A DNA stretch of 64,000 nucleotides from Comamonadaceae bacterium (GTDB taxonomy: Bacteria > Pseudomonadota > Gammaproteobacteria > Burkholderiales > Burkholderiaceae_C), in the NCBI GenBank assembly GCA_947455465.1, contig CANGNS010000014.1, positions 1 through 64,000 of the forward strand. Reading direction: 5' to 3'. Under the pieces are notes generated by a model. That model worked only from the letters and a program-made list of their open reading frames with translations, made no database searches and was not told the DNA's origin. The position numbers were made by a program, and so were the translations under genes. Position 1 is the stretch's first letter. Each line of letters begins with the position of its first letter. Positions 1-64,000 of this stretch are shown here, piece by piece.

Positions 1-603
1 GCCAAAAAAATGGGCAAGGACTATGTGGCCGTGGCCTTTTTTGGAGAAGGCGCTGCCAACCAGGGCTCTTTTCATGAGTCCTTGAACCTGGCCGCGCTGT
101 GGAACTTGCCGGTGGTCTTTGTCTGCGAAGACAACCAGTGGGCCATCTCGGTGCCTAAGAACAAAGCCACCTCCGTGCCCTCGGTGGCGGTGCGTGCGGC
201 GGGCTACGGCATGCCCGGTGTACACGTGGAGCACAACGATGCAGTGGCCGTGTTTGAGGCCGCCGGCCCCGCCATTGCGCGCGCGCGCAGTGGCCAGGGC
301 CCGACGCTGATCGAGGTCAAGACCGACCGCTACTTCGGCCACTTTCAGGGCGATCCCGAAAGCTACCGCCCCAAAGACGAAGTGGCTACCTTGCGCACCA
401 AAGATCCGCTCGGGCTGCTCGCCCAGTTGCTCAAAGCGCACCACATGATGAGCGACCAGGAGCAGGCCGCGCTCACGGCGCAAGCGCACCAAAAAGTCAT
501 TGGGGCTTTTGAATTTGCGCGCGCCAGCGCCTATCCGCAGGCACAGGACGCCTTGGCCGACGTCTTTGCACACAACCACGCCGACACGAGGGAATTGGTA
601 TGA
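1..603 (+). CDS. TPP-dependent 2-oxo acid/acetoin dehydrogenase E1, alpha subunit (5'-truncated by window)
   Basis: The reading frame is open from base 1, so the start lies upstream; 200 residues are visible. They show the thiamine-diphosphate binding stretch of E1 alpha subunits: FFGEGAANQGSFHESLNLAA followed by LPVVFVCEDNQWAIS. The usual G-D-G at its start is G-E-G here. A further E1 alpha motif, EVKTDRYFGHFQGDPESYR, lies in the middle. The protein decarboxylates a 2-oxo acid or acetoin together with the beta subunit and passes the acyl group to a lipoyl carrier. The stop overlaps the next start (ATGA). Substrate cannot be read from the sequence: acetoin, pyruvate or a branched-chain acid are all possible. 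Confidence 0.9.
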   Translation, partial: AKKMGKDYVAVAFFGEGAANQGSFHESLNLAALWNLPVVFVCEDNQWAISVPKNKATSVPSVAVRAAGYGMPGVHVEHNDAVAVFEAAGPAIARARSGQGPTLIEVKTDRYFGHFQGDPESYRPKDEVATLRTKDPLGLLAQLLKAHHMMSDQEQAALTAQAHQKVIGAFEFARASAYPQAQDALADVFAHNHADTRELV

Positions 604-1637
604 GCACTCCACGCATTCTCACCATGGCCCAGGCCATCTCCGAGGGCATTGCCCAAGAAATGAGCCGCGACAGCACGGTATTTGTGATGGGCGAAGACGT
701 CGGCAGCTACGGCGGCATTTTTGGTGCCACCGGCGGCTTGCTCGATAAGTTCGGCCCTGAGCGCATCATGGACACGCCCATCTCCGAGACCGCCTTTATC
801 GGCGCGGCCACCGGCGCGGCCGCTGCGGGCATGCGCCCGATTGTGGAGCTGATGTTTGTGGACTTCTTTGGCGTGTGCATGGACCAGATCTACAACCACC
901 TGGCCAAAAACACCTATATGTCGGGCGGCGCTGTGAAGCTCCCCGTGGTCTTGACCACGGCCATTGGCGGGGGCTACAGCGACGCGGCGCAGCACTCCCA
1001 GTGTTTGTATGGCACGTTTGCGCATATGCCTGGCATCAAGGTGGTGGTGCCTTCTAATGCCTACGACGCCAAGGGGCTGATGATTACCGCCATCCGCGAC
1101 GACAACCCGGTCATGTTCATGTACCACAAAGGCATCATGGGCCTGCCCTGGATGGCCTACCTCGAAGGCAGCAGCAATGCCGTGCCCCAAGAGGCCTACA
1201 CCATCCCCTTTGGCCAGGCCAAGGTGATGCAAGAGGGCTCGGACCTGACCATCGTGAGCATCAGCCAGATGGTGCAAAAAGCCATGCTCGCTGCCCACGA
1301 GCTGCAGGGCCAAAGCATCCACTCCGAGGTGCTGGACTTGCGCACGCTGGTGCCGCTGGACACGCAGGCGATTTTGAAATCGGTGCGCAAAACTGGCCGC
1401 CTGCTGATCGCTGACGAGGACTACCTGGGCTTTGGCCTGAGCGGCGAAATCGCCGCGCTGATTGCCGAAAACCTGGACAGCATCGTGCTCAAGGCCCCGG
1501 TCATGCGCTTGGCCGTGCCCAATGTGCCCATTCCCTACAGCCGCCCCTTGGAGCAGTTTGTGATTCCGCAGGTGCACAGCATCGTGCAAGCGGCGCAGGC
1601 GCTGACGGTGGGCAAGATGGCCCAGGCCCGCACATGA
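600..1637 (+). CDS. TPP-dependent 2-oxo acid/acetoin dehydrogenase E1, beta subunit
   Basis: A 345-residue protein of normal length for the E1 beta family (transketolase-like pyrimidine-binding domain in about residues 5-180, C-terminal transketolase domain in about 200-325). Recognisable stretches are VFVMGEDVGSYGGIFGATGG, DTPISETAFIGAATGAAAAG and, in the C-terminal half, EVLDLRTLVPLD. It forms an alpha2beta2 heterotetramer with the preceding subunit and completes the thiamine-diphosphate active site. Start and stop both overlap neighbours by 4 bp (ATGA), indicating one translationally coupled operon with the lipoyl-domain gene behind it. Confidence 0.93.
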   Translation: MSTPRILTMAQAISEGIAQEMSRDSTVFVMGEDVGSYGGIFGATGGLLDKFGPERIMDTPISETAFIGAATGAAAAGMRPIVELMFVDFFGVCMDQIYNHLAKNTYMSGGAVKLPVVLTTAIGGGYSDAAQHSQCLYGTFAHMPGIKVVVPSNAYDAKGLMITAIRDDNPVMFMYHKGIMGLPWMAYLEGSSNAVPQEAYTIPFGQAKVMQEGSDLTIVSISQMVQKAMLAAHELQGQSIHSEVLDLRTLVPLDTQAILKSVRKTGRLLIADEDYLGFGLSGEIAALIAENLDSIVLKAPVMRLAVPNVPIPYSRPLEQFVIPQVHSIVQAAQALTVGKMAQART

Positions 1638-1885
1638 TCGACATCACGCTACCGGCCATGGCTTGGGACGGCACCCAGGACGCCACCGAGGCCTTGCTGG
1701 ACAAATGGCTGGTGGCCCCTGGGGTACCGGTCAAAAAAGGCCAGGTCTTGGTGTCGGTGGTCTTGGTCAAGGCGGCGATGGATATCGAGGCCCCGCAGGA
1801 CGGCCAGATCGAAGCCGTCTTGGTTCAGAGCGGCGAGAGCTTTGCGCCAGGCACGGTGCTGGCGCAGTTTGCACCGGCCGCATAG
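1634..1885 (+). CDS. free-standing lipoyl-domain protein (E2-type carrier without catalytic domain)
   Basis: Only 83 residues, equal to a single lipoyl/biotinyl domain: VKKGQVLVSV, the modified-lysine turn VLVKAAMDIEAP (Lys46), then GQIEAVLVQSGESFAPGTVL. Ordinary 2-oxo acid dehydrogenase E2 subunits carry E-T-D-K-A around the lipoylated lysine; here it is V-L-V-K-A, so recognition by the lipoyl ligase or LipB may differ. No subunit-binding domain or acyltransferase domain follows. It is the last gene of the E1 alpha-beta operon (ATGA overlap), so it probably carries the acyl or reducing group for this E1. Its last 61 bp overlap the end of psuG on the other strand. Confidence 0.85.
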   Translation: MIDITLPAMAWDGTQDATEALLDKWLVAPGVPVKKGQVLVSVVLVKAAMDIEAPQDGQIEAVLVQSGESFAPGTVLAQFAPAA

Positions 1886-2793
1886 GCCAGCGCAATCGCT
1901 GCGGCCAGCCGCGCATTGTTGAGCACCAGCGCGATATTGGCGGCCAGGCTGTCGCCGCCGGTAAGTTCGTTTACACGGGCCAGCAAAAACGGCGTACTCG
2001 CCTTGCCGCTAATGCCTTGCAGCGCCGCCTCGTGCAGCGCCTGGGCGATGAAGCGGTCTATGGTCTCGCGGTCCATGGCGTACTGGGCCGGTATGGGGTT
2101 GGCCACCACCATACCGCCGGGCAGGCCCATGGCCCACTGGGCGCGCATGGCTGCGGCGATGGCTTGCGCCGAGTCCAGCCGGTAGTCCACCTTAAAACCA
2201 CTTTCGCGGGTAAAAAATGCCGGCAGCGCGTCGGTTTGGTAGCCCACCACGGGCACGCCCTGGGTCTCTAGATATTCCAGGGTCAGGCGCAAATCGAGTA
2301 TCGACTTGGCCCCTGCGCACACCACGGCCACCGGCGTTTGCGCCAGCTCTTGCAAGTCGGCAGAAATATCAAAGCTGTGCTCCGCGCCACGGTGCACACC
2401 GCCAATGCCGCCGGTGGCAAACACGCGTATGCCCGCCAGCGCCGCAATGCGCATGGTGGCGGCCACGGTAGTGGCGCCGTCAGCGCCTGCGGCCACCACA
2501 AAAGCCATGTCGCGCCGGCTGACTTTGGCCACTGCATGGCCGGCGCGGCCCAGGCGCTCGATGTCCGCGCCTGACAAGCCCGCCTTGAGCCGCCCCTGCA
2601 CGATGGCCACCGTGGCCGGCACCGCGCCGTGGGCGCGCGCCTCGGCCTCGACACGCAGCGCCGTCTGCACGTTCTGCGGGTAAGGCATGCCGTGCGAAAT
2701 GATGGTGGACTCCAAAGCCACCACCGCCTGCCCCTGCGCCAGCGCCGCCTGCACCTCGGGGGCAATGTCTAGCAAGGCGTGGGTCGGGTTCAT
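1825..2793 (-). CDS. psuG: pseudouridine-5'-phosphate glycosidase
   Basis: A 322-residue protein matching the PsuG/IndA family, which splits pseudouridine 5'-phosphate into uracil and ribose 5-phosphate. Diagnostic stretches are VALESTIISHGMPYPQN near the N-terminus (contains the catalytic glutamate), FATGGIGGVHRGAEHSFD, and GYQTDALPAFFTRESGF. The start at ATG 2793 gives the normal family N-terminus; the frame continues upstream but only as noise inside psuK. The psuK stop overlaps this start by 4 bp, so the two are coupled. The C-terminal tail (about 18 residues, AAGANCAST onward) is longer than I expect for the family and is encoded opposite the end of the lipoyl-domain gene. Confidence 0.93.
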   Translation of the reverse strand: MNPTHALLDIAPEVQAALAQGQAVVALESTIISHGMPYPQNVQTALRVEAEARAHGAVPATVAIVQGRLKAGLSGADIERLGRAGHAVAKVSRRDMAFVVAAGADGATTVAATMRIAALAGIRVFATGGIGGVHRGAEHSFDISADLQELAQTPVAVVCAGAKSILDLRLTLEYLETQGVPVVGYQTDALPAFFTRESGFKVDYRLDSAQAIAAAMRAQWAMGLPGGMVVANPIPAQYAMDRETIDRFIAQALHEAALQGISGKASTPFLLARVNELTGGDSLAANIALVLNNARLAAAIALAYAAGANCASTVPGAKLSPL

Positions 2794-3716
2794 GGCGGGG
2801 CCTGTTCGAGTTGGTGATGGACGGCCTGCACGCTCAGCGTGCTGGCGTTGGCAGAGGCCGACTCTAGCGTGATCTGCGCGCAGCCCATGCCCCAGGCCAG
2901 CGCGCGCTCCAGCGGCCAGCCCTGCACAAAGGCATAGATTAGGCCGGCCAGCAAAGCATCGCCCGCGCCGGTAGCGCTGCGCACGCGCGCAGGCGGCGCG
3001 GCGCGGTGGCCGCAGCGGCCGTCGGCATCGCACCAAACGGCGCCCTCGGCGCCCAGGCTGATGACTACGCGGCCCGCACCTAAGCGGTGCAGCGCCAAAG
3101 CGGCCGCGCAGGCCTCTTGCGCGTTGCTAATGCGGTGGCCGCACAGTGCCTGCGCCTCCAGGCGGTTGGCCTTGAGGGTGTGGACCTGCCGAAGCACCGG
3201 CAGCAAGCGCGCGCACTTGGCCACCGACACCGCCTCGGCAAACAGCGCCGGGTGCGCCACGCTGTGGGCCAGCCAATGCCAGGTAGCCGGCGGCACATTG
3301 CAGTCGGCCACCAGCACCGCCGCACCAGCCAAAAGCGCTTGCTGGGGCGCCAGGCGCGCGGGCGTGAGCTGCTCCATGATGTCCATATCGTTGACGGCCA
3401 CATGCATATCGCCATCGGCCCCATGAAGGCACACATAGGTGGCGCTGCGCTGGCCGGGCAGGGTAAGGCAGGCGCCCATGTCCAGCCCAATGGCCGCGCC
3501 CGCCTGGCGCAGCGCCTGGCCAAACACATCGTCGCCCAGCACCCCGAGCAAGCGCACATCTAGCCCCAAGCGCAGCAGGTTTTCAGCGACATTGCGCGCC
3601 ACCCCGCCAGGGCTGCACAGCACGCGCCCGGGGTTGGAGTCACCGGCCAGCGAATCGCCGTGCGTGTGCACGGAGACGTCCATGTTGATGCCGCCTAGGA
3701 GGGTGATGGGGGGCAT
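2790..3716 (-). CDS. psuK: PfkB-family carbohydrate kinase, pseudouridine kinase
   Basis: A 308-residue ribokinase/PfkB-family protein: N-terminal LLGGINMDVS, the PGGVARNVAENLLRLG sugar-binding stretch, and the C-terminal PfkB signature with the ATP/anion-hole motif RSATGAGDALLAGL. Adjacent psuG identifies the substrate as pseudouridine, which it phosphorylates at the 5' position before cleavage. The start chosen (ATG 3716, MPPITLLGG) fits the family; an upstream in-frame start would extend into the toxin gene. It begins 4 bp after the stop of the RelE-type toxin gene, with no clear ribosome binding site of its own, so it may depend on read-through translation or transcription from the toxin-antitoxin operon. 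Confidence 0.9.
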   Translation of the reverse strand: MPPITLLGGINMDVSVHTHGDSLAGDSNPGRVLCSPGGVARNVAENLLRLGLDVRLLGVLGDDVFGQALRQAGAAIGLDMGACLTLPGQRSATYVCLHGADGDMHVAVNDMDIMEQLTPARLAPQQALLAGAAVLVADCNVPPATWHWLAHSVAHPALFAEAVSVAKCARLLPVLRQVHTLKANRLEAQALCGHRISNAQEACAAALALHRLGAGRVVISLGAEGAVWCDADGRCGHRAAPPARVRSATGAGDALLAGLIYAFVQGWPLERALAWGMGCAQITLESASANASTLSVQAVHHQLEQAPP

Positions 3717-3720
3717 GGGC

Positions 3721-4062
3721 TTAACCCGCAAGTAGGCGTCGCGACAAGAGCGACTGCATATCGCGTCGGCCATCCACGATAAGGTAAATCAGTACCTGGC
3801 GGTCTAGCACCCGGTAAATCACGCGGTAGGGTTTGAAGCTGGTCTGTCTGTATTCCTTGATACCCAAGGCCAGCAACTCTTTGGGATAACTGCCACGCTC
3901 CGGGAAGTGCGCCAAGTCCGATACCACGCGACTCAAGCGGTCTAGCACCGAATTGGCGTTGGCTAGGCAATCAAACTCAGCGATGTAATCGTACAAAGCC
4001 TCTAAGTCTTGCTCAGCGCCTTGGGTAAGCAGGACTTGGTAGTGCTTTGGTTTGCTGGCCAT
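3721..4062 (-). CDS. RelE/ParE-superfamily toxin
   Basis: A 113-residue protein with the RelE/ParE (plasmid stabilisation) pattern: N-terminal YQVLLTQGAEQDLEALYDYIAEFD, central LAHFPERGSYPKELLALGIKEYRQ, and the conserved C-terminal strand PYRVIYRVLDRQVLIYLIVDGRRD. Proteins of this fold are mRNA interferases or gyrase inhibitors; the sequence alone does not decide which. Its ATG shares one base with the antitoxin stop (TGATG), the classic coupled antitoxin-toxin layout. About 7 residues follow the catalytic strand (RRLLAG), ending 4 bp before psuK. Confidence 0.88.
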   Translation of the reverse strand: MASKPKHYQVLLTQGAEQDLEALYDYIAEFDCLANANSVLDRLSRVVSDLAHFPERGSYPKELLALGIKEYRQTSFKPYRVIYRVLDRQVLIYLIVDGRRDMQSLLSRRLLAG

Positions 4063-4337
4063 CAGGCCGCAGCGCGCTTGGCGCGCAATCGGGTCAGCAC
4101 CTGCGCCATCGGCTTAACCCGGCCGGCAGCCAAATCTTGGTTGCCTAGGGCGAGCACCTTGAGCAGAGCCAGCGTCTCCTGGGCTTGCTCGTAAGACGCC
4201 ACATCTTGTAACACCGCCTTGGCCTCGCCATTTTGGGTTATCAGTAAGGGCTCGCGATGCGCGCTGAGGTCGGTCAGCACTTGCGCCGCGTTGGCCTTCA
4301 AGTAGCTGATGGGTTTGACTTGGGTGGAATAGTGCAT
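4062..4337 (-). CDS. Phd/YefM-family antitoxin
   Basis: A 91-residue protein with a Phd/YefM N-terminal DNA-binding domain: PISYLKANAAQVLTDLSAHR, then EPLLITQNGEAKAVLQDVASYEQ. The alanine/arginine-rich C-terminus (about residues 55-91) would wrap and neutralise the RelE-type toxin encoded immediately downstream. Antitoxins of this family repress their own promoter, and an inverted repeat plus a direct repeat lie just upstream of the start (4344-4411). Confidence 0.88.
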   Translation of the reverse strand: MHYSTQVKPISYLKANAAQVLTDLSAHREPLLITQNGEAKAVLQDVASYEQAQETLALLKVLALGNQDLAAGRVKPMAQVLTRLRAKRAAA

Positions 4338-4343
4338 GGTAAC

Positions 4344-4411
4344 TTAACTCGCAAAAATAAAGACTGAATATAGTCTTAATTTGGTCTTTGTAATGTTAAC
4401 TCGGAAAAAAA
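4344..4411 (-). promoter_or_regulatory. probable operator of the Phd/RelE-type operon
   Basis: The region 7-75 bp upstream of the antitoxin start contains a perfect 6-bp inverted repeat, AAGACT (4360-4365) and AGTCTT (4372-4377), separated by 6 bp, which encloses a TATATT on the minus strand that could be a -10 element. It is bracketed by two direct copies of TTAACTCGNAAAAA, at 4344-4357 and 4396-4409. Phd/YefM antitoxins bind such paired sites, so autoregulation is a reasonable inference. No convincing -35 box was found. Confidence 0.45.
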
Positions 4412-4604
4412 TTTTCACTTTTCCATCACCTTTTTAGGTTTGCAAAAAACTACGGTTACGGACAGCTAGTGACATGCTGGCTTCCTTCGGTAGAGGACCG
4501 GTTTTCCATTGTCCTACTGTGAATAGGAAAGATTGCTCCAGTTCACAGACTGAGCATTTTGGTTATCGGTCTTTATGACTCCTTTGTGGCCTGGGGCATT
4601 GCAG

Positions 4605-5258
4605 TCAATGTACGCGCTCTGTGCAATCTTCAATAACCTCGAAGAGTTGCTGATGTAATCCCGCCTTCCGTACGCGCACATTTGCATAATTAGATCCAAT
4701 TAACTCTCTGATTTGTTTAATTCGAAAATCACATTTAAAGCCAAGTATTACTTCCGACAAAACCAACTGTTCAGAAAAATCTGCAAAGTAGTTGCTTCCT
4801 TCTTTCTGGCTCGATTCAAGGTCAATGAAGAATCGATATTCTTCCTCGTACTTCCAATCTTCAAATTTTGTTTTCAGCAACATATTTACTGTGTCCTCCC
4901 CGCCAACCACTGACTTGGTATCGGGATCGAACGCGATACTTGCTCTATTTTTGGTGTAATGAACGTCCAATAGAACATCGTCTGGAATTTCAAAACCCAA
5001 GGCGATACCCTTATGGCTATCTGCGTAATGGCCCCACATTAACGGGTTGCTCCAGTTAGCACAAAAGCAGATCAGACCCAATTTTTCGCCTAGTTCATTT
5101 TTCCAGTTTTCAAGTGCAGCCTTATTTCTGGGATCCGCCAGATCAGCCGCCAAGATTTCAAACGGGTCGTTCAATTGACCAATCCGGCTAATTTTTATTC
5201 GTTTCAAAGCAATATCGCTTATCGCGTTCTGTGCGCTCAAGAAGTGGAATAACTTCAC
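4605..5258 (-). CDS. DUF2971-family protein
   Basis: A 217-residue protein with the features of DUF2971: N-terminal LFHFLSAQN then RIKISRIGQLNDPFEILAAD (a substrate-surface region in which N-D-P-F-E is typical), ICFCANWSNPLMWGHYADSH followed by KGIALGFEI, and a C-terminal half with KYEEEYRFFID. No biochemical function is established for the family; members turn up in accessory and defence-like regions. Codon use is AT-rich, with many AAA, AAT and TTT codons, unlike the flanking chromosome, which points to recent acquisition. It stands alone between the RelE-type and HipA-type modules, transcribed in the same direction as both. Confidence 0.8.
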   Translation of the reverse strand: MKLFHFLSAQNAISDIALKRIKISRIGQLNDPFEILAADLADPRNKAALENWKNELGEKLGLICFCANWSNPLMWGHYADSHKGIALGFEIPDDVLLDVHYTKNRASIAFDPDTKSVVGGEDTVNMLLKTKFEDWKYEEEYRFFIDLESSQKEGSNYFADFSEQLVLSEVILGFKCDFRIKQIRELIGSNYANVRVRKAGLHQQLFEVIEDCTERVH

Positions 5259-5590
5259 GGGGTTTCCTCATTGCAAGTTTGCAAGTTCGGGAAAAAGACA
5301 GAGAGGCCGCCTGTACCTATCCCATCTAGCGGCCCCGCTGACATTGCGCCAGTGGCTGGCGCTTTAGTTCGGTGGCTTTGCGTCGCCGGCTTTCACAGGG
5401 TTTGCCCTTCAATTTTCTTTTTTATCGGACAAGGGCTGTACCGATTCCAAAAGAGTAGCACAGAGGCCAAGCTTTACATCTTACTTTCCAAAAGGGACAA
5501 TGTTTTTATCTCGGCTATTTGCTATCCAACTACAAAGGCGCACAACAGCAGGCCGCTGAAGGTATTGCACGCGCCGACTTGGCGCAAACC
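5259..5590. other. 332-bp non-coding spacer, AT-rich, possibly gene debris
   Basis: No convincing gene. The part next to the DUF2971 start contains AGGAAACCCCG on the minus strand, a plausible ribosome binding site for that gene. On the plus strand, bases around 5510-5631 can be read as a short Ala/Gln-rich peptide (LGYLLSNYKGAQQQ and on) in host-like codons that ends at a TAG inside the HipA gene; it has no start or ribosome binding site and may be a decayed gene end. Base composition is lower in GC than the chromosome on either side. Confidence 0.4.
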
Positions 5591-6910
5591 TCAATGCAGC
5601 TTAGCGATGTTCTGCGCTGCCCGTTGCTGTAGATCGTCCAAGGCCTGCACGCAAGGCTTAAACGAAGGGCTCAATTGTTTTTCTGCATGCAAGCGCGCCA
5701 CATAGCCACGCGCCAGTTCTAGCGCGCTGCGCCATGTTGCACCGTCCACGGCGCTGTGTAAATTGGCGGCGCTTACGCTATCGCGCGGCACACCGCCACT
5801 AGTGGGGCTAAAGGCCATGGGGAGCATGTCGTAGGCGGGGCTTAGCGCGTAGGGCGGGCCACGGTCACTCACAAAAGACAGATTGCCGGCGTGCATATCG
5901 GTGTTGCCAATGAGCGTACCAAAGGCAAACAAGAGTGCAGCCCCGGCATGGGCCTCTGGCGTGATGGCGCCCCGCTGCGCCAATTGCGCGGTAAGCACGG
6001 GCCAAGGCGCTGCGGCTTGGCCCACAAACTCACCGTCCAGGGCGGCCAGCGAGACCAAGGCACGCCGGCCGTGCAGGCCCACGCGGTCAAAGCGCTCTAG
6101 CTCCAAAAAGCGCTGCGTGCCCACGTCCTGCAAGCGCGAACGCGCCGCCGCTACGCCGGCCGCTTGCAGCGTTTCCAAGGCCAGGTGCTCTGCCAGCAGC
6201 AGGTCGCGCCAGCGGGTGCTGACCGGGCTGGCCTCGGCCGCCGAGAACTTGACCAGCACATGCCCCGCAGCGCTCCGTGCACAAAACTTAGGCTGCTCGC
6301 CGCCTGCAGAGGACCAGGTGTCGCCCGTGCCCAGCACCTGGGCTGCCAGGCGTGGGTAATCTTCGGGTGCACACACGGGGGGTTCGGGTGCGTTCACAAA
6401 GTGGTCTCGGGCCACTTCGCCCAGCAGCAAATGGCCTACCGGGTCGGCGCCGCTGGCCAGCAAAGCGCGCAGCGCGTCGGTGTCGCTCCAGTGCCGCACA
6501 TCGGCGGGTAGGCCCAGGCTGTGCGCGTGGCTCTGGGCATAGGCCCGCCCCAAAAAGCCCTGCGGCCGCATATCAATCAGCCACCACGGCAATCCTTCAT
6601 GGTGTGTGCTGACGCCATCCGTCTGCACCATCACAAAACCATCGGGCCGCACGGGGTAGAGCGTGCCCCGCGTGGCGATTTGGCCGGTGGCACTGACCCG
6701 GTACACCGCTAGCTCGGGCAGGGGCCGAAACCGGTCGCGCAAGGCATACCGGGTGGCGCGCGCCGCGCCGATGCGAACAATGTCGCCCGCCATTTGCGCA
6801 ATCGCTCGGGTCAGCGTGGCCCGCGAGACTTGTAAGCGCGCGCGCAACGATTCACTGGCCACCGGGCCGGCAGCCAGCGCTTCGCGTATCTGGGCAGAGC
6901 GGTCATCCAT
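5591..6910 (-). CDS. yjjJ: HipA-family serine/threonine kinase with N-terminal helix-turn-helix (YjjJ type)
   Basis: A 439-residue protein. Residues 1-60 form a winged-helix/HTH region (SESLRARLQVSRATLTRAIA). The rest is a HipA kinase: the SAGGEQPKFC glycine-rich loop at 201-210, Lys221 in HVLVKFS as likely ATP-binding lysine, the catalytic loop GNTDMHAGNLSF at 335-346 (Asp338, Asn343) and the metal-binding LSPAYDMLP (Asp361). E. coli YjjJ has the same length and domain order. HipA toxins phosphorylate glutamyl-tRNA synthetase or other targets; the target here is unknown. No HipB antitoxin gene is adjacent, so the built-in HTH may supply DNA binding and control. Three direct repeats precede the start. 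Confidence 0.85.
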   Translation of the reverse strand: MDDRSAQIREALAAGPVASESLRARLQVSRATLTRAIAQMAGDIVRIGAARATRYALRDRFRPLPELAVYRVSATGQIATRGTLYPVRPDGFVMVQTDGVSTHHEGLPWWLIDMRPQGFLGRAYAQSHAHSLGLPADVRHWSDTDALRALLASGADPVGHLLLGEVARDHFVNAPEPPVCAPEDYPRLAAQVLGTGDTWSSAGGEQPKFCARSAAGHVLVKFSAAEASPVSTRWRDLLLAEHLALETLQAAGVAAARSRLQDVGTQRFLELERFDRVGLHGRRALVSLAALDGEFVGQAAAPWPVLTAQLAQRGAITPEAHAGAALLFAFGTLIGNTDMHAGNLSFVSDRGPPYALSPAYDMLPMAFSPTSGGVPRDSVSAANLHSAVDGATWRSALELARGYVARLHAEKQLSPSFKPCVQALDDLQQRAAQNIAKLH

Positions 6911-6921
6911 AGCAGTGCAGT

Positions 6922-6968
6922 GAAACGGTATCTGAGGTGATATTTAGAACGATATATGAAACGATTCT
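6922..6968 (-). repeat. three direct repeats upstream of the HipA-type kinase gene, probable operator
   Basis: On the plus strand GAAACGGTATCT (6922-6933), GAACGATATAT (6947-6957) and GAAACGATTCT (6958-6968) share the core GAAACGRTAT or close variants, within 60 bp of the kinase ATG. The stretch is AT-rich against the surrounding GC-rich DNA. As HipA/HipB systems regulate themselves through repeated upstream sites and this kinase carries its own helix-turn-helix, the repeats are a candidate binding site. Confidence 0.4.
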
Positions 6969-7055
6969 AGCTTCTACCAGCCCTTGCGTGCTGCCCCTGC
7001 GCTCCAATGGCGCCCCGCATACACTCCCACCGTCGCAATTTCTCAAGCCTTCCCC

Positions 7056-7508
7056 ATGGCCCACGCTTCCCATTCCTTTAGCCGCGCTGCACCACCGCGC
7101 GCTCTCGCCGCCGCCACGCTGGCCCTGGCCTTGCTCGCCAGCCCGCTGGCCGCGCTGGCCGCGCCGCAGTTGCAGTGCAGCTTTGACGTCAATTCCGAGA
7201 CGCACCACAAGACCTTCGGCCTGGTCACCGACCCCTACACCACCGAGGCGGTGGCCATCGGCAACCGCTTTCGCTTCAAGGCCGTGATGCTCGCGGGCGA
7301 GGGCGGCGCAGGGGTGCAAAGCCTCAATCTCTACGTCTATTACAACACCCGCCGCCAGCCCATGATCATGCAGCACACCCGCTTTTTGCAGCCCGCCGTG
7401 CTGCCCCAGCCCGCGCCCGATGCGCTGACCGGCCGCGTCTCGCTTTACTCGCCGCTCTTAGGCAAAGAGCTGCAATACCAATGTGCTTTGGCCGAGGTGG
7501 CGCCATGA
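7056..7508 (+). CDS. small exported protein of unknown function
   Basis: A 150-residue protein starting at ATG 7056 (MAHASHSF). It has a signal peptide: a hydrophobic run AAATLALALLASPLAALAAP with a cleavage site after A-L-A-A or A-L-A. The mature part, about 117 residues, has two cysteines (CSFDVNSETHHKTF and YQCALAEVAP) placed near each end, which could form a disulfide. I recognise no family. The frame extends upstream to 6984, but those residues look non-coding and would bury the signal peptide. Its stop overlaps the start of the CapA-family gene (ATGA), suggesting the two act together in the periplasm. Confidence 0.75.
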   Translation: MAHASHSFSRAAPPRALAAATLALALLASPLAALAAPQLQCSFDVNSETHHKTFGLVTDPYTTEAVAIGNRFRFKAVMLAGEGGAGVQSLNLYVYYNTRRQPMIMQHTRFLQPAVLPQPAPDALTGRVSLYSPLLGKELQYQCALAEVAP

Positions 7509-8500
7509 AGGCGCGCGCACTTTTTGCCGCGCTCACGCTGGCCGTGCTTTCGCTCGGGCTGGCCCCGGCCAGCTTCGCTGCCGACAAAGCGCGTACCAAG
7601 CCGTCTGCGGTGCGCAAGCCGCCCGCCGATGGCCCGCTGACCATGGTCATCGTCGGCGACATGATGCTCGAAGACGGCCCCATGGACGCCATGCGCAAAG
7701 GCCGCGACCCCTACGCCGGTTTTGCCAGTCTGTTTGCGGGCGCTGACATCCGCATTGGCAACCTGGAGTGCGTGGTGGCCACCGTCGGCAGCCCCGAGGA
7801 CGACAAGCCCAATGTGTTTCGCGTCCACCCCCGCGCCCTGAAGTACCTCAAGCGCCACTTTGACGCCGTCGGCCTGGCCAACAACCACTCGGGCGACTTC
7901 GGCCCCGAGGCGTTTGCCCAAATGCTGGGTCTGCTCAAGAAAAACAATATTGGCGTTTACGGCGGCGGCATGAACCTGTCCGAGGCGCACCAACCCTGGA
8001 TCATCGAGCGCAAAGGCGTGCGCGTGGCGGTGCTGGGCTACGACGAGTTTCAGCCGCGCAGCTTCGAGGCCGACACCGACCGGCCCGGCGTCGCCTGGAG
8101 CGAGGACGCGCAAGTGGTGCGCGATATCCGCGCAGCGCGCACTATTTACAAAGCCGATGTGGTGATCCCGGTCATGCACTGGGGCTGGGAGGAGCCCGTG
8201 GCCAACGACCGCCAGCGCCAACTCGCCCGCCTGATGATCGACGCGGGCGCCGACGCCGTCATCGGCGGCCACCCGCACCAACTGCAAGACACCGAGCGCT
8301 ACAAAGGCAAGCCGATTTTTTATAGCCTGGGCAATTTTGTGTTTGATGGCTTTCCGCTGCCCATCAACTACATCGGCTGGGCCCTGCGCCTGGAGCTGGA
8401 CAAAACCGGCGTCCAAAAAGTGCAGGCCCACGTCTCCCACATCGGCCCCACCGGCCTGCCCCGCCCGGGCAAGGTGCTGGCGGACCCGACGCTAAAGTAG
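7505..8500 (+). CDS. CapA-family (poly-gamma-glutamate capsule type) calcineurin-like phosphoesterase
   Basis: A 331-residue protein with a signal peptide (ALTLAVLSLGLAPASFAAD) and the PGA_cap metallophosphoesterase fold: MVIVGDMMLEDGP, IRIGNLECVV, GLANNHSGDFG, VIPVMHWGWEEP and VIGGHPHQLQ supply the metal-binding Asp, Asn and His residues, followed by IFYSLGNFVFD. The family is named for CapA/PgsA of capsule polyglutamate synthesis, but many members outside such operons have unknown roles, and no capB or capC is nearby. The start at ATG 7505 is set by the 4-bp overlap with the exported protein gene and by the signal peptide; the frame can be extended 8 codons upstream. Confidence 0.88.
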   Translation: MKARALFAALTLAVLSLGLAPASFAADKARTKPSAVRKPPADGPLTMVIVGDMMLEDGPMDAMRKGRDPYAGFASLFAGADIRIGNLECVVATVGSPEDDKPNVFRVHPRALKYLKRHFDAVGLANNHSGDFGPEAFAQMLGLLKKNNIGVYGGGMNLSEAHQPWIIERKGVRVAVLGYDEFQPRSFEADTDRPGVAWSEDAQVVRDIRAARTIYKADVVIPVMHWGWEEPVANDRQRQLARLMIDAGADAVIGGHPHQLQDTERYKGKPIFYSLGNFVFDGFPLPINYIGWALRLELDKTGVQKVQAHVSHIGPTGLPRPGKVLADPTLK

Positions 8501-8532
8501 GGCGTCTAAAAGGGTCGGGCGTCGGCGCGCTT

Positions 8533-8739
8533 TTATTCCGCTGCCGGCTCCTGCGCAGGCGGCAGCGCATCCGCCGCATCATTGGGGCCTAAGCGGCCGC
8601 GCCGCGCCAGACCTTCGCGCAGCAAAAACTCTACTTGCGCATTGGCGCTGCGCAGCTCTTGGGCGGCCAGTTTTTCGATGGCCGCCCACAGGGCGGGGTC
8701 AATGCGCAGGGGGTAGGCTTTTTTGCCGGGGCTGGCCAT
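8533..8739 (-). CDS. small Arc-like (ribbon-helix-helix) protein
   Basis: A 68-residue protein, start at ATG 8739 (MASPGKKAYPLRIDPALWAA). The N-terminal half, KAYPLRIDPALWAAIEKLAA then SANAQVEFLLREGLARRGR, reads as a short beta strand followed by two helices, as in Arc/MetJ-type DNA-binding proteins; the tail is disordered and rich in Ala, Pro and Asp. It follows the SPFH-domain gene by 26 bp on the same strand and is presumably co-transcribed with it. It may bind DNA, but it could equally be a partner of the SPFH protein. Confidence 0.72.
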   Translation of the reverse strand: MASPGKKAYPLRIDPALWAAIEKLAAQELRSANAQVEFLLREGLARRGRLGPNDAADALPPAQEPAAE

Positions 8740-8765
8740 GGCGTGGCTGCTTGCGTGCGGGTGCT

Positions 8766-9641
8766 TTAGTTGTAGAGGGTGCCGGTGTTGACCACGGGGC
8801 TGACTTCGCGGTCGGCGCACAGTACCACGAGCAGATTGCTCACCATGGCGGCTTTGCGCTCGTCGTCCAGTTCGATGATGTTGCGCTCGGACAAGCCCAG
8901 CAGGGCCGCTTCCACCATGCCCACCGCGCCAGCGACGATTTTGTGGCGCGCGCTCACGATGGCCTCGGCTTGCTGGCGGCGCAGCATGACTTGCGCGATT
9001 TCGGGGGCGTAGGCCAAGTGGGTGAGCTTGGCGTCCAGCACATCGACACCGGCCAGCGCAAAGCGCGCTTGCAACTCGGCTTTGAGGGCGTGGGCCACCT
9101 CGTCCAGGCCGGCGCGCAAGGTGGTCTCGCCCGGAGCGAGGTCTTCGCCCTCGTCATAGGCGTAGACCGAGGCCAAATGGCGCAGCGCGGTTTCGGCCTG
9201 GATGGCGACAAAGCGCTCGTAGTTGTCGATCTCAAACAGCGCCTGGGCCGAGTCGCGCACGATCCAGACCACGGCGGCGCCGATTTCCACCGGGTTGCCG
9301 CGCTTGTCATTGACCTTGAGCGCCGCCGTGTTGAGGTTGCGCGCCCGCAGCGAGATTTTTTGCTTGGCCTGCAAGGGATTGGCCCAGCGCAGGCCCTGGC
9401 TGCGGTCCGTGCCGCTGTACTGGCCAAACAGGGTGAGGATGGCGCCTGTATTGGGCTGCATCATGTACAAACCGGCACCCAGCAGGGCGGCCAGCGCCAA
9501 CAGCACCGCGCCGACCGCGTGCGATCCGTTGTGCAGGGCTGACAGGCCCGACACCAGCAAAACCAGAATCAGCCCGACCATGCCAAAACCGTTAACAGAC
9601 TGGTAACTGCGCTCGGTATGCGGCGTTTGAATCGTGGACAT
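8766..9641 (-). CDS. SPFH/band-7 domain membrane protein
   Basis: A 291-residue protein. Two membrane segments (about residues 19-36 and 41-61) are followed by an SPFH (stomatin/prohibitin/flotillin/HflK) domain: [54 protein letters not shown] and [20 protein letters not shown]. Such proteins oligomerise on the inner membrane and organise microdomains or protease access. The start is ATG 9641 because AAGGAG ends 6 nt before it; an ATG at 9647 sits inside that ribosome binding site. It leads a two-gene unit with the Arc-like gene and is preceded by a good sigma70 promoter. Confidence 0.87.
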
Positions 9642-9670
9642 AAGCATCTCCTTTTTGAAAATATGATATC

Positions 9671-9699
9671 ACTATAGTATCAAAATGGAATCAGATCAA
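9671..9699 (-). promoter_or_regulatory. sigma70-type promoter of the SPFH gene with overlapping inverted repeat
   Basis: On the minus strand TTGATC (9699-9694) and TATAGT (9676-9671) are separated by exactly 17 bp, ending about 30 bp before the SPFH start. The -10 box lies inside an inverted repeat with perfect arms TGATA (9664-9668) and TATCA (9678-9682), a possible operator; the Arc-like protein of the same operon is an obvious candidate to bind it, which is inference. Confidence 0.6.
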
Positions 9700-9793
9700 G
9701 AATGCTGGTGCGCACTGCGCGCCGGCTGAGCTGCGGTATCGTTGTGCCTGTGCGGCCGACTGGGCCGCCCTTGTTTTGACAGGAAATAAGCCC

Positions 9794-10843
9794 ATGAAAT
9801 ACGCTGCCATCCCCCGCGACCGCCTGCCCGCCTTGCTCGCGCACATGCCCAAGACCGAGTTGCACATTCATATCGAGGGCTCGCTCGAGCCCGAGCTGAT
9901 TTTTGCGCTGGCCGAGAAAAATGGGGTCGCCCTGAGCTACCCCAGCGTGGAGGCCCTGCGCGCGGCCTATGCCTTTACCGACCTGCAAAGCTTTTTGGAC
10001 CTGTACTACGCCGGCGCCTCGGTGCTGATGAATGAGGACGACTTTTACCGCATGGCCATGGCCTACTTTGCGCGGGCGCATGCCGACCACATCGTCCACG
10101 CCGAGCTGTTTTTTGACCCGCAAACCCACACCGAGCGCGGCGTGCCCATGGGCGCGGTCATCGAGGGGCTGGCCCGCGCCTGTGCGGATGCCAAAGCGCA
10201 CTACGGCATCAGCGCCAGCCTGATCCTGTGCTTTTTGCGGCATTTGTCGGAGGAATCGGCCTTTGAAACCCTGCAAGCGGCTTTGCCCTACCGCCAGCAC
10301 TTTATCGGGGTGGGCCTGGACTCGGGCGAGCGCGGTAATCCGCCGGAAAAGTTTGCCCGCGTCTTTGCGCAATGCCGGGCGCTGGGCCTGCACATCGTGG
10401 CCCACGCCGGCGAGGAGGGGCCGCCGGCGTACATCGAGAGCGCGCTGGACGTGCTGCAGGTGCAGCGCATCGACCACGGTGTGCGCTGCAGCGACGACCC
10501 GGCCTTGGTGCGTCGCCTGGCCGCCAGCGGTATGCCGCTGACGGTGTGTCCGCTGTCCAACGTCAAGCTGTGTGTGTTCCCCACCATGCAAGACCACAAC
10601 CTGGCCACGCTGCTGCACGCCGGGCTGTGCATCACCCTGAACTCGGACGATCCGGCCTACTTTGGTGGCTATTTGCTCACCAACTTCGAGGCCGTGTTTA
10701 CCGCCCTGCCCAGCCTGGGCGCGCAAGACGCCTGGCAACTGGCGCGCAACAGCATCGACGCCAGCTTTGCCGGCGAGCCCGATAAAGCCGCCTGGCGCGC
10801 CGCGCTGGACCAGGTGTTTGACCAGGCGCTGGCGGGCGCCTAA
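9794..10843 (+). CDS. adenine deaminase (adenosine deaminase-like family)
   Basis: A 349-residue metal-dependent amidohydrolase. The zinc motif HIHIEGSLEPELIFALAEKN (His24, His26), FFDPQTHTERGVP, FLRHLSEE, VAHAGEEGPP, RIDHGV and TLNSDDPAYFGGY follow the order of bacterial and fungal adenine deaminases (Aah1 type), which turn adenine into hypoxanthine. The S-L-E-P start and the D-P-A-Y-F-G-G-Y loop separate this group from true adenosine deaminases, so adenine is the more likely substrate. ATG 9794 is preceded by AGGAAA at 9781-9786; an upstream in-frame start at 9776 has no such site. Confidence 0.88.
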   Translation: MKYAAIPRDRLPALLAHMPKTELHIHIEGSLEPELIFALAEKNGVALSYPSVEALRAAYAFTDLQSFLDLYYAGASVLMNEDDFYRMAMAYFARAHADHIVHAELFFDPQTHTERGVPMGAVIEGLARACADAKAHYGISASLILCFLRHLSEESAFETLQAALPYRQHFIGVGLDSGERGNPPEKFARVFAQCRALGLHIVAHAGEEGPPAYIESALDVLQVQRIDHGVRCSDDPALVRRLAASGMPLTVCPLSNVKLCVFPTMQDHNLATLLHAGLCITLNSDDPAYFGGYLLTNFEAVFTALPSLGAQDAWQLARNSIDASFAGEPDKAAWRAALDQVFDQALAGA

Positions 10844-10847
10844 CCAA

Positions 10848-10876
10848 GGCCAAGCTGCGCCGGGCAGCCTGCCTTT
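10848..10876. terminator. possible shared hairpin between converging genes
   Basis: The 31-bp gap between the converging adenine deaminase and TonB-receptor genes holds an imperfect hairpin: GCTGC (10854-10858) pairs with GCAGC (10864-10868), extended by GGC (10848-10850) with GCC (10871-10873), followed by a short T run. The stem is weak and the T run only three bases, so this is tentative. Confidence 0.3.
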
Positions 10877-13266
10877 AGAGGCGGTACTGCACCTCGGCGA
10901 CCAGTGTGCGGCCGGGGTAGGGGTGGTAATTCCAGTACTCGACGTTGCCCAGGTTGTCTATGCCTGCGCTGAGCGCCAGATGCGCGTTGATGGCATAGCG
11001 CGCCCGCACATCGATTACCAAAAAGCGGCTCGCTGCGGTGTAGGCAAAGCCATTGATATCGGTGTTATTGAGCGTGGAGAACTGATCGCCGCTGTAGCGC
11101 AGCCCCACCGAGGTGCTTAGTTGGGTGTCCCAGCGGTAGTTGGCCAGCAGGCTGGCGCGCCACAGGGGCACGCGGGGCTGCTGCTTGCCGATGGTGTCGC
11201 CCGGCACGGCCACGTAAGAGGCGTTAGCCACGATGCGCGAGTCGGCATAGGTCAGGCTGCCTGAAAGATCCAGGCCTTGCGCTGCCACGTTCTCGCCCTG
11301 GTAGGCGATTTCCAGGCCCTGGGTGCTGACTTTGTCGATGTTTTGCACCATGCTGACCAGCGTCGCCCCGTCCGATTTCAGGCCCACGGCTTGGGCGTAC
11401 AGCGAATCGCTGACGTCCTCGTTAAACCAGGTCAGGCGCAGCACGCCCTGGCCTAGCTCTTTTTCCAGGGTGAGTTCGGTGGTGAGCGATTTCTCGGGGC
11501 GCAGACTGGGGTCGTTCACCCAGGTCTGGCCAGCCGGGCACACCTGGGCCAGGATGCGGCTGCTGATGTCTGCGCACTTGCTGGTGGCGCCGTACAACTC
11601 CGAGACGGTGGGCATGCGTACCGCGCGGCCCAGCGAGGCTTTGAGCACCGTGTCAGGCGCCCACTGGTAGGCCAGCGCCGCTTTGGGCGAGGTATACATT
11701 TCATTGCGGCTGCTGTAGCTGTCCAGCGTTTCGGCCACGCCGATCACGCTTTTGGCGTAACCGTCTGCGGCACTCCAGTTTTCGAGGCGCGCACCGAGCA
11801 CGGTTTTCCAGCCGGGGGCAAAAGCCCAGGCGTCTTGCGCGTACAGGCCTTGCAGCTGGCTTTTGCCGCCCACGTCCGCGTTCAGGCTGGCCGGCGCGCT
11901 GCTCAGCCAGTTGTCGGTGGCGCTGAGGTTGCTTTTGTTGATGCGTAGCTGGTAGCTGTCCTGCGTCAGGCCAAAGTCCAGGATGTGCGCGCCTTGCAGC
12001 CCCTGTGGACGCCATATGCCTTTGAGCGCCACGGTGCGCCAGCCGGTGCCTTTTTGGTCTTGTAGCGTGGCGCTGTTGTTGCTCATATTGCCTTGCAGGT
12101 TGGCGGCGGTATTGACGGTCGCGGCGCGCGACAGGTCGCTGCCGTAGTCAAAGTTGCTGATGGCCAGCTCCCAGTCGAACAGGCCTTGGCTGTGGCTCTT
12201 GAGCGAGAGGCCTTGCACAGTGGTCCAGGCTGTCGCGGGTGGCGCTTAACAGGTTTTTGAGCGTATAGGCCTTGCCGTCGATGGCCACCGTGCCCGCGTA
12301 CAGCGGTACCCCGGCCACGCGCAGGTAAGTTTGCGGCGTGCCCTCGGCGGTATTGCGCCAGTTGCCCAGGGTGTAGCTCAGACGTACGGTGGGTGAGACT
12401 TCGTAGGCCAGCTTGAGCTTGGCATGGTCTTGCACCGTGTGGTACTGCGTCGTGGTGCCTACGATGTACCAGGGTGTATTGGTCTTGTCCAAACCATAGA
12501 CGGCACCACTGGCCACGGGGTTGCTGCCCGCATCCACCCGCGACAGCGGGAGCGTCGCATATACCAGGGGCTGGCCCTGGCTGTCGCTGCGGTTGAGGTT
12601 GATCCACCACGCCCAATCGCCGCTTTTGCTGCCCAGGGACGCGCTGGCTTGGCTGCCAGAGTTGGTCTCGTGGGTGTTGTAGAGGTCAAATGTTTGTTGT
12701 GACAGGCCGATGTGCACCTGCGCCTCCAGCGCCTTGGGCATGCGCGTCACATAGTCCACGATGGCGCCCGCCGAGTTGCCTGGGTAGGCCGCCGAAAACG
12801 GCCCGTACATGACATCAACGCGCTCTATCTCCTCGGGCGTGACCATGCCCCAGCGCGGCGCGTAGGTGGCGCCGTTGCCCAGGTAGTTGGAGAGCAAGAT
12901 GCCGTCGGCATACACCGCAGAGCGCGCGCTATTGCCCGTGCCCGAGGCGCGGCTGGAGAGCACGGCATGGTTGTAGTCGCCGATATAGCGGCGGCGCACC
13001 AAGAGGCTGGGAAAGAACTTGAGCGCATCCTCGGCGTCGGTGGCGTTGATGGTTTGGTCTATCTGCGTGCGCGTCACGCCCTCGATGGTGGTGGGGATTT
13101 GGGTGGGCAAAGAGCTTGGGCCGCTGCCCAGCACGGTGACCACGCCCAAAGACTTCACAGGTGCCTTGTCGGGGTCTGATGCAGGGGTGTTATTGGTTTG
13201 GGCGAGGGTGCACCAGGGCGCACCGAGGCCGATGGCAAGCGCCATCCTCAGTAAAGAAGTTTTCAT
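10875..13266 (-). pseudogene. TonB-dependent receptor of the copper cluster, interrupted by a frameshift
   Basis: The frame starting at ATG 13266 encodes a signal peptide (ends LAQ), an N-terminal plug (VVTVLGSGPSSLPTQIP, then VYADGILLSNYLG and ERVDVMYGPFSAAYPGNSAG) and the first strands, then runs off after TRDSLDH near 12220. The next frame continues the same barrel from VQGLSLKSHSQGLFDWE to GRTLVAEVQYRL at 10875. The whole span is 2392 bp, that is 797 codons plus one base, so a single extra base near 12217-12222 explains it; removing the T after the His codon joins the halves. The predicted protein, about 797 residues, has normal receptor length. It follows PCu(A)C and YcnI genes, so copper uptake is the likely role. 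A sequencing error is possible. Confidence 0.85.
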
Positions 13267-13275
13267 GAAAGCTCC

Positions 13276-13749
13276 CTAGTGATCGCCGTGCTGGTGCGCT
13301 TTGCCAGCGGGCGCGGTTTGCGCAACCGGCACCTTGATGTCCAGGCTGCTCTCGGCGCCCTTGGGATCTTTGAAGCGCAGCGTCAGCGGGATACTGCTGT
13401 CTTTTTGCAAGGGCAGCTTCAGGTCCATCAGCATGAGGTGGTAGCCGCCCGCTTGCAGGGCGACGGGTTTGCCCGCAGGCAGCGCCAAGCCTTCGGGCAG
13501 GGCGCGCATTTGCATCACGTTGCCGTCCATCTTCATTTCATGGATTTGGGCCACGCCGGCCACGCTGGTGCTCACGCCGACCAAGGTGCTGTCGGTTTTG
13601 GCCGTGAGGGTCATAAATGCGCCGGTGGCCTTTTGGCCTTGTACCGTGGCGCGCGCCCAGGCGCCTTGCACGCTGACATTTTGGGCAAAAGCGATCGGGG
13701 CGATCAGGCAGCACACGAGTGCGGCGCTGCGAAAAATAGGGTGTGTCAT
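13276..13749 (-). CDS. periplasmic copper chaperone PCu(A)C
   Basis: A 157-residue exported protein (signal peptide ends IAFAQ). The copper(I) site of the PCu(A)C family is complete: His70 and Met72 in IHEMKM, Met79/Met81 in NVMQM, and His104 with Met106 in GYHLMLM. A second metal-binding tail, AHQHGDH, closes the protein. Such chaperones deliver copper to cytochrome oxidase and other cuproenzymes. The gene lies between ycnI-like and receptor genes on the same strand, 18 and 9 bp away, in a copper-handling operon. Confidence 0.93.
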   Translation of the reverse strand: MTHPIFRSAALVCCLIAPIAFAQNVSVQGAWARATVQGQKATGAFMTLTAKTDSTLVGVSTSVAGVAQIHEMKMDGNVMQMRALPEGLALPAGKPVALQAGGYHLMLMDLKLPLQKDSSIPLTLRFKDPKGAESSLDIKVPVAQTAPAGKAHQHGDH

Positions 13750-13767
13750 ACAAGTGTTCCTAAGGGT

Positions 13768-14319
13768 TTAGTGGGCATGGCCGCTGGTGGCCTGCACGTC
13801 CAGCACCTCGAGCAAAGCGGCTGGTGATTTCAGGCCTTTGGTTGAGGTGCCGCTGGCGGGCACGTCGACCCAGTCGTTGCTACCTTGGCTGCAGCTTTGT
13901 ACGACTTTGAACCACAGCGCGCCGGGCTTGGCCGGCGTGGTGCCGCGCAGCACAAATTCGTCGTAGTAAGCCGAGGGCAGGGCGTTGTCGGGGCTATTGG
14001 CTGTCCAGCTGATTTCCAGCACGCCTTCGGTGTATTTTTTGCCGTGGCTCTCGTAAGGCACGGGCAGCGGGCCGCTCACGGTTTTTACCGTCCAGCCCGG
14101 TTTGGGCATGGGCTGGGCGCCGTTAAAGCCGGCCGGAATCATCACGCGGATGGCGGTGGTGGGCAGGGCATCGCAGCCATGGCCCACCCGAAAGGTGGCG
14201 CGGTAGCTGCTGTTGGCGGCGGCCGCGCCGTCCTGCAAAACAATATGCGCCCAAGCCGGGCTGCAGGCCAGTGCGAGCGCGCATGCGCCAATCAAGAAAG
14301 GGGGTTTTAAGGTAGACAT
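13768..14319 (-). CDS. YcnI-like DUF1775 copper-binding protein
   Basis: A 183-residue exported protein. The signal peptide ends PAWA and the mature protein begins HIVLQD; the N-terminal histidine created by cleavage is the conserved copper ligand of YcnI/DUF1775 proteins. Further family stretches are YRATFRVGHGCDALPTTAI and GALWFKVVQSC. ATG 14319 is chosen because the signal peptide starts there; the frame extends upstream without support. It precedes the PCu(A)C gene and follows the DUF2946 gene in the same direction. DUF1775-PCu(A)C neighbours are a known pairing in copper homeostasis. Confidence 0.9.
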   Translation of the reverse strand: MSTLKPPFLIGACALALACSPAWAHIVLQDGAAAANSSYRATFRVGHGCDALPTTAIRVMIPAGFNGAQPMPKPGWTVKTVSGPLPVPYESHGKKYTEGVLEISWTANSPDNALPSAYYDEFVLRGTTPAKPGALWFKVVQSCSQGSNDWVDVPASGTSTKGLKSPAALLEVLDVQATSGHAH

Positions 14320-14413
14320 GAAAAAGGGACTCCAAAGGGCAGATTCCAAGCGGCGCAGCGCGCACGCGGTGCGCCGGCAGTGCCGGCGCAAGCGGGGGGA
14401 GGACAGGAAGCGC

Positions 14414-14770
14414 TTAGGCTGCTGGTGGCCCGCGCCCGGGCGGTGGCGCAGCGCTAGGGCTGCGCGGCGCCAGCGCTACCGGCGCCCCAAGCGCCGTGGT
14501 CGCTGCGCCAGGTGCTGCAAGCGTGCCCGGCAGCGCCGAAGGCGGCGCACTGGCACCCAGACAGAACACGCAGTCCAAATGGTGGCCCATAGCGGGCCCG
14601 GGCGCATCGCCGTCGGGCATGGCCATGCTGCCTGAGGCAGTGCACACCTGCATGGTGTTGACCGGCTGCACCAGGGGCGCGGCCACGGCCACGCCCAGCA
14701 CCAAACACCAGCACAGCAAGACCCAACGCGCCAAGGCGCGGGTGCTTCGCAAGGTGTGCAGCAGGGTCAT
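14414..14770 (-). CDS. DUF2946-family small membrane/exported protein of the copper cluster
   Basis: A 118-residue protein with an N-terminal hydrophobic segment (about residues 14-33), a Met/His-rich stretch (SGSMAMPDGDAPGPAMGHHL), the DUF2946 cysteine pair D-C-V-F-C-L (Cys67, Cys70), and a Pro/Arg-rich end (PPPGRGPPAA) typical of the family. Met, His and Cys spacing suggests binding of copper, though no function is proven. It is the first gene of the copper operon (DUF2946, YcnI, PCu(A)C, receptor) and diverges from the VOC gene across only 33 bp, which must hold both promoters. Confidence 0.78.
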   Translation of the reverse strand: MTLLHTLRSTRALARWVLLCWCLVLGVAVAAPLVQPVNTMQVCTASGSMAMPDGDAPGPAMGHHLDCVFCLGASAPPSALPGTLAAPGAATTALGAPVALAPRSPSAAPPPGRGPPAA

Positions 14771-14803
14771 GCTTGAATTATCGCAGGCTGCTATCCTTGG
14801 CCG

Positions 14804-15217
14804 ATGCACAGCCTTTTTCATCTGGCCTACCACGTTACCGACCTGGATGCGGCCCGCGCTTTTTATGGCGGCCTGCTCGGTTGCGCCGAAGGCCGCAGCA
14901 CCGCCACCTGGGTGGACTTTGATTTCTTTGGCCACCAAATCTCCCTGCATTTGGGCGAGCCCTTCAAGACCACGCTGACCGGGCGCGTGGGCGACCACCT
15001 GGTGCCCATGCCGCATTTGGGCCTCGTGCTGGCCCTGCCCGATTGGCAGGCGCTGGCGCAGCGCTTGCAATCGGCGGGCGTGGGTTTTGTGATGGCGCCG
15101 CAGCTGCGCTTTGCCGGGCAAAGCGGCGAACAGTGGACCATGTTTTTTCTGGACCCCAGCGGCAACCCGCTGGAAATCAAAGGCTTTGCGTCGCTGGCGT
15201 CGGTGTACGCGGCATGA
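14804..15217 (+). CDS. VOC-family (glyoxalase/dioxygenase fold) protein
   Basis: A 137-residue protein with one vicinal-oxygen-chelate fold: FHLAYHVTDLDAARAFYGGL at the start, a central beta strand FFGHQISLHLGEP, and the C-terminal MFFLDPSGNPLEIKGFAS, where the glutamate and histidines line up as metal ligands. The fold serves glyoxalases, extradiol dioxygenases and resistance proteins; the substrate cannot be told. Its stop overlaps the start of the MarC gene (ATGATGA), so they are coupled. Confidence 0.85.
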   Translation: MHSLFHLAYHVTDLDAARAFYGGLLGCAEGRSTATWVDFDFFGHQISLHLGEPFKTTLTGRVGDHLVPMPHLGLVLALPDWQALAQRLQSAGVGFVMAPQLRFAGQSGEQWTMFFLDPSGNPLEIKGFASLASVYAA

Positions 15218-15828
15218 TGAATTACACCTTTGTCTCGGCCACCATTTTGTTGGTGCTCATTACCGACCCGGTGGGCAATATTCCGGTGTTTGCCAATGCG
15301 CTCAAACACGTGGCGCCCGAGCGCCGGCCCAAGGTCATCTTGCGCGAAATCAGCATTGCGTTTTGTCTCTTGCTGGCCTTTATGTTGGTGGGCGAGGGTT
15401 TTTTGCGGGTCATGAACCTCTCGGAGCTGGCCCTGCAAATTGGCGGCGGCGTGATTCTGTTTTTGATCGCCCTGCGCATGGTGTTTCCGCCGCCCGCAGT
15501 GACCGAGACCGAGATGCTGGTCGAGCCGCTCATCGTGCCCCTGGCCGTGCCCTCGATTGCCGGGCCGTCGGCCTTGGCCACGGTTTTGCTTTTGGTCTCG
15601 CAGCAGCCCGATAAGCGCATGGAATGGATAGGCGCGCTGTGCGTCACCATGCTGATCAGCGCCACGGTGTTGGTCTCGGCCGAGCGCATCCAGCGGCTTA
15701 TTGGCACCCGCGTGGTCACCGCCATTGAGCGCCTGATGGGCCTGGTGCTGGTGTCGGTGGCCATCGAGATGCTGTTGCGCGGCATCCGCACCTTTGTGCT
15801 ACAGCTGGTCCAAGGCGTGGCCACTTAA
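15214..15828 (+). CDS. MarC-family (NAAT) integral membrane protein
   Basis: A 204-residue protein of about six membrane segments with the MarC/YchE family pattern: VLLVLITDPVGNIPVFANAL at the N-terminus, LQIGGGVILFLIALRM, VPLAVPSIAGPSALATVLLL, and a closing RLMGLVLVSVAIEMLLRGI. Function is unproven despite the old multiple-antibiotic-resistance name. Two ATGs in a row (15214, 15217) could serve as start; the first overlaps the VOC stop. Confidence 0.9.
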   Translation: MMNYTFVSATILLVLITDPVGNIPVFANALKHVAPERRPKVILREISIAFCLLLAFMLVGEGFLRVMNLSELALQIGGGVILFLIALRMVFPPPAVTETEMLVEPLIVPLAVPSIAGPSALATVLLLVSQQPDKRMEWIGALCVTMLISATVLVSAERIQRLIGTRVVTAIERLMGLVLVSVAIEMLLRGIRTFVLQLVQGVAT

Positions 15829-15855
15829 AACCTTTTTTGCAGAAGGAAATTGCCC

Positions 15856-16758
15856 GTGCAATCGTTGACTTCGCGCGTTTTTTATTACCTGGTCAAGCGC
15901 CAGTTACGCAAATTGTCCGCCAACCGAGGCAACCTAGAGCAGGTGCGCGCGGCGCGTGACAAATCCTCGGCGCGCATGTTCAAAGTGCCCGCTGGCGTGA
16001 CAGTCAGCCCCGCGCAGCTTGGCGGCTTGCCCGGCGAGTGGCTGCGGCCCCAGGGCGCCAGCGCGGCGGGCGTGGTTTTGTATTTGCACGGCGGGGCCTA
16101 CATCACCGGCTCTTGCCATACGCACCGGGGTTTGGCCGGCCACTTGGCGCGTGCCGCTGATAGCGATTGTTTTTTGCTGGACTACCGGCTAGCGCCCGAG
16201 CATCCTTTTCCGGCGGCGGTCGATGACGCGCTGGCCGCCTACCTGGCGCTCCAGGCCGAGCAGCCCGTGCGCCCGGTGGCCCTGGCCGGTGACTCGGCCG
16301 GTGGCGGTTTGGCCCTGGCCTTGGCGCTGCGCCTGCGCGATGCGGGCCACAGTGTACCCGCTGCCATGGCGCTGCTTTCGCCTTGGACCGACCTGGCCCT
16401 GAGCCTGCCCACCCACCAAAGCAAGGCCGCCGTGGACCCGTTTTTCCCCGACACCACGATTTTGAGCGCCGCCGCCCAGATGTACGCCGCCCAGACGCCG
16501 CTGACGCATCCGCTGGTCTCGCCGCACTATGCGCCACTGCACGGTTTGCCGCCTACCCTCATCCATGTAGGCGAGCGCGAGGCTTTGATGGGCGACGCGC
16601 AAGCGCTGGCCAGCCAGATGCGCACCGCAGGCACGCCGGTGCAGCTGCAAGAGTTTGCGGGCATGTGGCACGTCTGGCAAATTTTTGCCGGGCGCTTTGC
16701 CGAGGCCGATGCCTCGGTCAAGGCGCTGGGGACTTTTTTGCGGGTGGCGCAGCCTTAA
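15856..16758 (+). CDS. alpha/beta hydrolase, hormone-sensitive-lipase family esterase
   Basis: A 300-residue HSL-type (family IV) esterase: oxyanion-hole motif LYLHGGAYITG (HGG at 78-80), nucleophile elbow LAGDSAGGGLAL (Ser147), DYRLAPEHPFPA, and a C-terminal histidine in FAGMWHVWQIF. It hydrolyses short-chain esters; the natural substrate is unknown. GTG 15856 is chosen as start because AGAAGGAAA (15841-15849) is properly spaced from it; a TTG at 15850 is too close. The gene follows marC by 27 bp and may belong to the same unit. Confidence 0.87.
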   Translation: MQSLTSRVFYYLVKRQLRKLSANRGNLEQVRAARDKSSARMFKVPAGVTVSPAQLGGLPGEWLRPQGASAAGVVLYLHGGAYITGSCHTHRGLAGHLARAADSDCFLLDYRLAPEHPFPAAVDDALAAYLALQAEQPVRPVALAGDSAGGGLALALALRLRDAGHSVPAAMALLSPWTDLALSLPTHQSKAAVDPFFPDTTILSAAAQMYAAQTPLTHPLVSPHYAPLHGLPPTLIHVGEREALMGDAQALASQMRTAGTPVQLQEFAGMWHVWQIFAGRFAEADASVKALGTFLRVAQP

Positions 16759-16770
16759 GCGCAAAGGCGG

Positions 16771-19491
16771 CTAAGCGCCAAACACCGCCGCCCACAAAGC
16801 CAGACCTGCTGCGCGCTGGGCGGAGACCTCGGCGGCCGGCAGCTGCGTGGGTGCTTCGTTCAGGCGCGCCCGGTGCTGAATCTGGCGCAGACTGCGGTAG
16901 GCGCGGGCTGCGTTGTCGCCAACCGGTGCGGGCAGCAAACCGGCTGCTTGCGCGCGCTCGAGCAGTGCGATATTGCCCACGTTGGCCACCAAGCTGCGGT
17001 GCGCAGCACCATGCGCCAGCACCAAAAACTGCACCGCAAACTCGATGTCCACCATGCCGCCCGGGCTGTGTTTGACGTCAAAGCGTTCGGCCGGCACCGG
17101 GTGGCCGGCGCGCACTTTGTCGCGCATGGCAGCGATCTCGGCGCGCAGCGCGGCGTGGTCGCGCGGGCTGCAAATCACCGCCTCGCGGATGGCATCAAAA
17201 CGGCTTTGCAGGTCCGGGCCGCCCAGTACGCAGCGCGCCCGCGTCATGGCCTGGTGTTCCCAGGTCCAGGCGGTGTTGGAGCCGCGTTGTTGCTGGTAGT
17301 CGGCGTAGGCGGCAAAAGTGCTCACCAGCAGGCCGGCGCTGCCATTGGGGCGCAGCGCGGTGTCGATTTCATACAAATCGCCCTCGCTGGTTTTGACGGT
17401 CAGCCAGTTGATCAGCTTGCGCACCAGCGCACCATAGATTTCACCGGCGCGCTCGTCCGGGTCGTCGTAGACAAACACGATGTCCAGATCGCCGCCGTAG
17501 CCCAGCTCTTTGCCGCCCAATTTGCCGTAGGCCACGATGGCAATGCGCGGCACCTCGGTATGCCGCTGCTTCATCCGCTGCCAGCACCAGCGCGTGGTGA
17601 TGCGCAGGAGCACCTCGGCCAGCGCGCTCAGGTCGTCGGCCACTTGCTCAACGGTAATGAGCCCCTCCACATCGCGCGCCAGGGTACGAAAGACTTCGGC
17701 ATGGTGTGCCCGGCGCAGCAAATTGAGCAGGCTTTCGTCGTCGGCCTGTCCGCTGCTGTGCAAAGCGCTGTGGCGGCGTTCTATGTCGGCCTCAAACTGC
17801 GCCGCGTCAAAACGCTCATGGACCATGGCGTTGCCGGCCAGCTCGTCGATCACGCCGGGGTGCTTGAGCAGGTAGCGCGCTGGCCAGCGCGCCGCGCCCA
17901 AGAGGCGCAACAGGCGCTGGTGCACCGAGGGGCGCTCCAGCAGCAAGGCCAAATAGCTTTCGCGGCGCAGCAAGGACTCCATCCAGTCCATTAGGCGCAG
18001 CGCGGCCTCGGGGGCAACGTCGCCGTCCTGCACCCATTGCGCCGTGCGCTGCACCAGGCGCAGCAGGCGGGCGCGCGATTCTTCGCGCAAGGCCAGCACA
18101 CGGGGCTGGTCGCGCCAGGCGCTCAGGCGCTCGCCCATGGCGGTGGGCAGTTGGGCGGCCAGCGCGTCAAAGTCGGGGCTGCTGCCGGTGGGTGAGGATG
18201 GGCCGGCCTCGGCCTTGCAGTCGCTGCAGGGCTTGGCTTCGCCGCCCAGCAGGGCGTCAAATTCCTGGGCCACGTTTTCGCGGTGAATGTCCAGTTGCGC
18301 CAAAAATTCGCTGGTGCGGGGGTAGCCCAAGGTGGCGGCGATCCAGGCCAGATCGGCATCGTCGGTGGGCAGCACATGGCTTTGCTGGTCGTCCAGGTAC
18401 TGGATGCGGTGTTCCACGCCGCGCAAAAACTCATAGGCTGCGTGCAGCGCCTGCGCGCGCGCTTGCGGCATTAGCCCGGCCTGGACCAAGCGCTGTAGCG
18501 CGCTCAGCGTGGGCCGGGTGCGCAGCTCGGGGAACTGGCCGCCGCGCACCACTTGCAGCAGTTGCACTGTAAATTCAATCTCGCGGATACCGCCGCGCGA
18601 GAGCTTCACATCGTTGTGCCGCTCGGGGTGGCCTGCGCTGCGCTTGCCCGCATGCGCCCGAATTTGCCGGTGCAGCACGCGCAGCGCGTCAAACACGTTG
18701 TAGTCCAGGTAGCGGCGAAACACAAAAGGCGTGACCACTGCGCGCAGTTGCAGCGCAAACGGGCTGCCCACGCTGGACAGGGGCGCTACCACCCGGCTTT
18801 TGAGCCAGGCAAAGCGCTCCCATTCGCGGCCCTGGGTTTGTAAATATTCTTCCAGCGCGCCCAAAGAGACCGCGGGCGGCCCCGAGTTGCCATTGGGCCG
18901 AAGCGCCAGATCGACACGAAACACAAAGCCATGCTCGGTGGTCTCGCCCATCAGTGTGTACAGCGCACGCACCAGTTTGCCGAAATACTCTTGGTTGGAA
19001 ATGCGACCGCGCCCGAGTTCGTCGCCCGCAGTCTCGCCCTCGCATTCGTAGATGTAAATCAGGTCGATGTCGCTGGACACATTGAGCTCGCGCGCGCCAA
19101 ACTTGCCCATGGCCAGCACGCACAGGCCGCAGGGCGCGCCCTGGAGGCCTTGCGGCTGGCCGTGGCGCAGCTGCAGTTCGGCCTTGGCCTGTTCCAAGGC
19201 GGCTTGCAGCGTCCACTCGGCCAGTTCGGTCATGGCCTGGGTAACCTGCGCCAGTGGCATTTGCCCTTGGCAATCGAGCCTTAATACCTGCGCCAGCACC
19301 GCCTGGCGGGTGATACGCAGGGCAGCGCCCAGGTCTTGGCCCTGGCTGCGCAGGCGCGTGTACAGGGCCTGCTGGACGGCTGCAAAAGGTTTTTCATCGG
19401 CCGCAAAAGCGTATTCCTGCCCGTAACGGCGCGCAATACGCTGTGCAAATCGAGAATGTTCAGCCCCCAGGAGCGGCGCATTGCGGGTCAT
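16771..19491 (-). CDS. glnE: bifunctional glutamine synthetase adenylyltransferase/adenylyl-removing enzyme
   Basis: A 906-residue protein, slightly shorter than the E. coli enzyme (946). Both nucleotidyltransferase halves are present: MGKFGARELNVSSDIDLIYI in the adenylyl-removing N-terminal domain and GKLGGKELGYGGDLDIVFVY in the adenylylating C-terminal domain. Each is followed by its companion motif, KLSRGGIREIEFTVQLLQ and KHSPGGMVDIEFAVQFL. It tunes glutamine synthetase activity to nitrogen status together with PII. The gene is convergent with the esterase gene (12-bp gap) and diverges from yhdP across 26 bp. Confidence 0.97.
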   Translation of the reverse strand: MTRNAPLLGAEHSRFAQRIARRYGQEYAFAADEKPFAAVQQALYTRLRSQGQDLGAALRITRQAVLAQVLRLDCQGQMPLAQVTQAMTELAEWTLQAALEQAKAELQLRHGQPQGLQGAPCGLCVLAMGKFGARELNVSSDIDLIYIYECEGETAGDELGRGRISNQEYFGKLVRALYTLMGETTEHGFVFRVDLALRPNGNSGPPAVSLGALEEYLQTQGREWERFAWLKSRVVAPLSSVGSPFALQLRAVVTPFVFRRYLDYNVFDALRVLHRQIRAHAGKRSAGHPERHNDVKLSRGGIREIEFTVQLLQVVRGGQFPELRTRPTLSALQRLVQAGLMPQARAQALHAAYEFLRGVEHRIQYLDDQQSHVLPTDDADLAWIAATLGYPRTSEFLAQLDIHRENVAQEFDALLGGEAKPCSDCKAEAGPSSPTGSSPDFDALAAQLPTAMGERLSAWRDQPRVLALREESRARLLRLVQRTAQWVQDGDVAPEAALRLMDWMESLLRRESYLALLLERPSVHQRLLRLLGAARWPARYLLKHPGVIDELAGNAMVHERFDAAQFEADIERRHSALHSSGQADDESLLNLLRRAHHAEVFRTLARDVEGLITVEQVADDLSALAEVLLRITTRWCWQRMKQRHTEVPRIAIVAYGKLGGKELGYGGDLDIVFVYDDPDERAGEIYGALVRKLINWLTVKTSEGDLYEIDTALRPNGSAGLLVSTFAAYADYQQQRGSNTAWTWEHQAMTRARCVLGGPDLQSRFDAIREAVICSPRDHAALRAEIAAMRDKVRAGHPVPAERFDVKHSPGGMVDIEFAVQFLVLAHGAAHRSLVANVGNIALLERAQAAGLLPAPVGDNAARAYRSLRQIQHRARLNEAPTQLPAAEVSAQRAAGLALWAAVFGA

Positions 19492-19517
19492 AATTCCCTG
19501 CTAACTGCTAGATACCC

Positions 19518-22500
19518 ATGATTGACACGCCCCAAGCCCCTACGCCCGCCCTGCTCCGGGCCGCGGCGTGGGCCCAGCGCCTGCTCTGGCTGGTGGTCGC
19601 AGGCTGGGTTTTGCTGGGGGCGATGTGGGCGGGTTTGCACTTTGTCATTGTGCCCCGAATCGACGAATTGCGCCCTTGGCTGGAGCAGCAAGCCAGCCGG
19701 GCGGTCGGTGTCCCGGTGCGGATTGCCAGCGTCCAGGCTACATCGAACGGTTTAATTCCTTCGGTCGAGCTGCGCGATGTGCAGCTGATTGACCGCCAAG
19801 GCCGTGTGGCCCTGGAGCTGGGCTCGGTGCGCGCAGCCATTTCGCCGCGCTCTTTGTGGTCTGGTGGTTTGGAGCAGCTCTATATTGACAGCCCCACGCT
19901 GGATATTCGCCGCGCTGCCGATGGCAGTTTTTGGATTGCCGGCTTGCAAATCAGCCAGGCCGACAGCGGCCCCAGCGACAGCGCCGATTGGCTGATGAGC
20001 CAGCCCGAGGTGGCCATCCGCCACGGCAGCGTGCGCTGGACCGACGAAACCCGTGACGTGCCGGTGCTCGAATTGGACGATGTGGACCTGGTCTTGCGCA
20101 GCCGCCACCTGCGCCACAGCCTGCGCCTGGACGCCAGCCCGCCAGCGCACTGGGGCGAGCGCCTCAATGTGCAAGGCGTGTTCAGCCACCCTTTGCTCAG
20201 CCGCCACCCGGGCCGCTGGCAGGACTGGAAAGGGCAGGCTTACGCGTTTTTCAGCCATGTGGACTGGAGCGCGCTGCGCGTCTACCTGGACGCCGGCCCC
20301 GACGTCAGCCGGGGCCGGGGCAGCGTGCGCGCCTGGCTCGATATCGCCCCAGGCCGGGTCACTGGCGCCACCGCCGATGTCTTGCTCAGCGATGTGCTTT
20401 TGCGCCAGGGCGCTGAGCAAACACCCGTGGTATTGCCTACGGCCTCGGGCCGGCTGGCTGCGCGCCAACTCGACGGCGGCATGGAGTACACCACCCGCGA
20501 TTTGCAGTTTGAGACCGCCGATGGCGTGCGCTGGCCCGGCGGCAATGCCCGTCTGTCTTTGTGGGACGGGCGCGCCCCCGCTGATACGCATGCCCAAGGC
20601 GTGCCCGCCCATGGTGAACTGAGCGCCGAGCGCCTGGACTTGGCCGCCCTGAGCCAAGTGGCCCAGCGCCTGCCGCTGGCACCCAAAGCGCGCCACATGC
20701 TGGAGGCCTATGCGCCGGCCGGTTTGGTGCAAAAACTCAGCGCCAGCTGGAAAGGCCCTGCAGGCGAGCCCGATACCTACACCGCCAAAGGCCAGGTAAA
20801 GGGTTTGGGCTTGGCGGCCCAGGCTGACGGCAGCCCGGGCTTTCAAGGCCTGGATGTGGAGTTTGACCTGGGTGAACGCGAAGGCCGTGCCAAAGTGGCC
20901 ATGGCCGGCGGCTTGATCGACCTGGGCCCGCGCTGGGCCGACCCGCGCGTAGCCGTCCAAGAACTGGCCGCCGAGGTGCAGTGGCGCAAGGAGCCCACGC
21001 GTTACAGCGTCAGCGCCAGCAACCTGCGTATCAACACTGCCGATGCGCAAGGCGTCTTGCAGGGCAGTTGGTCGCATGTGCCGGGCGCGCCGGGGCCGGG
21101 AGTGCTCGATGTGCAAGGGCTTTTTAGCCGCGTCGAGCTGGCCCGGGTGCAGCGCTACCTGCCCGCTGTCATGTTCAAGCAAACCCGCGAATACTTGCGT
21201 GATGCCGTGCTGGCCGGCACCGCTTCGGCGGTCAAGCTCAAGCTCAAAGGCGATTTGAAAGACTTTCCGTTTGCCCAAAGCCGCCAGGGTGAGTTCCGCG
21301 TAGCCGGCACGGTGGCCAACGCCACCTACGCCTATGTGCCCGCCAGCTACATGCCAGTGGGCAAAAAACCTTGGCCGGTGTTTACCCAGCTCAATGGCGA
21401 AATCGTGATCGACCAGCGCGCGCTGTCACTCGCTGGCATGCGCGGTCTGTGGGGCGCCGTGCCGCTGGTGCGCGGCGATGCCGTGATCGATAACCTGTAC
21501 GGCCAGGCGACGGTCTCGGTGCTGGCCCAGGGCAAGAGCCCGCTGGCCGATGCGCTGGCCGTGGTCAACAACTCGGCCGCCGGTGACTTGATGGACCAGG
21601 CCTTGGCCAAAGCGGTAGTTAGCGGGCCGGCCGACTACCGCGTCAAGCTGGATTTTCCGCTGGCCGATACCAGCCACATTGCGGTGCAGGGCATGGTCAA
21701 TTTGCAGGGCAATGACGTGCAAATGAGCCCCGCCATGCCGCGCATTGCCAAAGCGCGCGGGCCGATCAGCTTTACCGAGTTTGGTTTTCAGGTCAATGGC
21801 GTCACGGGGCGCAGCTTTGGCGGCGAGGTGCGCATTGAGGGCAGCTTGAACGGCTTTGGCGAAGCCCCGCCGCTGCCGGCCAAGGCCGGTGAAGCCGTGC
21901 TGCGGACCAGCCCGGCGGTATTGCGCCTGGAAGGGCGCGCCACCGCCGAAGGATTGCGCGAGACAGCAGAAATCGGCGCGCTGGCCGATATCGGCCATTA
22001 CGCCAGCGGCGCAACCACCTACCAGGCGACGATCGGCCTGCGTGGCGGAGCCCCGGATATCACGGTGCAGTCCAGTTTGGTGGGCCTGGCGCTGGCTTTG
22101 CCGGCGCCGCTGGCCAAATCGGCCGAGGCCGCCTTGCCCTTGCGTTTGCAGGTGGGCCCAGCGCGCGAGGGCCTGGCGCTGGCCGGCCTGCCGCTGAAAA
22201 ACCAAGAGCAATGGCAAATGTCGCTGGGCCAGGTAGCGGCGCTGACCTTGGTGCGCGACCTCTCAACCAACACGCCAAAGGTGCTGCGCGGCAGCATGGC
22301 ACTGGGCAGCAATGCGCTAGAACCCCTGGCTTTGCCAGCCCAGGGCGTGGCAGCGCGCGTGGCGGTCGCCGCTTTGGATGTGGATGCCTGGTCGGCCCTA
22401 TTTGCGGGTGGCGACGCTGCGGGCAAACGCAAAGCGGCCAGCACGCCGCAGTTTGATCTAGGCCCCGACTACCTGCCCAACACGGTGCAACTGCAAGCCC

Positions 22501-23636
22501 GTGACATTAGCTGGAGCGGCCATGCGCTGCACGGCGTCAGCCTCAAGGCCACCCACGACGGACCGGTGTGGCGCGCGCAAATCGAGGCCACCGAGTTTGC
22601 CGGTTTGCTCGAATACCGGCAGGCGGCCACCGCCTTGGCAGCCAAAGACCGTGCCAATGCCGGACGCTTGTATGCGCGCCTCTCGCGCCTGACGCTGGGC
22701 GCCAGTGCGGCGCAAGAGGTAGACAGCTTGCTCGATGAGCAGCCCATCAGCATTCCGGCGCTCGATGTGGTGGTGGAAGATTTTGAGTTGCAAGGCAAAA
22801 AACTCGGCCGACTGGAGCTTGAAGCGGTCAACCAAAGCTCTAGCATCGCCCGCGATACCCAGCGCGAGTGGTTGCTCAAGCGCTTTAACGTCAGTACGCC
22901 CGAGGCCGTGCTCAACGCCAGCGGTTCGTGGCGGCTGCAGCCACCGGCGCCCGGTGCGGCCGCCGCCTTGCCGACGGACTCTATGCGCGATAGACGCCGC
23001 ACGCAGCTTGACTTCAAGCTCGACATCAAAGACGCTGGTAATGTGCTGGCCCGTTTTGGCATGAAAAACGTGGTGCGCAACGGCCACGGCAAGATTGAAG
23101 GCCAGGTCGGCTGGCTGGGCTCACCCATCACGCTGGACTACCCGAGCATGAGCGGAAGTTTCAATGTGAACGTCGAAGACGGCCAGTTCCTCAAAGCTGA
23201 CCCTGGCATTGCCAAACTCTTGGGCGTGCTGAGCCTGCAGTCGCTGCCCCGGCGCTTGATGTTTGATTTTCGGGATGTGTTCTACGAAGGCTTTGCATTT
23301 GATTTTTTCCGGGGCGATGTGGCCATCGCCCAAGGCGTGGCGCGCACCGGTAATTTGCAAATGAAAGGCGTGACGGCCACCGTCATCATGGACGGCAGTG
23401 CGGACATTGCCAAAGAAACCCAGTCCATCCGCGTGGTGGTGGTGCCCGAGATCAATGCCGGTAGCGCCTCGTTGCTGACGGCGGCGGTCAACCCGGTGAT
23501 GGGTCTTTCCTCGTTCTTGGCGCAGCTGGTTTTGCGCAAGCCATTGATCGATGCCAACACCAAGGAGTTGTACATTGATGGGTCGTGGCTGGAGCCACGC
23601 ATCACTGAAGTCGACCGCAACAAAACACCGCCTTAA
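19518..23636 (+). CDS. yhdP: YhdP-family AsmA-like envelope protein
   Basis: A 1372-residue protein, the size of YhdP. One N-terminal membrane segment (about residues 21-43, LLWLVVAGWVLLGAMW) anchors a long periplasmic beta-rich region; the C-terminal part carries DUF3971/AsmA_2 stretches such as LKSADP-like QFLKADPGIAKLLGVLSLQS and IRVVVVPEINAGSASL. YhdP, TamB and YdbH form hydrophobic bridges that move phospholipid to the outer membrane. It is transcribed away from glnE and is followed by the amidase gene after 33 bp, a pairing common in proteobacteria near tldD or nit genes. Confidence 0.92.
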   Translation: MIDTPQAPTPALLRAAAWAQRLLWLVVAGWVLLGAMWAGLHFVIVPRIDELRPWLEQQASRAVGVPVRIASVQATSNGLIPSVELRDVQLIDRQGRVALELGSVRAAISPRSLWSGGLEQLYIDSPTLDIRRAADGSFWIAGLQISQADSGPSDSADWLMSQPEVAIRHGSVRWTDETRDVPVLELDDVDLVLRSRHLRHSLRLDASPPAHWGERLNVQGVFSHPLLSRHPGRWQDWKGQAYAFFSHVDWSALRVYLDAGPDVSRGRGSVRAWLDIAPGRVTGATADVLLSDVLLRQGAEQTPVVLPTASGRLAARQLDGGMEYTTRDLQFETADGVRWPGGNARLSLWDGRAPADTHAQGVPAHGELSAERLDLAALSQVAQRLPLAPKARHMLEAYAPAGLVQKLSASWKGPAGEPDTYTAKGQVKGLGLAAQADGSPGFQGLDVEFDLGEREGRAKVAMAGGLIDLGPRWADPRVAVQELAAEVQWRKEPTRYSVSASNLRINTADAQGVLQGSWSHVPGAPGPGVLDVQGLFSRVELARVQRYLPAVMFKQTREYLRDAVLAGTASAVKLKLKGDLKDFPFAQSRQGEFRVAGTVANATYAYVPASYMPVGKKPWPVFTQLNGEIVIDQRALSLAGMRGLWGAVPLVRGDAVIDNLYGQATVSVLAQGKSPLADALAVVNNSAAGDLMDQALAKAVVSGPADYRVKLDFPLADTSHIAVQGMVNLQGNDVQMSPAMPRIAKARGPISFTEFGFQVNGVTGRSFGGEVRIEGSLNGFGEAPPLPAKAGEAVLRTSPAVLRLEGRATAEGLRETAEIGALADIGHYASGATTYQATIGLRGGAPDITVQSSLVGLALALPAPLAKSAEAALPLRLQVGPAREGLALAGLPLKNQEQWQMSLGQVAALTLVRDLSTNTPKVLRGSMALGSNALEPLALPAQGVAARVAVAALDVDAWSALFAGGDAAGKRKAASTPQFDLGPDYLPNTVQLQARDISWSGHALHGVSLKATHDGPVWRAQIEATEFAGLLEYRQAATALAAKDRANAGRLYARLSRLTLGASAAQEVDSLLDEQPISIPALDVVVEDFELQGKKLGRLELEAVNQSSSIARDTQREWLLKRFNVSTPEAVLNASGSWRLQPPAPGAAAALPTDSMRDRRRTQLDFKLDIKDAGNVLARFGMKNVVRNGHGKIEGQVGWLGSPITLDYPSMSGSFNVNVEDGQFLKADPGIAKLLGVLSLQSLPRRLMFDFRDVFYEGFAFDFFRGDVAIAQGVARTGNLQMKGVTATVIMDGSADIAKETQSIRVVVVPEINAGSASLLTAAVNPVMGLSSFLAQLVLRKPLIDANTKELYIDGSWLEPRITEVDRNKTPP

Positions 23637-23669
23637 TGCATTGAAGGCGCGCCACAGGAGTTTTTGCCG

Positions 23670-24494
23670 ATGAAAGTTGCTGCAATTCAAATGGTCTCAA
23701 CCGGCGTGCTCGCCGACAACCTGGCGCAAGCCGCCACCTTGCTGGCCCAAGCCGCCCAAGCCGGTGCCGAATTGGCCGTGCTGCCTGAATATTTTTGCCT
23801 GATCGGTCGCCACGACAGTGACAAGCTGGCTTTGCAAGAGGCCTTTGGCAGCGGCCCGATTCAAGACTTTTTAGCGGCGCAAGCGCGCCAGCACGGGCTG
23901 TGGCTGGTAGGCGGCACCTTGCCCCTGCGCACCGAGGGGGACGACAGCGGCACGCACGTCTTTAACAGCAGCCTGGCCTTTGATCCGCAAGGCCAATGCG
24001 CTGCGCGCTATGACAAGATGCATTTGTTCCGCTTTGACAATGGCACCGAGGCCTATGACGAGTCGCGTGTGCTGCAAGCGGGCAGTGTGCCTGCGCAGTT
24101 TGCCCTGGCTTCGCGCGATGGCCACCGCTGGAATATTGGGCTGAGCGTGTGCTATGACCTGCGCTTTGCCGAGCTCTACCGGCACTACGCCGCCTCGGGC
24201 GCCGACTTGCTGTTGGTGCCCAGCGCCTTCACCCACACCACGGGTGCGGCGCACTGGGAGGTTTTGCTGCGCGCCCGCGCTATCGAAAACCTGAGCTATG
24301 TGTTGGCCGCCGCCCAAGGTGGCACGCACCCCAGCGGGCGCCAGACCTGGGGCCAGTCCATCGTGATTGACCCCTGGGGCGCGGTGCTGGCGCAGCAGGC
24401 CCAAGGTCCGGGTGTGGTTTTGGCCGATATCGACGCCGCAGCGCTCGCCCAGCGGCGCGTGCAGTTGCCCGCTTTGCAGCACCGCTTGCTGTGA
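23670..24494 (+). CDS. carbon-nitrogen hydrolase (Nit1/Nit2-type amidase)
   Basis: A 274-residue nitrilase-superfamily protein with the full Glu-Lys-Cys triad: Glu40 in VLPEYFCL, Lys116 in YDKMHLFRFD and Cys161 in GLSVCYDLRFAELYR. The motifs match the Nit branch (deaminated glutathione amidase or omega-amidase), which repairs side products of transaminases; the exact substrate is open. ATG 23670 is chosen because ACAGGAG at 23654-23660 is 9 nt upstream. It lies 33 bp behind yhdP, probably in the same transcript. Confidence 0.9.
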   Translation: MKVAAIQMVSTGVLADNLAQAATLLAQAAQAGAELAVLPEYFCLIGRHDSDKLALQEAFGSGPIQDFLAAQARQHGLWLVGGTLPLRTEGDDSGTHVFNSSLAFDPQGQCAARYDKMHLFRFDNGTEAYDESRVLQAGSVPAQFALASRDGHRWNIGLSVCYDLRFAELYRHYAASGADLLLVPSAFTHTTGAAHWEVLLRARAIENLSYVLAAAQGGTHPSGRQTWGQSIVIDPWGAVLAQQAQGPGVVLADIDAAALAQRRVQLPALQHRLL

Positions 24495-24513
24495 ACGCGG
24501 CGCTCAGCGTGGC

Positions 24514-24645
24514 TCAGGGCGGCGGAGTTTGGTCATCCCTGGGCGGCGGCAGCTCGCCTTTATCCCGCCCGGAAAACATGGTCCACCAAACGATGCCGAT
24601 CAAGATCAGGCCAGCGCCCAGGGCTTCTAACAGTATCAAGGTCAT
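24514..24645 (-). CDS. small single-span membrane protein, antisense to the start of mltA
   Basis: A 43-residue protein: one membrane helix (TLILLEALGAGLILIGIVWW), then T-M-F-S-G-R-D-K-G-E-L and a Pro/Asp-rich tail. The pattern of a short helix ending in I-V-W-W-T-M followed by a charged tail is one I associate with small uncharacterised proteins of Burkholderiales, but I cannot verify this here. It lies entirely opposite the 5' end of the mltA frame, and its ATG (24645-24643) shares two bases with a candidate mltA start at 24644. No good ribosome binding site is visible. It could be real or a by-product of the opposite strand. Confidence 0.5.
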   Translation of the reverse strand: MTLILLEALGAGLILIGIVWWTMFSGRDKGELPPPRDDQTPPP

Positions 24646-25795
24646 GGGGTGTGCGGCAGTTGCCGCGTTGTGCGCGCTGATTGTAGGTAGCCTGAGCGGT
24701 TGCGCCAGCGTCAGTTTGCAAGAGGCGGTGCCCGTGGCTGCGCCGGTGGCAGCAAGCCCAGCTACGCCGACCGTTGCGTCCGAGCCAGCGCGTGTGATCG
24801 GACAGGCGCGTAGCCGCTGGGTGGCGGTGCCCTGGAGCAGCCTGCCCGGCTGGGAGCAAGACCAATGGGAACCCGCGTGGCGCGCCTGGCAGAAAAGTTG
24901 CGAACGCGCCGCCACCATGCCGGCGGCTCTTTCGGCGCTGTGCCCGCAAGTGCGGGCCTTGGCCGGTGCCGAGCGCGCCGCCCAAAGCGCCTGGATGCAG
25001 CGCAGCTTGCAGCCCTACCGTGTCGAGAGCCTGCAAGGCGAGACGCAAGGTTTGCTTACCGGGTATTACGAACCTCTGTTCGAGGCCAGCCGCACGCCAA
25101 GCGCCGCGTTTTCGGTGCCGCTGTACGGGCCGCCGGTAGGCTTGGTTCGAGGTAAACCTTGGTACACACGCCAAGAAATCGAGACTTTGCCCGAGGCCAA
25201 GTCCGCGCTCAAGGGCCGCGTCATCGCCTACTTGGCCGATCCGATTGATGCCTTGGTGCTGCAAATTCAAGGTTCGGGGCGTATCCGCTTGCCACTGACT
25301 GATGGCAGCGCGCGCACCGTGCGCCTGGGCTTTGCGGGAACCAACGAGCAGCCGTACCAAAGCATTGGCAAGTGGCTGCTAGAACAAGGCCTGACGCGCG
25401 ATGCGACCTGGCTGGGCATCAAAGACTGGCTGGCGCGCAACCCGCAGCGCCAGCAGGAACTGCTCTGGCGCAACCCGCGCATGGTGTTTTTTAAAGAGGA
25501 GCCGCTGGCCGAAGCCGATGCGCAACTCGGGCCCCGGGGCGCCCAGGGCGTGGCCTTGACGCCGGGCCGCTCGATTGCCGTGGACCCGGGCAGCATGCCT
25601 TACGGTACGCCGGTGTGGATCAGCTCCGCCGGGGGCGCTGGCACGCTGCAGCAACTGGTGCTGGCCCAGGACACAGGCAGTGCCATCGTTGGTGCGGTAC
25701 GGGCCGACTTTTTTGCCGGCGCGGGCGCGCAGGCTGGCGAACTGGCGGGGCGGCTTAAGCAGCCCTTGCAGATGTGGGTGTTGTGGCCGAGGTGA
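24593..25795 (+). CDS. mltA: membrane-bound lytic murein transglycosylase A
   Basis: A 400-residue lipoprotein; the lipobox LSGC places the lipidated cysteine at residue 37 from this start. MltA stretches are TGYYEPLFEASR, VLQIQGSGRIRLPL, the 3D-domain AVDPGSMPYGTPVWI and VLAQDTGSAIVGAVRADFF, the last with the catalytic-domain aspartates. It cleaves peptidoglycan to 1,6-anhydromuropeptides at the outer membrane. ATG 24593 gives a signal peptide with Lys/Arg before the hydrophobic core; ATG 24644 would remove all positive charge but would avoid overlapping the antisense small gene. The frame also extends to a GTG at 24491 that overlaps the amidase stop. Confidence 0.92.
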   Translation: MPIKIRPAPRASNSIKVMGCAAVAALCALIVGSLSGCASVSLQEAVPVAAPVAASPATPTVASEPARVIGQARSRWVAVPWSSLPGWEQDQWEPAWRAWQKSCERAATMPAALSALCPQVRALAGAERAAQSAWMQRSLQPYRVESLQGETQGLLTGYYEPLFEASRTPSAAFSVPLYGPPVGLVRGKPWYTRQEIETLPEAKSALKGRVIAYLADPIDALVLQIQGSGRIRLPLTDGSARTVRLGFAGTNEQPYQSIGKWLLEQGLTRDATWLGIKDWLARNPQRQQELLWRNPRMVFFKEEPLAEADAQLGPRGAQGVALTPGRSIAVDPGSMPYGTPVWISSAGGAGTLQQLVLAQDTGSAIVGAVRADFFAGAGAQAGELAGRLKQPLQMWVLWPR

Positions 25796-25828
25796 AGCCT
25801 GTCAAAGTTGGCGCCTGGGAAAGCAACT

Positions 25829-27766
25829 TCACGCCTCAAGCCCGCCAGGGGTAGAGCACTTTTTCCCTTGCCCCATCATCCGCAGATCCTTAAGATCTTG
25901 CAAAATTGCTTGCCAGTGGCACCATATTAGATGATGACCGGCGCCCGGCTCTAGACGCAGGGGTGCGCCTCCCAAGGCTTTTGAAAGCGCTTGCGCCGCC
26001 TGCCAGTGGACTGCCGGATCGGCGTCGCCATGCCAGATTTTGCAGGGCATCGTTGGGACCGGCAAGCCAAGGTTCCATCCACGCAAGGCTTGCATGCCGT
26101 TCTGTGCGATCAGCTCAGGGTCACGATCGGTCTCTTTCAGTAGCACTTTGGCGCGCTGACTTCTGAACAAAGCGTTGTTAAACAAATCCACTTCGGAGGC
26201 GGGCACCTCAGCTAAAAATGGTTGAAGAAAAGCAAACACATCTTTGCGTACGCTTTTTATCAAGGTTCTCGTTAGCATAGGTAAAAGGCTGGGTGTGAAA
26301 AGTGCCACCATCAATATCAAGCGGGTTTTAGGTGCGTAAAAACGCAGATCGCTTACATCGCCTAAGGGATTAATAGGAGACACCAGCAAAAGAGCCTTTA
26401 CACGATCGCCCAAGTTTCGCGCCAAGGCCAGCGCGTAGGGAGTACCCATAGACCAACTCAACACACTGAAATTATCAATGCCCAAATGCGTCAATAAATG
26501 CGTAATGTCACTTGGCCAGTCATCCATTTGCCCGCGCGGGTTCGGGTCTGAGTCGCCGCAACCGGGTCGGTCCGGGATGATCAAACGCAAGCCAAGCGCC
26601 GTGAGCACACTATCGTCGGGCGGACGGTCATGCTGCCCTTGTAAGAATGCATGGCATAACACTACCGGCCATCCGAGCGGGTCACCGCTGTCGGACCACG
26701 CTATCGAGCGTCCATCGGGCAATCGCAAGCGCCCACCAGGCGTCAAGTGGCCGGATTGGGTTGAAGTGCTTTGTAATTCGGCATGCCGCGCCAGAGTCAT
26801 CGGCTCCGCTCCGGTCAGGTCCAGCCACAATGGGCTGACGTAAATCGCTTGCACTAAATCTGACTGGCGCTTGACGCCTACTTTGGCAAACACTTTTTTT
26901 AGCTGGCTTTTGGCTGTGTTGTGACTGATACTCAGCGCATGGGCTGCTTCCTCAATACTTTGGCCGAGCACCAATTGTTGCGTCAAGCGCGACTCAGCCG
27001 CGCTGAGCCCGAAAAAGGCGCCAAGAGCTTCAGTCGATAAGGCTCGACTGCCAGGACTAGCCGCCAGTACCAAGGCGCGGTCATTCTCCTTGCCCGCGCC
27101 TAAGTGACTAATCCATAAAGACAGGCCCCCGGTAGACGCCGACCCAGTTTGCGATATTTCGTCGGATACGGCCGCTAAGCGCAAACTGGCATGTTCTTGC
27201 TGGCCGCATAAGACCCGCGCCAAGCCTTGGGTAAGCGCCCCAGGCGGATGGGTTTCTAAGCAGCCATCCCGTAACCCCAAGGGCTTGTCCGACTGCAGCA
27301 GGGCGAGCATGGCGCGGTTCATGCTGATCGCCTGGCCCATGCCATCGACGATAGCAACGCCCAGGGGTAGACGGTCCATCAGGCGCTCAAGCACATCGCG
27401 CTCGATCTCTGTTTCTTTCAAAGTGCGCAGCATCTCTTGACTACGGGCGAAATGGGGTGCCAGGCAAGCCAGTAAGTACGCCTCTGCCGCGCTGGGTTCT
27501 AGGGAAATATTCATGCCCTTGATGTTCTTAAGCCCCAACAGACCCACATCGTCCGGCAAGGCCATGGTTCCGACTTTGGACTCCAGCACCAAAGCGGCCA
27601 CGCTCTCGAGTAAGCGTGGCCACAGGCTTTCATCGCTGGCAGTGTCGTAAATCAGTCCGATGACGGCTGATAGTTGCTCAGGAAACCCCGGCGTCACCGC
27701 GCCCGGTGGCGAGGCGCAGGCCGATGCAGAGTTTTCGAAAGGGGCAGGCCGGGGATCGGTCACCAT
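25829..27766 (-). CDS. LuxR-type regulator fused to an alpha/beta hydrolase
   Basis: A 645-residue protein of three parts. Residues about 30-240 resemble a sensory region with a PAS-like stretch (MDRLPLGVAIVDGMGQAISM at 130-149). Residues about 250-310 form a LuxR-type helix-turn-helix (LSAAESRLTQQLVLGQSIEE, then SISHNTAKSQLKKVFAKVGV). Residues about 340-625 are a complete alpha/beta hydrolase with oxyanion region CHAFLQGQ, nucleophile elbow SWSMG (Ser439), Asp583 in HGDADPAVH and His611 in GAGHH. All catalytic residues are kept, so it may cleave its ligand or merely bind it. ATG 27766 follows a GGTGAT-type ribosome binding site by 7 nt. It diverges from the lipoprotein gene, with a perfect inverted repeat between them. 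Confidence 0.88.
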   Translation of the reverse strand: MVTDPRPAPFENSASACASPPGAVTPGFPEQLSAVIGLIYDTASDESLWPRLLESVAALVLESKVGTMALPDDVGLLGLKNIKGMNISLEPSAAEAYLLACLAPHFARSQEMLRTLKETEIERDVLERLMDRLPLGVAIVDGMGQAISMNRAMLALLQSDKPLGLRDGCLETHPPGALTQGLARVLCGQQEHASLRLAAVSDEISQTGSASTGGLSLWISHLGAGKENDRALVLAASPGSRALSTEALGAFFGLSAAESRLTQQLVLGQSIEEAAHALSISHNTAKSQLKKVFAKVGVKRQSDLVQAIYVSPLWLDLTGAEPMTLARHAELQSTSTQSGHLTPGGRLRLPDGRSIAWSDSGDPLGWPVVLCHAFLQGQHDRPPDDSVLTALGLRLIIPDRPGCGDSDPNPRGQMDDWPSDITHLLTHLGIDNFSVLSWSMGTPYALALARNLGDRVKALLLVSPINPLGDVSDLRFYAPKTRLILMVALFTPSLLPMLTRTLIKSVRKDVFAFLQPFLAEVPASEVDLFNNALFRSQRAKVLLKETDRDPELIAQNGMQALRGWNLGLPVPTMPCKIWHGDADPAVHWQAAQALSKALGGAPLRLEPGAGHHLIWCHWQAILQDLKDLRMMGQGKKCSTPGGLEA

Positions 27767-27831
27767 AAAGCACATCACCCTTTCGGGTTATTCGTAGCCA
27801 AAAAGGCAATTTTCTGGCGAGATTGACGCGC

Positions 27832-27855
27832 TGTAAATACCTTTTCGGATTTACA
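27832..27855. promoter_or_regulatory. perfect inverted repeat in the divergent promoter region, candidate LuxR-type operator
   Basis: TGTAAAT (27832-27838) and ATTTACA (27849-27855) form a perfect 7-bp inverted repeat with a 10-bp spacer. It lies 66 bp upstream of the regulator-hydrolase start and 60 bp upstream of the lipoprotein start, in the only non-coding stretch between them. Length and symmetry suit a dimeric LuxR-type regulator. A TTGACG sits just beside it at 27823-27828, but no matching -10 box was found at the right spacing. That the fused regulator binds here is inference. Confidence 0.55.
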
Positions 27856-27914
27856 TTTTTTTGGTGTGCAAAAGCGCTTTTTCCGCGCACCGTTTTCATT
27901 GAAAGGTAATCACT

Positions 27915-29687
27915 ATGAACAAATTGACTATTGCCGCCTTGGCCGTACTAGCGCTATTGGGCGCTTGCGGAGGAGGAGGCCAAAGCCAAGGTGCAGCGTC
28001 TGGTGGTGGGGGTGTAATCGGCAACAATACATCCATACCAACAATCAGTACTTTGACAATTACAGGTCGAGCTGCAAATACGATCGCGCTCAGCGGTGCC
28101 ACGGTCGATTATGTTTGCGCCGCCGGTACCGCCAGTGTCAGCACCGGGACCGACGGCAGCTATAAGGCCACAGTTGCTGACGGAAAATGGCCGTGCATTG
28201 GTGAACTGACTTCTGCGGGAACCACTCCATTGCATACCGCTGCAAACGGCGGCGCGGGTAACAGTGCCACGGCCCAAATCACCCCATTGACCGAGCTGGT
28301 GGTCGCCAAGCTGGCCGGTACCGATACCAAAACTTTTTTTTCCAATTTCAAAGCATTGCCCTTTGCCAATAAATCCTTAGTGGCCGCGGACAGCAAAGTG
28401 CAGTCGGCGCAAACTGCGGTGAAAACCGTGTTGGCAGCCGCTGGCATCAGTACGCTGGGCACCGTCGATCTGCTTGTCGACGCCCTGCAGGTAAATACAG
28501 CCTCAGACGCGCACGGCGCTGGCTTGCAAAGTTTCAATACCAAATTAGCGGGCGCTGGCACTACCTTGGGCGCATTAGCTTCCAGCCTTGTTGCTACACC
28601 ACCTCCAGGCGCGGGTACGGAAATTCAGCAGGTGGCGACGGCGCAGCTTTTGCAGCCGGCTGCGGTCAATTGCCCGGGTTTACGGGGAGGTATTTACCGC
28701 TATATCAATTTCGTTGGCACGGACAAGGTTTATGTGGACGCTGAAAAATTGACGGTAACGAACAGCAAAAATTATGTAACCTATCTCAAACCAGTCGATG
28801 GTGACGCCTGCCATTTCAAGGGATATGACAGTAGCGCATTTGCTAGTGCAAGCCCTTCAGATTTGGTGGTATCTCAGGCTGGTATCGTTCTTATACGCGG
28901 TTGGAACGATCTCTTTAGTAACTACGCACTGGCGATCGCCTTTCCAGAGCAAACCGGATTTACCCTGGCCGACGTAGCAGGAGATTGGAATGCTTTGTCT
29001 ATGGAGGCGGATATAGCTCAAACCTATGTCGGTGCTTTAGAGCAATCGACCATTGGCAGCGACGGCGTCGCCATCAGCGTGCGGTTTTGCCAAGACCCGA
29101 GCTGGGACGTCAGCTCGTGCAAGGTATTAAGTGGCACCGAATTACAAAATCAGTACCCTCGCTTGAGTATCAACAAGGACGACAATGGGTTTTACCTAAC
29201 TGGCCCCGGTAAATCCACCCCTGGCGGACGTTTATTTGCCTATCGGTCGGGGACTGGTGATTTATTTGCGGTTAATTTTTGGACCGATGGAAGCTTTGGA
29301 ATCGCTGCCCGCCAACGCACGCTTGCTGCACCGACCGTAGGAAGTGGTACCAACTCCTGGAATCTACAAATAAGTAACGCCTTAGTGGCTGCCGATATAT
29401 CCTCAGGAACCACCACCATTGTTTCGGTGGCAGACGCGAAAGCTGCAAGCACCAGTTATTTGCGTACCAACCAAACTACCGGGCTTGCTGATTTGCATTC
29501 GGAAACTCTGACCAATAACATGCCATATTCTGGTTTTCGTCAGCGCGCCGCTGGAAAAGATACCAGCGTGACCCCCAACCAATCATTTAGCCGTCTAGAC
29601 CAATTGCCGCTGCAAGGTATGGGTATTACTATCAGTCTGAATGAAACCAATAAACGATTCCAAGTATCGGTACAGAAACCCAATTAG
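27915..29687 (+). CDS. large surface lipoprotein of unknown function
   Basis: A 590-residue lipoprotein; the lipobox LLGAC gives Cys18, followed by a Gly-rich linker. Residues about 40-110 look like a carboxypeptidase-regulatory/Ig-like domain (GRAANTIALSGATVDYVCAA with a paired cysteine in WPCIG), followed by an Ala-rich helical stretch (about 150-230) and a beta-rich C-terminal part with several cysteines (for example VNCPGL, DACHFKG, FCQDPSWDVSSC). I recognise no catalytic motif. GC content is lower than the neighbouring housekeeping genes. It diverges from the LuxR-hydrolase gene and is followed after 21 bp by a beta-barrel gene, so the two probably form one envelope operon. Confidence 0.85.
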   Translation: MNKLTIAALAVLALLGACGGGGQSQGAASGGGGVIGNNTSIPTISTLTITGRAANTIALSGATVDYVCAAGTASVSTGTDGSYKATVADGKWPCIGELTSAGTTPLHTAANGGAGNSATAQITPLTELVVAKLAGTDTKTFFSNFKALPFANKSLVAADSKVQSAQTAVKTVLAAAGISTLGTVDLLVDALQVNTASDAHGAGLQSFNTKLAGAGTTLGALASSLVATPPPGAGTEIQQVATAQLLQPAAVNCPGLRGGIYRYINFVGTDKVYVDAEKLTVTNSKNYVTYLKPVDGDACHFKGYDSSAFASASPSDLVVSQAGIVLIRGWNDLFSNYALAIAFPEQTGFTLADVAGDWNALSMEADIAQTYVGALEQSTIGSDGVAISVRFCQDPSWDVSSCKVLSGTELQNQYPRLSINKDDNGFYLTGPGKSTPGGRLFAYRSGTGDLFAVNFWTDGSFGIAARQRTLAAPTVGSGTNSWNLQISNALVAADISSGTTTIVSVADAKAASTSYLRTNQTTGLADLHSETLTNNMPYSGFRQRAAGKDTSVTPNQSFSRLDQLPLQGMGITISLNETNKRFQVSVQKPN

Positions 29688-29708
29688 TTTTTTTAAAGGA
29701 GAGTTGAA

Positions 29709-30350
29709 ATGAAAAAAAGTATTCTTGCCCTGGCCCTGTTTGCAAGCGCCCTACCCGCCATGGCCAGCGATGTGTATGTCGGCCTGGGTTTTCCGGGTTT
29801 GTTTGGGATTGGTTTTGCCCGTCCGCTCAATGCGAGTTTTGGCTTGCGTGCCGAATATTCGGGCGGTATCAAGGTGAGCAAAGATGGGAATCAGGAAGGC
29901 GTCAATGTGGTGGGCAGCTTGCAAGGCTCGCGCTTGGGTGCTTTTGCCGACTATTACCCTTTCCAGGGCGGCTTGCGCTTGGTTGCGGGGCTGACCTCCA
30001 ACGATATTCAGGCCAAGCTGACATCGACGGGAACGGGCACGGCGCAAATTAATGGCAAGCAGGTTGATATGTCGGGCCAGCGTTTTGACATCACTGTCAA
30101 ATACCCCAGTAGCACCCCGTACCTAGGTATTGGCTGGGGCCACCAACAAAGTGATACTAAAGGTCTTGGTGGTTATCTAGACGCGGGCGTCATGGTGGGC
30201 AGTTTTGGCATTTCTGCCAGCACCAGCTTGGTCAATGTGCAGGGTATTACCCAAGCCGACGTGGATGCCCAAATCGCCAAGATCAGCGACGCGACCAATA
30301 AGCTGTCGGTGTTGCCGTCGGTATCCCTAGGGCTGGTCTACCGCTTCTGA
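29709..30350 (+). CDS. small outer-membrane beta-barrel protein
   Basis: A 213-residue protein with a signal peptide (MKKSILALALFASALPAMAS) and alternating hydrophobic strands throughout, ending in L-V-Y-R-F; a C-terminal phenylalanine is the signal for insertion by the Bam complex. Strands such as FGLRAEYSGGIKV and YLGIGWGHQQ fit an 8-stranded OmpA-like barrel. Function unknown. A strong ribosome binding site (AAAGGAGAG) precedes the start. It follows the lipoprotein gene closely and may carry or partner it at the cell surface. Confidence 0.85.
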   Translation: MKKSILALALFASALPAMASDVYVGLGFPGLFGIGFARPLNASFGLRAEYSGGIKVSKDGNQEGVNVVGSLQGSRLGAFADYYPFQGGLRLVAGLTSNDIQAKLTSTGTGTAQINGKQVDMSGQRFDITVKYPSSTPYLGIGWGHQQSDTKGLGGYLDAGVMVGSFGISASTSLVNVQGITQADVDAQIAKISDATNKLSVLPSVSLGLVYRF

Positions 30351-30360
30351 GCTTTCCCTG

Positions 30361-30393
30361 GCCTAGGGTTTTGCATGGGCGAAAACCCTAGGC
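30361..30393. terminator. 12-bp perfect hairpin after the beta-barrel gene
   Basis: GCCTAGGGTTTT (30361-30372) and AAAACCCTAGGC (30382-30393) form a perfect 12-bp stem with a 9-nt loop, beginning 10 bp after the stop of the beta-barrel gene. It lacks the trailing T run of a standard intrinsic terminator on either strand, although the AT part of the stem sits at the loop. It may still stop or protect the upstream transcript. Confidence 0.55.
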
Positions 30394-30505
30394 TCACCTA
30401 GCCCAAAGCTGTTTACACTGAGGCGGTGCCCTCTGCGCAATCCGCAAAGGCCATGTAATGCAAGCTGCCCACAAGGCGGCCCACCCACCTCAGGAGCCCT
30501 TCCCC

Positions 30506-33500
30506 ATGAATGCCCCCCTGCACCCCGACCAGCTACGCGCTGCATCCGTCACGCTGGACGACAAATACACCCAAACCACCGGCCAGGCTTTTATGAGCGG
30601 CATCCATGCCCTGGTGCGCCTGCCCATGATGCAGCGTGTGCGTGACCTGGTAGTGGGCAAAAACACAGCAGGCTTTATCAGCGGCTACCGTGGTTCACCG
30701 CTAGGCAGCTACGACCAATCGCTGGCCAAAGAGAAAAAGCGCTTGCTAGAGCACCATGTGCATTTCCAGCCCGGCGTGAATGAAGAACTTGCCGCCACCG
30801 CTTTGTGGGGCACGCAGCAACTGGGCTTTGCGCCACCGGGCAGCAATAAATACGACGGCGTGTTTGGCATTTGGTACGGCAAAGGCCCGGGCGTGGACCG
30901 ATGCTCGGATGTGTTCAAGCACGCCAATATGGCCGGCACTACACCCTGGGGCGGCGTGATTGCGGTGGCTGGTGATGACCATGTGTCCAAAAGCTCGACG
31001 GCGGCGCACCAGAGCGACCATATTTTTAAGGCCTGCGGGACGCCGGTGTTTTTTCCGGCCAGCGTGCAAGACATTTTGGATTTGGGCGTACACGCTTTTG
31101 CCATGAGCCGCTACGCCGGTGTCTGGGCGGGTATGAAAACGATTCAAGAAATCGTCGAGTCCAGCGCAGCGGTGGATGTGGACCCGCACCGCGTCAAGAT
31201 CGTGATGCCGACCGATTTTGTGATGCCCGCAGGCGGCGTGCACATACGCTGGCCCGATGGCGCGCTGGACCAAGAGGCGCGCCTGTTTGACACCAAGTGG
31301 TATGCCGCGCTGGCCTATGTGCGCGCGAATCGGCTCAACCACAACGTCATCGAAGGCCCGAACGACCGCTTCGGATTGATGGCCAGTGGCAAGGCCTTTA
31401 ACGACACGCGCCAGGCTTTGCTCGATTTGGGCCTGGACGATGCCACTTGCCGCCGCGTAGGCATACGCTTGCACAAAGTGACGGTGGTCTGGCCTTTAGA
31501 GGCGCAATTGACGCGCGAATTTGCCAGCGGCTTGCAAGAGATTTTGGTGGTCGAGGAAAAGCGCCAGGTTATTGAATACCAACTCAAAGAAGAGCTCTAC
31601 CACTGGCGTGCCGATGTGCGCCCGCGCGTGGTCGGCAAATTTACCGTGTCCGATGACGCGGCCAGCCCTTACGGCATTGGCGGCGAATGGTCGGGCTCAG
31701 AGCCCTCGGCCAACCGCTTGCTACGCGCCAACGCGGATTTGTCACCCTCCATGATCGCCCGCGCGATTGCGCAGCGCCTCAGCGCGCTGGGTATAGATGC
31801 CGATGTACGCGCCCGCATGGATGCGCAGTTGGCGATTTTGGACGCCAAAGAAAAGTCTATGCAGGCGCTGGCCTTGGGCGCGCCGCTGGCCGAGCGCCAG
31901 CCCTGGTTTTGCTCGGGCTGCCCGCACAACACCTCCACCCGCGTGCCCGAAGGCTCGCGCGCCATGGCCGGCATCGGCTGCCACTTTATGACCTTGTGGA
32001 TGGACCGCTCCACCACCGGCTTTACCCAAATGGGCGGCGAAGGCGTGCCTTGGGTGGGGCAGCAGCCGTTTGTGAACGACGCGCATATTTTTGCCAACCT
32101 GGGCGATGGCACCTACTTCCATAGCGGCTTGCTGGCGGTGCGCCAATCGATTGCGGCGGGTGTAAACATCACCTACAAAATTTTGTACAACGACGCGGTG
32201 GCGATGACGGGAGGCCAGCAAATCGGCGAGCGCGCCGAGGGCCATAGCGTGATCCAAATCGCGCAAAGCATGCGGGCCGAGGGTGCGCAGCGCATTGTGG
32301 TGGTGACCGACGAACCCGAAAAATACGACGGCGTCAAAGGCCTGCCCGAAGGCGTAGCCGTAGAGCACCGCGACAGCCTGGACGCAGTGCAGCGCGTGAT
32401 GCGCGAAATCAAAGGCACCACCGTCATTATTTACGACCAAACCTGCGCCACCGAAAAACGCCGCCGCCGCAAACGCGGCACCATGGTGGACCCGGCCACG
32501 CGTGTGGTGATTAACGAATTGGTCTGCGAAGGTTGCGGCGACTGCGGCGTGCAAAGCAATTGCGTGAGTGTGGAGCCATTGGAAACCGAGCTGGGCCGTA
32601 AACGGCGTATCAACCAAAGCACGTGCAACAAAGACATTTCTTGCGTGAAAGGTTTTTGCCCTAGCTTTGTCACCGTGGAAGGTGGCACCTTGCGCAAAAA
32701 GAAAGGCTCCTCCCAATCCACAAGCAGCGGTCCGACGGCGGGCCTGCCCGAACCTGCGGTATTCGATTTGCAGCAGGCGCATGACGGTGTATGGGGCCTG
32801 GTGGTCGCGGGCGTGGGCGGCACCGGCGTGATCACCATCGGCCAGTTGCTGGGCGTGGCGGCGCACATCGAAGGCAAAGGCATCGTCACCCAAGACGCAG
32901 GCGGCCTGGCGCAAAAAGGCGGCGCCACCTGGAGCCATGTGCTGATCAGCGAAAGCCAAGACGCGATACGCACTACCCGCGTGGGCATGGCCTGCGCGGA
33001 CCTGGTAATTGGTTGCGACCCTATCGTCACCGCTGGCAAAGAAACCAGCTTGCGCCTGCGCGCCGGGCGTAGCCGCGTGGTGCTCAATAGCCACAGCCAA
33101 CCCACCGCCGCTTTTGTGCAAAACGCCAACTGGAGCAACCCCGGCGAGGCCTGCATCGCCGCCATTGCCGCCACGCTGCAAGAGCCGCAATCGCTGGGCT
33201 GCGTGGACGCCGAAGCCATCGCCACCGAATTGCTGGGCGACAGTATTTTTACCAACCCGGTGCTGCTGGGCTACGCCTGGCAAAAGGGCTGGATACCGCT
33301 GGGCCAAGATGCACTGTTACAAGCCATGGCGCTCAACGCCGTGGCCGTCGAAAAAAACCAAACCGCCTTCCAATGGGGCCGCCTAGCCGCACACGACCCG
33401 GCGGCGGTACAGCGCAGCTTGTTGCCCGCGCAAACCGTGCAATTGGTGCGCAAGCAAGCGCCCACTTCGCTGGACGCGCTGATAGCGCACCGCACTACTT

Positions 33501-34105
33501 TTTTAACCGGCTACCAAAGCGCCGCCTACGCGCAAAGCTACCGCGACTTCGTGGCCAAGGTGCGCAGCGCCGAAAGCGCGCTAGGGGCGCAAGCCGATGT
33601 CAAAGACTTGCCGCTGAGCAGCGCCGTGGCGCGCTATTTGTTCAAGCTGATGGCCTACAAAGACGAATACGAAGTGGCGCGTCTGCACAGCGACCCTGCG
33701 TTTCGCGAAAAGATCAGCACCATGTTTGAAGGCGACTACCAAGTCCACTACCACCTTGCACCGCCACTGTTGGCGAAGACGGATGAAAAAGGCCGCCTCA
33801 TCAAGCAACGCTTTGGCCCCTGGATGGGCCTGGGCTTTCGCCTGCTGGCGCCGCTCAAGGTATTACGCGGCACGTCGCTAGACATCTTTGGCTACAGCGA
33901 AGAGCGCCAAGGCGAGCGCGCCCTGGTGCAGAACTATATGCAGACGCTGGAACGCATGCTGGCGCACTTGAGCCCCGCAACCCTGCCCGACGCCCTGCGC
34001 TTTGCCAAGCTGCCCGAAGAGATTCGCGGCTTCGGGCATGTGAAGGCGCGGCATATTGCGGCGGTGAAACCTAGCTGGGAAGGGCTGGGGGGGAAGTTGC
34101 CTTAA
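30506..34105 (+). CDS. single-chain indolepyruvate:ferredoxin oxidoreductase
   Basis: A 1199-residue fusion of the IorA and IorB subunits, which oxidatively decarboxylates arylpyruvates (or other 2-oxo acids) to acyl-CoA and reduced ferredoxin. The N-terminal part holds the pyrimidine-binding domain (GFISGYRGSPLGSYD) and the thiamine-diphosphate domain (GIGCHFMTLWMDRST, NLGDGTYFHSG). A ferredoxin-like cysteine cluster lies near residue 673 (CEGCGDCGVQSNC, then CNKDISCVKGFC). The gamma-type domain starts near 767 (VAGVGGTGVITIGQLL). ATG 30506 is preceded by AGGAG at 9 nt. The last 41 codons are present a second time at 35126-35248, beyond the toxin-antitoxin genes. Confidence 0.93.
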   Translation: MNAPLHPDQLRAASVTLDDKYTQTTGQAFMSGIHALVRLPMMQRVRDLVVGKNTAGFISGYRGSPLGSYDQSLAKEKKRLLEHHVHFQPGVNEELAATALWGTQQLGFAPPGSNKYDGVFGIWYGKGPGVDRCSDVFKHANMAGTTPWGGVIAVAGDDHVSKSSTAAHQSDHIFKACGTPVFFPASVQDILDLGVHAFAMSRYAGVWAGMKTIQEIVESSAAVDVDPHRVKIVMPTDFVMPAGGVHIRWPDGALDQEARLFDTKWYAALAYVRANRLNHNVIEGPNDRFGLMASGKAFNDTRQALLDLGLDDATCRRVGIRLHKVTVVWPLEAQLTREFASGLQEILVVEEKRQVIEYQLKEELYHWRADVRPRVVGKFTVSDDAASPYGIGGEWSGSEPSANRLLRANADLSPSMIARAIAQRLSALGIDADVRARMDAQLAILDAKEKSMQALALGAPLAERQPWFCSGCPHNTSTRVPEGSRAMAGIGCHFMTLWMDRSTTGFTQMGGEGVPWVGQQPFVNDAHIFANLGDGTYFHSGLLAVRQSIAAGVNITYKILYNDAVAMTGGQQIGERAEGHSVIQIAQSMRAEGAQRIVVVTDEPEKYDGVKGLPEGVAVEHRDSLDAVQRVMREIKGTTVIIYDQTCATEKRRRRKRGTMVDPATRVVINELVCEGCGDCGVQSNCVSVEPLETELGRKRRINQSTCNKDISCVKGFCPSFVTVEGGTLRKKKGSSQSTSSGPTAGLPEPAVFDLQQAHDGVWGLVVAGVGGTGVITIGQLLGVAAHIEGKGIVTQDAGGLAQKGGATWSHVLISESQDAIRTTRVGMACADLVIGCDPIVTAGKETSLRLRAGRSRVVLNSHSQPTAAFVQNANWSNPGEACIAAIAATLQEPQSLGCVDAEAIATELLGDSIFTNPVLLGYAWQKGWIPLGQDALLQAMALNAVAVEKNQTAFQWGRLAAHDPAAVQRSLLPAQTVQLVRKQAPTSLDALIAHRTTFLTGYQSAAYAQSYRDFVAKVRSAESALGAQADVKDLPLSSAVARYLFKLMAYKDEYEVARLHSDPAFREKISTMFEGDYQVHYHLAPPLLAKTDEKGRLIKQRFGPWMGLGFRLLAPLKVLRGTSLDIFGYSEERQGERALVQNYMQTLERMLAHLSPATLPDALRFAKLPEEIRGFGHVKARHIAAVKPSWEGLGGKLP

Positions 34106-34156
34106 GGGGCTCGCAGCCAGCTTGGGTACTCTTGGGAGCGCGATTGGCGAACGGAT

Positions 34157-34187
34157 TTGTAGATACAATCTATATTATCTATACAAT
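34157..34187 (+). promoter_or_regulatory. probable operator/promoter of the Phd/PIN toxin-antitoxin pair
   Basis: A strongly AT-rich stretch 27-57 bp before the antitoxin start. It contains inverted arms TTGTA (34157-34161) and TACAA (34182-34186) and two direct copies of ATACAAT (34163-34169 and 34181-34187). TACAAT at 34182-34187 could be a -10 box with TTGTAG at 34157-34162 as a poorly matching -35 (19-bp spacer). Autoregulated antitoxin operons typically look like this. Confidence 0.45.
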
Positions 34188-34212
34188 AGTCCGATCCTGA
34201 AGGAACATAGCC

Positions 34213-34527
34213 ATGCAAACAGTTACATCGCGTGAGGTGCAAAGTCGGTACGGAGAATTCCTTGAGTCCGTACAAGACGATCTTGTCTGCGTGACCCGCC
34301 ATGGGCGCCCACTTTTTTGGGCTTTGTCAGATCGCCATGTTCGTGCGCCTGACCCCAGCATCCTGATTGGCCGAATGTTGCTGCTGCACGGTCAGCTCAA
34401 CCGTGAGACGCAAGAGCGTGCAGGCGATGCGTTCGCGAAAGTCCTAGAGGAACTCGATGCTAGCCTTGACCCACAAGATTTGACACAAGAAAAAGTAATG
34501 ACCATCGTGCATGAGAACAGAGCCTAA
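34213..34527 (+). CDS. Phd/YefM-like antitoxin
   Basis: A 104-residue protein whose first 45 residues match Phd/YefM antitoxins: VTSREVQSRYGEFLESVQDD then VCVTRHGRPLFWALSD. The C-terminal half is acidic and helical, suited to wrapping a toxin. AAGGA precedes the start by 8 nt. The stop lies 17 bp inside the following PIN-domain gene, the usual coupled arrangement. The region differs in composition from the chromosome around it. Confidence 0.82.
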   Translation: MQTVTSREVQSRYGEFLESVQDDLVCVTRHGRPLFWALSDRHVRAPDPSILIGRMLLLHGQLNRETQERAGDAFAKVLEELDASLDPQDLTQEKVMTIVHENRA

Positions 34528-34945
34528 GCCGCGCCTCATTCTTGACACGAACGTCATCATCAGTGGGGTCTTGTTCAAAGGGGAGGCCATTCGCAGCCTA
34601 TTGCTTTATGCGCTTAACGAGTACCAGCTCGTATTTAGTCAAACCACTTGGGATGAGCTGGCATCGGTTTTTCAGCGCGATGCGTTCGAAAAAATAATGC
34701 CTTTAGGCGCTCGCTTGCGCGTGCTGGCGGAATTGGCCAGTAAGGTGGAGGTCGTTCAAAGCACAAGCACCGTCACGGATTGCCGAGACCCGAAGGACAA
34801 CAAGTTTCTTTCCCTGGCCATTGATGCCAATGCCATTGCGATCGTTACTGGCGACGACGACCTGAAAGTGCTGCACCCGTACAAAGGCATCGCCATTCAA
34901 TCTCCGGCTGACTTTATTCGCCTGCAGATGCCGGCATCACGATAG
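34511..34945 (+). CDS. PIN-domain toxin (putative ribonuclease)
   Basis: A 144-residue PIN protein of the 'putative toxin component, PIN family' group. Acidic metal-binding residues are visible in LILDTNVIISGVLF (first Asp), TTWDELASVF (Glu), DCRDPKDNKFLSLAID (Asp) and VTGDDDLKVL (Asp). PIN toxins cleave tRNA, rRNA or mRNA. The gene overlaps its antitoxin gene by 17 bp. The pair sits between the intact oxidoreductase gene and a second copy of that gene's 3' end. Confidence 0.87.
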   Translation: MRTEPKPRLILDTNVIISGVLFKGEAIRSLLLYALNEYQLVFSQTTWDELASVFQRDAFEKIMPLGARLRVLAELASKVEVVQSTSTVTDCRDPKDNKFLSLAIDANAIAIVTGDDDLKVLHPYKGIAIQSPADFIRLQMPASR

Positions 34946-35260
34946 CCGCTACCTTACCTGCCTCCGGCTAGCCGTACCAACGTACGCCCACCAAGCGGCG
35001 ACTTGCCAAGGACGGCGGTGGGGGTGTTTTTTGTTTAAAGAATTACAAGGGAAGCAGACTGTCTGTTGTCACCTCAAGGGCTTGTGTTGCCGCGCTTTTG
35101 ATAGGAGCTTTCGCCGTCAAGCAACCTACCCAATGCTCTGCGCTTTGCCAAACTGCCCGAAGAGATTCGCGGCTTCGGGCATGTGAAAGCGCGGCATATG
35201 GCGGCGGTGAAACCTAGCTGGGAAGGGCTGGGTGGGAAGCTGCCTTAGCAACAAAGCAGC
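34946..35260. other. 315-bp spacer with a weak hairpin and a duplicated gene end
   Basis: No gene of its own. Just behind the PIN gene, CCCACC (34987-34992) and GGTGGG (35017-35022) could pair over a long loop and are followed by a T-rich run (35026-35034), a possible but weak terminator. The stretch 35038-35125 shows nothing recognisable. From 35126 to 35248 lies the second copy of the oxidoreductase 3' end, described separately, then 12 bp to the end of hrcA. Confidence 0.5.
35126..35248 (+). pseudogene. duplicated 3' end of the indolepyruvate oxidoreductase gene
   Basis: These 123 bp align without gaps to 33983-34105, the last 41 codons (including stop) of the oxidoreductase gene. I count 10 mismatches (113 of 123 identical). 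Translated, 38 of 40 residues agree; the differences are Asp to Asn and Ile to Met, and the other changes are silent or change only the stop codon type (TAA to TAG). The fragment has no start. The mostly silent divergence means both copies evolved as coding sequence before coming together, so it is not a fresh tandem duplication. Confidence 0.9.
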
Positions 35261-36265
35261 TTACTTCTGGTGACTGAGCGCGTTGCTCACCAGCTTGGCC
35301 GTGATGTCCACGATTTGGATCATGCGGTCGTAGGCCATGCGGGTGGGGCCGATCACGCCTAAGGTGCCGACCACTTTGCCGTCCACTTCGTAAGGCGCGC
35401 TGACCACCGACAGCTCTTCAAACGGCACCACCTGGCTTTCGCCGCCAATGTAAATGCGCACGCCCTCGGCGCGACCGGCGATGTCCAGAAGGCGCATGAT
35501 TTGCGCTTTTTGCTCAAACAGCTCAAAAGCGCGGCGCAGATTGCCCATGTCGCTGGAAAAGTCGCTGAGCTTGAGCAAATTGCGCTCGCCAGAAATCACC
35601 ACCTCGTCCTGGTCTTGCGACATGGCCTCGGAATTGACCTTGACGGCTGCCGCCATCAGCCCGGCGATCTCCGAGCGCAGGCTTTCTACCTCCGATTGCA
35701 GGCGGATACGCACCTGGTCGATATCCAGGCCGACGTAGTGGTGGTTCAGAAAATTGGCCGCCTCCACCAGTTGCGCCTGGGTGTAATCGGCCTCGGTAAA
35801 CAGGATGCGGTTTTGCACATCGCCATCGGGCGAGACGATGATGACCAGCACCCGCCGCTCCGACAGGCGCAAAAACTCCATGTGCCGAAAGGCGCTGCTG
35901 CGCCGTGGCGTCATCACCACGCCGACAAACTGCGACAGGTTGGAGAGCAAATTGGCCGCGTTAGAGATGACTCTTTGCGGCTGGTCAGGCGCCAGGCTGT
36001 GCGCGCCAAACTCTTGGGGTTGCACGGTCAGCATGGTGTCCACGAACAGGCGGTAGCCGCGCGCCGTAGGAATACGCCCGGCCGAGGTGTGGGGGCTGAC
36101 AATCAGGCCCAGCTCCTCCAGGTCCGACATGACGTTACGGATGGTGGCGGGCGACAATTCCAGCCCGGATGCCTTGGACAAGGTGCGGCTACCCACCGGC
36201 TGGCCGTCGGCAATGTAGCGTTCAACCAGCGCTTTGAGTAATAACTTGGAGCGATCATCGAGCAT
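35261..36265 (-). CDS. hrcA: heat-inducible transcription repressor HrcA
   Basis: A 334-residue HrcA: N-terminal winged helix ([59 protein letters not shown]) and the GAF-like C-terminal half ending in [19 protein letters not shown]. It represses groE/dnaK-type heat-shock operons by binding CIRCE elements and needs GroEL for folding. ATG 36265 is preferred to the TTG one codon upstream. It is divergent from nadK with only 28 bp between starts; no CIRCE repeat is visible there. Confidence 0.96.
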
Positions 36266-36293
36266 CAAAACATTTTAGTGATGTAATTTGCCC

Positions 36294-37202
36294 ATGAACC
36301 CCCGCCTGAACCCGCAGTTCCGCCAGGTCGCCCTCACCGGCAAATACCTCTCCAGCCACGCGCCGGCAGCCATTGCCGCCTCGCGCGCCACGCTGGACGC
36401 GATTGCCCATTTCCTGATGGACCAGGGCTGCGAGGTGGTGATCGAGGCCGATACCGCCGCCAAACTGGGCCTGAGCGGCTACACCGCGCTGGACATCGAG
36501 TCCATCGGCCGCCAGTGCGGCCTGTGCCTGGTGGTGGGCGGTGACGGCACCATGCTGGGCGTGGGCCGGCGTCTGGCGCCCTTTAAGGTGCCGCTTATTG
36601 GCATCAACCAGGGCCGGCTGGGCTTTATTACCGATATTGCGCTGGAGCGCTACGCCCAAACCCTGGCGCCCATGCTGGCGGGCGAATACGAGGTGGACGA
36701 CCGCAGCCTGATGCAGGCGCAGGTGATGCGCGGCGGGCACTGCGTGTTCTCGGCGCTGGCGCTCAATGACGTGGTGGTCAACCGTGGCGCCACCTCGGGC
36801 ATGGTGGAGTTGCGCGTCGAGGTGGACGGCCACTTTTTGGCCAGCCAGCGCGCCGACGGGCTGATCATCGCCACGCCCACCGGCTCGACGGCGTATGCGC
36901 TGTCGGCCGGCGGGCCCATGCTGCACCCCTCCACGCCGGGCTGGGTGCTGGTGCCGATTGCCCCGCATACCTTGTCCAACCGGCCGATTGTGCTGTCGCA
37001 CACCTCGGAGATCGCCATCGAAATCGTCTCGGGGCGCGATGCCAGCGCCAATTTCGATATGCAGTCGCTGGCCACGCTGATGCACGGCGACCGCATCGTG
37101 GTGCGCCGCTCGGAGCACCAGGCGCGTTTTTTACACCCCCGGGGCTGGACCTACTTTGATACGCTGCGCCGCAAACTGCATTGGAACGAGGGGGGGAGTT
37201 AA
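36294..37202 (+). CDS. nadK: NAD kinase
   Basis: A 302-residue NAD kinase with the catalytic motif [13 protein letters not shown], the following [12 protein letters not shown], the NE/D-type [10 protein letters not shown] equivalent ([18 protein letters not shown]) and the [20 protein letters not shown] glycine-rich loop. It makes NADP from NAD using ATP or polyphosphate. It starts 28 bp from divergent hrcA and ends 3 bp before recN, a gene order I associate with this bacterial group. Confidence 0.96.
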
Positions 37203-37205
37203 AAG

Positions 37206-38858
37206 GTGGGCCTCAAACGCATCGTGCTGCGCGACTTTGTGATCGTCGCAGCCCTGGACCTGGAGCTGGAAAGCGGCTTTACCGTACTCACCGGCGAGAC
37301 CGGCGCGGGTAAATCGATTCTGATTGACGCATTGCAACTGGCCACCGGCGCCCGCGCCGATGTCGGTTTGATCCGCGAAGGCGCGCCGCGCACCGACGTG
37401 AGCGCCGAATTTGACACCCCCGGCGCCTTGCTGGACTGGCTCCAAGAGGCAGGTTTTGAAGCGGGCGAGACCCTGCTGTTGCGCCGCAGCCTGGACGCAG
37501 CCGGTAAAAGCCGCGCCTGGATCAACGGCCTGCCCGCCACCGCCCAGCAGCTGCGCCATGTGGGCGAGCAGGTGCTCGACATCCACGGCCAGCACGCTTG
37601 GCAAAGCCTGACCCGCCCCGACGCGGTGCGTCGCCTGTTGGACGACTACGCCCGCATCTCCACCAGCGCCCTGGCCGCCTTGTGGCAAAACCTGCGCCAG
37701 GCCCAAGAGGCTTATGACAAAGCGCTCGCCGCCCAAGACCAACTGCAGCGCGAGCGCGAGCGCCTGGCCTGGCAAATCGGCGAGCTCGACAAGCTGCAGC
37801 CCCAAATCGACGAGTGGGACAGCCTCAACAGCGCCCACAGCCGCCTGGCGCACGGCCAGACTTTGCTGGACGCGGCCCAGTCAGCCCTGGCTCTCTTGGC
37901 CGACGAGGAGGCACCCGCGCTCACCCAATTGCACAGCGCTTTGCAGCAAGTCCAAAACCAGGTGCATCTGGACCATGAATTTCAGGGCCCGGCCGAGGTG
38001 CTGGCCTCGGCCATCGCGCAGGTGGAGGACGCGGTCTACAGCCTGCGCGCCTACCAGCGCCGCGTCGAGTTGGACCCGGCCCAACTGGCCGCGCTGGACG
38101 AGCGCATGGCTTTGTGGGTGTCTTTGGCGCGCCGCTACAAGCGCGCGCCCCAAGAATTGGCCGCCACCCATGCTGCCTGGAAAGCCGAGCTGGCCCAGCT
38201 CGACGCCGCCGCCGACAGCGCGCATTTGCAGGCCCTGGCAGAGCAGGCGCGCGCCGCCTTTGTGCAAGAGGCCAAAAAAGTCTCCAAAGCGCGCCACAAA
38301 GCGGCGCCGCTCCTGGCTGGCGCCATCACCCAGGCCATGCAAGGTTTGGGCATGGAGGGCGGCCAGTTCCAGGTGCAGCTGCAAGCGCACGCGCAGCCCC
38401 AGGCAAGCGGCCTCGAAGAGGTGCTTTTTTTAGTGGCCGGGCATGCCAGCAGTACGCCGCGCGCAGTGGGCAAGGTGGCCTCGGGCGGCGAGCTCTCGCG
38501 CATCGCGCTGGCTATTGCGGTGACTACCAGCCAGGGCGGTGGCGCGCAAACCCTGATCTTTGACGAAGTAGACGCCGGTGTGGGCGGCGCGGTCGCGCAC
38601 ACTGTGGGCCGCCTGATGCGCCAGCTCGGGCGCGACCGCCAGGTGCTGGCCGTCAGCCATTTGCCCCAAGTGGCTGCCTGCGCTGACCAGCACTGGGTGG
38701 TGCGCAAGCAGTTCCAGGACGGCGCCACGCGCAGCAGCGTCGCCCCGGTGGCGCAGACCGAGCGTGAGGCTGAAATCGCCCGCATGCTCGGCGGCCAGGT
38801 GGCCTCGGCCACGACACTGGCCCATGCCCGCGAAATGCTGGAACAAGCCCATGGCTGA
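37206..38858 (+). CDS. recN: DNA repair protein RecN
   Basis: A 550-residue SMC-like ATPase: Walker [16 protein letters not shown] close to the N-terminus, long coiled-coil arms in about residues 150-390 (rich in Gln, Ala, Leu, Arg), the signature [13 protein letters not shown] and Walker [13 protein letters not shown] near the C-terminus, then [15 protein letters not shown]. It helps repair double-strand breaks. It starts with GTG 3 bp after nadK; GGGAG upstream serves as ribosome binding site. Its last 8 bp overlap the rapZ start chosen here. Confidence 0.96.
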
Positions 38859-39756
38859 TACGCCCATGGAGCTGGTGCTCATCACCGGCATGTCCGGCTC
38901 GGGCAAATCGGTGGCCTTGCACGCTTTGGAGGACGCCGGTTATTACTGTGTAGACAACCTTCCGCCCCAGCTATTGCTCGATTTTGTGGCGTTGCAGGCG
39001 GGCGCCCCGGCGGCGCGCGTGGCCATTGCCATGGATGTGCGCAGCGCCAAGGCCTTTCCGCAGGTGCCCGCCCAGCTCGAGCGCTTGCGCGCCCAGGGCA
39101 TGGCCATCAAAACCTTGTTTTTGGACGCCAGCACCGAGACTTTGGTGCGCCGCTACTCCGAGACGCGCCGTCGCCACCCCTTGTCGCAGGCCGACGCCGT
39201 CCCCGGCGATGCCCAGCACGCGCTGGTCGAGGCCATTGAGCTGGAGCGGCGCATGCTCGAGGCCATGCGGGCGCAGTCCTATGTGATTGATTCGAGCATG
39301 ATCCGCGCCGCACAGCTGCAAAGCTTTGTCAAAAGCCTGATCACCGCGCCGGTGGCCCAGCTCACGCTGGTGTTTCAGTCTTTTGCTTTCAAACGCGGCA
39401 TTCCCTCGGACGCCGACTATGTGTTTGATGTGCGCATGCTGCCCAACCCGCATTACGAGCCGGTGCTGCGCGCGCTCACCGGGCGCGATGCGCCGGTCGC
39501 CGCGTATCTGCGCGGCCAGCCTTCGGTGGCCCAAATGCAGCAGCACATCGCCGGTTTTCTGGAAACCTGGCTTGATGCCCTGGTGCTGGACCACCGCAGC
39601 TATGTGACGGTGGCCATCGGCTGCACCGGCGGCCAGCACCGCTCGGTGTACCTGGTAGAGCAACTGGCCGCGCACTTCGCCCCCCAGTGGGTGACGCTGC
39701 GCCGCCACCGCGAGCTCGATCCCTTGCCCCCAGCGGCCCCTGAGCCCACCGCGTAA
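38851..39756 (+). CDS. rapZ: RNase adapter protein RapZ (YvcJ family nucleotide-binding protein)
   Basis: A 301-residue protein with Walker [58 protein letters not shown] and the C-terminal [18 protein letters not shown], all hallmarks of RapZ/YvcJ. In E. coli RapZ guides RNase E to the small RNA GlmZ; in other bacteria the family links nucleotide binding to cell-wall control. Start: ATG 38851 (overlapping recN by 8 bp) or ATG 38866; neither has a strong ribosome binding site. No ptsN or hprK is adjacent in this window. Confidence 0.94.
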
Positions 39757-39759
39757 AAC

Positions 39760-40815
39760 TTATTTTTGCGCCAGCAAGGTACGCACGGGCGCGGGCAGGC
39801 CCAGTGCGGGCCACTGGTCCGCAGTGACCCAGCCGCCGGCAATGTCGGGCAAGGCCTGGCCGGTTTTGAGCAACAACTGGCAAGGGTGCAAATGCAGGTC
39901 TTTGTGGGTGAGCACGTGCACAAAGGCGGGCCCGTCTGCTACGCCTTTACGTAGCGGCGCGGGCAGGGCGGCGCGCAGTTGGGCGGCGCTGTCAAACACC
40001 GGCAGGCAATGCAAACCGGCCCAAATACCGGGCGCCGGGCGGCGCTGCAGCCAGACGGCGCCACTGGCATCTTGCGCCCACAGCAGCCACAACGATTGGG
40101 CGCTGCGCTTGAGTTTGCGGCTGCGCACCGGGAAATCGGCCATGCGCTGTTGGGCATGCGCCTGGCAGCGGTTTTGTAGCGGGCAGACATGGCACGCCGG
40201 ATGGCGCGCGGCGCAGACGGTGGCGCCCAAGTCCATCATGCCCTGGGTGTAGCGGGCCATCGCCTTTGCACCGTCTTGCGCGCTGGGCAGCAGCGCATCC
40301 GCGGCCTGCCACAGGGCGCGCTCCTGGGCGGCTTGCGCCAGGTCGCCCTCAAACGCGAGCAAGCGGGTGAGCACGCGTTTGACGTTGGCATCCAAAATCG
40401 CCACGCGCTCGCCAAAGCACAAGGAGGCGATCGCCGCCGCCGTCGAGCGGCCGATGCCTGGCAAGCTTTGCAGCACGTCGGCCTGGCGCGGAAACTGCCC
40501 GCCATGCTGCGCCACCACCATTTGCGCGCAGCGGTGCAGATTGCGCGCCCGGCTGTAGTAGCCCAGGCCGCTCCACAAGCCCATGACCTCGTCCTGGCTG
40601 GCGGCAGCCAGATCGGCCACCGTGGGCAAGCGCGCAGTAAAGCGGGCAAAGTAGTCCAGCACCGTGCGCACCTGGGTTTGCTGCAGCATGATTTCGGAGA
40701 GCCAGACGCGGTAGGGATCGGTCGTGTTTTGCCAGGGCAGGCTGTTGCGCCCGTGCACTTTTTGCCAGGCCACCACCGCCTGCGCCACGGTGGGCGCGCT
40801 CACGGCTTTTGGCAT
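39760..40815 (-). CDS. mutY: A/G-specific adenine DNA glycosylase MutY
   Basis: A 351-residue MutY: helix-hairpin-helix [15 protein letters not shown], catalytic Asp in [21 protein letters not shown], the 4Fe-4S cluster cysteines in [17 protein letters not shown], and a C-terminal NUDIX-like 8-oxoG recognition domain. It removes adenine mispaired with 8-oxoguanine. It overlaps the end of mutM by 16 bp, so the two enzymes that deal with 8-oxoguanine are made from one transcript. It converges on rapZ with a 3-bp gap. Confidence 0.95.
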
Positions 40816-41615
40816 ACCGGGCAGAAAAAAGTGGAGCGCTGGCCTTGGCGGATGCTGCGGATGGGGCTGGCGCAGACCCGGCAGGGCAGGCCCTGGCGGC
40901 CATAGACGGCGGCCTCCAGCTGAAAGTAGCCCGATTCGCCCTGCGCATTGGAAAAGTCCTTGAGCGTGCTGCCGCCAATTTGCACCGCGCGCGCCAGTAC
41001 GGTGCGAATAGCCTGGCGCAGACGCTCGATGCGCGGGCGGCTGATGCGCGCAGCGCGCGTGCTCGGGCGTATGCCGGCCATGAACAAGGCTTCGCTGGCG
41101 TAAATATTGCCCACACCGACCACCACCTCGCCGGCCAGCAACAGGGGTTTGATCGCGGTCTTGCGCTCGCGCAGCGCTTGGTAAAAAGCCTCGGGCGCAA
41201 AGTCCTCGCCCAGCGGCTCCACGCCCAGGCGGCCCAAGAGCTTTTGCGCCTGCGGGCTGTCTTGGCTGGGGGCAAACACCACGGCGCCAAAGCGGCGCGG
41301 GTCGTGCAAGCGCAGCGTGCCAGCGCTGGTTTGCAGGTCAAAGTGGTCATGTTTGCCCGGCGCGGGCAGCCCGACTTCAAAACGCACGCTGCCCGACATG
41401 CCCAAATGCAGCAGCAAAAGGCCGCGCTCCAGGTCAATAAGCAGGTATTTACCCCGCCGGCGCACACCCAGCACCTGTTGGCCACACAAAGACGCAGGCG
41501 TGCAGCCCAGCGGCCAGCGCAAGGGCTTACCCATGCGCACGGCCTCAATACGCGCACCTGCAATGCGCAGGGCAAAGCTTTGGCGTGTCACTTCGACTTC
41601 GGGTAGTTCGGGCAT
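40800..41615 (-). CDS. mutM: formamidopyrimidine-DNA glycosylase MutM/Fpg
   Basis: A 271-residue Fpg: the N-terminal [11 protein letters not shown] supplies the catalytic Pro and Glu, [11 protein letters not shown] and [12 protein letters not shown] follow, then [17 protein letters not shown], and a C-terminal zinc finger (CRVCASPI then FFCPVCQ). It excises 8-oxoguanine opposite cytosine. ATG 41615 gives the invariant M-P-E-L-P-E-V start. It is the first gene of the mutM-mutY pair and diverges from the TPR gene across 77 bp. Confidence 0.96.
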
Positions 41616-41692
41616 GCGGATGGTGCGGTAAAGAATAGGGCGGCTGTTCGCCGCACAGGCCCGGATGGCGGGCCTTGGATTATTATGGCCGC

Positions 41693-43450
41693 ATGTCACG
41701 CATCTCTCTGTTCCTAGGCGCTTGTTTGCTGGCGCTGGCCCCCGCCGCGTTCGCGCAAACGCCTGCGGCTGCGGCCCCATCGGCGCCCAAAACACCCGAG
41801 CGCTCGGCCCTGGATGCCCAGCTGATGTACCAGCTGCTCATCAGCGAGCTGAGTTTCCAAAACACCGATTACGGTTCGGCCTATGGCCTGATGCTGCACG
41901 CCGCGCGAGAGTCAGGCGACGCCCAACTCTACGAGCGCGCCATCGAGATGGCCCTGACCGCCCGCGACGCCAACGCCGCCATGGCGGCGGCCAAAGCCTG
42001 GCAGCAGGCCCAACCCCAGTCGCCCGACCCGGACCGCCATTTGCTGCAACTGGCCATCGGCCTGAACCGCCTGCCCGACAGCCTGGCCGTTTTACAAAGA
42101 ATGCTGGCGCGCGCGCCAGCGGCTGAAAAATCCGCCGCAATTACCGGCTTGACCCGCTTTTACACCCGGGCTACCGAAAAAACCGCTGCCGCCGATTTGG
42201 TGGAAAAAGCCCTGGCGCCCGAGCTGGCCAACCGCGCCACCGGCCCTGCCGCCTGGGCGGCCATTGGCAATTTGCGCTTGCTGGCCAATAACAAGGCCGC
42301 AGCCCTGGCGGCGGCGCGCAAGGGCGCCGCGCTCAACCCGGCTTCGGACGACGTGGCCATGCTGGCCATTACTTTGCTTGACCCGCCGGCCGAAGGCATG
42401 GCCGAACTTTTGCAGACTTATTTCGCCGGACCGGCGACATTGCAAGTGCGCATGGGCTATGTGCGCAAATTGATCGACTTGCAGCGCTACGACCAGGCTT
42501 TGGACCAGGTGCAGCGGCTCACCCGCGACAAGCCCGATTTCCCCGACGCCTGGCTGGTGCAAGGCTCTATCGAGTTTCAAAACCAGGCTTTGGAGTCGGC
42601 TGCGCGCTCCTTGTCGGCCTATGTGGCTTTGGTGGCGCCAGCGCTAGCCTTGCCCGAGGGTGACGCGCTGGTGCTGACGCCGCGCGGCCTGGTGCAGGCC
42701 TATTTGCTGTTGTCTCAAATTGCCGAGAAGCAGCGCGATTTTGCCCAGGCGCAAAGCTACCTGGAGCGCATTCGCAGTCCGCAAGACGCCGCCCGGGTGC
42801 AATTGCGCCGCGCCATGATCACCGCCCAGGCCGGCAGTGTGGACGACGCGCTGGCCCTGCTGGACAAACTGCCCGACACCGACCCCGACGAGGCCCGTAT
42901 CAAACTCAATGCGCAGGTGCAGCTGTTGCGCGAGCACCAGCGCGAGCAACATGCCTACGAACTGCTCGCCCAGGAGCGCAAGCGCAACCCGCAGGACGCG
43001 GACCTGATGTACGAACAGGCTTTGTCGGCTGAAAAACTGGGGCGCCTGGGCGAAATGGAGTCTTTGCTGCGCGCCGTGATTAAGCAGCAGCCCGATTACC
43101 ATGCCGCCTACAACGCGCTGGGCTATTCGCTGGCTGAGCGCAATGTACGCCTGCCGGAGGCGCGTGCACTGGTCACCAAAGCGCTGGAATTTGCCCCTAA
43201 CGACCCCTTTATTCTGGACAGTCTGGCCTGGGTGGAGTTTCGCAGCGGCAACCACGCGCAGGCGCTGCGGATTTTGCAAGAAGCCTATCTGGCCCGGCCC
43301 GATGCCGAGATCGCCGCCCACCTGGGCGAGGTGCTGTGGGCCATGAACCAGCGCGAAGAAGCCAGCGCCGCCTGGCGCAAAGGCCTGGACCTGAACGCCA
43401 ACAGCGAGACGCTCAAGTCCACCATCTTGCGGCTGCGCGGATCGCTATGA
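41693..43450 (+). CDS. exported tetratricopeptide-repeat protein
   Basis: A 585-residue protein with a signal peptide ([19 protein letters not shown]) and TPR-like helical repeats over nearly the whole length; clear TPRs are [20 protein letters not shown] and [20 protein letters not shown] near the C-terminus. Proteins of this type stand beside mutM/lolB in many beta- and gammaproteobacteria and are thought to act in the periplasm; the partner is unknown. The stop overlaps the lolB start (ATGA), which suggests joint work in outer-membrane lipoprotein handling. An AT-rich TTATTATGG lies just before the start as possible -10. Confidence 0.9.
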
Positions 43451-43959
43451 ACGCTGCGGCGCAGCGGCCAGACTGGCTGCGCCGTGCGGCGCTGACCTTG
43501 GTGGCGCTGCTCTTGGCCGCCTGCGCCAGCCCGCCGCCGGCCACCCGCTATGTGCATGCCAATGATGTCTGGCAAGGCCGCCTGTCCGTGCAAGTGGCCA
43601 GCGAGCCGGCCCAGCGCATCAGCGCCGATTTCTTTCTGGAAGGCAGCCCGCAGGCCGGCAGCCTGACGCTAGACAGCGCCCTGGGCACCCGCATGGCCCG
43701 CATGCAGTGGGATGGCGCCGGCGCGCTGCTGCAAACGCCCGGCCAAAGCCAGCGCTTTGCCTCTTTAGACGCCATGGTGCAGCACACCGTGGGCAGTGCG
43801 CTGCCGATGCCGGCGCTGTTTGCCTGGCTGCGTGGCCAGGCCGTCAGCGCAGCTGGCTGGGAATTGCTGACCTTGGACCAAGTGCAAGGCCGCATCCGCG
43901 CCCGCAGCGTTCAGCGCGTGCCCGCCACGCAGCTCGACATCGTGCTCGAAGCCAGATAA
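43447..43959 (+). CDS. lolB: outer-membrane lipoprotein receptor LolB
   Basis: A 170-residue lipoprotein with lipobox LLAAC (Cys26) and the LolB fold: DVWQGRLSVQV, ADFFLEGSPQAGSLTL, a central LGTRMARMQWD and FAWLRGQ. It accepts lipoproteins from LolA and inserts them into the outer membrane. It is slightly short for the family. ATG 43447 overlaps the TPR stop; ispE starts 7 bp after its stop, giving one operon. Confidence 0.9.
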   Translation: MNAAAQRPDWLRRAALTLVALLLAACASPPPATRYVHANDVWQGRLSVQVASEPAQRISADFFLEGSPQAGSLTLDSALGTRMARMQWDGAGALLQTPGQSQRFASLDAMVQHTVGSALPMPALFAWLRGQAVSAAGWELLTLDQVQGRIRARSVQRVPATQLDIVLEAR

Positions 43960-43966
43960 TCCGGCC

Positions 43967-44800
43967 ATGCAGGCGCTCTACGACATCCCGGCCCCGGCCA
44001 AGCTCAATCTGTTTTTGCACATCACCGGCCGGCGCAGCGACGGCTACCACTTGCTGCAATCGGCTTTTATGCTGATCGATTGGTGCGACCAGCTGCACTT
44101 TGCCCTGCGCAGCGACGGGCACATCAGCCGCGAAGACCTGGGCGTGGCCCTGCCCGCCGACGATTTGTGCGTGCGCGCCGCCCGCGCCTTGCAAGCGGCC
44201 ACCGCCTGCCCGCTGGGCGTGCACATTGGCGTGGCCAAATCGGTGCCCAGCCAGGCCGGCATGGGCGGGGGCTCCTCGGACGCGGCCTCGACGCTGCTGG
44301 CGCTCAACCGCTTGTGGAAAACAGGCCTGAGCCGCAGCCAGCTGGCCGCTATCGGCTTGCAATTGGGCGCTGACGTGCCTTTTTTCCTGCTCGGCCAGCA
44401 CGCCTGGGTCGAGGGCGTAGGCGAAGTTTTGACGCCGCTGACCCTGCCAAAAGCCCGCTTTGCGGTGCTCAAACCCCAGGCCGGTTTGGACACCCGCGCC
44501 GTCTTTGCCCACCCCCTGCTGGAGCGCAACACCGCTCTTGCTATAATTTCAGGCTTCGCTGCGGACCCCTTTGGCTTTGGCCACAATGACTTGCAGCCAG
44601 TTGCCCAGATGCTCTGCCCGGCAGTCGGTGAATCCATAGACTGGTTTGCCGCCCAAGGATTGCACGCCAGGATGACCGGTTCAGGAAGTGCGGTGTTCGC
44701 GCAATTGCCCCATGGCAAGGATGTTCATGACGCCCCCGGCGGTATGACGCTCAAGACGTGCAGCAGTTTGGATACCCACCCGCTGCAGGGTTGGTGTTAA
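43967..44800 (+). CDS. ispE: 4-diphosphocytidyl-2-C-methyl-D-erythritol kinase
   Basis: A 277-residue GHMP kinase of the MEP isoprenoid pathway: N-terminal PAPAKLNLFLHITGRRSDGYH, ATP-binding VPSQAGMGGGSSDAASTLLALN, GADVPFFLLG and the C-terminal MTGSGSAVFAQ. It phosphorylates CDP-methylerythritol. It follows lolB closely. A strong extended -10 (TGCTATAAT) lies inside the gene at 44539-44547 and may serve the tRNA and prs genes downstream. Confidence 0.95.
   Translation: MQALYDIPAPAKLNLFLHITGRRSDGYHLLQSAFMLIDWCDQLHFALRSDGHISREDLGVALPADDLCVRAARALQAATACPLGVHIGVAKSVPSQAGMGGGSSDAASTLLALNRLWKTGLSRSQLAAIGLQLGADVPFFLLGQHAWVEGVGEVLTPLTLPKARFAVLKPQAGLDTRAVFAHPLLERNTALAIISGFAADPFGFGHNDLQPVAQMLCPAVGESIDWFAAQGLHARMTGSGSAVFAQLPHGKDVHDAPGGMTLKTCSSLDTHPLQGWC
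44539..44547 (+). promoter_or_regulatory. extended -10 promoter element inside ispE
   Basis: TGCTATAAT is a perfect extended -10 element (TGnTATAAT) in otherwise GC-rich coding sequence, about 300 bp before tRNA-Gln. There is no good -35 box 17 bp upstream (CTGGAG), which extended -10 promoters do not need. It would give tRNA-Gln, prs and perhaps rplY a promoter independent of lolB-ispE. Confidence 0.45.
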
Positions 44801-44844
44801 AGCGACGAAGTTTCGGTTGGCAGCCTAAGGCTGTGGACCTGTGT

Positions 44845-44921
44845 AGGGGAATCGCCAAGTTGGTTAAGGCACTGGATTTTGATTCCAGCATGCGAAGGTT
44901 CGAATCCTTCTTCCCCTGCCA
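44845..44921 (+). tRNA. tRNA-Gln (anticodon TTG)
   Basis: A full cloverleaf with encoded CCA: acceptor arms AGGGGAA (44845-44851) and TTCCCCT (44911-44917), D arm around GCCAAGTTGGTTAAGGC, anticodon arm CTGGA-TTTTGAT-TCCAG with anticodon TTG, T arm GAAGGTTCGAATCCTTC, discriminator G and CCA. It lies between ispE and prs, the typical place in betaproteobacteria. Confidence 0.96.
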
Positions 44922-45018
44922 AATATTTTTAACGGCACTGCCAGACGGTCTGAAGAAGCTCTGATATCGCCCCTTTTTGCGCGCAGCCTCACACACCACC
45001 TTCACCTCCTTGAGCACC

Positions 45019-45996
45019 ATGCAGGCCCCTGATACCCCCGATTTCATGGTTTTTACCGGCAATGCCAATCCTGTGTTGGCATCCGAGGTGGCAGGCAATC
45101 TGGGCATCAGCCTGGGCGCGGCCAGTGTGGGCCGCTTCTCTGACGGCGAGGTGACCGTCGAAATCAACCAAAACGTGCGCGCCCGCGACGTCTTTGTGCT
45201 GCAAAGCACCTGCGCCCCGACCAACGAGAACCTGATGGAGCTCTTGATCATGGTCGACGCGCTCAAGCGTGCCTCGGCTGAGCGCATCAGCGCGGTCATC
45301 CCCTATTTCGGTTACGCCCGCCAGGACCGCCGCCCGCGCTCCACCCGCGTGCCCATCACGGCCAAAGTGGTGGCCAATATGCTGCAAGCGGCCGGTGTCT
45401 CCAGCGTGCTGACCATGGACTTGCATGCCGACCAGATTCAGGGATTTTTTGACATCCCCGTCGACAATATTTACGCCTCGCCCGTGCTTTTGGGCGATTT
45501 GCGTCAGAAAAACTACGAAGACCTGATCGTGGTCTCACCCGATGTGGGCGGTGTGGTGCGCGCCCGCGCGCTGGCCAAGCAGCTCAACTGCGACCTGGCC
45601 ATCATCGACAAACGCCGCCCCAAGGCCAATGTCAGCGAGGTGATGCATGTGATTGGCGAGATCGAGGGGCGCAACTGCGTCATCATGGACGACATGATTG
45701 ACACCGCCGGCACCCTGGTCAAAGCCGCCGAAGTGCTCAAGATGCGTGGGGCAAAAAAGGTTTATGCCTACTGCACGCACCCGATTTTTTCCGGCCCGGC
45801 CATCGAACGCATCACCAATGGCGACGCGCTGGACGAAGTGGTGGTGACCAACACCATCCCCTTGAGCGTGGCGGCCGCCCAATGCCAAAAAATTCGCCAA
45901 CTCACCGTGGCTCCGCTGATCGCACAAACGATCATGCGTATCGCCAAGGGAGAGTCGGTCATGAGTTTGTTTTCGGACCAGAACAATTTGTTCTGA
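45019..45996 (+). CDS. prs: ribose-phosphate pyrophosphokinase
   Basis: A 325-residue PRPP synthetase: [36 protein letters not shown], the ATP-binding [45 protein letters not shown] and the PRPP-binding loop [10 protein letters not shown]. It makes PRPP for nucleotide, histidine and tryptophan synthesis. ATG 45019 gives a normal N-terminus; the frame extends to a TTG at 44977 that lacks conserved residues. Confidence 0.97.
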
Positions 45997-46093
45997 CGCA
46001 AACAAAAAGCCGGTGCGCTGCGGCCTCAAGCCAAGTGCACCTTATTGAAACCGGAGTCACACTGGTCGCGGTGGACTCTTACAGGAGTAAGTT

Positions 46094-46726
46094 ATGAAAT
46101 TTGTCGCTTTTGAGCGCGCTAAGCAGGGCACGGGTGCGAGCCGCCGTCTCCGCATCACCGGACGCACGCCCGGTATTGTGTATGGCGGTACGGCCGAGCC
46201 TACAGCCATCGAACTGGACCACAACGCACTGTGGCACGCCATCAAAAAAGAAGCTTTCCATGCCTCGATTTTGGACATGGAACTCAATGGCAGCGAGAGC
46301 AAAGTGCTCTTGCGCAACGTGCAAATGCACCCCTTTAAGCAATTGATTTTGCACGTGGACTTCCAACGTGTGGAAGCCACCACCAAGCTGCACATGAAAG
46401 TGCCACTGCACTTCAGCGGCGAAGAAAGCTCTCCTGCTGTCAAGCTGGACGCCTGCTTGATCAACCACATCGTCAATGAACTGGAAGTCGCTTGCCTGCC
46501 TGCGGACCTGCCCGAGTTCATCAATGTGGACCTGAGCAACCTGAAAAAAGGCACTTCCCTGCACGTCAACGACATGGCATTGCCCAAGGGCGTGACGGCT
46601 GTGACCCGTGGCAAGGAAAACCCAGTCATCGTCTCGGTGGTAGCGCCTGTGGCCGAAGTGGTCGAAGCGCCCGCTGCCGATGCTGCGCCCGCCAAAGGCA
46701 AGGCCGCAGCCAAGACCAAAAAATAA
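46094..46726 (+). CDS. rplY: 50S ribosomal protein L25/general stress protein Ctc
   Basis: A 210-residue long-form bL25 (CTC type): [20 protein letters not shown] then [10 protein letters not shown] in the 5S rRNA-binding N-terminal domain, and a beta-rich C-terminal TL5-like domain. The tail is Ala/Lys-rich. It starts after ACAGGAGTAAG, lies 97 bp behind prs and ends before a clear intrinsic terminator (46753-46775). Confidence 0.96.
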
Positions 46727-46752
46727 GGCCCTGTTGGCGCCTTGGCAAAACG

Positions 46753-46775
46753 GGCCCGCGCAAGCGGGCCTTTTT
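46753..46775 (+). terminator. intrinsic terminator after rplY
   Basis: GGCCCGC (46753-46759) and GCGGGCC (46764-46770) form a perfect 7-bp GC stem with a GCAA loop, followed directly by TTTTT (46771-46775), 27 bp after the rplY stop. This is the textbook rho-independent form and ends the ispE/prs/rplY transcript before pth. Confidence 0.9.
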
Positions 46776-46846
46776 GCTGGCGCAGCGGCATTGGTCTACC
46801 ATGGCGCAGCGTCTGCGATGCCGGCGCGCTTTAGCAAAGTTAGAGC

Positions 46847-47491
46847 ATGATCAAACTATGGGTCGGCCTGGGAAACCCGGGCCCTGAATACGAGGGTACC
46901 CGCCATAACGCGGGTTTTTGGTTTATCGACGGCCTGGCCCGGCTGTGGAAAACGCCCTTGCAGATGGACCGCAATTACTACGGCCTGGTTGCGCGCACCA
47001 GCGTGCAGGGCGAAAACGTCTGGCTGCTGGAGCCGCAGACCTTTATGAATCTGTCGGGCAAGTCGGTGGGCGCTTTGGCCCGCTTTTTCAAGATCCGTCC
47101 GGACCAAATCCTGGTCGCCCATGACGAGTTGGACTTGCCGCCCGGCCAAGCCAAGCTCAAATTTGGCGGCAGCCACGCCGGCCACAACGGCTTGCGCGAC
47201 ATCCACGCCCAGCTGGGCACGGGCGACTACTGGCGCCTGCGCCTGGGCATAGGCCACCCTGGCGACAAAGCCGAAGTGGTGCATTGGGTCTTGAAAAAGC
47301 CGGTTCTGGACCACCGCATCGCGCTGGACCAATGCATAGACCGGGCGCTGGGCGCCGTTCCCGCCCTGATGGCAGGCGATACGCATAAAGCCATGCTGCA
47401 AATTCACACAAGTACGCCGCCCCGGCCTAAACTCGCCAAACCCAAGGAGTCAGAGGCCAGGCCCACGCAGCCCCCCGACTTAGGCGTCTGA
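46847..47491 (+). CDS. pth: peptidyl-tRNA hydrolase
   Basis: A 214-residue Pth: [20 protein letters not shown] with the catalytic histidine, [45 protein letters not shown] and the C-terminal [10 protein letters not shown]. It frees tRNA from peptidyl-tRNA that has dropped off the ribosome. The last 25 residues are a Pro/Lys-rich tail beyond the usual fold. rplY-pth order is common in bacteria. Confidence 0.96.
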
Positions 47492-47546
47492 GCCACGGCG
47501 GCGCAGAGCGCCGGGCCCGGTTTGTTGTTTGCATCAGGGAGGAACC

Positions 47547-48017
47547 ATGCGTTTTGTGCCACTTGGCGGGCTTGTGCTCGCGTCATTGATCTCTTGCGCT
47601 GCTGCGTCAGCGCAAACTTTGTATCGCTGCGGCAACGAGTACCGCGACACCCCGTGCCCCGGTGGCAAGGCCGTCGATACCCAGGACCCGCGCACCCCCG
47701 AGCAGCGTGCGCAAACCCTGCAAGTCAGCGCCAAAGAGGCCGAGTTGGCAGAAAAAATGGAGAGATCGCGCCTGGCGGCTGAGGCCACTGCCGCCAAACG
47801 CCTGCAAGCGCAGGCCCAGCTGGCCGCCGCGCAGGCGGCCAAAGAAGAGGCCGCTGCCAAAGCAGCCCAACAAGCGGCTGACAAAGCCCAGGCCCCGCAT
47901 GCGCACAAAGCGCAAAACGCCAAAAACCAAAAGTCGGCCTCTAGCGACATCCTTACGGTACGCCTGCCCAAACCACCCAAACCGCCCAAGAACGCGGCCA
48001 GCGCCAAAGTGCCGTAG
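47547..48017 (+). CDS. exported DUF4124-type protein with Ala-rich coiled coil
   Basis: A 156-residue protein: signal peptide ending A-S-A-Q, then a short DUF4124-like module TLYRCGNEYRDTPCPGGKAV (Cys28, Cys37), an Ala/Gln/Lys/Glu-rich helical stretch (about residues 57-115) and a basic, proline-rich end (RLPKPPKPPK). DUF4124 modules are common in periplasmic proteins of beta- and gammaproteobacteria and have no assigned activity. GGGAGGAACC precedes ATG 47547. It is convergent with the ferredoxin gene. Confidence 0.82.
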   Translation: MRFVPLGGLVLASLISCAAASAQTLYRCGNEYRDTPCPGGKAVDTQDPRTPEQRAQTLQVSAKEAELAEKMERSRLAAEATAAKRLQAQAQLAAAQAAKEEAAAKAAQQAADKAQAPHAHKAQNAKNQKSASSDILTVRLPKPPKPPKNAASAKVP

Positions 48018-48031
48018 CCCAGGGCCGTGGT

Positions 48032-48781
<750 letters not shown>

Positions 48782-48785
<4 letters not shown>

Positions 48786-49441
48786 GCAAGCGCTCCTTGG
48801 TCAGGTGGCGGGGAGGGCAAAACAGGGCCGATGGGCCGCAGCACATGGGCGTGCACGGCGCCAGCCTTGAGGTGACGGTGCAGCGCCCAGCCCAGCGCGG
48901 CCAGCGCCTCGGGTTCCCAGGCCTGGGGCGCCTCCAGATAGACCTGCCCGTTGGCGGCAATGGCCTGGCGCGCCGCTTGCAGCGCGCTCTCCCATAGCGA
49001 GGCGGCAAAAGGCGGGTCCAGAAAAATAATGTGCAAGCTCGCCGGTGCCGCCTGGCGCAGGCTGGCAATGCCGTCGCCACGCTGCACGCTGACCGCCTGC
49101 GCGTCCAGTTGCGTTACGGTGCGCTTGAGTTGCTCGACCAGGGCGGCATCTTGCTCTACCAGCAGCACCTGCGCGGCGCCGCGCGACGCGGCCTCCAAGC
49201 CCAGCGCGCCCGAGCCGGCAAAGGCGTCCAGGCAACGCAGGCCGCTTAAGTCCTGGCCCAGCCAGTTAAACAAAGTTTCGCGCACGCGGTCGGGCGTGGG
49301 GCGCAAACCGGCGGCGTCCAGCACCTTGAGTTTGCTGCGTTTCCATTGGCCGCCGATGATGCGCACCTGGTGGTTGAGCTTGCTGGCTGCGCGCGGCTTG
49401 GGTTTGGAAGGCCGTTTGGCCGCTGATGATTGGGGTCGCAT
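48782..49441 (-). CDS. rsmD: 16S rRNA (guanine966-N2)-methyltransferase RsmD
   Basis: A 219-residue methyltransferase: RIIGGQWKRSKL, LRPTPDRVRETLFNWLG, the SAM-binding CLDAFAGSGALGLEAASRGA and the catalytic IIFLDPPFA. It modifies G966 of 16S rRNA during 30S assembly. ATG 49441 (MRPQSS) is chosen; a start at 49477 is possible. The basic N-terminal tail (KRPSKPKPRA) suits RNA binding. First gene of rsmD-coaD-ferredoxin. Confidence 0.94.
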
Positions 49442-49526
49442 GGCGCTATTGTCGGTGTTCTGGGCCAACCCGGGCAAGGCCGGGCGCGGGCCGATAGACT
49501 TGCCGCATGCCCGCTAGCCTCGCTCT

Positions 49527-50360
49527 ATGACTCCCTCGCTTTCGCCGTCCCACACGGCGGTGTTGCGCCAGGTGCTGCAATCTGCGCGCCACAGCGTGCC
49601 GCCGCAGGCGCGCCGCTGGGCTCTGGACGATGTGCACCTGGGCTGGTTGCCGCCGGCCAATGATGCGGCGCTCGCGGCCGTGCTACCCAGCACGCGATGG
49701 GATGGCCATCAGCGCGTCTGGCCCGCGGGTACTTGGACGCCGGCCCAGCGCTCCGAGGCGCTGCAGATGGCAGCCGAGCAGCTGCACTGCCAAGGCCTGA
49801 TCAGCGGCTGGCGCAACGAGGCCTACAGTTTTTGGGGCGATACCGGCGGACAGCCGCACCCCGATCTGCCGGAATATTTCCGCCTCGAGCGTGCCGCGTT
49901 TCGGTTTTTGGGTTTGCGCAGCCACGCCGTGCATATCAACGGCTTTACGCTAGACGGCCGCATGTGGTGCGGTCGCCGGGCGCTGAGCAAAGCCACCGAC
50001 CCGGGCCGCTTGGACAACCTGGCCGCAGGCGGTCTGGCGGCTGGCGAAACCGTGCTGGGTTGCGCAGCGCGCGAACTGTATGAGGAAGCGGGACTGCCCG
50101 ACAGCGTGGCTGCGCAGGTGCGGCCCTTAGGCCACATCACCGCCGCACGCATGGAGCGCGAGGGCTGGCACGAGGAAACCCTGTTGGTCTTTCATTTGCT
50201 GCTGCCTGACGGTGTGCAGCCGCGCAATACCGACGGCGAAGTGAGCGGCTTTGAATGCCTGAGCGTCGACGAGGTCATCGAGCGCATCGTGGCGCGCGAT
50301 TTTTCGGACGACGCGGCCTGTGTGGTGGCCTGGGGCTTGTTGCAGCGCCACGCCGATTAA
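49527..50360 (+). CDS. NUDIX hydrolase with DUF4743 N-terminal domain
   Basis: A 277-residue protein. Residues about 10-130 match the DUF4743 region found before the NUDIX domain of thiamine-related plant and yeast proteins, and residues 168-190 carry the NUDIX box GGLAAGETVLGCAARELYEE followed by A-G-L with all key acidic residues. Relatives hydrolyse damaged thiamine diphosphate (oxo- and oxythiamine forms), so a clean-up role is plausible but unproven. It is divergent from rsmD and convergent with the amidotransferase gene (2-bp gap). Confidence 0.88.
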   Translation: MTPSLSPSHTAVLRQVLQSARHSVPPQARRWALDDVHLGWLPPANDAALAAVLPSTRWDGHQRVWPAGTWTPAQRSEALQMAAEQLHCQGLISGWRNEAYSFWGDTGGQPHPDLPEYFRLERAAFRFLGLRSHAVHINGFTLDGRMWCGRRALSKATDPGRLDNLAAGGLAAGETVLGCAARELYEEAGLPDSVAAQVRPLGHITAARMEREGWHEETLLVFHLLLPDGVQPRNTDGEVSGFECLSVDEVIERIVARDFSDDAACVVAWGLLQRHAD

Positions 50361-50362
50361 TA

Positions 50363-51130
50363 CTAGCGCGCGCTGGCCGCCTGTAAAAAATCGTGCAGCA
50401 AAGCGCTGTCATCGAGCACGCCGTACTCGGATTTATGAAATTCCGGATGCCATTGCACCGCAGCGATCCATGCATCGCCCCGGTGACGAATGGCCTCGAT
50501 GGTGCCGTCTTCCGGGCAAATGGCCTCGGCCACAAAATCGGGTGCCAGGTCTTTGATGCCCTGGTGGTGAATGCTGTTGATTTTTTCGCTGGCAGCGGCG
50601 CCTAGCAAGCTGTCCAGCCGCGTACCTGCCACCACCTGCACGGGGTGAAAGTGGCGGTCATAGGCCTCGCCATCGCGGTGCAGGCGGGCCTGCGGGTGCT
50701 GGGTGCTGATGTCTTGGTAGAGCGTGCCGCCGTAGGTCACGTTGACCACTTGCAGCCCCCGGCAAATCCCAAATACCGGTTTGCCCGCCGCGACAAAGGC
50801 GCGAATCAATTCCATCTCGTAGAGGTCGCGTGCCCGGTCGCCTGTCCAGTCCGGGTGCAAGGGTTCCTCGCCGTAGCTGGTGGGTGACATGTCCACCCCA
50901 CCGTGCAGCACCAGGCCGTCCAACCACTGGGCGTAGTGTTGGGCCGTGACGTCGCCGCGTGCGGTATCACCTACCAGTGCGGGCACCAAGACCGGCATGG
51001 CGCCCCCTGCCATGAGCCAGTGCGGCACGGATTGCTCCAGGTATTGCAGGGTTTTTTGCGCAAATGCGGGGCGCTGGGGGTCGGGATACAAAAAGCAGGC
51101 GCTAACGCCAATTTTGGGACGGTGGTGCAT
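50363..51130 (-). CDS. gamma-glutamyl-gamma-aminobutyrate hydrolase family (class I amidotransferase, PuuD-like)
   Basis: A 255-residue peptidase-C26 protein: LVLHGGVDMSPTSYGEEP, nucleophile elbow FGICRGLQVVNVTYGGTLYQ (Cys123), NSIHHQGIK, and VQWHPEF with the catalytic His and Glu. PuuD splits gamma-glutamyl-GABA in putrescine breakdown; no other put genes are nearby, so the substrate is unsure. It follows rlmI by 9 bp on the same strand. Confidence 0.9.
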   Translation of the reverse strand: MHHRPKIGVSACFLYPDPQRPAFAQKTLQYLEQSVPHWLMAGGAMPVLVPALVGDTARGDVTAQHYAQWLDGLVLHGGVDMSPTSYGEEPLHPDWTGDRARDLYEMELIRAFVAAGKPVFGICRGLQVVNVTYGGTLYQDISTQHPQARLHRDGEAYDRHFHPVQVVAGTRLDSLLGAAASEKINSIHHQGIKDLAPDFVAEAICPEDGTIEAIRHRGDAWIAAVQWHPEFHKSEYGVLDDSALLHDFLQAASAR

Positions 51131-51139
51131 GCCCCAATT

Positions 51140-52327
51140 TTATCGGGTGGTGCGCACCACCACCAAACCTTTGAGGTACTCGCCTTCTGGGAAGCTCAGC
51201 GTCATCGGGTGGTCGGGCGAAGCGCCCAGGCGCTCGCTGATAAACCCGTCTACGCCCGCATCCGCGCCCGCCGAGGCGACGATTTTGTGGAACAAGTCCG
51301 CGCTGATGCCGCCCGAGCAGGAAAAAGTAAACAACACGCCGCCGGGCTCCAGAATCTGCAAGGCCAGGCGGTTGATGTCTTTGTAAGCGCGCGCGGCCCG
51401 CTCGGCATGCGCCACCGTGGGCGCTAGCTTGGGCGGATCGAGCACGATGGCGTCAAAGCCGCGCCCCTCTTTGGCCAGGCGGCGCAAGCTGGCGTTGACA
51501 TCGGCGTCGATGAAATCCGTGCGCTCACTGACAAAGCCGTTGCGCGCCACATTGCTGGCCGCCAGCGCCAACGCTGGCGCTGAGGAATCGATCGAAGTGA
51601 CATGTGCCGCGCCGCCGGCCAGTGCGGCCACGCTAAAGCCGCCGGTGTAGCAATAGCAATTGAGCACCCGCTGCGACTGCAGGCGCTGCACATACTGGGA
51701 AAAGCGCTGGCGGCTGTCGCGCTGGTCCAGGTAATAGCCCGTCTTGTGCCCTTGCGCAATGTCCAGGCCCAGTTGCCAGCCGTGTTCGCGCAGCACCAGG
51801 GCCACCTCGCCCTGGCCGCGCAGCCAGCCCACGCGGGTGTCCAGGCCTTCTAGGCCCCGGCTGCTGGCGTCCGAGCGCTCATAGAGCTTGGTGAGGCCGG
51901 TATGGGCCAGCAGCGCATCGGCAATGCTGTCCTTCCAGCGCTCGCAGCCGGCCGCGCCAAACTGGGCCACCAAGGTGTCGCCATACCGGTCCACGATCAG
52001 CCCGGGCAAGCCGTCCGATTCGCCATGCACCAGGCGCAGTGCGTCGCTGTTGATGCCCAGGCGCGTGCGCGCTGCAATTGCCGTGGCGATTCGGGCATCA
52101 AAAAAACCGGCGTCAATGCGCTGGGCCTCGTCAAAACTCCAGATGCGCGCCCGGATGCGCGACTGCGGGCTAAAAGCCGCCCAACCCAAAAACTGTCCCT
52201 CATGGCCTTCGACCCGTACCGTCTCGCCGCTGTCGCCACCGCCTTTGGCGATGGCCGATTCAAATATCCAGGGGTGTTTGCGCAGCAAAGAACGCTCTTT
52301 GCCTGGGCGGAGTCTGAGGGTTTTCAT
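51140..52327 (-). CDS. rlmI: 23S rRNA (cytosine1962-C5)-methyltransferase RlmI
   Basis: A 395-residue protein: N-terminal PUA domain (LRPGKERSLLRKHPWIFESA), the GLIVDRYGD stretch, DIAQGHKTGYYLDQRDSR, the SAM-binding VLNCYCYTGGFSVAALAGGA and DAIVLDPPKLAP, then FTFSCSGGIS with the catalytic cysteine. This is the RlmI/RlmO family that methylates 23S rRNA. First gene of a unit with the amidotransferase. Confidence 0.93.
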   Translation of the reverse strand: MKTLRLRPGKERSLLRKHPWIFESAIAKGGGDSGETVRVEGHEGQFLGWAAFSPQSRIRARIWSFDEAQRIDAGFFDARIATAIAARTRLGINSDALRLVHGESDGLPGLIVDRYGDTLVAQFGAAGCERWKDSIADALLAHTGLTKLYERSDASSRGLEGLDTRVGWLRGQGEVALVLREHGWQLGLDIAQGHKTGYYLDQRDSRQRFSQYVQRLQSQRVLNCYCYTGGFSVAALAGGAAHVTSIDSSAPALALAASNVARNGFVSERTDFIDADVNASLRRLAKEGRGFDAIVLDPPKLAPTVAHAERAARAYKDINRLALQILEPGGVLFTFSCSGGISADLFHKIVASAGADAGVDGFISERLGASPDHPMTLSFPEGEYLKGLVVVRTTR

Positions 52328-52446
52328 GAGGGCATTGTCGCTGGCTTGGCAGAGCGCATGCTGCTTGGCCGCTTACTCCTGCCGTGGCACCCTTGCATAA
52401 TAGTTAAATTCATTAAAATTATAAAAATAGAAAATATTTTTTAAAT

Positions 52447-53115
52447 ATGCCAATCAATAAGTACCAGCAACAAGCGCAATGGAAGGCCTTCGAACGTTTT
52501 CGTTGGCTGGCTGCGGCGCTGGTGCTTTTTCTGCACTTGGCTTTTCTACTCGCTTTAAAAGGCATGCCCTTACCCAGGTTGCAAGCGGATGCGCCCCGTT
52601 TGGCGCCGACGGTGCTGGTGCTGCTACCTTTCTTGCAAGCCCCGATGACGCCGCCAATGCGGCCTGAACGCAGGCTTGCCATTGAGCCCACCCCAAAAGA
52701 GCGCTTATCTCCCCTGCCTATCGTTTCACCGCCCGCTGCTGCCCCAGGTCCTGCGGTGATAAATCCTGAGGCGCAAACTGCCGCCGCGCCTGGGCTTGCC
52801 GCCACCGAGGCTTCCACGCCCTTGAATCTCAGCTTGTCGCGCGAGGCGCTGCGCGCCCTGGGCCCCGCGTCGAAGCCCTTGGTGCCGCCATCCCTTTTGC
52901 CGCTGACCACGGAGCAGCGCATTGCCAAGACTTTGGCGCTCAACGCCAGCGGGCCCTGGGTGGAGGAGCGCCTGGATATCAATCATGTGCGCTACCGCAA
53001 TGGTGACCTTTGCATCACCTATACCCGTCCGGAGACCTCCGCTCTTTTCCCCTTTGACGCGTATGCGCAGCGCGTACCCTGGACCTCACCGGGCGTGCAG
53101 GCGTGCCCGAACTGA
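52447..53115 (+). CDS. orphan single-span membrane protein, proline-rich
   Basis: A 222-residue protein of no family I recognise. A membrane helix at about residues 20-38 (LAAALVLFLHLAFLLALKG) is followed by a long Pro/Ala-rich periplasmic segment (about 40-130) and a compact C-terminal part with GPWVEERLDINHVRYRNGDL, a cysteine in DLCITYTRPETS and another at the end. The layout recalls TonB-like or GspC-like proteins, but no TonB motif is present. Upstream lies a 48-bp tract of nearly pure A/T (52399-52446). Confidence 0.7.
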   Translation: MPINKYQQQAQWKAFERFRWLAAALVLFLHLAFLLALKGMPLPRLQADAPRLAPTVLVLLPFLQAPMTPPMRPERRLAIEPTPKERLSPLPIVSPPAAAPGPAVINPEAQTAAAPGLAATEASTPLNLSLSREALRALGPASKPLVPPSLLPLTTEQRIAKTLALNASGPWVEERLDINHVRYRNGDLCITYTRPETSALFPFDAYAQRVPWTSPGVQACPN

Positions 53116-53202
53116 CTGGCTTAGCGGCTTCGAAAGTCAAATTCCGACCCTGGTAGCGATGCTTTACGTATCATCGGCGTTTGCTTGATAACCCCGAGCC
53201 CC

Positions 53203-55002
53203 ATGATCCGCATTACCGAAATCAAACTCCCGCTCACGGCTTTGCCCGTTAGCGCCCGGCGCGCCGCTGACGCGCCCAGCGAAACGGACGACGACCGCCT
53301 GCCCCCGGCCCATCCCTTGGACGCGCTGCGTTCGGCGGCGGCGGGGATTTTGGGTGTCCCGGTTCAAGACATCGCGCAACTGCAGGTTTTTAAACGCAGC
53401 TTTGACGCCCGCAAAGCCGACGTGATGGCGGTCTACATCGTCGATGTGCAGCTCACTGGTAACGCGCAGGACGCCGTACTGGCGCGCCACGCTACCCATC
53501 CGCATGTCAGCGCTACGCCCGACATGGCCTACCGCGTGGTCGCGCAGGCGCCGGCCCACCTGGCGATGCGCCCGGTGGTGGTCGGCTTTGGGCCATGCGG
53601 CATGTTTGCCGCCTTGTTGCTGGCGCAAATGGGTTTTCGGCCGATTGTTTTGGAGCGCGGCCCCAGGGTGCGCCAGCGCACCAAAGACACCTGGGATTTG
53701 TGGCGTAAAAATACCTTGCACACCCAAAGCAATGTGCAGTTTGGCGAGGGCGGTGCCGGCACGTTTTCCGATGGCAAGCTCTGGAGCCAGATCCGCGACC
53801 CGCAGTTTCTGGGCCGCAAAGTCATGACCGAGTTGGTGCAGGCTGGCGCACCGCCCGAAATTTTGTACGAGGCCCATCCGCACATTGGCACCTTCAAGCT
53901 GGTCAAGGTGGTGGAGAGTTTGCGCGAGCGCATCATCGCGCTGGGTGGCGAGTTGCGCTTTGGGCACCAGGTGGTGGACGTCGAACTTCAAAGCCAAGAT
54001 GGCGTGCAGGCAGTGCATGGCCTGATGGTCCATGACGCCCTGACCAACGCACCGTACGCGCTGCCCGCCAGCCATGTGGTGATGGCGCTGGGCCACAGCG
54101 CCCGCGATACCTTTGCCATGCTCTACGAGCGCGGCGTGGCCATGCAGGCCAAGGCGTTTTCGATCGGCTTTCGGATCGAGCATCCGCAAGGCGTGATTGA
54201 CCGGGCACGCTGGGGCCGGCACGCAGGCCACCCGGCCCTGGGCGCGGCCGATTACAAACTGGTGCACCACGCCAGCAACGGGCGCAGTGTTTACAGTTTT
54301 TGCATGTGCCCTGGCGGCACCGTAGTGGCCGCTACCAGCGAGCCTGGGCGCGTAGTCACCAATGGCATGAGCCAGTACTCGCGCAATGAGCGCAATGCCA
54401 ACGCCGGCATCGTGGTCGGCATCGAGCCCACTGATTTCCCGCAGGACGAGGCCAGCTTCATCGCCGCCTTTGGCGCGCAAGACGGCGCACGCTACGCTGC
54501 GCAGGCACAGGCCCTGCAAGCGCAAGGCGGGGCCGCGGCGGTGCATCCGCTGGCCGGCATGGTCTTGCAGCGGCAACTGGAGTCGCACGCCTATGTGCTG
54601 GGCGGCTCCGACTATGCCGCGCCGGGCCAAAAGCTGGGCGATTTTTTGGCAGCGCAGCCTTCTTCTGGCTGGGGCGAGGTCAGGCCTTCGTACCAACCGG
54701 GCGTGACGCCAGGCGACTTGGCCAGCGCGCTGCCCGCCTATGCGATCGCCGCCATCCGCGAGGCGCTGCCGGTGTTTGGCCGCAAGATCAAAGGGTTTGA
54801 TATGCCCGATGCCGTGCTCACCGGCGTGGAAACCCGCACGTCCAGCCCGCTCAAAATGCCGCGTGGCGAGGATTTGCAAAGCAGCAATGTGCGCGGCTTG
54901 TACCCGGCGGGCGAGGGCGCCAGCTATGCGGGGGGCATTTTGTCGGCCGGTGTGGACGGTATCCGTGTCGCCCAGGCGCTGGCCTTGGACATCGTGGGCT
55001 GA
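53203..55002 (+). CDS. FAD-dependent oxidoreductase of the COG2509 group
   Basis: A 599-residue protein. The N-terminal 110 residues form a small extra domain (VPVQDIAQLQVFKRSFDARK) typical of this uncharacterised dehydrogenase group; a dinucleotide-binding motif PVVVGFGPCGMFAALLLAQM follows, then NVQFGEGGAGTFSDGKLWSQ, FCMCPGGTVVAATSE and the C-terminal FAD motif GLYPAGEGASYAGGILSAG. Substrate unknown. ATG 53203 gives the typical start. It is convergent with the LysE-type gene. Confidence 0.9.
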   Translation: MIRITEIKLPLTALPVSARRAADAPSETDDDRLPPAHPLDALRSAAAGILGVPVQDIAQLQVFKRSFDARKADVMAVYIVDVQLTGNAQDAVLARHATHPHVSATPDMAYRVVAQAPAHLAMRPVVVGFGPCGMFAALLLAQMGFRPIVLERGPRVRQRTKDTWDLWRKNTLHTQSNVQFGEGGAGTFSDGKLWSQIRDPQFLGRKVMTELVQAGAPPEILYEAHPHIGTFKLVKVVESLRERIIALGGELRFGHQVVDVELQSQDGVQAVHGLMVHDALTNAPYALPASHVVMALGHSARDTFAMLYERGVAMQAKAFSIGFRIEHPQGVIDRARWGRHAGHPALGAADYKLVHHASNGRSVYSFCMCPGGTVVAATSEPGRVVTNGMSQYSRNERNANAGIVVGIEPTDFPQDEASFIAAFGAQDGARYAAQAQALQAQGGAAAVHPLAGMVLQRQLESHAYVLGGSDYAAPGQKLGDFLAAQPSSGWGEVRPSYQPGVTPGDLASALPAYAIAAIREALPVFGRKIKGFDMPDAVLTGVETRTSSPLKMPRGEDLQSSNVRGLYPAGEGASYAGGILSAGVDGIRVAQALALDIVG

Positions 55003-55009
55003 TCGAGTT

Positions 55010-55642
55010 TTAGGTCGCGGCGCGCTTGAACAGTGCCAGCAAAGTACCGGCCACCACAAACAAGCTGCCAAAGGTGCGGTTGAGCGCCCGAATATGGCGC
55101 GGCTCTTTGAGCGCGCCCAGCACGCGCGCGGCCAGCAGCGTGTAGCCGGCCATGACTACCAGGTCGGTCAATGACAGGCTGGCCCCGATCACCAGGTACT
55201 GCAAGGGCAAAGGCTTTTCGAGCACCAAAAACTGCGGCACCACGGCCAGCATAAACACCGTACCTTTGGGGTTGACGGCATTGATCATCCAGCCGCGCAA
55301 GACCATGTCGCGGCGGCTGACTTGGGTCTCGTCCAAGCTGGCGGTGGCCAGTGCTTGTGCCGGTGCGCGCCACTGCGCAATGCCCAGCCACACCAGATAA
55401 GCCACGCCCGCCCATTTAATGACCAAAAATGCGCTTGCTGAGGCCGCCACCAAAGCGCCCAGGCCGACGGCCACTACCAGCAACTGCGTCCAAATGCCCA
55501 AAATCAGGCCAAACACGGTGAAATAGCCGCGCGCAAAGCCGTAATTCAGCCCCGCGCTCATGGCGGCCACGGCGCCCGCGCCGGGGGAAATGCTGATCGC
55601 CCAGCAGGCGGCGAAAAAGGCCAGCCAATGTGAAAACTCCAT
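55010..55642 (-). CDS. LysE/RhtB-family amino-acid exporter
   Basis: A 210-residue membrane protein with about six segments and the family start FFAACWAISISPGAGAVAAM, then GFARGYFTVFGLILGIWTQL and GWMINAVNPKGTVFMLAVVP. Such proteins export amino acids or homoserine lactones; the substrate is open. ATG 55642 is chosen by the family start. It is 10 bp behind htpX on the same strand. Confidence 0.9.
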   Translation of the reverse strand: MEFSHWLAFFAACWAISISPGAGAVAAMSAGLNYGFARGYFTVFGLILGIWTQLLVVAVGLGALVAASASAFLVIKWAGVAYLVWLGIAQWRAPAQALATASLDETQVSRRDMVLRGWMINAVNPKGTVFMLAVVPQFLVLEKPLPLQYLVIGASLSLTDLVVMAGYTLLAARVLGALKEPRHIRALNRTFGSLFVVAGTLLALFKRAAT

Positions 55643-55652
55643 AGGGCTTTGA

Positions 55653-56522
55653 TTATGCGCGCTGCAGTGCGGCGATGCGCTCCTCGATCGGTGGGTGGGT
55701 GCTAAACCACTGGCCAATGCCTCCGGAAATACCAAAAGCGGCCACGCTCTTGGGCAACTCGCCTGGTGCCATGCCGCCTAGGCGCGCCAGCGCGTCGATC
55801 ATGGGCTGCTTGCGGCCCAAGAGCGAGGCCGCGCCAGCGTCGGCCCGAAACTCGCGTTGGCGGCTGAACCAGGCCACCACCATGGCGGCGGCAAAGCCCA
55901 GCACGATATCGAGCACGATGGTGGTCACCATGTAGCCGATGCCTGGGCCGGTATTTTCCTCATCGTTGCGGCGCAAAAAGCTGTCGACGGCGTAACCGAT
56001 CACGCGGCTGAGGAACACCACAAAAGTGTTCATCACGCCCTGGATCAAGGTCATGGTCACCATATCGCCATTGGCGATGTGGGCCACCTCGTGGCCAATG
56101 ACGGCGCGCACTTCTTCGCGCGTCATGCCCGCCAGCAAGCCGGTGGAGACGGCTACCAGCGCTGAATCTCGAAACGCGCCCGTGGCAAACGCATTGGGCT
56201 CGCCCTCAAAAATGCCGACCTCGGGCATGCCGATGCCGGCTTTCTCGGACAGCTCACGCACGGTTTGGACAATCCATGCCTCGTCGGCGTTTTGCGGCTC
56301 GGTGATGACATGCACGCCCGAGCTCCACTTGGCCATAGGCTTGCTGATCAGCAGCGAGATAAAGGCCCCGCCAAAACCGATCAGAAGCGCATAGCCCAGC
56401 AGCAAGCCCAGATTGAGCCCGCTGCGGGTGAGGTAATTATTCACACCCAACAAACTGGCCGCGATGCCCAGCACCACCACCACCAACACATTGGTCAAAA
56501 CCAGCAAAAAAATACGTTTCAT
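55653..56522 (-). CDS. htpX: membrane zinc protease HtpX
   Basis: A 289-residue M48 peptidase: two N-terminal membrane segments (about residues 4-25 and 38-60), the zinc motif HEVAH at 144-148 followed by [10 protein letters not shown], two more membrane segments, [18 protein letters not shown] with the third ligand, and [14 protein letters not shown]. HtpX works with FtsH in inner-membrane quality control. ATG 56522 matches the usual M-K-R-I-F start. Confidence 0.96.
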
Positions 56523-56663
56523 AAGCACTCCTGAAAAATCGCTGTACACCGCCGCACAGCAGCGGTTTGGCCCTAGGGCGGCGTCACACAAGCCTGCATA
56601 GTAGGGGACCGCCATGAAAAAACAAGTTTTTGATGCCCCAAGGGCCCAGCCCGATTGCGGGAT

Positions 56664-57434
56664 TTAGCCTGCCGACGCCGCGCCGCGCGGCGCACGAAAA
56701 ACGGTGCTGTCGGCATAAAAGGATGAGTCTTCGTTGGCGGCCCACCAGCCAGGTACGCCCAGCACCGGCAAATGGGCAAAGGGCTTGGCCGCCAAGGTGG
56801 CCGCGTCCAGGCTTTCGCACAAGGCGGCGTCCAGGGCGGCGACATCCGGCGCGCATGGTGGCAGACGGTAGACGTGGGCGGTGATCGCTTTGCGCGGATG
56901 CACCAGCTTTTCCAGCAAGGCGTGGCCAAAGAGCAGCAGTTGCGCTTGTCCCCACAAAGGGCGCAGCGGGCCAAACAGCTGCGCCCAGTCCTTGGCCTGC
57001 AGGGCTTCCCACAGCGCGTCGGGGGCTTGGAGCAGGGCGGCGTTTTCGTCGAACACGGTCAGGGCATCGCGCGCCGGGCCGCGCACCGGGGCGATGCCGC
57101 TGTGCGCAATATGTGCGGCCTGCAATTGGTTGAGGCGCTGCTTGCTGCGCGGAAAGTGCAGCCAGCACAGGCCGTTGAAAAAATCATGCAGCCCGTCGCG
57201 CGTGGGCACTTGGCCGGTAGAAAAAATAAAGGCCTCGTAGGCCTGGCCTGCGGGCAGCAGGGTCTGGGGCACAAAGCGCACCGGGCAGGTGCTTTGCGCG
57301 CCAGCAGCGGCATGGTTCAGGGCTTGCGCGCAGGCCGATCGGTCATCAGTGCTGCGGGCAATAGGCGCGCCCAGTGCGCGCCAGGGCGCAAGCCAGGGCG
57401 CAGACCAGTCGATCGCCTCTAGTCCATGTGCCAC
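56664..57434 (-). CDS. DUF3025 protein
   Basis: A 256-residue protein: [72 protein letters not shown] and the C-terminal [20 protein letters not shown] are the conserved stretches of DUF3025, a family common in beta- and gammaproteobacteria with no known activity. The start is a GTG at 57434, because the frame upstream lies within pyrC; it overlaps the pyrC end by 16 bp, so the two are coupled. Confidence 0.85.
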
Positions 57435-58477
57435 TGCAGGGTCTCGCCCCCACCCAGCGGTTTGAGGCGGGCTTGCCCAAAGGCATAGCTTTCGGGCGGC
57501 ACCCAAGCCTCGCGGCGCAAGGTGATGTGGCCGCTGTTGCGCGGCAGTCCGTAAAAATCGGGCCCGTTAAAGCTGGCAAAAGCCTCCAGGCGGTCCAGCG
57601 CCTGCGCGGCCTCAAAGGCCTGGGCATACAGCTCGATGGCCGCGTGCGCGGTGTAGCAACCGGCGCATCCACTGGCGTGCTCTTTGAGCTGCGCGGCGTG
57701 AGGCGCACTGTCGGTGCCCAAAAAGAAGCGCGGCGAGCCGCTGGTGGCCGCCTGCACCAAAGCTTGGCGATGCGTCTCGCGCTTGAGCACCGGCAGGCAG
57801 TAGTAATGCGGGCGGATGCCGCCGCTAAAGATGGCGTTGCGGTTGTAGAGCAAGTGGTGCGCGGTAATGGTGGCGCCGATCGCCCCCTCGGCCTGGGCCA
57901 CGTACTGCGCCGCTTCGCGGGTGGTGATGTGCTCAAACACCACTTTGAGCGCCGGGAAATCGCGCCGCAAGGGGATGAGTTGGGTGTCGATGAACACCGC
58001 CTCGCGGTCAAACAGGTCGATATCGGGCGAGGTCACTTCGCCGTGCACCAGCAGTGGCATGCCGGCTTTTTGCATGGCTTCTAGGGTGGCGTAGGTTTTG
58101 CGCAGGCTGGTGACGCCCGCCTCGCTGTTGGTCGTGGCCCCGGCCGGATAAAGCTTGACGCCCACAACGCCGGCCGCGTGGGCGCGCACGATTTCGTCGG
58201 GCGAGAGTGCATCGGTCAGGTACAAGGTCATCAGCGGCGCAAAGGGGGCGCTGCCGTCCACGCGCGCCGGCGCGGCTGCAGCGATGCGCGCCTGGTAGGC
58301 CAGGGCTTGCGCCGTGCTGGTGATGGGCGGCTTGAGGTTGGGCATGATCAGCGCCCGGCCAAATTGGGCGGCACTGTGCGGTACCACGGTCTGCAAGGCT
58401 TCGCCGTCGCGCACATGCAGGTGCCAGTCGTCGGGGCGGGTGAGGGTCAGCGTGGTGGGGGCGGAGGTAGAGGGCAT
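57419..58477 (-). CDS. pyrC: dihydroorotase (E. coli PyrC type)
   Basis: A 352-residue dihydroorotase with all metal ligands: His19 and His21 in [11 protein letters not shown], carboxylated Lys108 in [17 protein letters not shown], His145 in LLVHGEVT, His183 in FEHITT and the Asp in [10 protein letters not shown]. It closes the dihydroorotate ring in pyrimidine synthesis. ATG 58477 gives the normal N-terminus, but the frame stays open for 104 more codons upstream and there encodes the DNA-binding part of a LysR regulator, so a 456-residue fusion starting at 58789 is possible. No strong ribosome binding site is seen directly before 58477. Confidence 0.95.
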
Positions 58478-58789
58478 AAGTGCGTGATTGTCCCAAATCG
58501 TGGCGGAGGGTGGCAGCTCGGCAGCGCCGCCGGCGGTGCTGCGCAGCGCCGTCCGGCTGCTTTGCAGGCTTTGCAAGATATCGAGGGCCCGCGCATACAG
58601 GGTGGCGCCGGCCGGGGTGAGCTGGGTCGGGTAAGCGCTGCGGTCCACCAAAGAGGCCCCGGCCCAGGCCTCGAGCGACTGGATGCGCCGCGAAAACGCG
58701 CTTTGCGTCACATGGCGCAGCTGCGCCGAGCGGCTAAAGCTGCGTGTCTCGGCCAGCGAAACAAAGTCTTCAAGCCATTTGGTGTCCAT
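58478..58789 (-). pseudogene. LysR-family DNA-binding domain, truncated and in frame with pyrC
   Basis: 104 codons from ATG 58789 encode a complete LysR winged helix ([20 protein letters not shown], then [20 protein letters not shown]) and the start of the linker helix ([19 protein letters not shown]). The HTH resembles the HypT/YjiE branch. The effector-binding domain, about 200 residues, is missing; instead a 20-residue linker ([19 protein letters not shown]) leads into pyrC without a stop or frame change. It is either a remnant whose 3' part was deleted or the N-terminus of a real fusion protein. It follows the ABC exporter gene by 35 bp on the same strand. Confidence 0.88.
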
Positions 58790-58824
58790 GACGGTGTGGC
58801 GCTTTGGGGTACGTGGGTACTGGC

Positions 58825-60663
58825 TTAGGCGCTGCTTTGTTGCAAAGCCCACATTTGCGCGTACTGGCCGCCCGCTTGCAGCAGCGCCTGGTGCGTGCCA
58901 CGCTCGACGATGCGCCCGCTTTGCATGACCAAAATCTCGTGGGCGTCGACCACGGTGGACAGGCGGTGCGCCACCACCAGCGTGGTTTTGCTTTGTGCGA
59001 TGCGTTGCAGCTCGGCCTGGATGGCGCGTTCATTGGCCGAGTCGAGCGCGCTGGTGGCCTCGTCAAACACCAAAATCGGCGGGTTTTTGAGCAAAGTGCG
59101 GGCGATGGCCACGCGCTGCTTTTCGCCGCCCGAGAGCTTGAGGCCGCGCTCGCCCACCATGGTGGCGTAGCCCGCCGGGGTGTTGGCGATGAAATTGTCG
59201 ATGTGCGCCGCCCGGGCCGCCGCTTGCACCTGCTCCAGGCTGCTGCCGGGGCGTCCGTAGGCAATGTTGTACTCCACCGTGTCGTTAAAGAGCACCGTGT
59301 CCTGCGGCACGATGCCGATGGCGGCGCGCAAACTGGTTTGCGTCAGGCTGCGGATGTCCTGCCCGGCGATGCTGATGCTGCCGTGCTGCACATCGTAAAA
59401 GCGGTAGAGCAAGCGCGCCAGCGTGCTTTTGCCCGAACCCGAGGGGCCGACCACCGCCACGGTTTTGCCCGCCGGAATTTCAAAACTGATGCCGTGCAAG
59501 ATGGGGCGCGCCGGATCGTAGGCAAAGTCCACCTGCGCAAAGCGCACGCTGGCCTGGGGCTGGCCCTGGGCGTCGCTGTGCAGCTGCAAATCGCGGGCGT
59601 CCGGGGCGTCGGCAATCTCTTGGGAGCGCTCCAAGAGCGTGAACATTTTTTCCAGGTCCAGCAGGTTTTGCTTGAGTTCGCGGTAGATCGCACCCAAAAA
59701 ATTGAGCGGAATGTAGACCTGGATCATGAAGGCATTGACCATCACCAGATCGCCCAGCGTCATGCGCCCGTCCACCACGCCTTGTGTGGCGCGCCAGAGC
59801 ATGGCCACCAAGCCGCTGGCGATGATGAACTGTTGGCCGGCGTTGAGCATGCTCAGGGTGCGCTGGCTTTGCAAGGCGGCGCGGCGGTAGCGCTCCAGGT
59901 TGTCGTCGTAGCGGCGGGCCTCGAACTCTTCGTTGTTGAAGTACTTGACCGTCTCAAAATTGAGCAGCGAGTCGATGGCCCGGCTGTGGGCTTTGGAGTC
60001 CAGCTCGTTCATGCGCTTGCGAAACTGGGTGCGCCACTCGGTCATGCTGATGGTGAAAACGATGTAGAGCACCAGCGCAATGACGGTAATGCCGGCAAAC
60101 CAGACGTCAAACTTCACGGCCAGCAAGGTGAGCACCAGCGTGACCTCGATCAGCGTGGGCACGATGCTGTACAGCGAATACGACACCAGCGAATGCACCG
60201 CGCGGGTGCCACGCTCGATGTCGCGCGTCATGCCACCGGTCTGGCGCTCCAGATGAAAGCGCAGACTCATGGCGTGCAAATGCCGGAACACGCGCAGCGA
60301 GATGCTGCGCGCTGCGCCCTCGGTGGCCTTGGCAAACACCAGGTCACGCAGCTCGGCAAACAAGGTGGTCGACAAGCGCAGCGCGGCGTAGGCGATCAAC
60401 AGTGCCACCGGCACCACCAATACGGCGCTGAGCTGACCGGGCTGCGGCGTCATGGTGTCGACCAGGGTTTTGAGCAGCAGGGGAACGCCCACATTGGCGA
60501 CTTTGGCGCCCACCATCAGGCCCAGGGCGATGGAAACGCGCCATTTATAGGCCCATAAATACGGGAAAAGACGCTGCAAAGTGCCCCAATCGCCCTTGTC
60601 GACGGCCGTGCCCGCCTCTGCTGGGGGGTTTTGGTGCGGGGAGGCGGGGCCGTAGGAGCGCAT
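58825..60663 (-). CDS. ABC exporter of the Atm1/HMT1 type (fused permease and ATPase)
   Basis: A 612-residue half-transporter: six membrane segments in about residues 40-330, with the Atm1-like [15 protein letters not shown] coupling region, then an ATPase domain with Walker [19 protein letters not shown]-loop [14 protein letters not shown], signature [16 protein letters not shown] and Walker [15 protein letters not shown]. Bacterial Atm1 relatives export glutathione-metal or related compounds and help against heavy-metal stress. It is divergent from yciA. Confidence 0.93.
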
Positions 60664-60701
60664 AGGTAAGAATAGGCGACAGTTAACCCGAGATTGTGCC
60701 C

Positions 60702-61109
60702 ATGTCCACCCCAGCCCCTGCCGCCGCCGATTTGCCCACCGACCAAGAGCTGGTGCTCAAGGTCATTCCGATGCCTGGCGACTGCAATGCCAACGGCGAC
60801 ATTTTTGGCGGCTGGGTCATGGCCCAGGTGGACTTGGCGGGCTCGGTTTTGCCGGCACGCCATGCCCAGGGGCGCATGGCCACGGTGGCAGTGAACGAAT
60901 TTATTTTTAAGCAGCCGGTGCGGGTGGGCGACATTCTTTCCTTCTTTTCGAAAGTCCAGCGCATCGGGCGCACCTCGATTACCGTCAAGGTGGAGGTGTT
61001 TGCCGAGCGCTTTGGCAGCCAGGGCCAGTACCACAAGGTGACCGAAGCCCTTGTGACTTATGTGGCTATAGACGGCCAGGGCAAACCAAGGGAAATCCCC
61101 AAGACATAA
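60702..61109 (+). CDS. yciA: acyl-CoA thioesterase YciA
   Basis: A 135-residue hotdog thioesterase: VIPMPGDCNANGDIFGGWVM with the catalytic N-G-D-I-F-G-G-W loop, then ATVAVNEFIFKQPVRVGD and the closing TEALVTYVAID. It hydrolyses short- to long-chain acyl-CoA in the cytoplasm. ATG 60702 is preferred over a GTG two codons earlier. It is divergent from the ABC exporter. Confidence 0.93.
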   Translation: MSTPAPAAADLPTDQELVLKVIPMPGDCNANGDIFGGWVMAQVDLAGSVLPARHAQGRMATVAVNEFIFKQPVRVGDILSFFSKVQRIGRTSITVKVEVFAERFGSQGQYHKVTEALVTYVAIDGQGKPREIPKT

Positions 61110-61231
61110 GGCTTGCCAAGGGGCTGGCGCGTCGCCCAGGTGTCAATTTATCGATTGAAATCGGTAACAACCCTATCAAAGCTTTCATCATCTAAGGCTA
61201 TAACCCTGGGTGCACAACCCAAGGAGATAAG

Positions 61232-62107
61232 GTGCAGTTTTTTCAATTGCTGATCAGCGGTGTGGCCCAGGGCTGCATCTACGGCCTGATCGCGCTGGGC
61301 TTTGTTCTGATTTACAAAGCGACCGAGACCGTCAGCTTCGCCCAGGGCGAGCTGATGATGCTGGGCGCCTTTGCCGGTCTGGTCGGTATGACCATGCTGG
61401 CCATGCCCTACTGGATGGCCGTGATTGGCGCGATCTTGCTCATGGCCCTGGTAGGCGCGCTGATTGAAATGGCCGTGATTCGGCCGATTTTGGGCCAGCC
61501 GGCGTTTTCCATCGTCATGCTCACCATTGGCGTGGGCTATGTGGCGCGCGGCCTGATCACCATGATTCCCAACCTGGGGACCGACACGCAGGCCCTGCCT
61601 GTTCCCTACAAAGACGAAATCTGGAAGCTGGGCGGACTCATCCTCAATGTCGAGCACATGGTGGTGATCGCCGCTACTGGCGTTTTGTGCCTGGTTTTGT
61701 TTGCCCTGTTTCGCTACAGCAAGCTGGGCATTGCCATGCAGGCGGCCTCGCAAAACCAATTGGCGGCGTATTACATGGGTATTCCGGTCAAGCGCCTGAA
61801 CAGTCTGGCCTGGGCTTTGGCGGCCATGGTCGCCAGCATTGCCGGGTTGTTGCTGGCGCCCATTACTTTTGTGCACGCCAATATGGGTTTTATCGGCCTC
61901 AAAGCCTTCCCCGCTGCGGTGGTGGGCGGCTTTGGCAGCCTGCCCGGGGCGATTGTGGGCGGTGTGGTGATTGGCTTGGTCGAGTCGTTCTCGGGCTTTT
62001 ATTTGCCTGATGGTTTTAAAGACACGGCCGCCTATATCGTCGTGCTGCTGATGCTGATGGTCCGGCCCAACGGATTGTTTGGCGAGAAATTGCGCAAAAA
62101 GGTCTGA
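61232..62107 (+). CDS. livH: branched-chain amino-acid ABC transporter permease LivH
   Basis: A 291-residue permease with about eight membrane segments: LLISGVAQGCIYGLIALGFV at the start, ATETVSFAQGELMMLGAF, ASQNQLAAYYMGIPVKRLNS and AAVVGGFGSLPGAIVGGVVI. GTG 61232 follows a strong AAGGAGATAAG. First gene of livH-livM-livG; the spacer upstream has no recognisable promoter at good spacing, only a small inverted repeat CGATT-GA-AATCG (61152-61163). Substrate could also be urea or amides, as these operons are related. Confidence 0.92.
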   Translation: MQFFQLLISGVAQGCIYGLIALGFVLIYKATETVSFAQGELMMLGAFAGLVGMTMLAMPYWMAVIGAILLMALVGALIEMAVIRPILGQPAFSIVMLTIGVGYVARGLITMIPNLGTDTQALPVPYKDEIWKLGGLILNVEHMVVIAATGVLCLVLFALFRYSKLGIAMQAASQNQLAAYYMGIPVKRLNSLAWALAAMVASIAGLLLAPITFVHANMGFIGLKAFPAAVVGGFGSLPGAIVGGVVIGLVESFSGFYLPDGFKDTAAYIVVLLMLMVRPNGLFGEKLRKKV

Positions 62108-62108
62108 G

Positions 62109-63185
62109 ATGCGTTTTATTTTCAAAACCGACTACGCGCAGGACATCGGCCTGGCCAAGCATGGCGGCCATGTGTTTTGGTATAGCGTGCTGATGCTGTT
62201 GCTGCTGGCCGCGCCCTGGTTGTTTACCGAGTACTGGCTGGCGCAGCTCACCTTTGTGCTCATTTACAGCATTGCCGCCCTGGGCATCATGCTTTTGGCG
62301 GGCTTTACCGGCTTGTTTTCATTGGGCCATGCAGCTTTTCTGGGGGTGGGGGCGTACACGCAGGCGGTGCTGACCAACGCGGGCGTGCCCTTTCCGGCAG
62401 CTTTGGTGGCGGCTGCGGGCCTGTCTGCGGCGGTGGGCTTGGTCGTGGGGCTGCCGGCGCTGCGCGTTAAGGGTATTTATCTGGGCATGGCGACGTTGTC
62501 TTTTGGCTTTATTGTCGAAGAGGTGCTGGCGCGCTGGGAGTCCATGACGGGCGGCAATGCGGGCATCCACATCAAAAAGCCCAATATCTTTGGCTGGGTG
62601 CTGGAGTCCGAAATTCAGTTTTACTTTCTGTGCCTCTTGCTCACGGTGTTGGCCACGCTGGGTATTTTGAATCTGCTGCGCTCGCCCACCGGCCGCGCAT
62701 TTGTGGCGATTCGCGATTCCGAAATCTCGGCCCAAAGCATGGGCATCCACCTGGCGCAGTACAAAACCATGTCCTTCGCGATTTCGGCGGCGCTGGCCGG
62801 CGTGGCCGGTGCGCTGTATGGGCACAAATTGCAATTTATCTCGCCCGACCAGTTCAATATTTTGCAGTCCATCGACCTGTTGCTGATGATTGTGATCGGT
62901 GGCCTGGGCTCGGTGCATGGGGCGTTTTTGGGCGCGATTTTCCTGATCACCATGCCCCAGCTGATTTCGCTGGTCAAAGACTATTTGCCTGCCGTTATCG
63001 GGCAGGCGCCGGGTTTGCAGGGCGTGGTCTATGGCGCGGTGCTGATTGCTTTTGTGCTCTTTGAGCCCATGGGCTTGTATGGGCGCTGGCTCAAGGTGCG
63101 CACCTATTTAGAGATGTTTCCTTTCTACCGCAAAGGCATGTTCAAGCGGCAGAAGTCCTTCCAGAAATCGGATCGCCTGAAATGA
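62109..63185 (+). CDS. livM: branched-chain amino-acid ABC transporter permease LivM
   Basis: A 358-residue permease with about nine to ten membrane segments: GIMLLAGFTGLFSLGHAAFL, VGLPALRVKGIYLGMATLSF, LRSPTGRAFVAIRDSEISAQ and the closing GGLGSVHGAFLGAIFLI. The longer cytoplasmic end (YRKGMFKRQKSFQKSDRLK) is basic. ATG 62109 lies 1 bp after livH; the stop overlaps livG (ATGA). Confidence 0.93.
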   Translation: MRFIFKTDYAQDIGLAKHGGHVFWYSVLMLLLLAAPWLFTEYWLAQLTFVLIYSIAALGIMLLAGFTGLFSLGHAAFLGVGAYTQAVLTNAGVPFPAALVAAAGLSAAVGLVVGLPALRVKGIYLGMATLSFGFIVEEVLARWESMTGGNAGIHIKKPNIFGWVLESEIQFYFLCLLLTVLATLGILNLLRSPTGRAFVAIRDSEISAQSMGIHLAQYKTMSFAISAALAGVAGALYGHKLQFISPDQFNILQSIDLLLMIVIGGLGSVHGAFLGAIFLITMPQLISLVKDYLPAVIGQAPGLQGVVYGAVLIAFVLFEPMGLYGRWLKVRTYLEMFPFYRKGMFKRQKSFQKSDRLK

Positions 63186-64000
63186 CGGACTTTCTTTTAT
63201 CAGCCCATGACCTGAGCGTGCGCTTTGGCGGCCTGCTGGCGGTCAACCAGGTCAGCTTTGATGTGAAAAAAGGCGAGGTGTTCACCCTCATCGGCCCCAA
63301 CGGCGCGGGCAAGACAACGGTGTTTAACCTGATCAGCCGCATTTACACGCCTACCACCGGCCACATTGACTACCACGGCCCCCAGGGCATGATCAATCTC
63401 ACGGCCCAGGCGCCGCAGGACGTGGCGGCGCTGGGCATTGCCCGCACCTTCCAAAACATCGAGCTGTTTGAGCACGCCTCGGTGCTGCACAACCTGCTGA
63501 TTGGCCGCCATACCCACCGCAAGACAGGCTTGTGGCAAGACATGTTTTTTACCGCAGCCACCCGCGAAGAAGAGCTACGCTCGCGCGAAAAAGCCGAGGA
63601 AGTCATTGATTTCCTCAGCCTGCAGCACTACCGCGATACCTTTGTCGCCGGCTTGCCTTATGGCGTGCGCAAAGTGGTCGAAATGGCCCGCGCTTTATGC
63701 ACCGAACCACAACTGCTTTTACTGGACGAGCCCTCCTCGGGCCTCAATGTTGAGGAAACCGATGACATGGCCTTCTGGATTCAGGACATCAAGCATGAAC
63801 TGGGCATTTCGGTGCTCATGGTCGAGCACGATATGAGCTTGGTCTCCAAAGTCTCGGACCGCGTGCTGGCCATGAACCAGGGCGAGGTCTTGGCCCTGGG
63901 CACGCCGCGCGAAGTGCAGGCCGACCCCAGCGTGATCGAAGCCTATTTGGGCACGCTGGACGATGTCACCTCGCTGCGCCGTGAAACGCCAGCCACCGCC
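63182..64000 (+). CDS. livG: branched-chain amino-acid ABC transporter ATPase LivG (3' end outside window)
   Basis: 273 codons are visible and the frame is open to the last base, so the stop lies beyond the window; only a few residues are likely missing. Walker A LIGPNGAGKTTVFNLISRIY, IARTFQNIELFEHASVLHNL, the LivG-type signature LPYGVRKVVEMARALCTEPQ, Walker B LLLLDEPSSGLN and VLMVEHDMSLVSKVSDRVLA are all present. It starts within the livM stop (ATGA). livF and the binding-protein gene livJ/livK would be expected next. Confidence 0.94.
   Translation, partial: MTDFLLSAHDLSVRFGGLLAVNQVSFDVKKGEVFTLIGPNGAGKTTVFNLISRIYTPTTGHIDYHGPQGMINLTAQAPQDVAALGIARTFQNIELFEHASVLHNLLIGRHTHRKTGLWQDMFFTAATREEELRSREKAEEVIDFLSLQHYRDTFVAGLPYGVRKVVEMARALCTEPQLLLLDEPSSGLNVEETDDMAFWIQDIKHELGISVLMVEHDMSLVSKVSDRVLAMNQGEVLALGTPREVQADPSVIEAYLGTLDDVTSLRRETPATA

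Follow-up and report, generated by a model that had tools for sequence, protein, structure and literature searches.

A LuxR-type regulator fused to an alpha/beta hydrolase fold as a candidate one-component receptor in a Comamonadaceae bacterium

RsbQ of Bacillus is a signalling protein with a hydrolase fold, which exists as a separate protein, works with a phosphatase and is not fused to a helix-turn-helix (HTH) domain. In plants, the alpha/beta hydrolase fold serves as a receptor in D14/DAD2, KAI2 and GID1; D14, KAI2 and GID1 signal via a separate partner. In the sections of PMC3531792 that treat these proteins, GID1 has lost the catalytic His, DAD2 retains a working triad, and a step from enzyme to receptor is proposed for DAD2/KAI2 and for GID1. 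In the protein described here the fold is fused to an HTH, and a further partner is possible.

The other half of the protein resembles VqmA, a receptor for quorum sensing in Vibrio and in phage VP882, in which a PAS domain is followed by a LuxR-type HTH. The PAS of VqmA is an N-terminal receptor that binds the ligand and dimerises, and the DNA-binding domain is C-terminal, according to PMC8284805. Our protein has the same order of PAS and HTH and adds a hydrolase domain of ~270 residues after the HTH; given the role of the PAS in VqmA, it may therefore have two inputs. Narrow phrase combinations in the CC-licensed PMC literature returned no paper on a LuxR-hydrolase fusion among the matches listed, and the main text of PMC2447327 mentions a hydrolase once, in its reference list. 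This is a weak indication that the architecture has not been described before.

Domain architecture of the fusion regulator

The window, the whole stretch of 64,000 nucleotides, encodes the fusion regulator on its minus strand (25829..27766; 645 codons and a stop). A PAS-like domain with its preceding helix spans about residues 117-239 (27050..27418, minus strand) and is followed by a LuxR/GerE HTH at residues 250-314 (26825..27019, minus strand). The alpha/beta hydrolase domain occupies residues 367-615 (25922..26668, minus strand) and contains Ser439, Asp583 and His611. An alternative GTG start at residue 24 (27695..27697, minus strand) agrees with the length of the relatives in the alignment.

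An earlier note, made from the sequence, had described a LuxR-type HTH in the middle of the protein and, behind it, an alpha/beta hydrolase with these three residues. Domain search and fold matches bear this out. The HTH scores as the GerE type of the LuxR/FixJ regulators, yet it is not C-terminal as in those proteins. The PAS lies immediately N-terminal of the HTH, as in VqmA, with fold matches to 7dwm over residues 118-238 and to 6ide over residues 240-313. In AlphaFold, block pLDDT was 59-86 across residues 131-310, save for a dip near 201-210. With a mean pLDDT of 49.0 for the whole protein and 54.7 for the hydrolase the models are weak, and they were therefore used for fold matching only.

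The hydrolase domain scores above the cut-off and has the complete Ser-Asp-His triad. It had been called intact, which is true of the triad and not of the oxyanion loop. Stand-alone relatives have an HGxPG-like loop, with Gly at position 373 in 29/29 and Pro at position 375 in 28/29, whereas the window protein reads HAFLQG, with A373 and L375. The earlier note had named neither the PAS domain, which is another candidate sensor, nor the divergent lipoprotein gene and the palindromic site discussed below.

Active-site loss and module exchange among relatives

Relatives were collected from 299 genomes of the family, 399 of the order, 103 of the genus, 398 of the phylum and 350 of the class, and from plasmids. 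Six close relatives, with best-segment identities of 50-70%, come from metagenome-assembled genomes labelled Comamonas, Comamonadaceae, Rhodoferax and beta proteobacterium. With a single profile, the places collected were sorted into at least 80 fusions and 31 frames in which the hydrolase stands alone. Three frames were excluded before counting, namely L100 (on the L005 contig), the antisense one in L045 and the overlapping one in L049; L008 ends before the nucleophile and stands outside the 80 fusions. Per genome the best three candidates were scored for order, phylum and class, the best four for the family and the best 12 for the genus, and only the best-scoring places were taken, so the fusion counts are lower bounds and give no per-genome frequency. 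The 80 frames are spread over 67 genomes or plasmid records, and 77 of them are readable at all three triad positions.

Four fusions lie on plasmids of named strains, each annotated as a single gene: Aliiroseovarius, Maritalea, Ruegeria TM1040 and Sinorhizobium meliloti. They are distant relatives, with 25-26% identity over 57-64% of the query, and the plasmid search with the window protein gave no place covering at least 80% of it. The genes are named 'alpha/beta hydrolase' or 'LuxR C-terminal-related'; public records already contain such fusion genes, under generic names. At the nucleophile position they have Gly, Gly, Asp and Ile, respectively.

The triad is intact in 20 of the 77 readable fusions; among the 31 stand-alone relatives that these searches yielded it is intact in 29, although these controls are among the best-scoring matches of their searches and may favour intact triads. 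At least one triad residue is absent from 57 of the 77, and the catalytic His is kept in 39. The two non-intact stand-alones are probably fusions themselves, L166 10086 being a split fusion and L202 a fusion with a missed HTH; both are counted among the 31 and omitted from the 29-row conservation control. Homologues without the catalytic Ser, which the earlier note had envisaged, do exist: Ser occupies the nucleophile position in only 32 of 80 fusions, the others having Gln (12), Gly (12), Asp (7), Val (7), Ala (4) and, once each, Cys, Ile, Thr, Met, Tyr and a gap.

The pattern of loss was assessed at 25 positions whose conservation reaches 90% or more across the 29 stand-alone rows with an intact triad and which were scored in the fusions, residues at named positions resting on one profile alignment. 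Scaffold positions are almost always kept (361 in 79/80, 400 in 77/80, 352 in 76/80, 402 in 75/80), and Asp583 is kept in 63/76. The least-kept positions lie in the oxyanion loop (375 in 0/80, 373 in 26/80, 378 in 35/77), at the nucleophile and its elbow (439 in 32/79, 437 in 41/80) and at the catalytic His (611 in 39/77), and it is on these three elements that the loss therefore centres. Positions 549 (36/78) and 447 (41/80) fall outside this pattern; they are kept about as seldom as the His, so the loss is not limited to the active site. In most of the collected fusions the fold is preserved and the pocket is short of one or more triad residues, as though an enzyme had become a sensor. In two fusions, L089 4485-6122 (Ruegeria sp. 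TM1040) and L183 5079-6716, the nucleophile position is Asp and the His is kept. An Asp nucleophile with His occurs in dehalogenases and epoxide hydrolases, and the chemistry of these two may have been switched rather than lost.

A quick maximum-likelihood tree of 111 domains requires the triad to have switched between intact and lost at least 10 times, six of these switches being forced by starred branches, with 14 changes at the nucleophile and 15 at the His; the tree has long branches and the counts are blind to gain versus loss. An independent-pairs test of fusion against triad loss had three pairs only and no power. The window protein falls within a Ser clade (support 99), beside a Gln clade formed by L005, L006, L007 and L091 (support 100). 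For the hydrolase domain, three pairs within the Gln clade gave pairwise dN/dS values of 0.114-0.127, and three Ser pairs gave 0.113-0.227. Such low values indicate that the Ser-less domain is not decaying in the Gln clade, and this near clade of the window's genus is under purifying selection.

These results bear on the possibility that the protein is a trigger enzyme: the hydrolase would be an active esterase or lactonase, and the fusion would either link its catalysis to gene regulation or just keep an enzyme that breaks down the PAS ligand close at hand. With all three triad residues in place, the window protein may simply be an enzyme. We nevertheless consider this unlikely, in view of the 57 fusions that are short of a triad residue, the constraint on the adjoining Gln clade and the Pro of the oxyanion loop, which none of the 80 fusions has at position 375.

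Comparison of the halves of close relatives points to a further feature. Between L004 and L005, identity is 88% for the N-half and 94% for the HTH-linker, and drops to 61% and then 41% over the two parts of the hydrolase. For L005 and L006 the N-half is 62% identical, the HTH-linker 78% and the hydrolase parts 74% and 77%; for L004 and L093 the N-half is 66% identical and the hydrolase parts 77% and then 66%. Identity changes between the parts on either side of residue 369, where the sequences were divided, close to the oxyanion loop. Hydrolase modules thus seem to have been exchanged between near-identical PAS-HTH halves; the shift could reflect either domain exchange or tandem paralogues whose N-halves underwent conversion. 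L005 has a second regulator copy in tandem (7992-8683) that runs off the contig, is 95% identical to the first in its N-half and has no box visible just before it. Two regulators also stand in tandem in L099, where a second PAS-LuxR-like frame (9453-10325) overlaps the start of the fusion frame (7753-9492).

The exchange also has to be set against a reading in which the PAS is the only sensor and the hydrolase fold a scaffold for dimerisation or protein interaction. Stand-alone PAS-HTH regulators are common in the taxonomic family, with open frames of 372-537 residues. One of them, C1:229641 in the window's own genome, is 28% identical to the window protein over residues 102-318 and has a GerE domain above the cut-off; unlike the window protein, its 389-residue frame (L002) has no hydrolase domain. 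The likeness to VqmA, in which the PAS is responsible for both ligand binding and dimerisation (PMC8284805), fits such a reading as well. It sits poorly with the apparent swapping of hydrolase modules between near-identical PAS-HTH halves, as expected of a specificity module, and with active-site positions that vary more than most scaffold positions. We regard it as improbable.

The palindromic box and the divergent genes

Upstream of the regulator lies a palindromic box, ATAACCCGAAAGGGTGAT (27774..27791, minus strand), of the form TCACCC-N4-GGGTGA or near it, which we presume to be an operator. Beyond it, a lipoprotein of 590 residues with the lipobox LGAC is encoded divergently (27915..29687, plus strand) and would be the presumed target. 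A 213-residue protein with a signal-peptide-like start follows directly (29709..30350, plus strand) and is perhaps co-transcribed; a Pfam search with it gave no match. An intergenic scan at the locus found one promoter-like site for the regulator (27837-27809, against 0.2 expected) and no terminator. Further along the window, two overlapping small genes (34213-34945, plus strand) look like an antitoxin and PIN-domain toxin pair; in L004, too, a PIN-like frame comes after the regulator (8184-8747).

The arrangement is constant in the genus. A lipoprotein-like frame is divergent from the regulator in 11/11 readable loci (the window, L003-L008 and L091-L094), and all 11, including L008 and L094, have the box or a near form between the two genes; the twelfth genus locus, L095, starts inside the regulator, so that the region cannot be read. 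When the intergenic regions of nine close and two further loci were aligned, the single well-conserved block in the nine was TCACCC-N4-GGGTGA or a near form. The lipoproteins themselves differ. That of the window shows N-terminal likeness to that of L003 (35% over 170 residues) and no significant resemblance to that of L004.

Could the palindrome act in the RNA, as a hairpin that masks the ribosome-binding site, rather than as an operator? In the window, GGGTGAT stands 7 bases before the ATG at 27766 and would pair with AACCC. In close relatives, however, the likely start is well downstream of the palindrome, this spacing is not kept, and Rfam at gathering thresholds gave no match in 25700-28200. 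This makes the hairpin quite improbable, and we continue to treat the box as a putative operator.

A box profile built from the genus sites was scored on loci outside the building set. It reached at least 12 bits in 9/66 held-out upstream regions, in 5/70 downstream regions and in 1/71 and 2/71 intragenic controls, so that 57/66 upstream regions stay below 12 bits with this window-clade profile. In all nine upstream cases, L094 among them, the first neighbour is divergent. The box recurs in some distant fusion loci. Full boxes also occur after rather than before the regulator, within 470 bases downstream, in L186 (TCACCCATATGGGTGA) and L207 (TCACCCGTTCGGGTGA); in L186 a frame of 1536 residues comes next, in the same direction as the fusion.

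Within the window's genome the tight pattern has one site, 27774-27791. The loosened box TCACCCNNNNGGGTGA has 14 among the matches listed, against 2 for the backward control, and it is commoner than that control in 17/17 genomes, the closest case being 13 against 7. With 14 loosened sites in the genome, the lone tight match proves no single target, and the claim of a single dedicated target was dropped. The excess suggests further targets, or related regulators that share the box, and speaks against a single target; the loosened palindrome is perhaps common to many PAS-LuxR regulators. A second, partial box, AAACCTAAAAAGGTGAT, with 2 mismatches, was seen in the window at 4425-4441 (minus strand); two matches were reached in 10/100 shuffles.

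Over all fusions, a divergently oriented neighbour of 120 residues or more lies within 700 bases in 43/80. Lipoproteins were predicted for 16/43 divergent neighbours and for 16/297 other neighbours (Fisher p 4e-8, with a crude predictor and kinship uncorrected), and for 8/35 divergent neighbours once the eight loci of the window's genus were removed. According to Pfam, the 43 have no family widely in common, none occurring in more than two. Several named neighbours agree with a surface theme: a TbpB-like lipoprotein and the assembly factor Slam beside the fusion of Sinorhizobium meliloti, an HYR autotransporter downstream of that of Maritalea, and a lipase (Lipase_bact_N) with a FadL-type channel divergent from a Ser-less fusion (L185 6907-10328). 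The last pair hints at a lipid or fatty acid as a possible ligand. At odds with the theme are malate dehydrogenase-like genes at L220 and L221.

A candidate one-component receptor

We propose that the window protein is a one-component regulator whose PAS-HTH half binds the palindrome and whose hydrolase fold is the ligand receptor, a reading to which we give a probability of about 0.6. The PAS and LuxR-type HTH would form a VqmA-like half that dimerises and binds DNA, and its dimers would recognise TCACCC-N4-GGGTGA at 27774-27791. The bound regulator would control, upwards or downwards, both the gene that encodes it and, as its output, the surface-lipoprotein gene on the other side. At the C-terminus, a small molecule would sit in the former active site of the hydrolase fold and alter the conformation of the HTH or the geometry of the dimer. 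Since its triad is complete, the window member could bind its ligand and then perhaps cleave it slowly, as the plant receptor D14 does, though its oxyanion loop differs from that of the stand-alones.

That a hydrolase might act as a receptor within a single transcription factor, with an ester or lactone as its putative ligand, was the central suggestion of the earlier note. The receptor idea is strengthened by the Ser-less homologues, with the triad intact in a minority of fusions, and by the purifying selection in the nearest Ser-less clade; overall the suggestion is partly supported, and at the level of the family it is much widened. Although the two halves are adjoining separate frames in L166, L209 and L226, an assembly or frame artefact that fused two genes, which would have undone the suggestion, is ruled out for practical purposes by the 80 fusion frames in 67 genomes or plasmid records, four named-strain plasmids with single-gene annotation among them.

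More tentatively, at a little under even odds, these proteins may represent a large class of bacterial regulators, undescribed in the CC-licensed papers searched, in which an HTH-fused hydrolase fold has repeatedly gone from enzyme to receptor. Exchangeable modules would set the ligand specificity and a shared operator would drive divergent surface proteins, making the class a one-protein counterpart of GID1 and D14. If true, this would be a bacterial parallel to the plant hormone receptors that evolved from hydrolases, and it would place the hydrolase fold among the ligand-binding modules found directly fused to DNA-binding domains in bacteria. The fusions would offer a natural series for the step from enzyme to receptor, from an intact triad through Ser to Gln to the loss of both Ser and His, partly inside one genus. 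The apparent exchange of hydrolase modules among near-identical regulators, in turn, hints at a natural scheme by which input specificity could be swapped.
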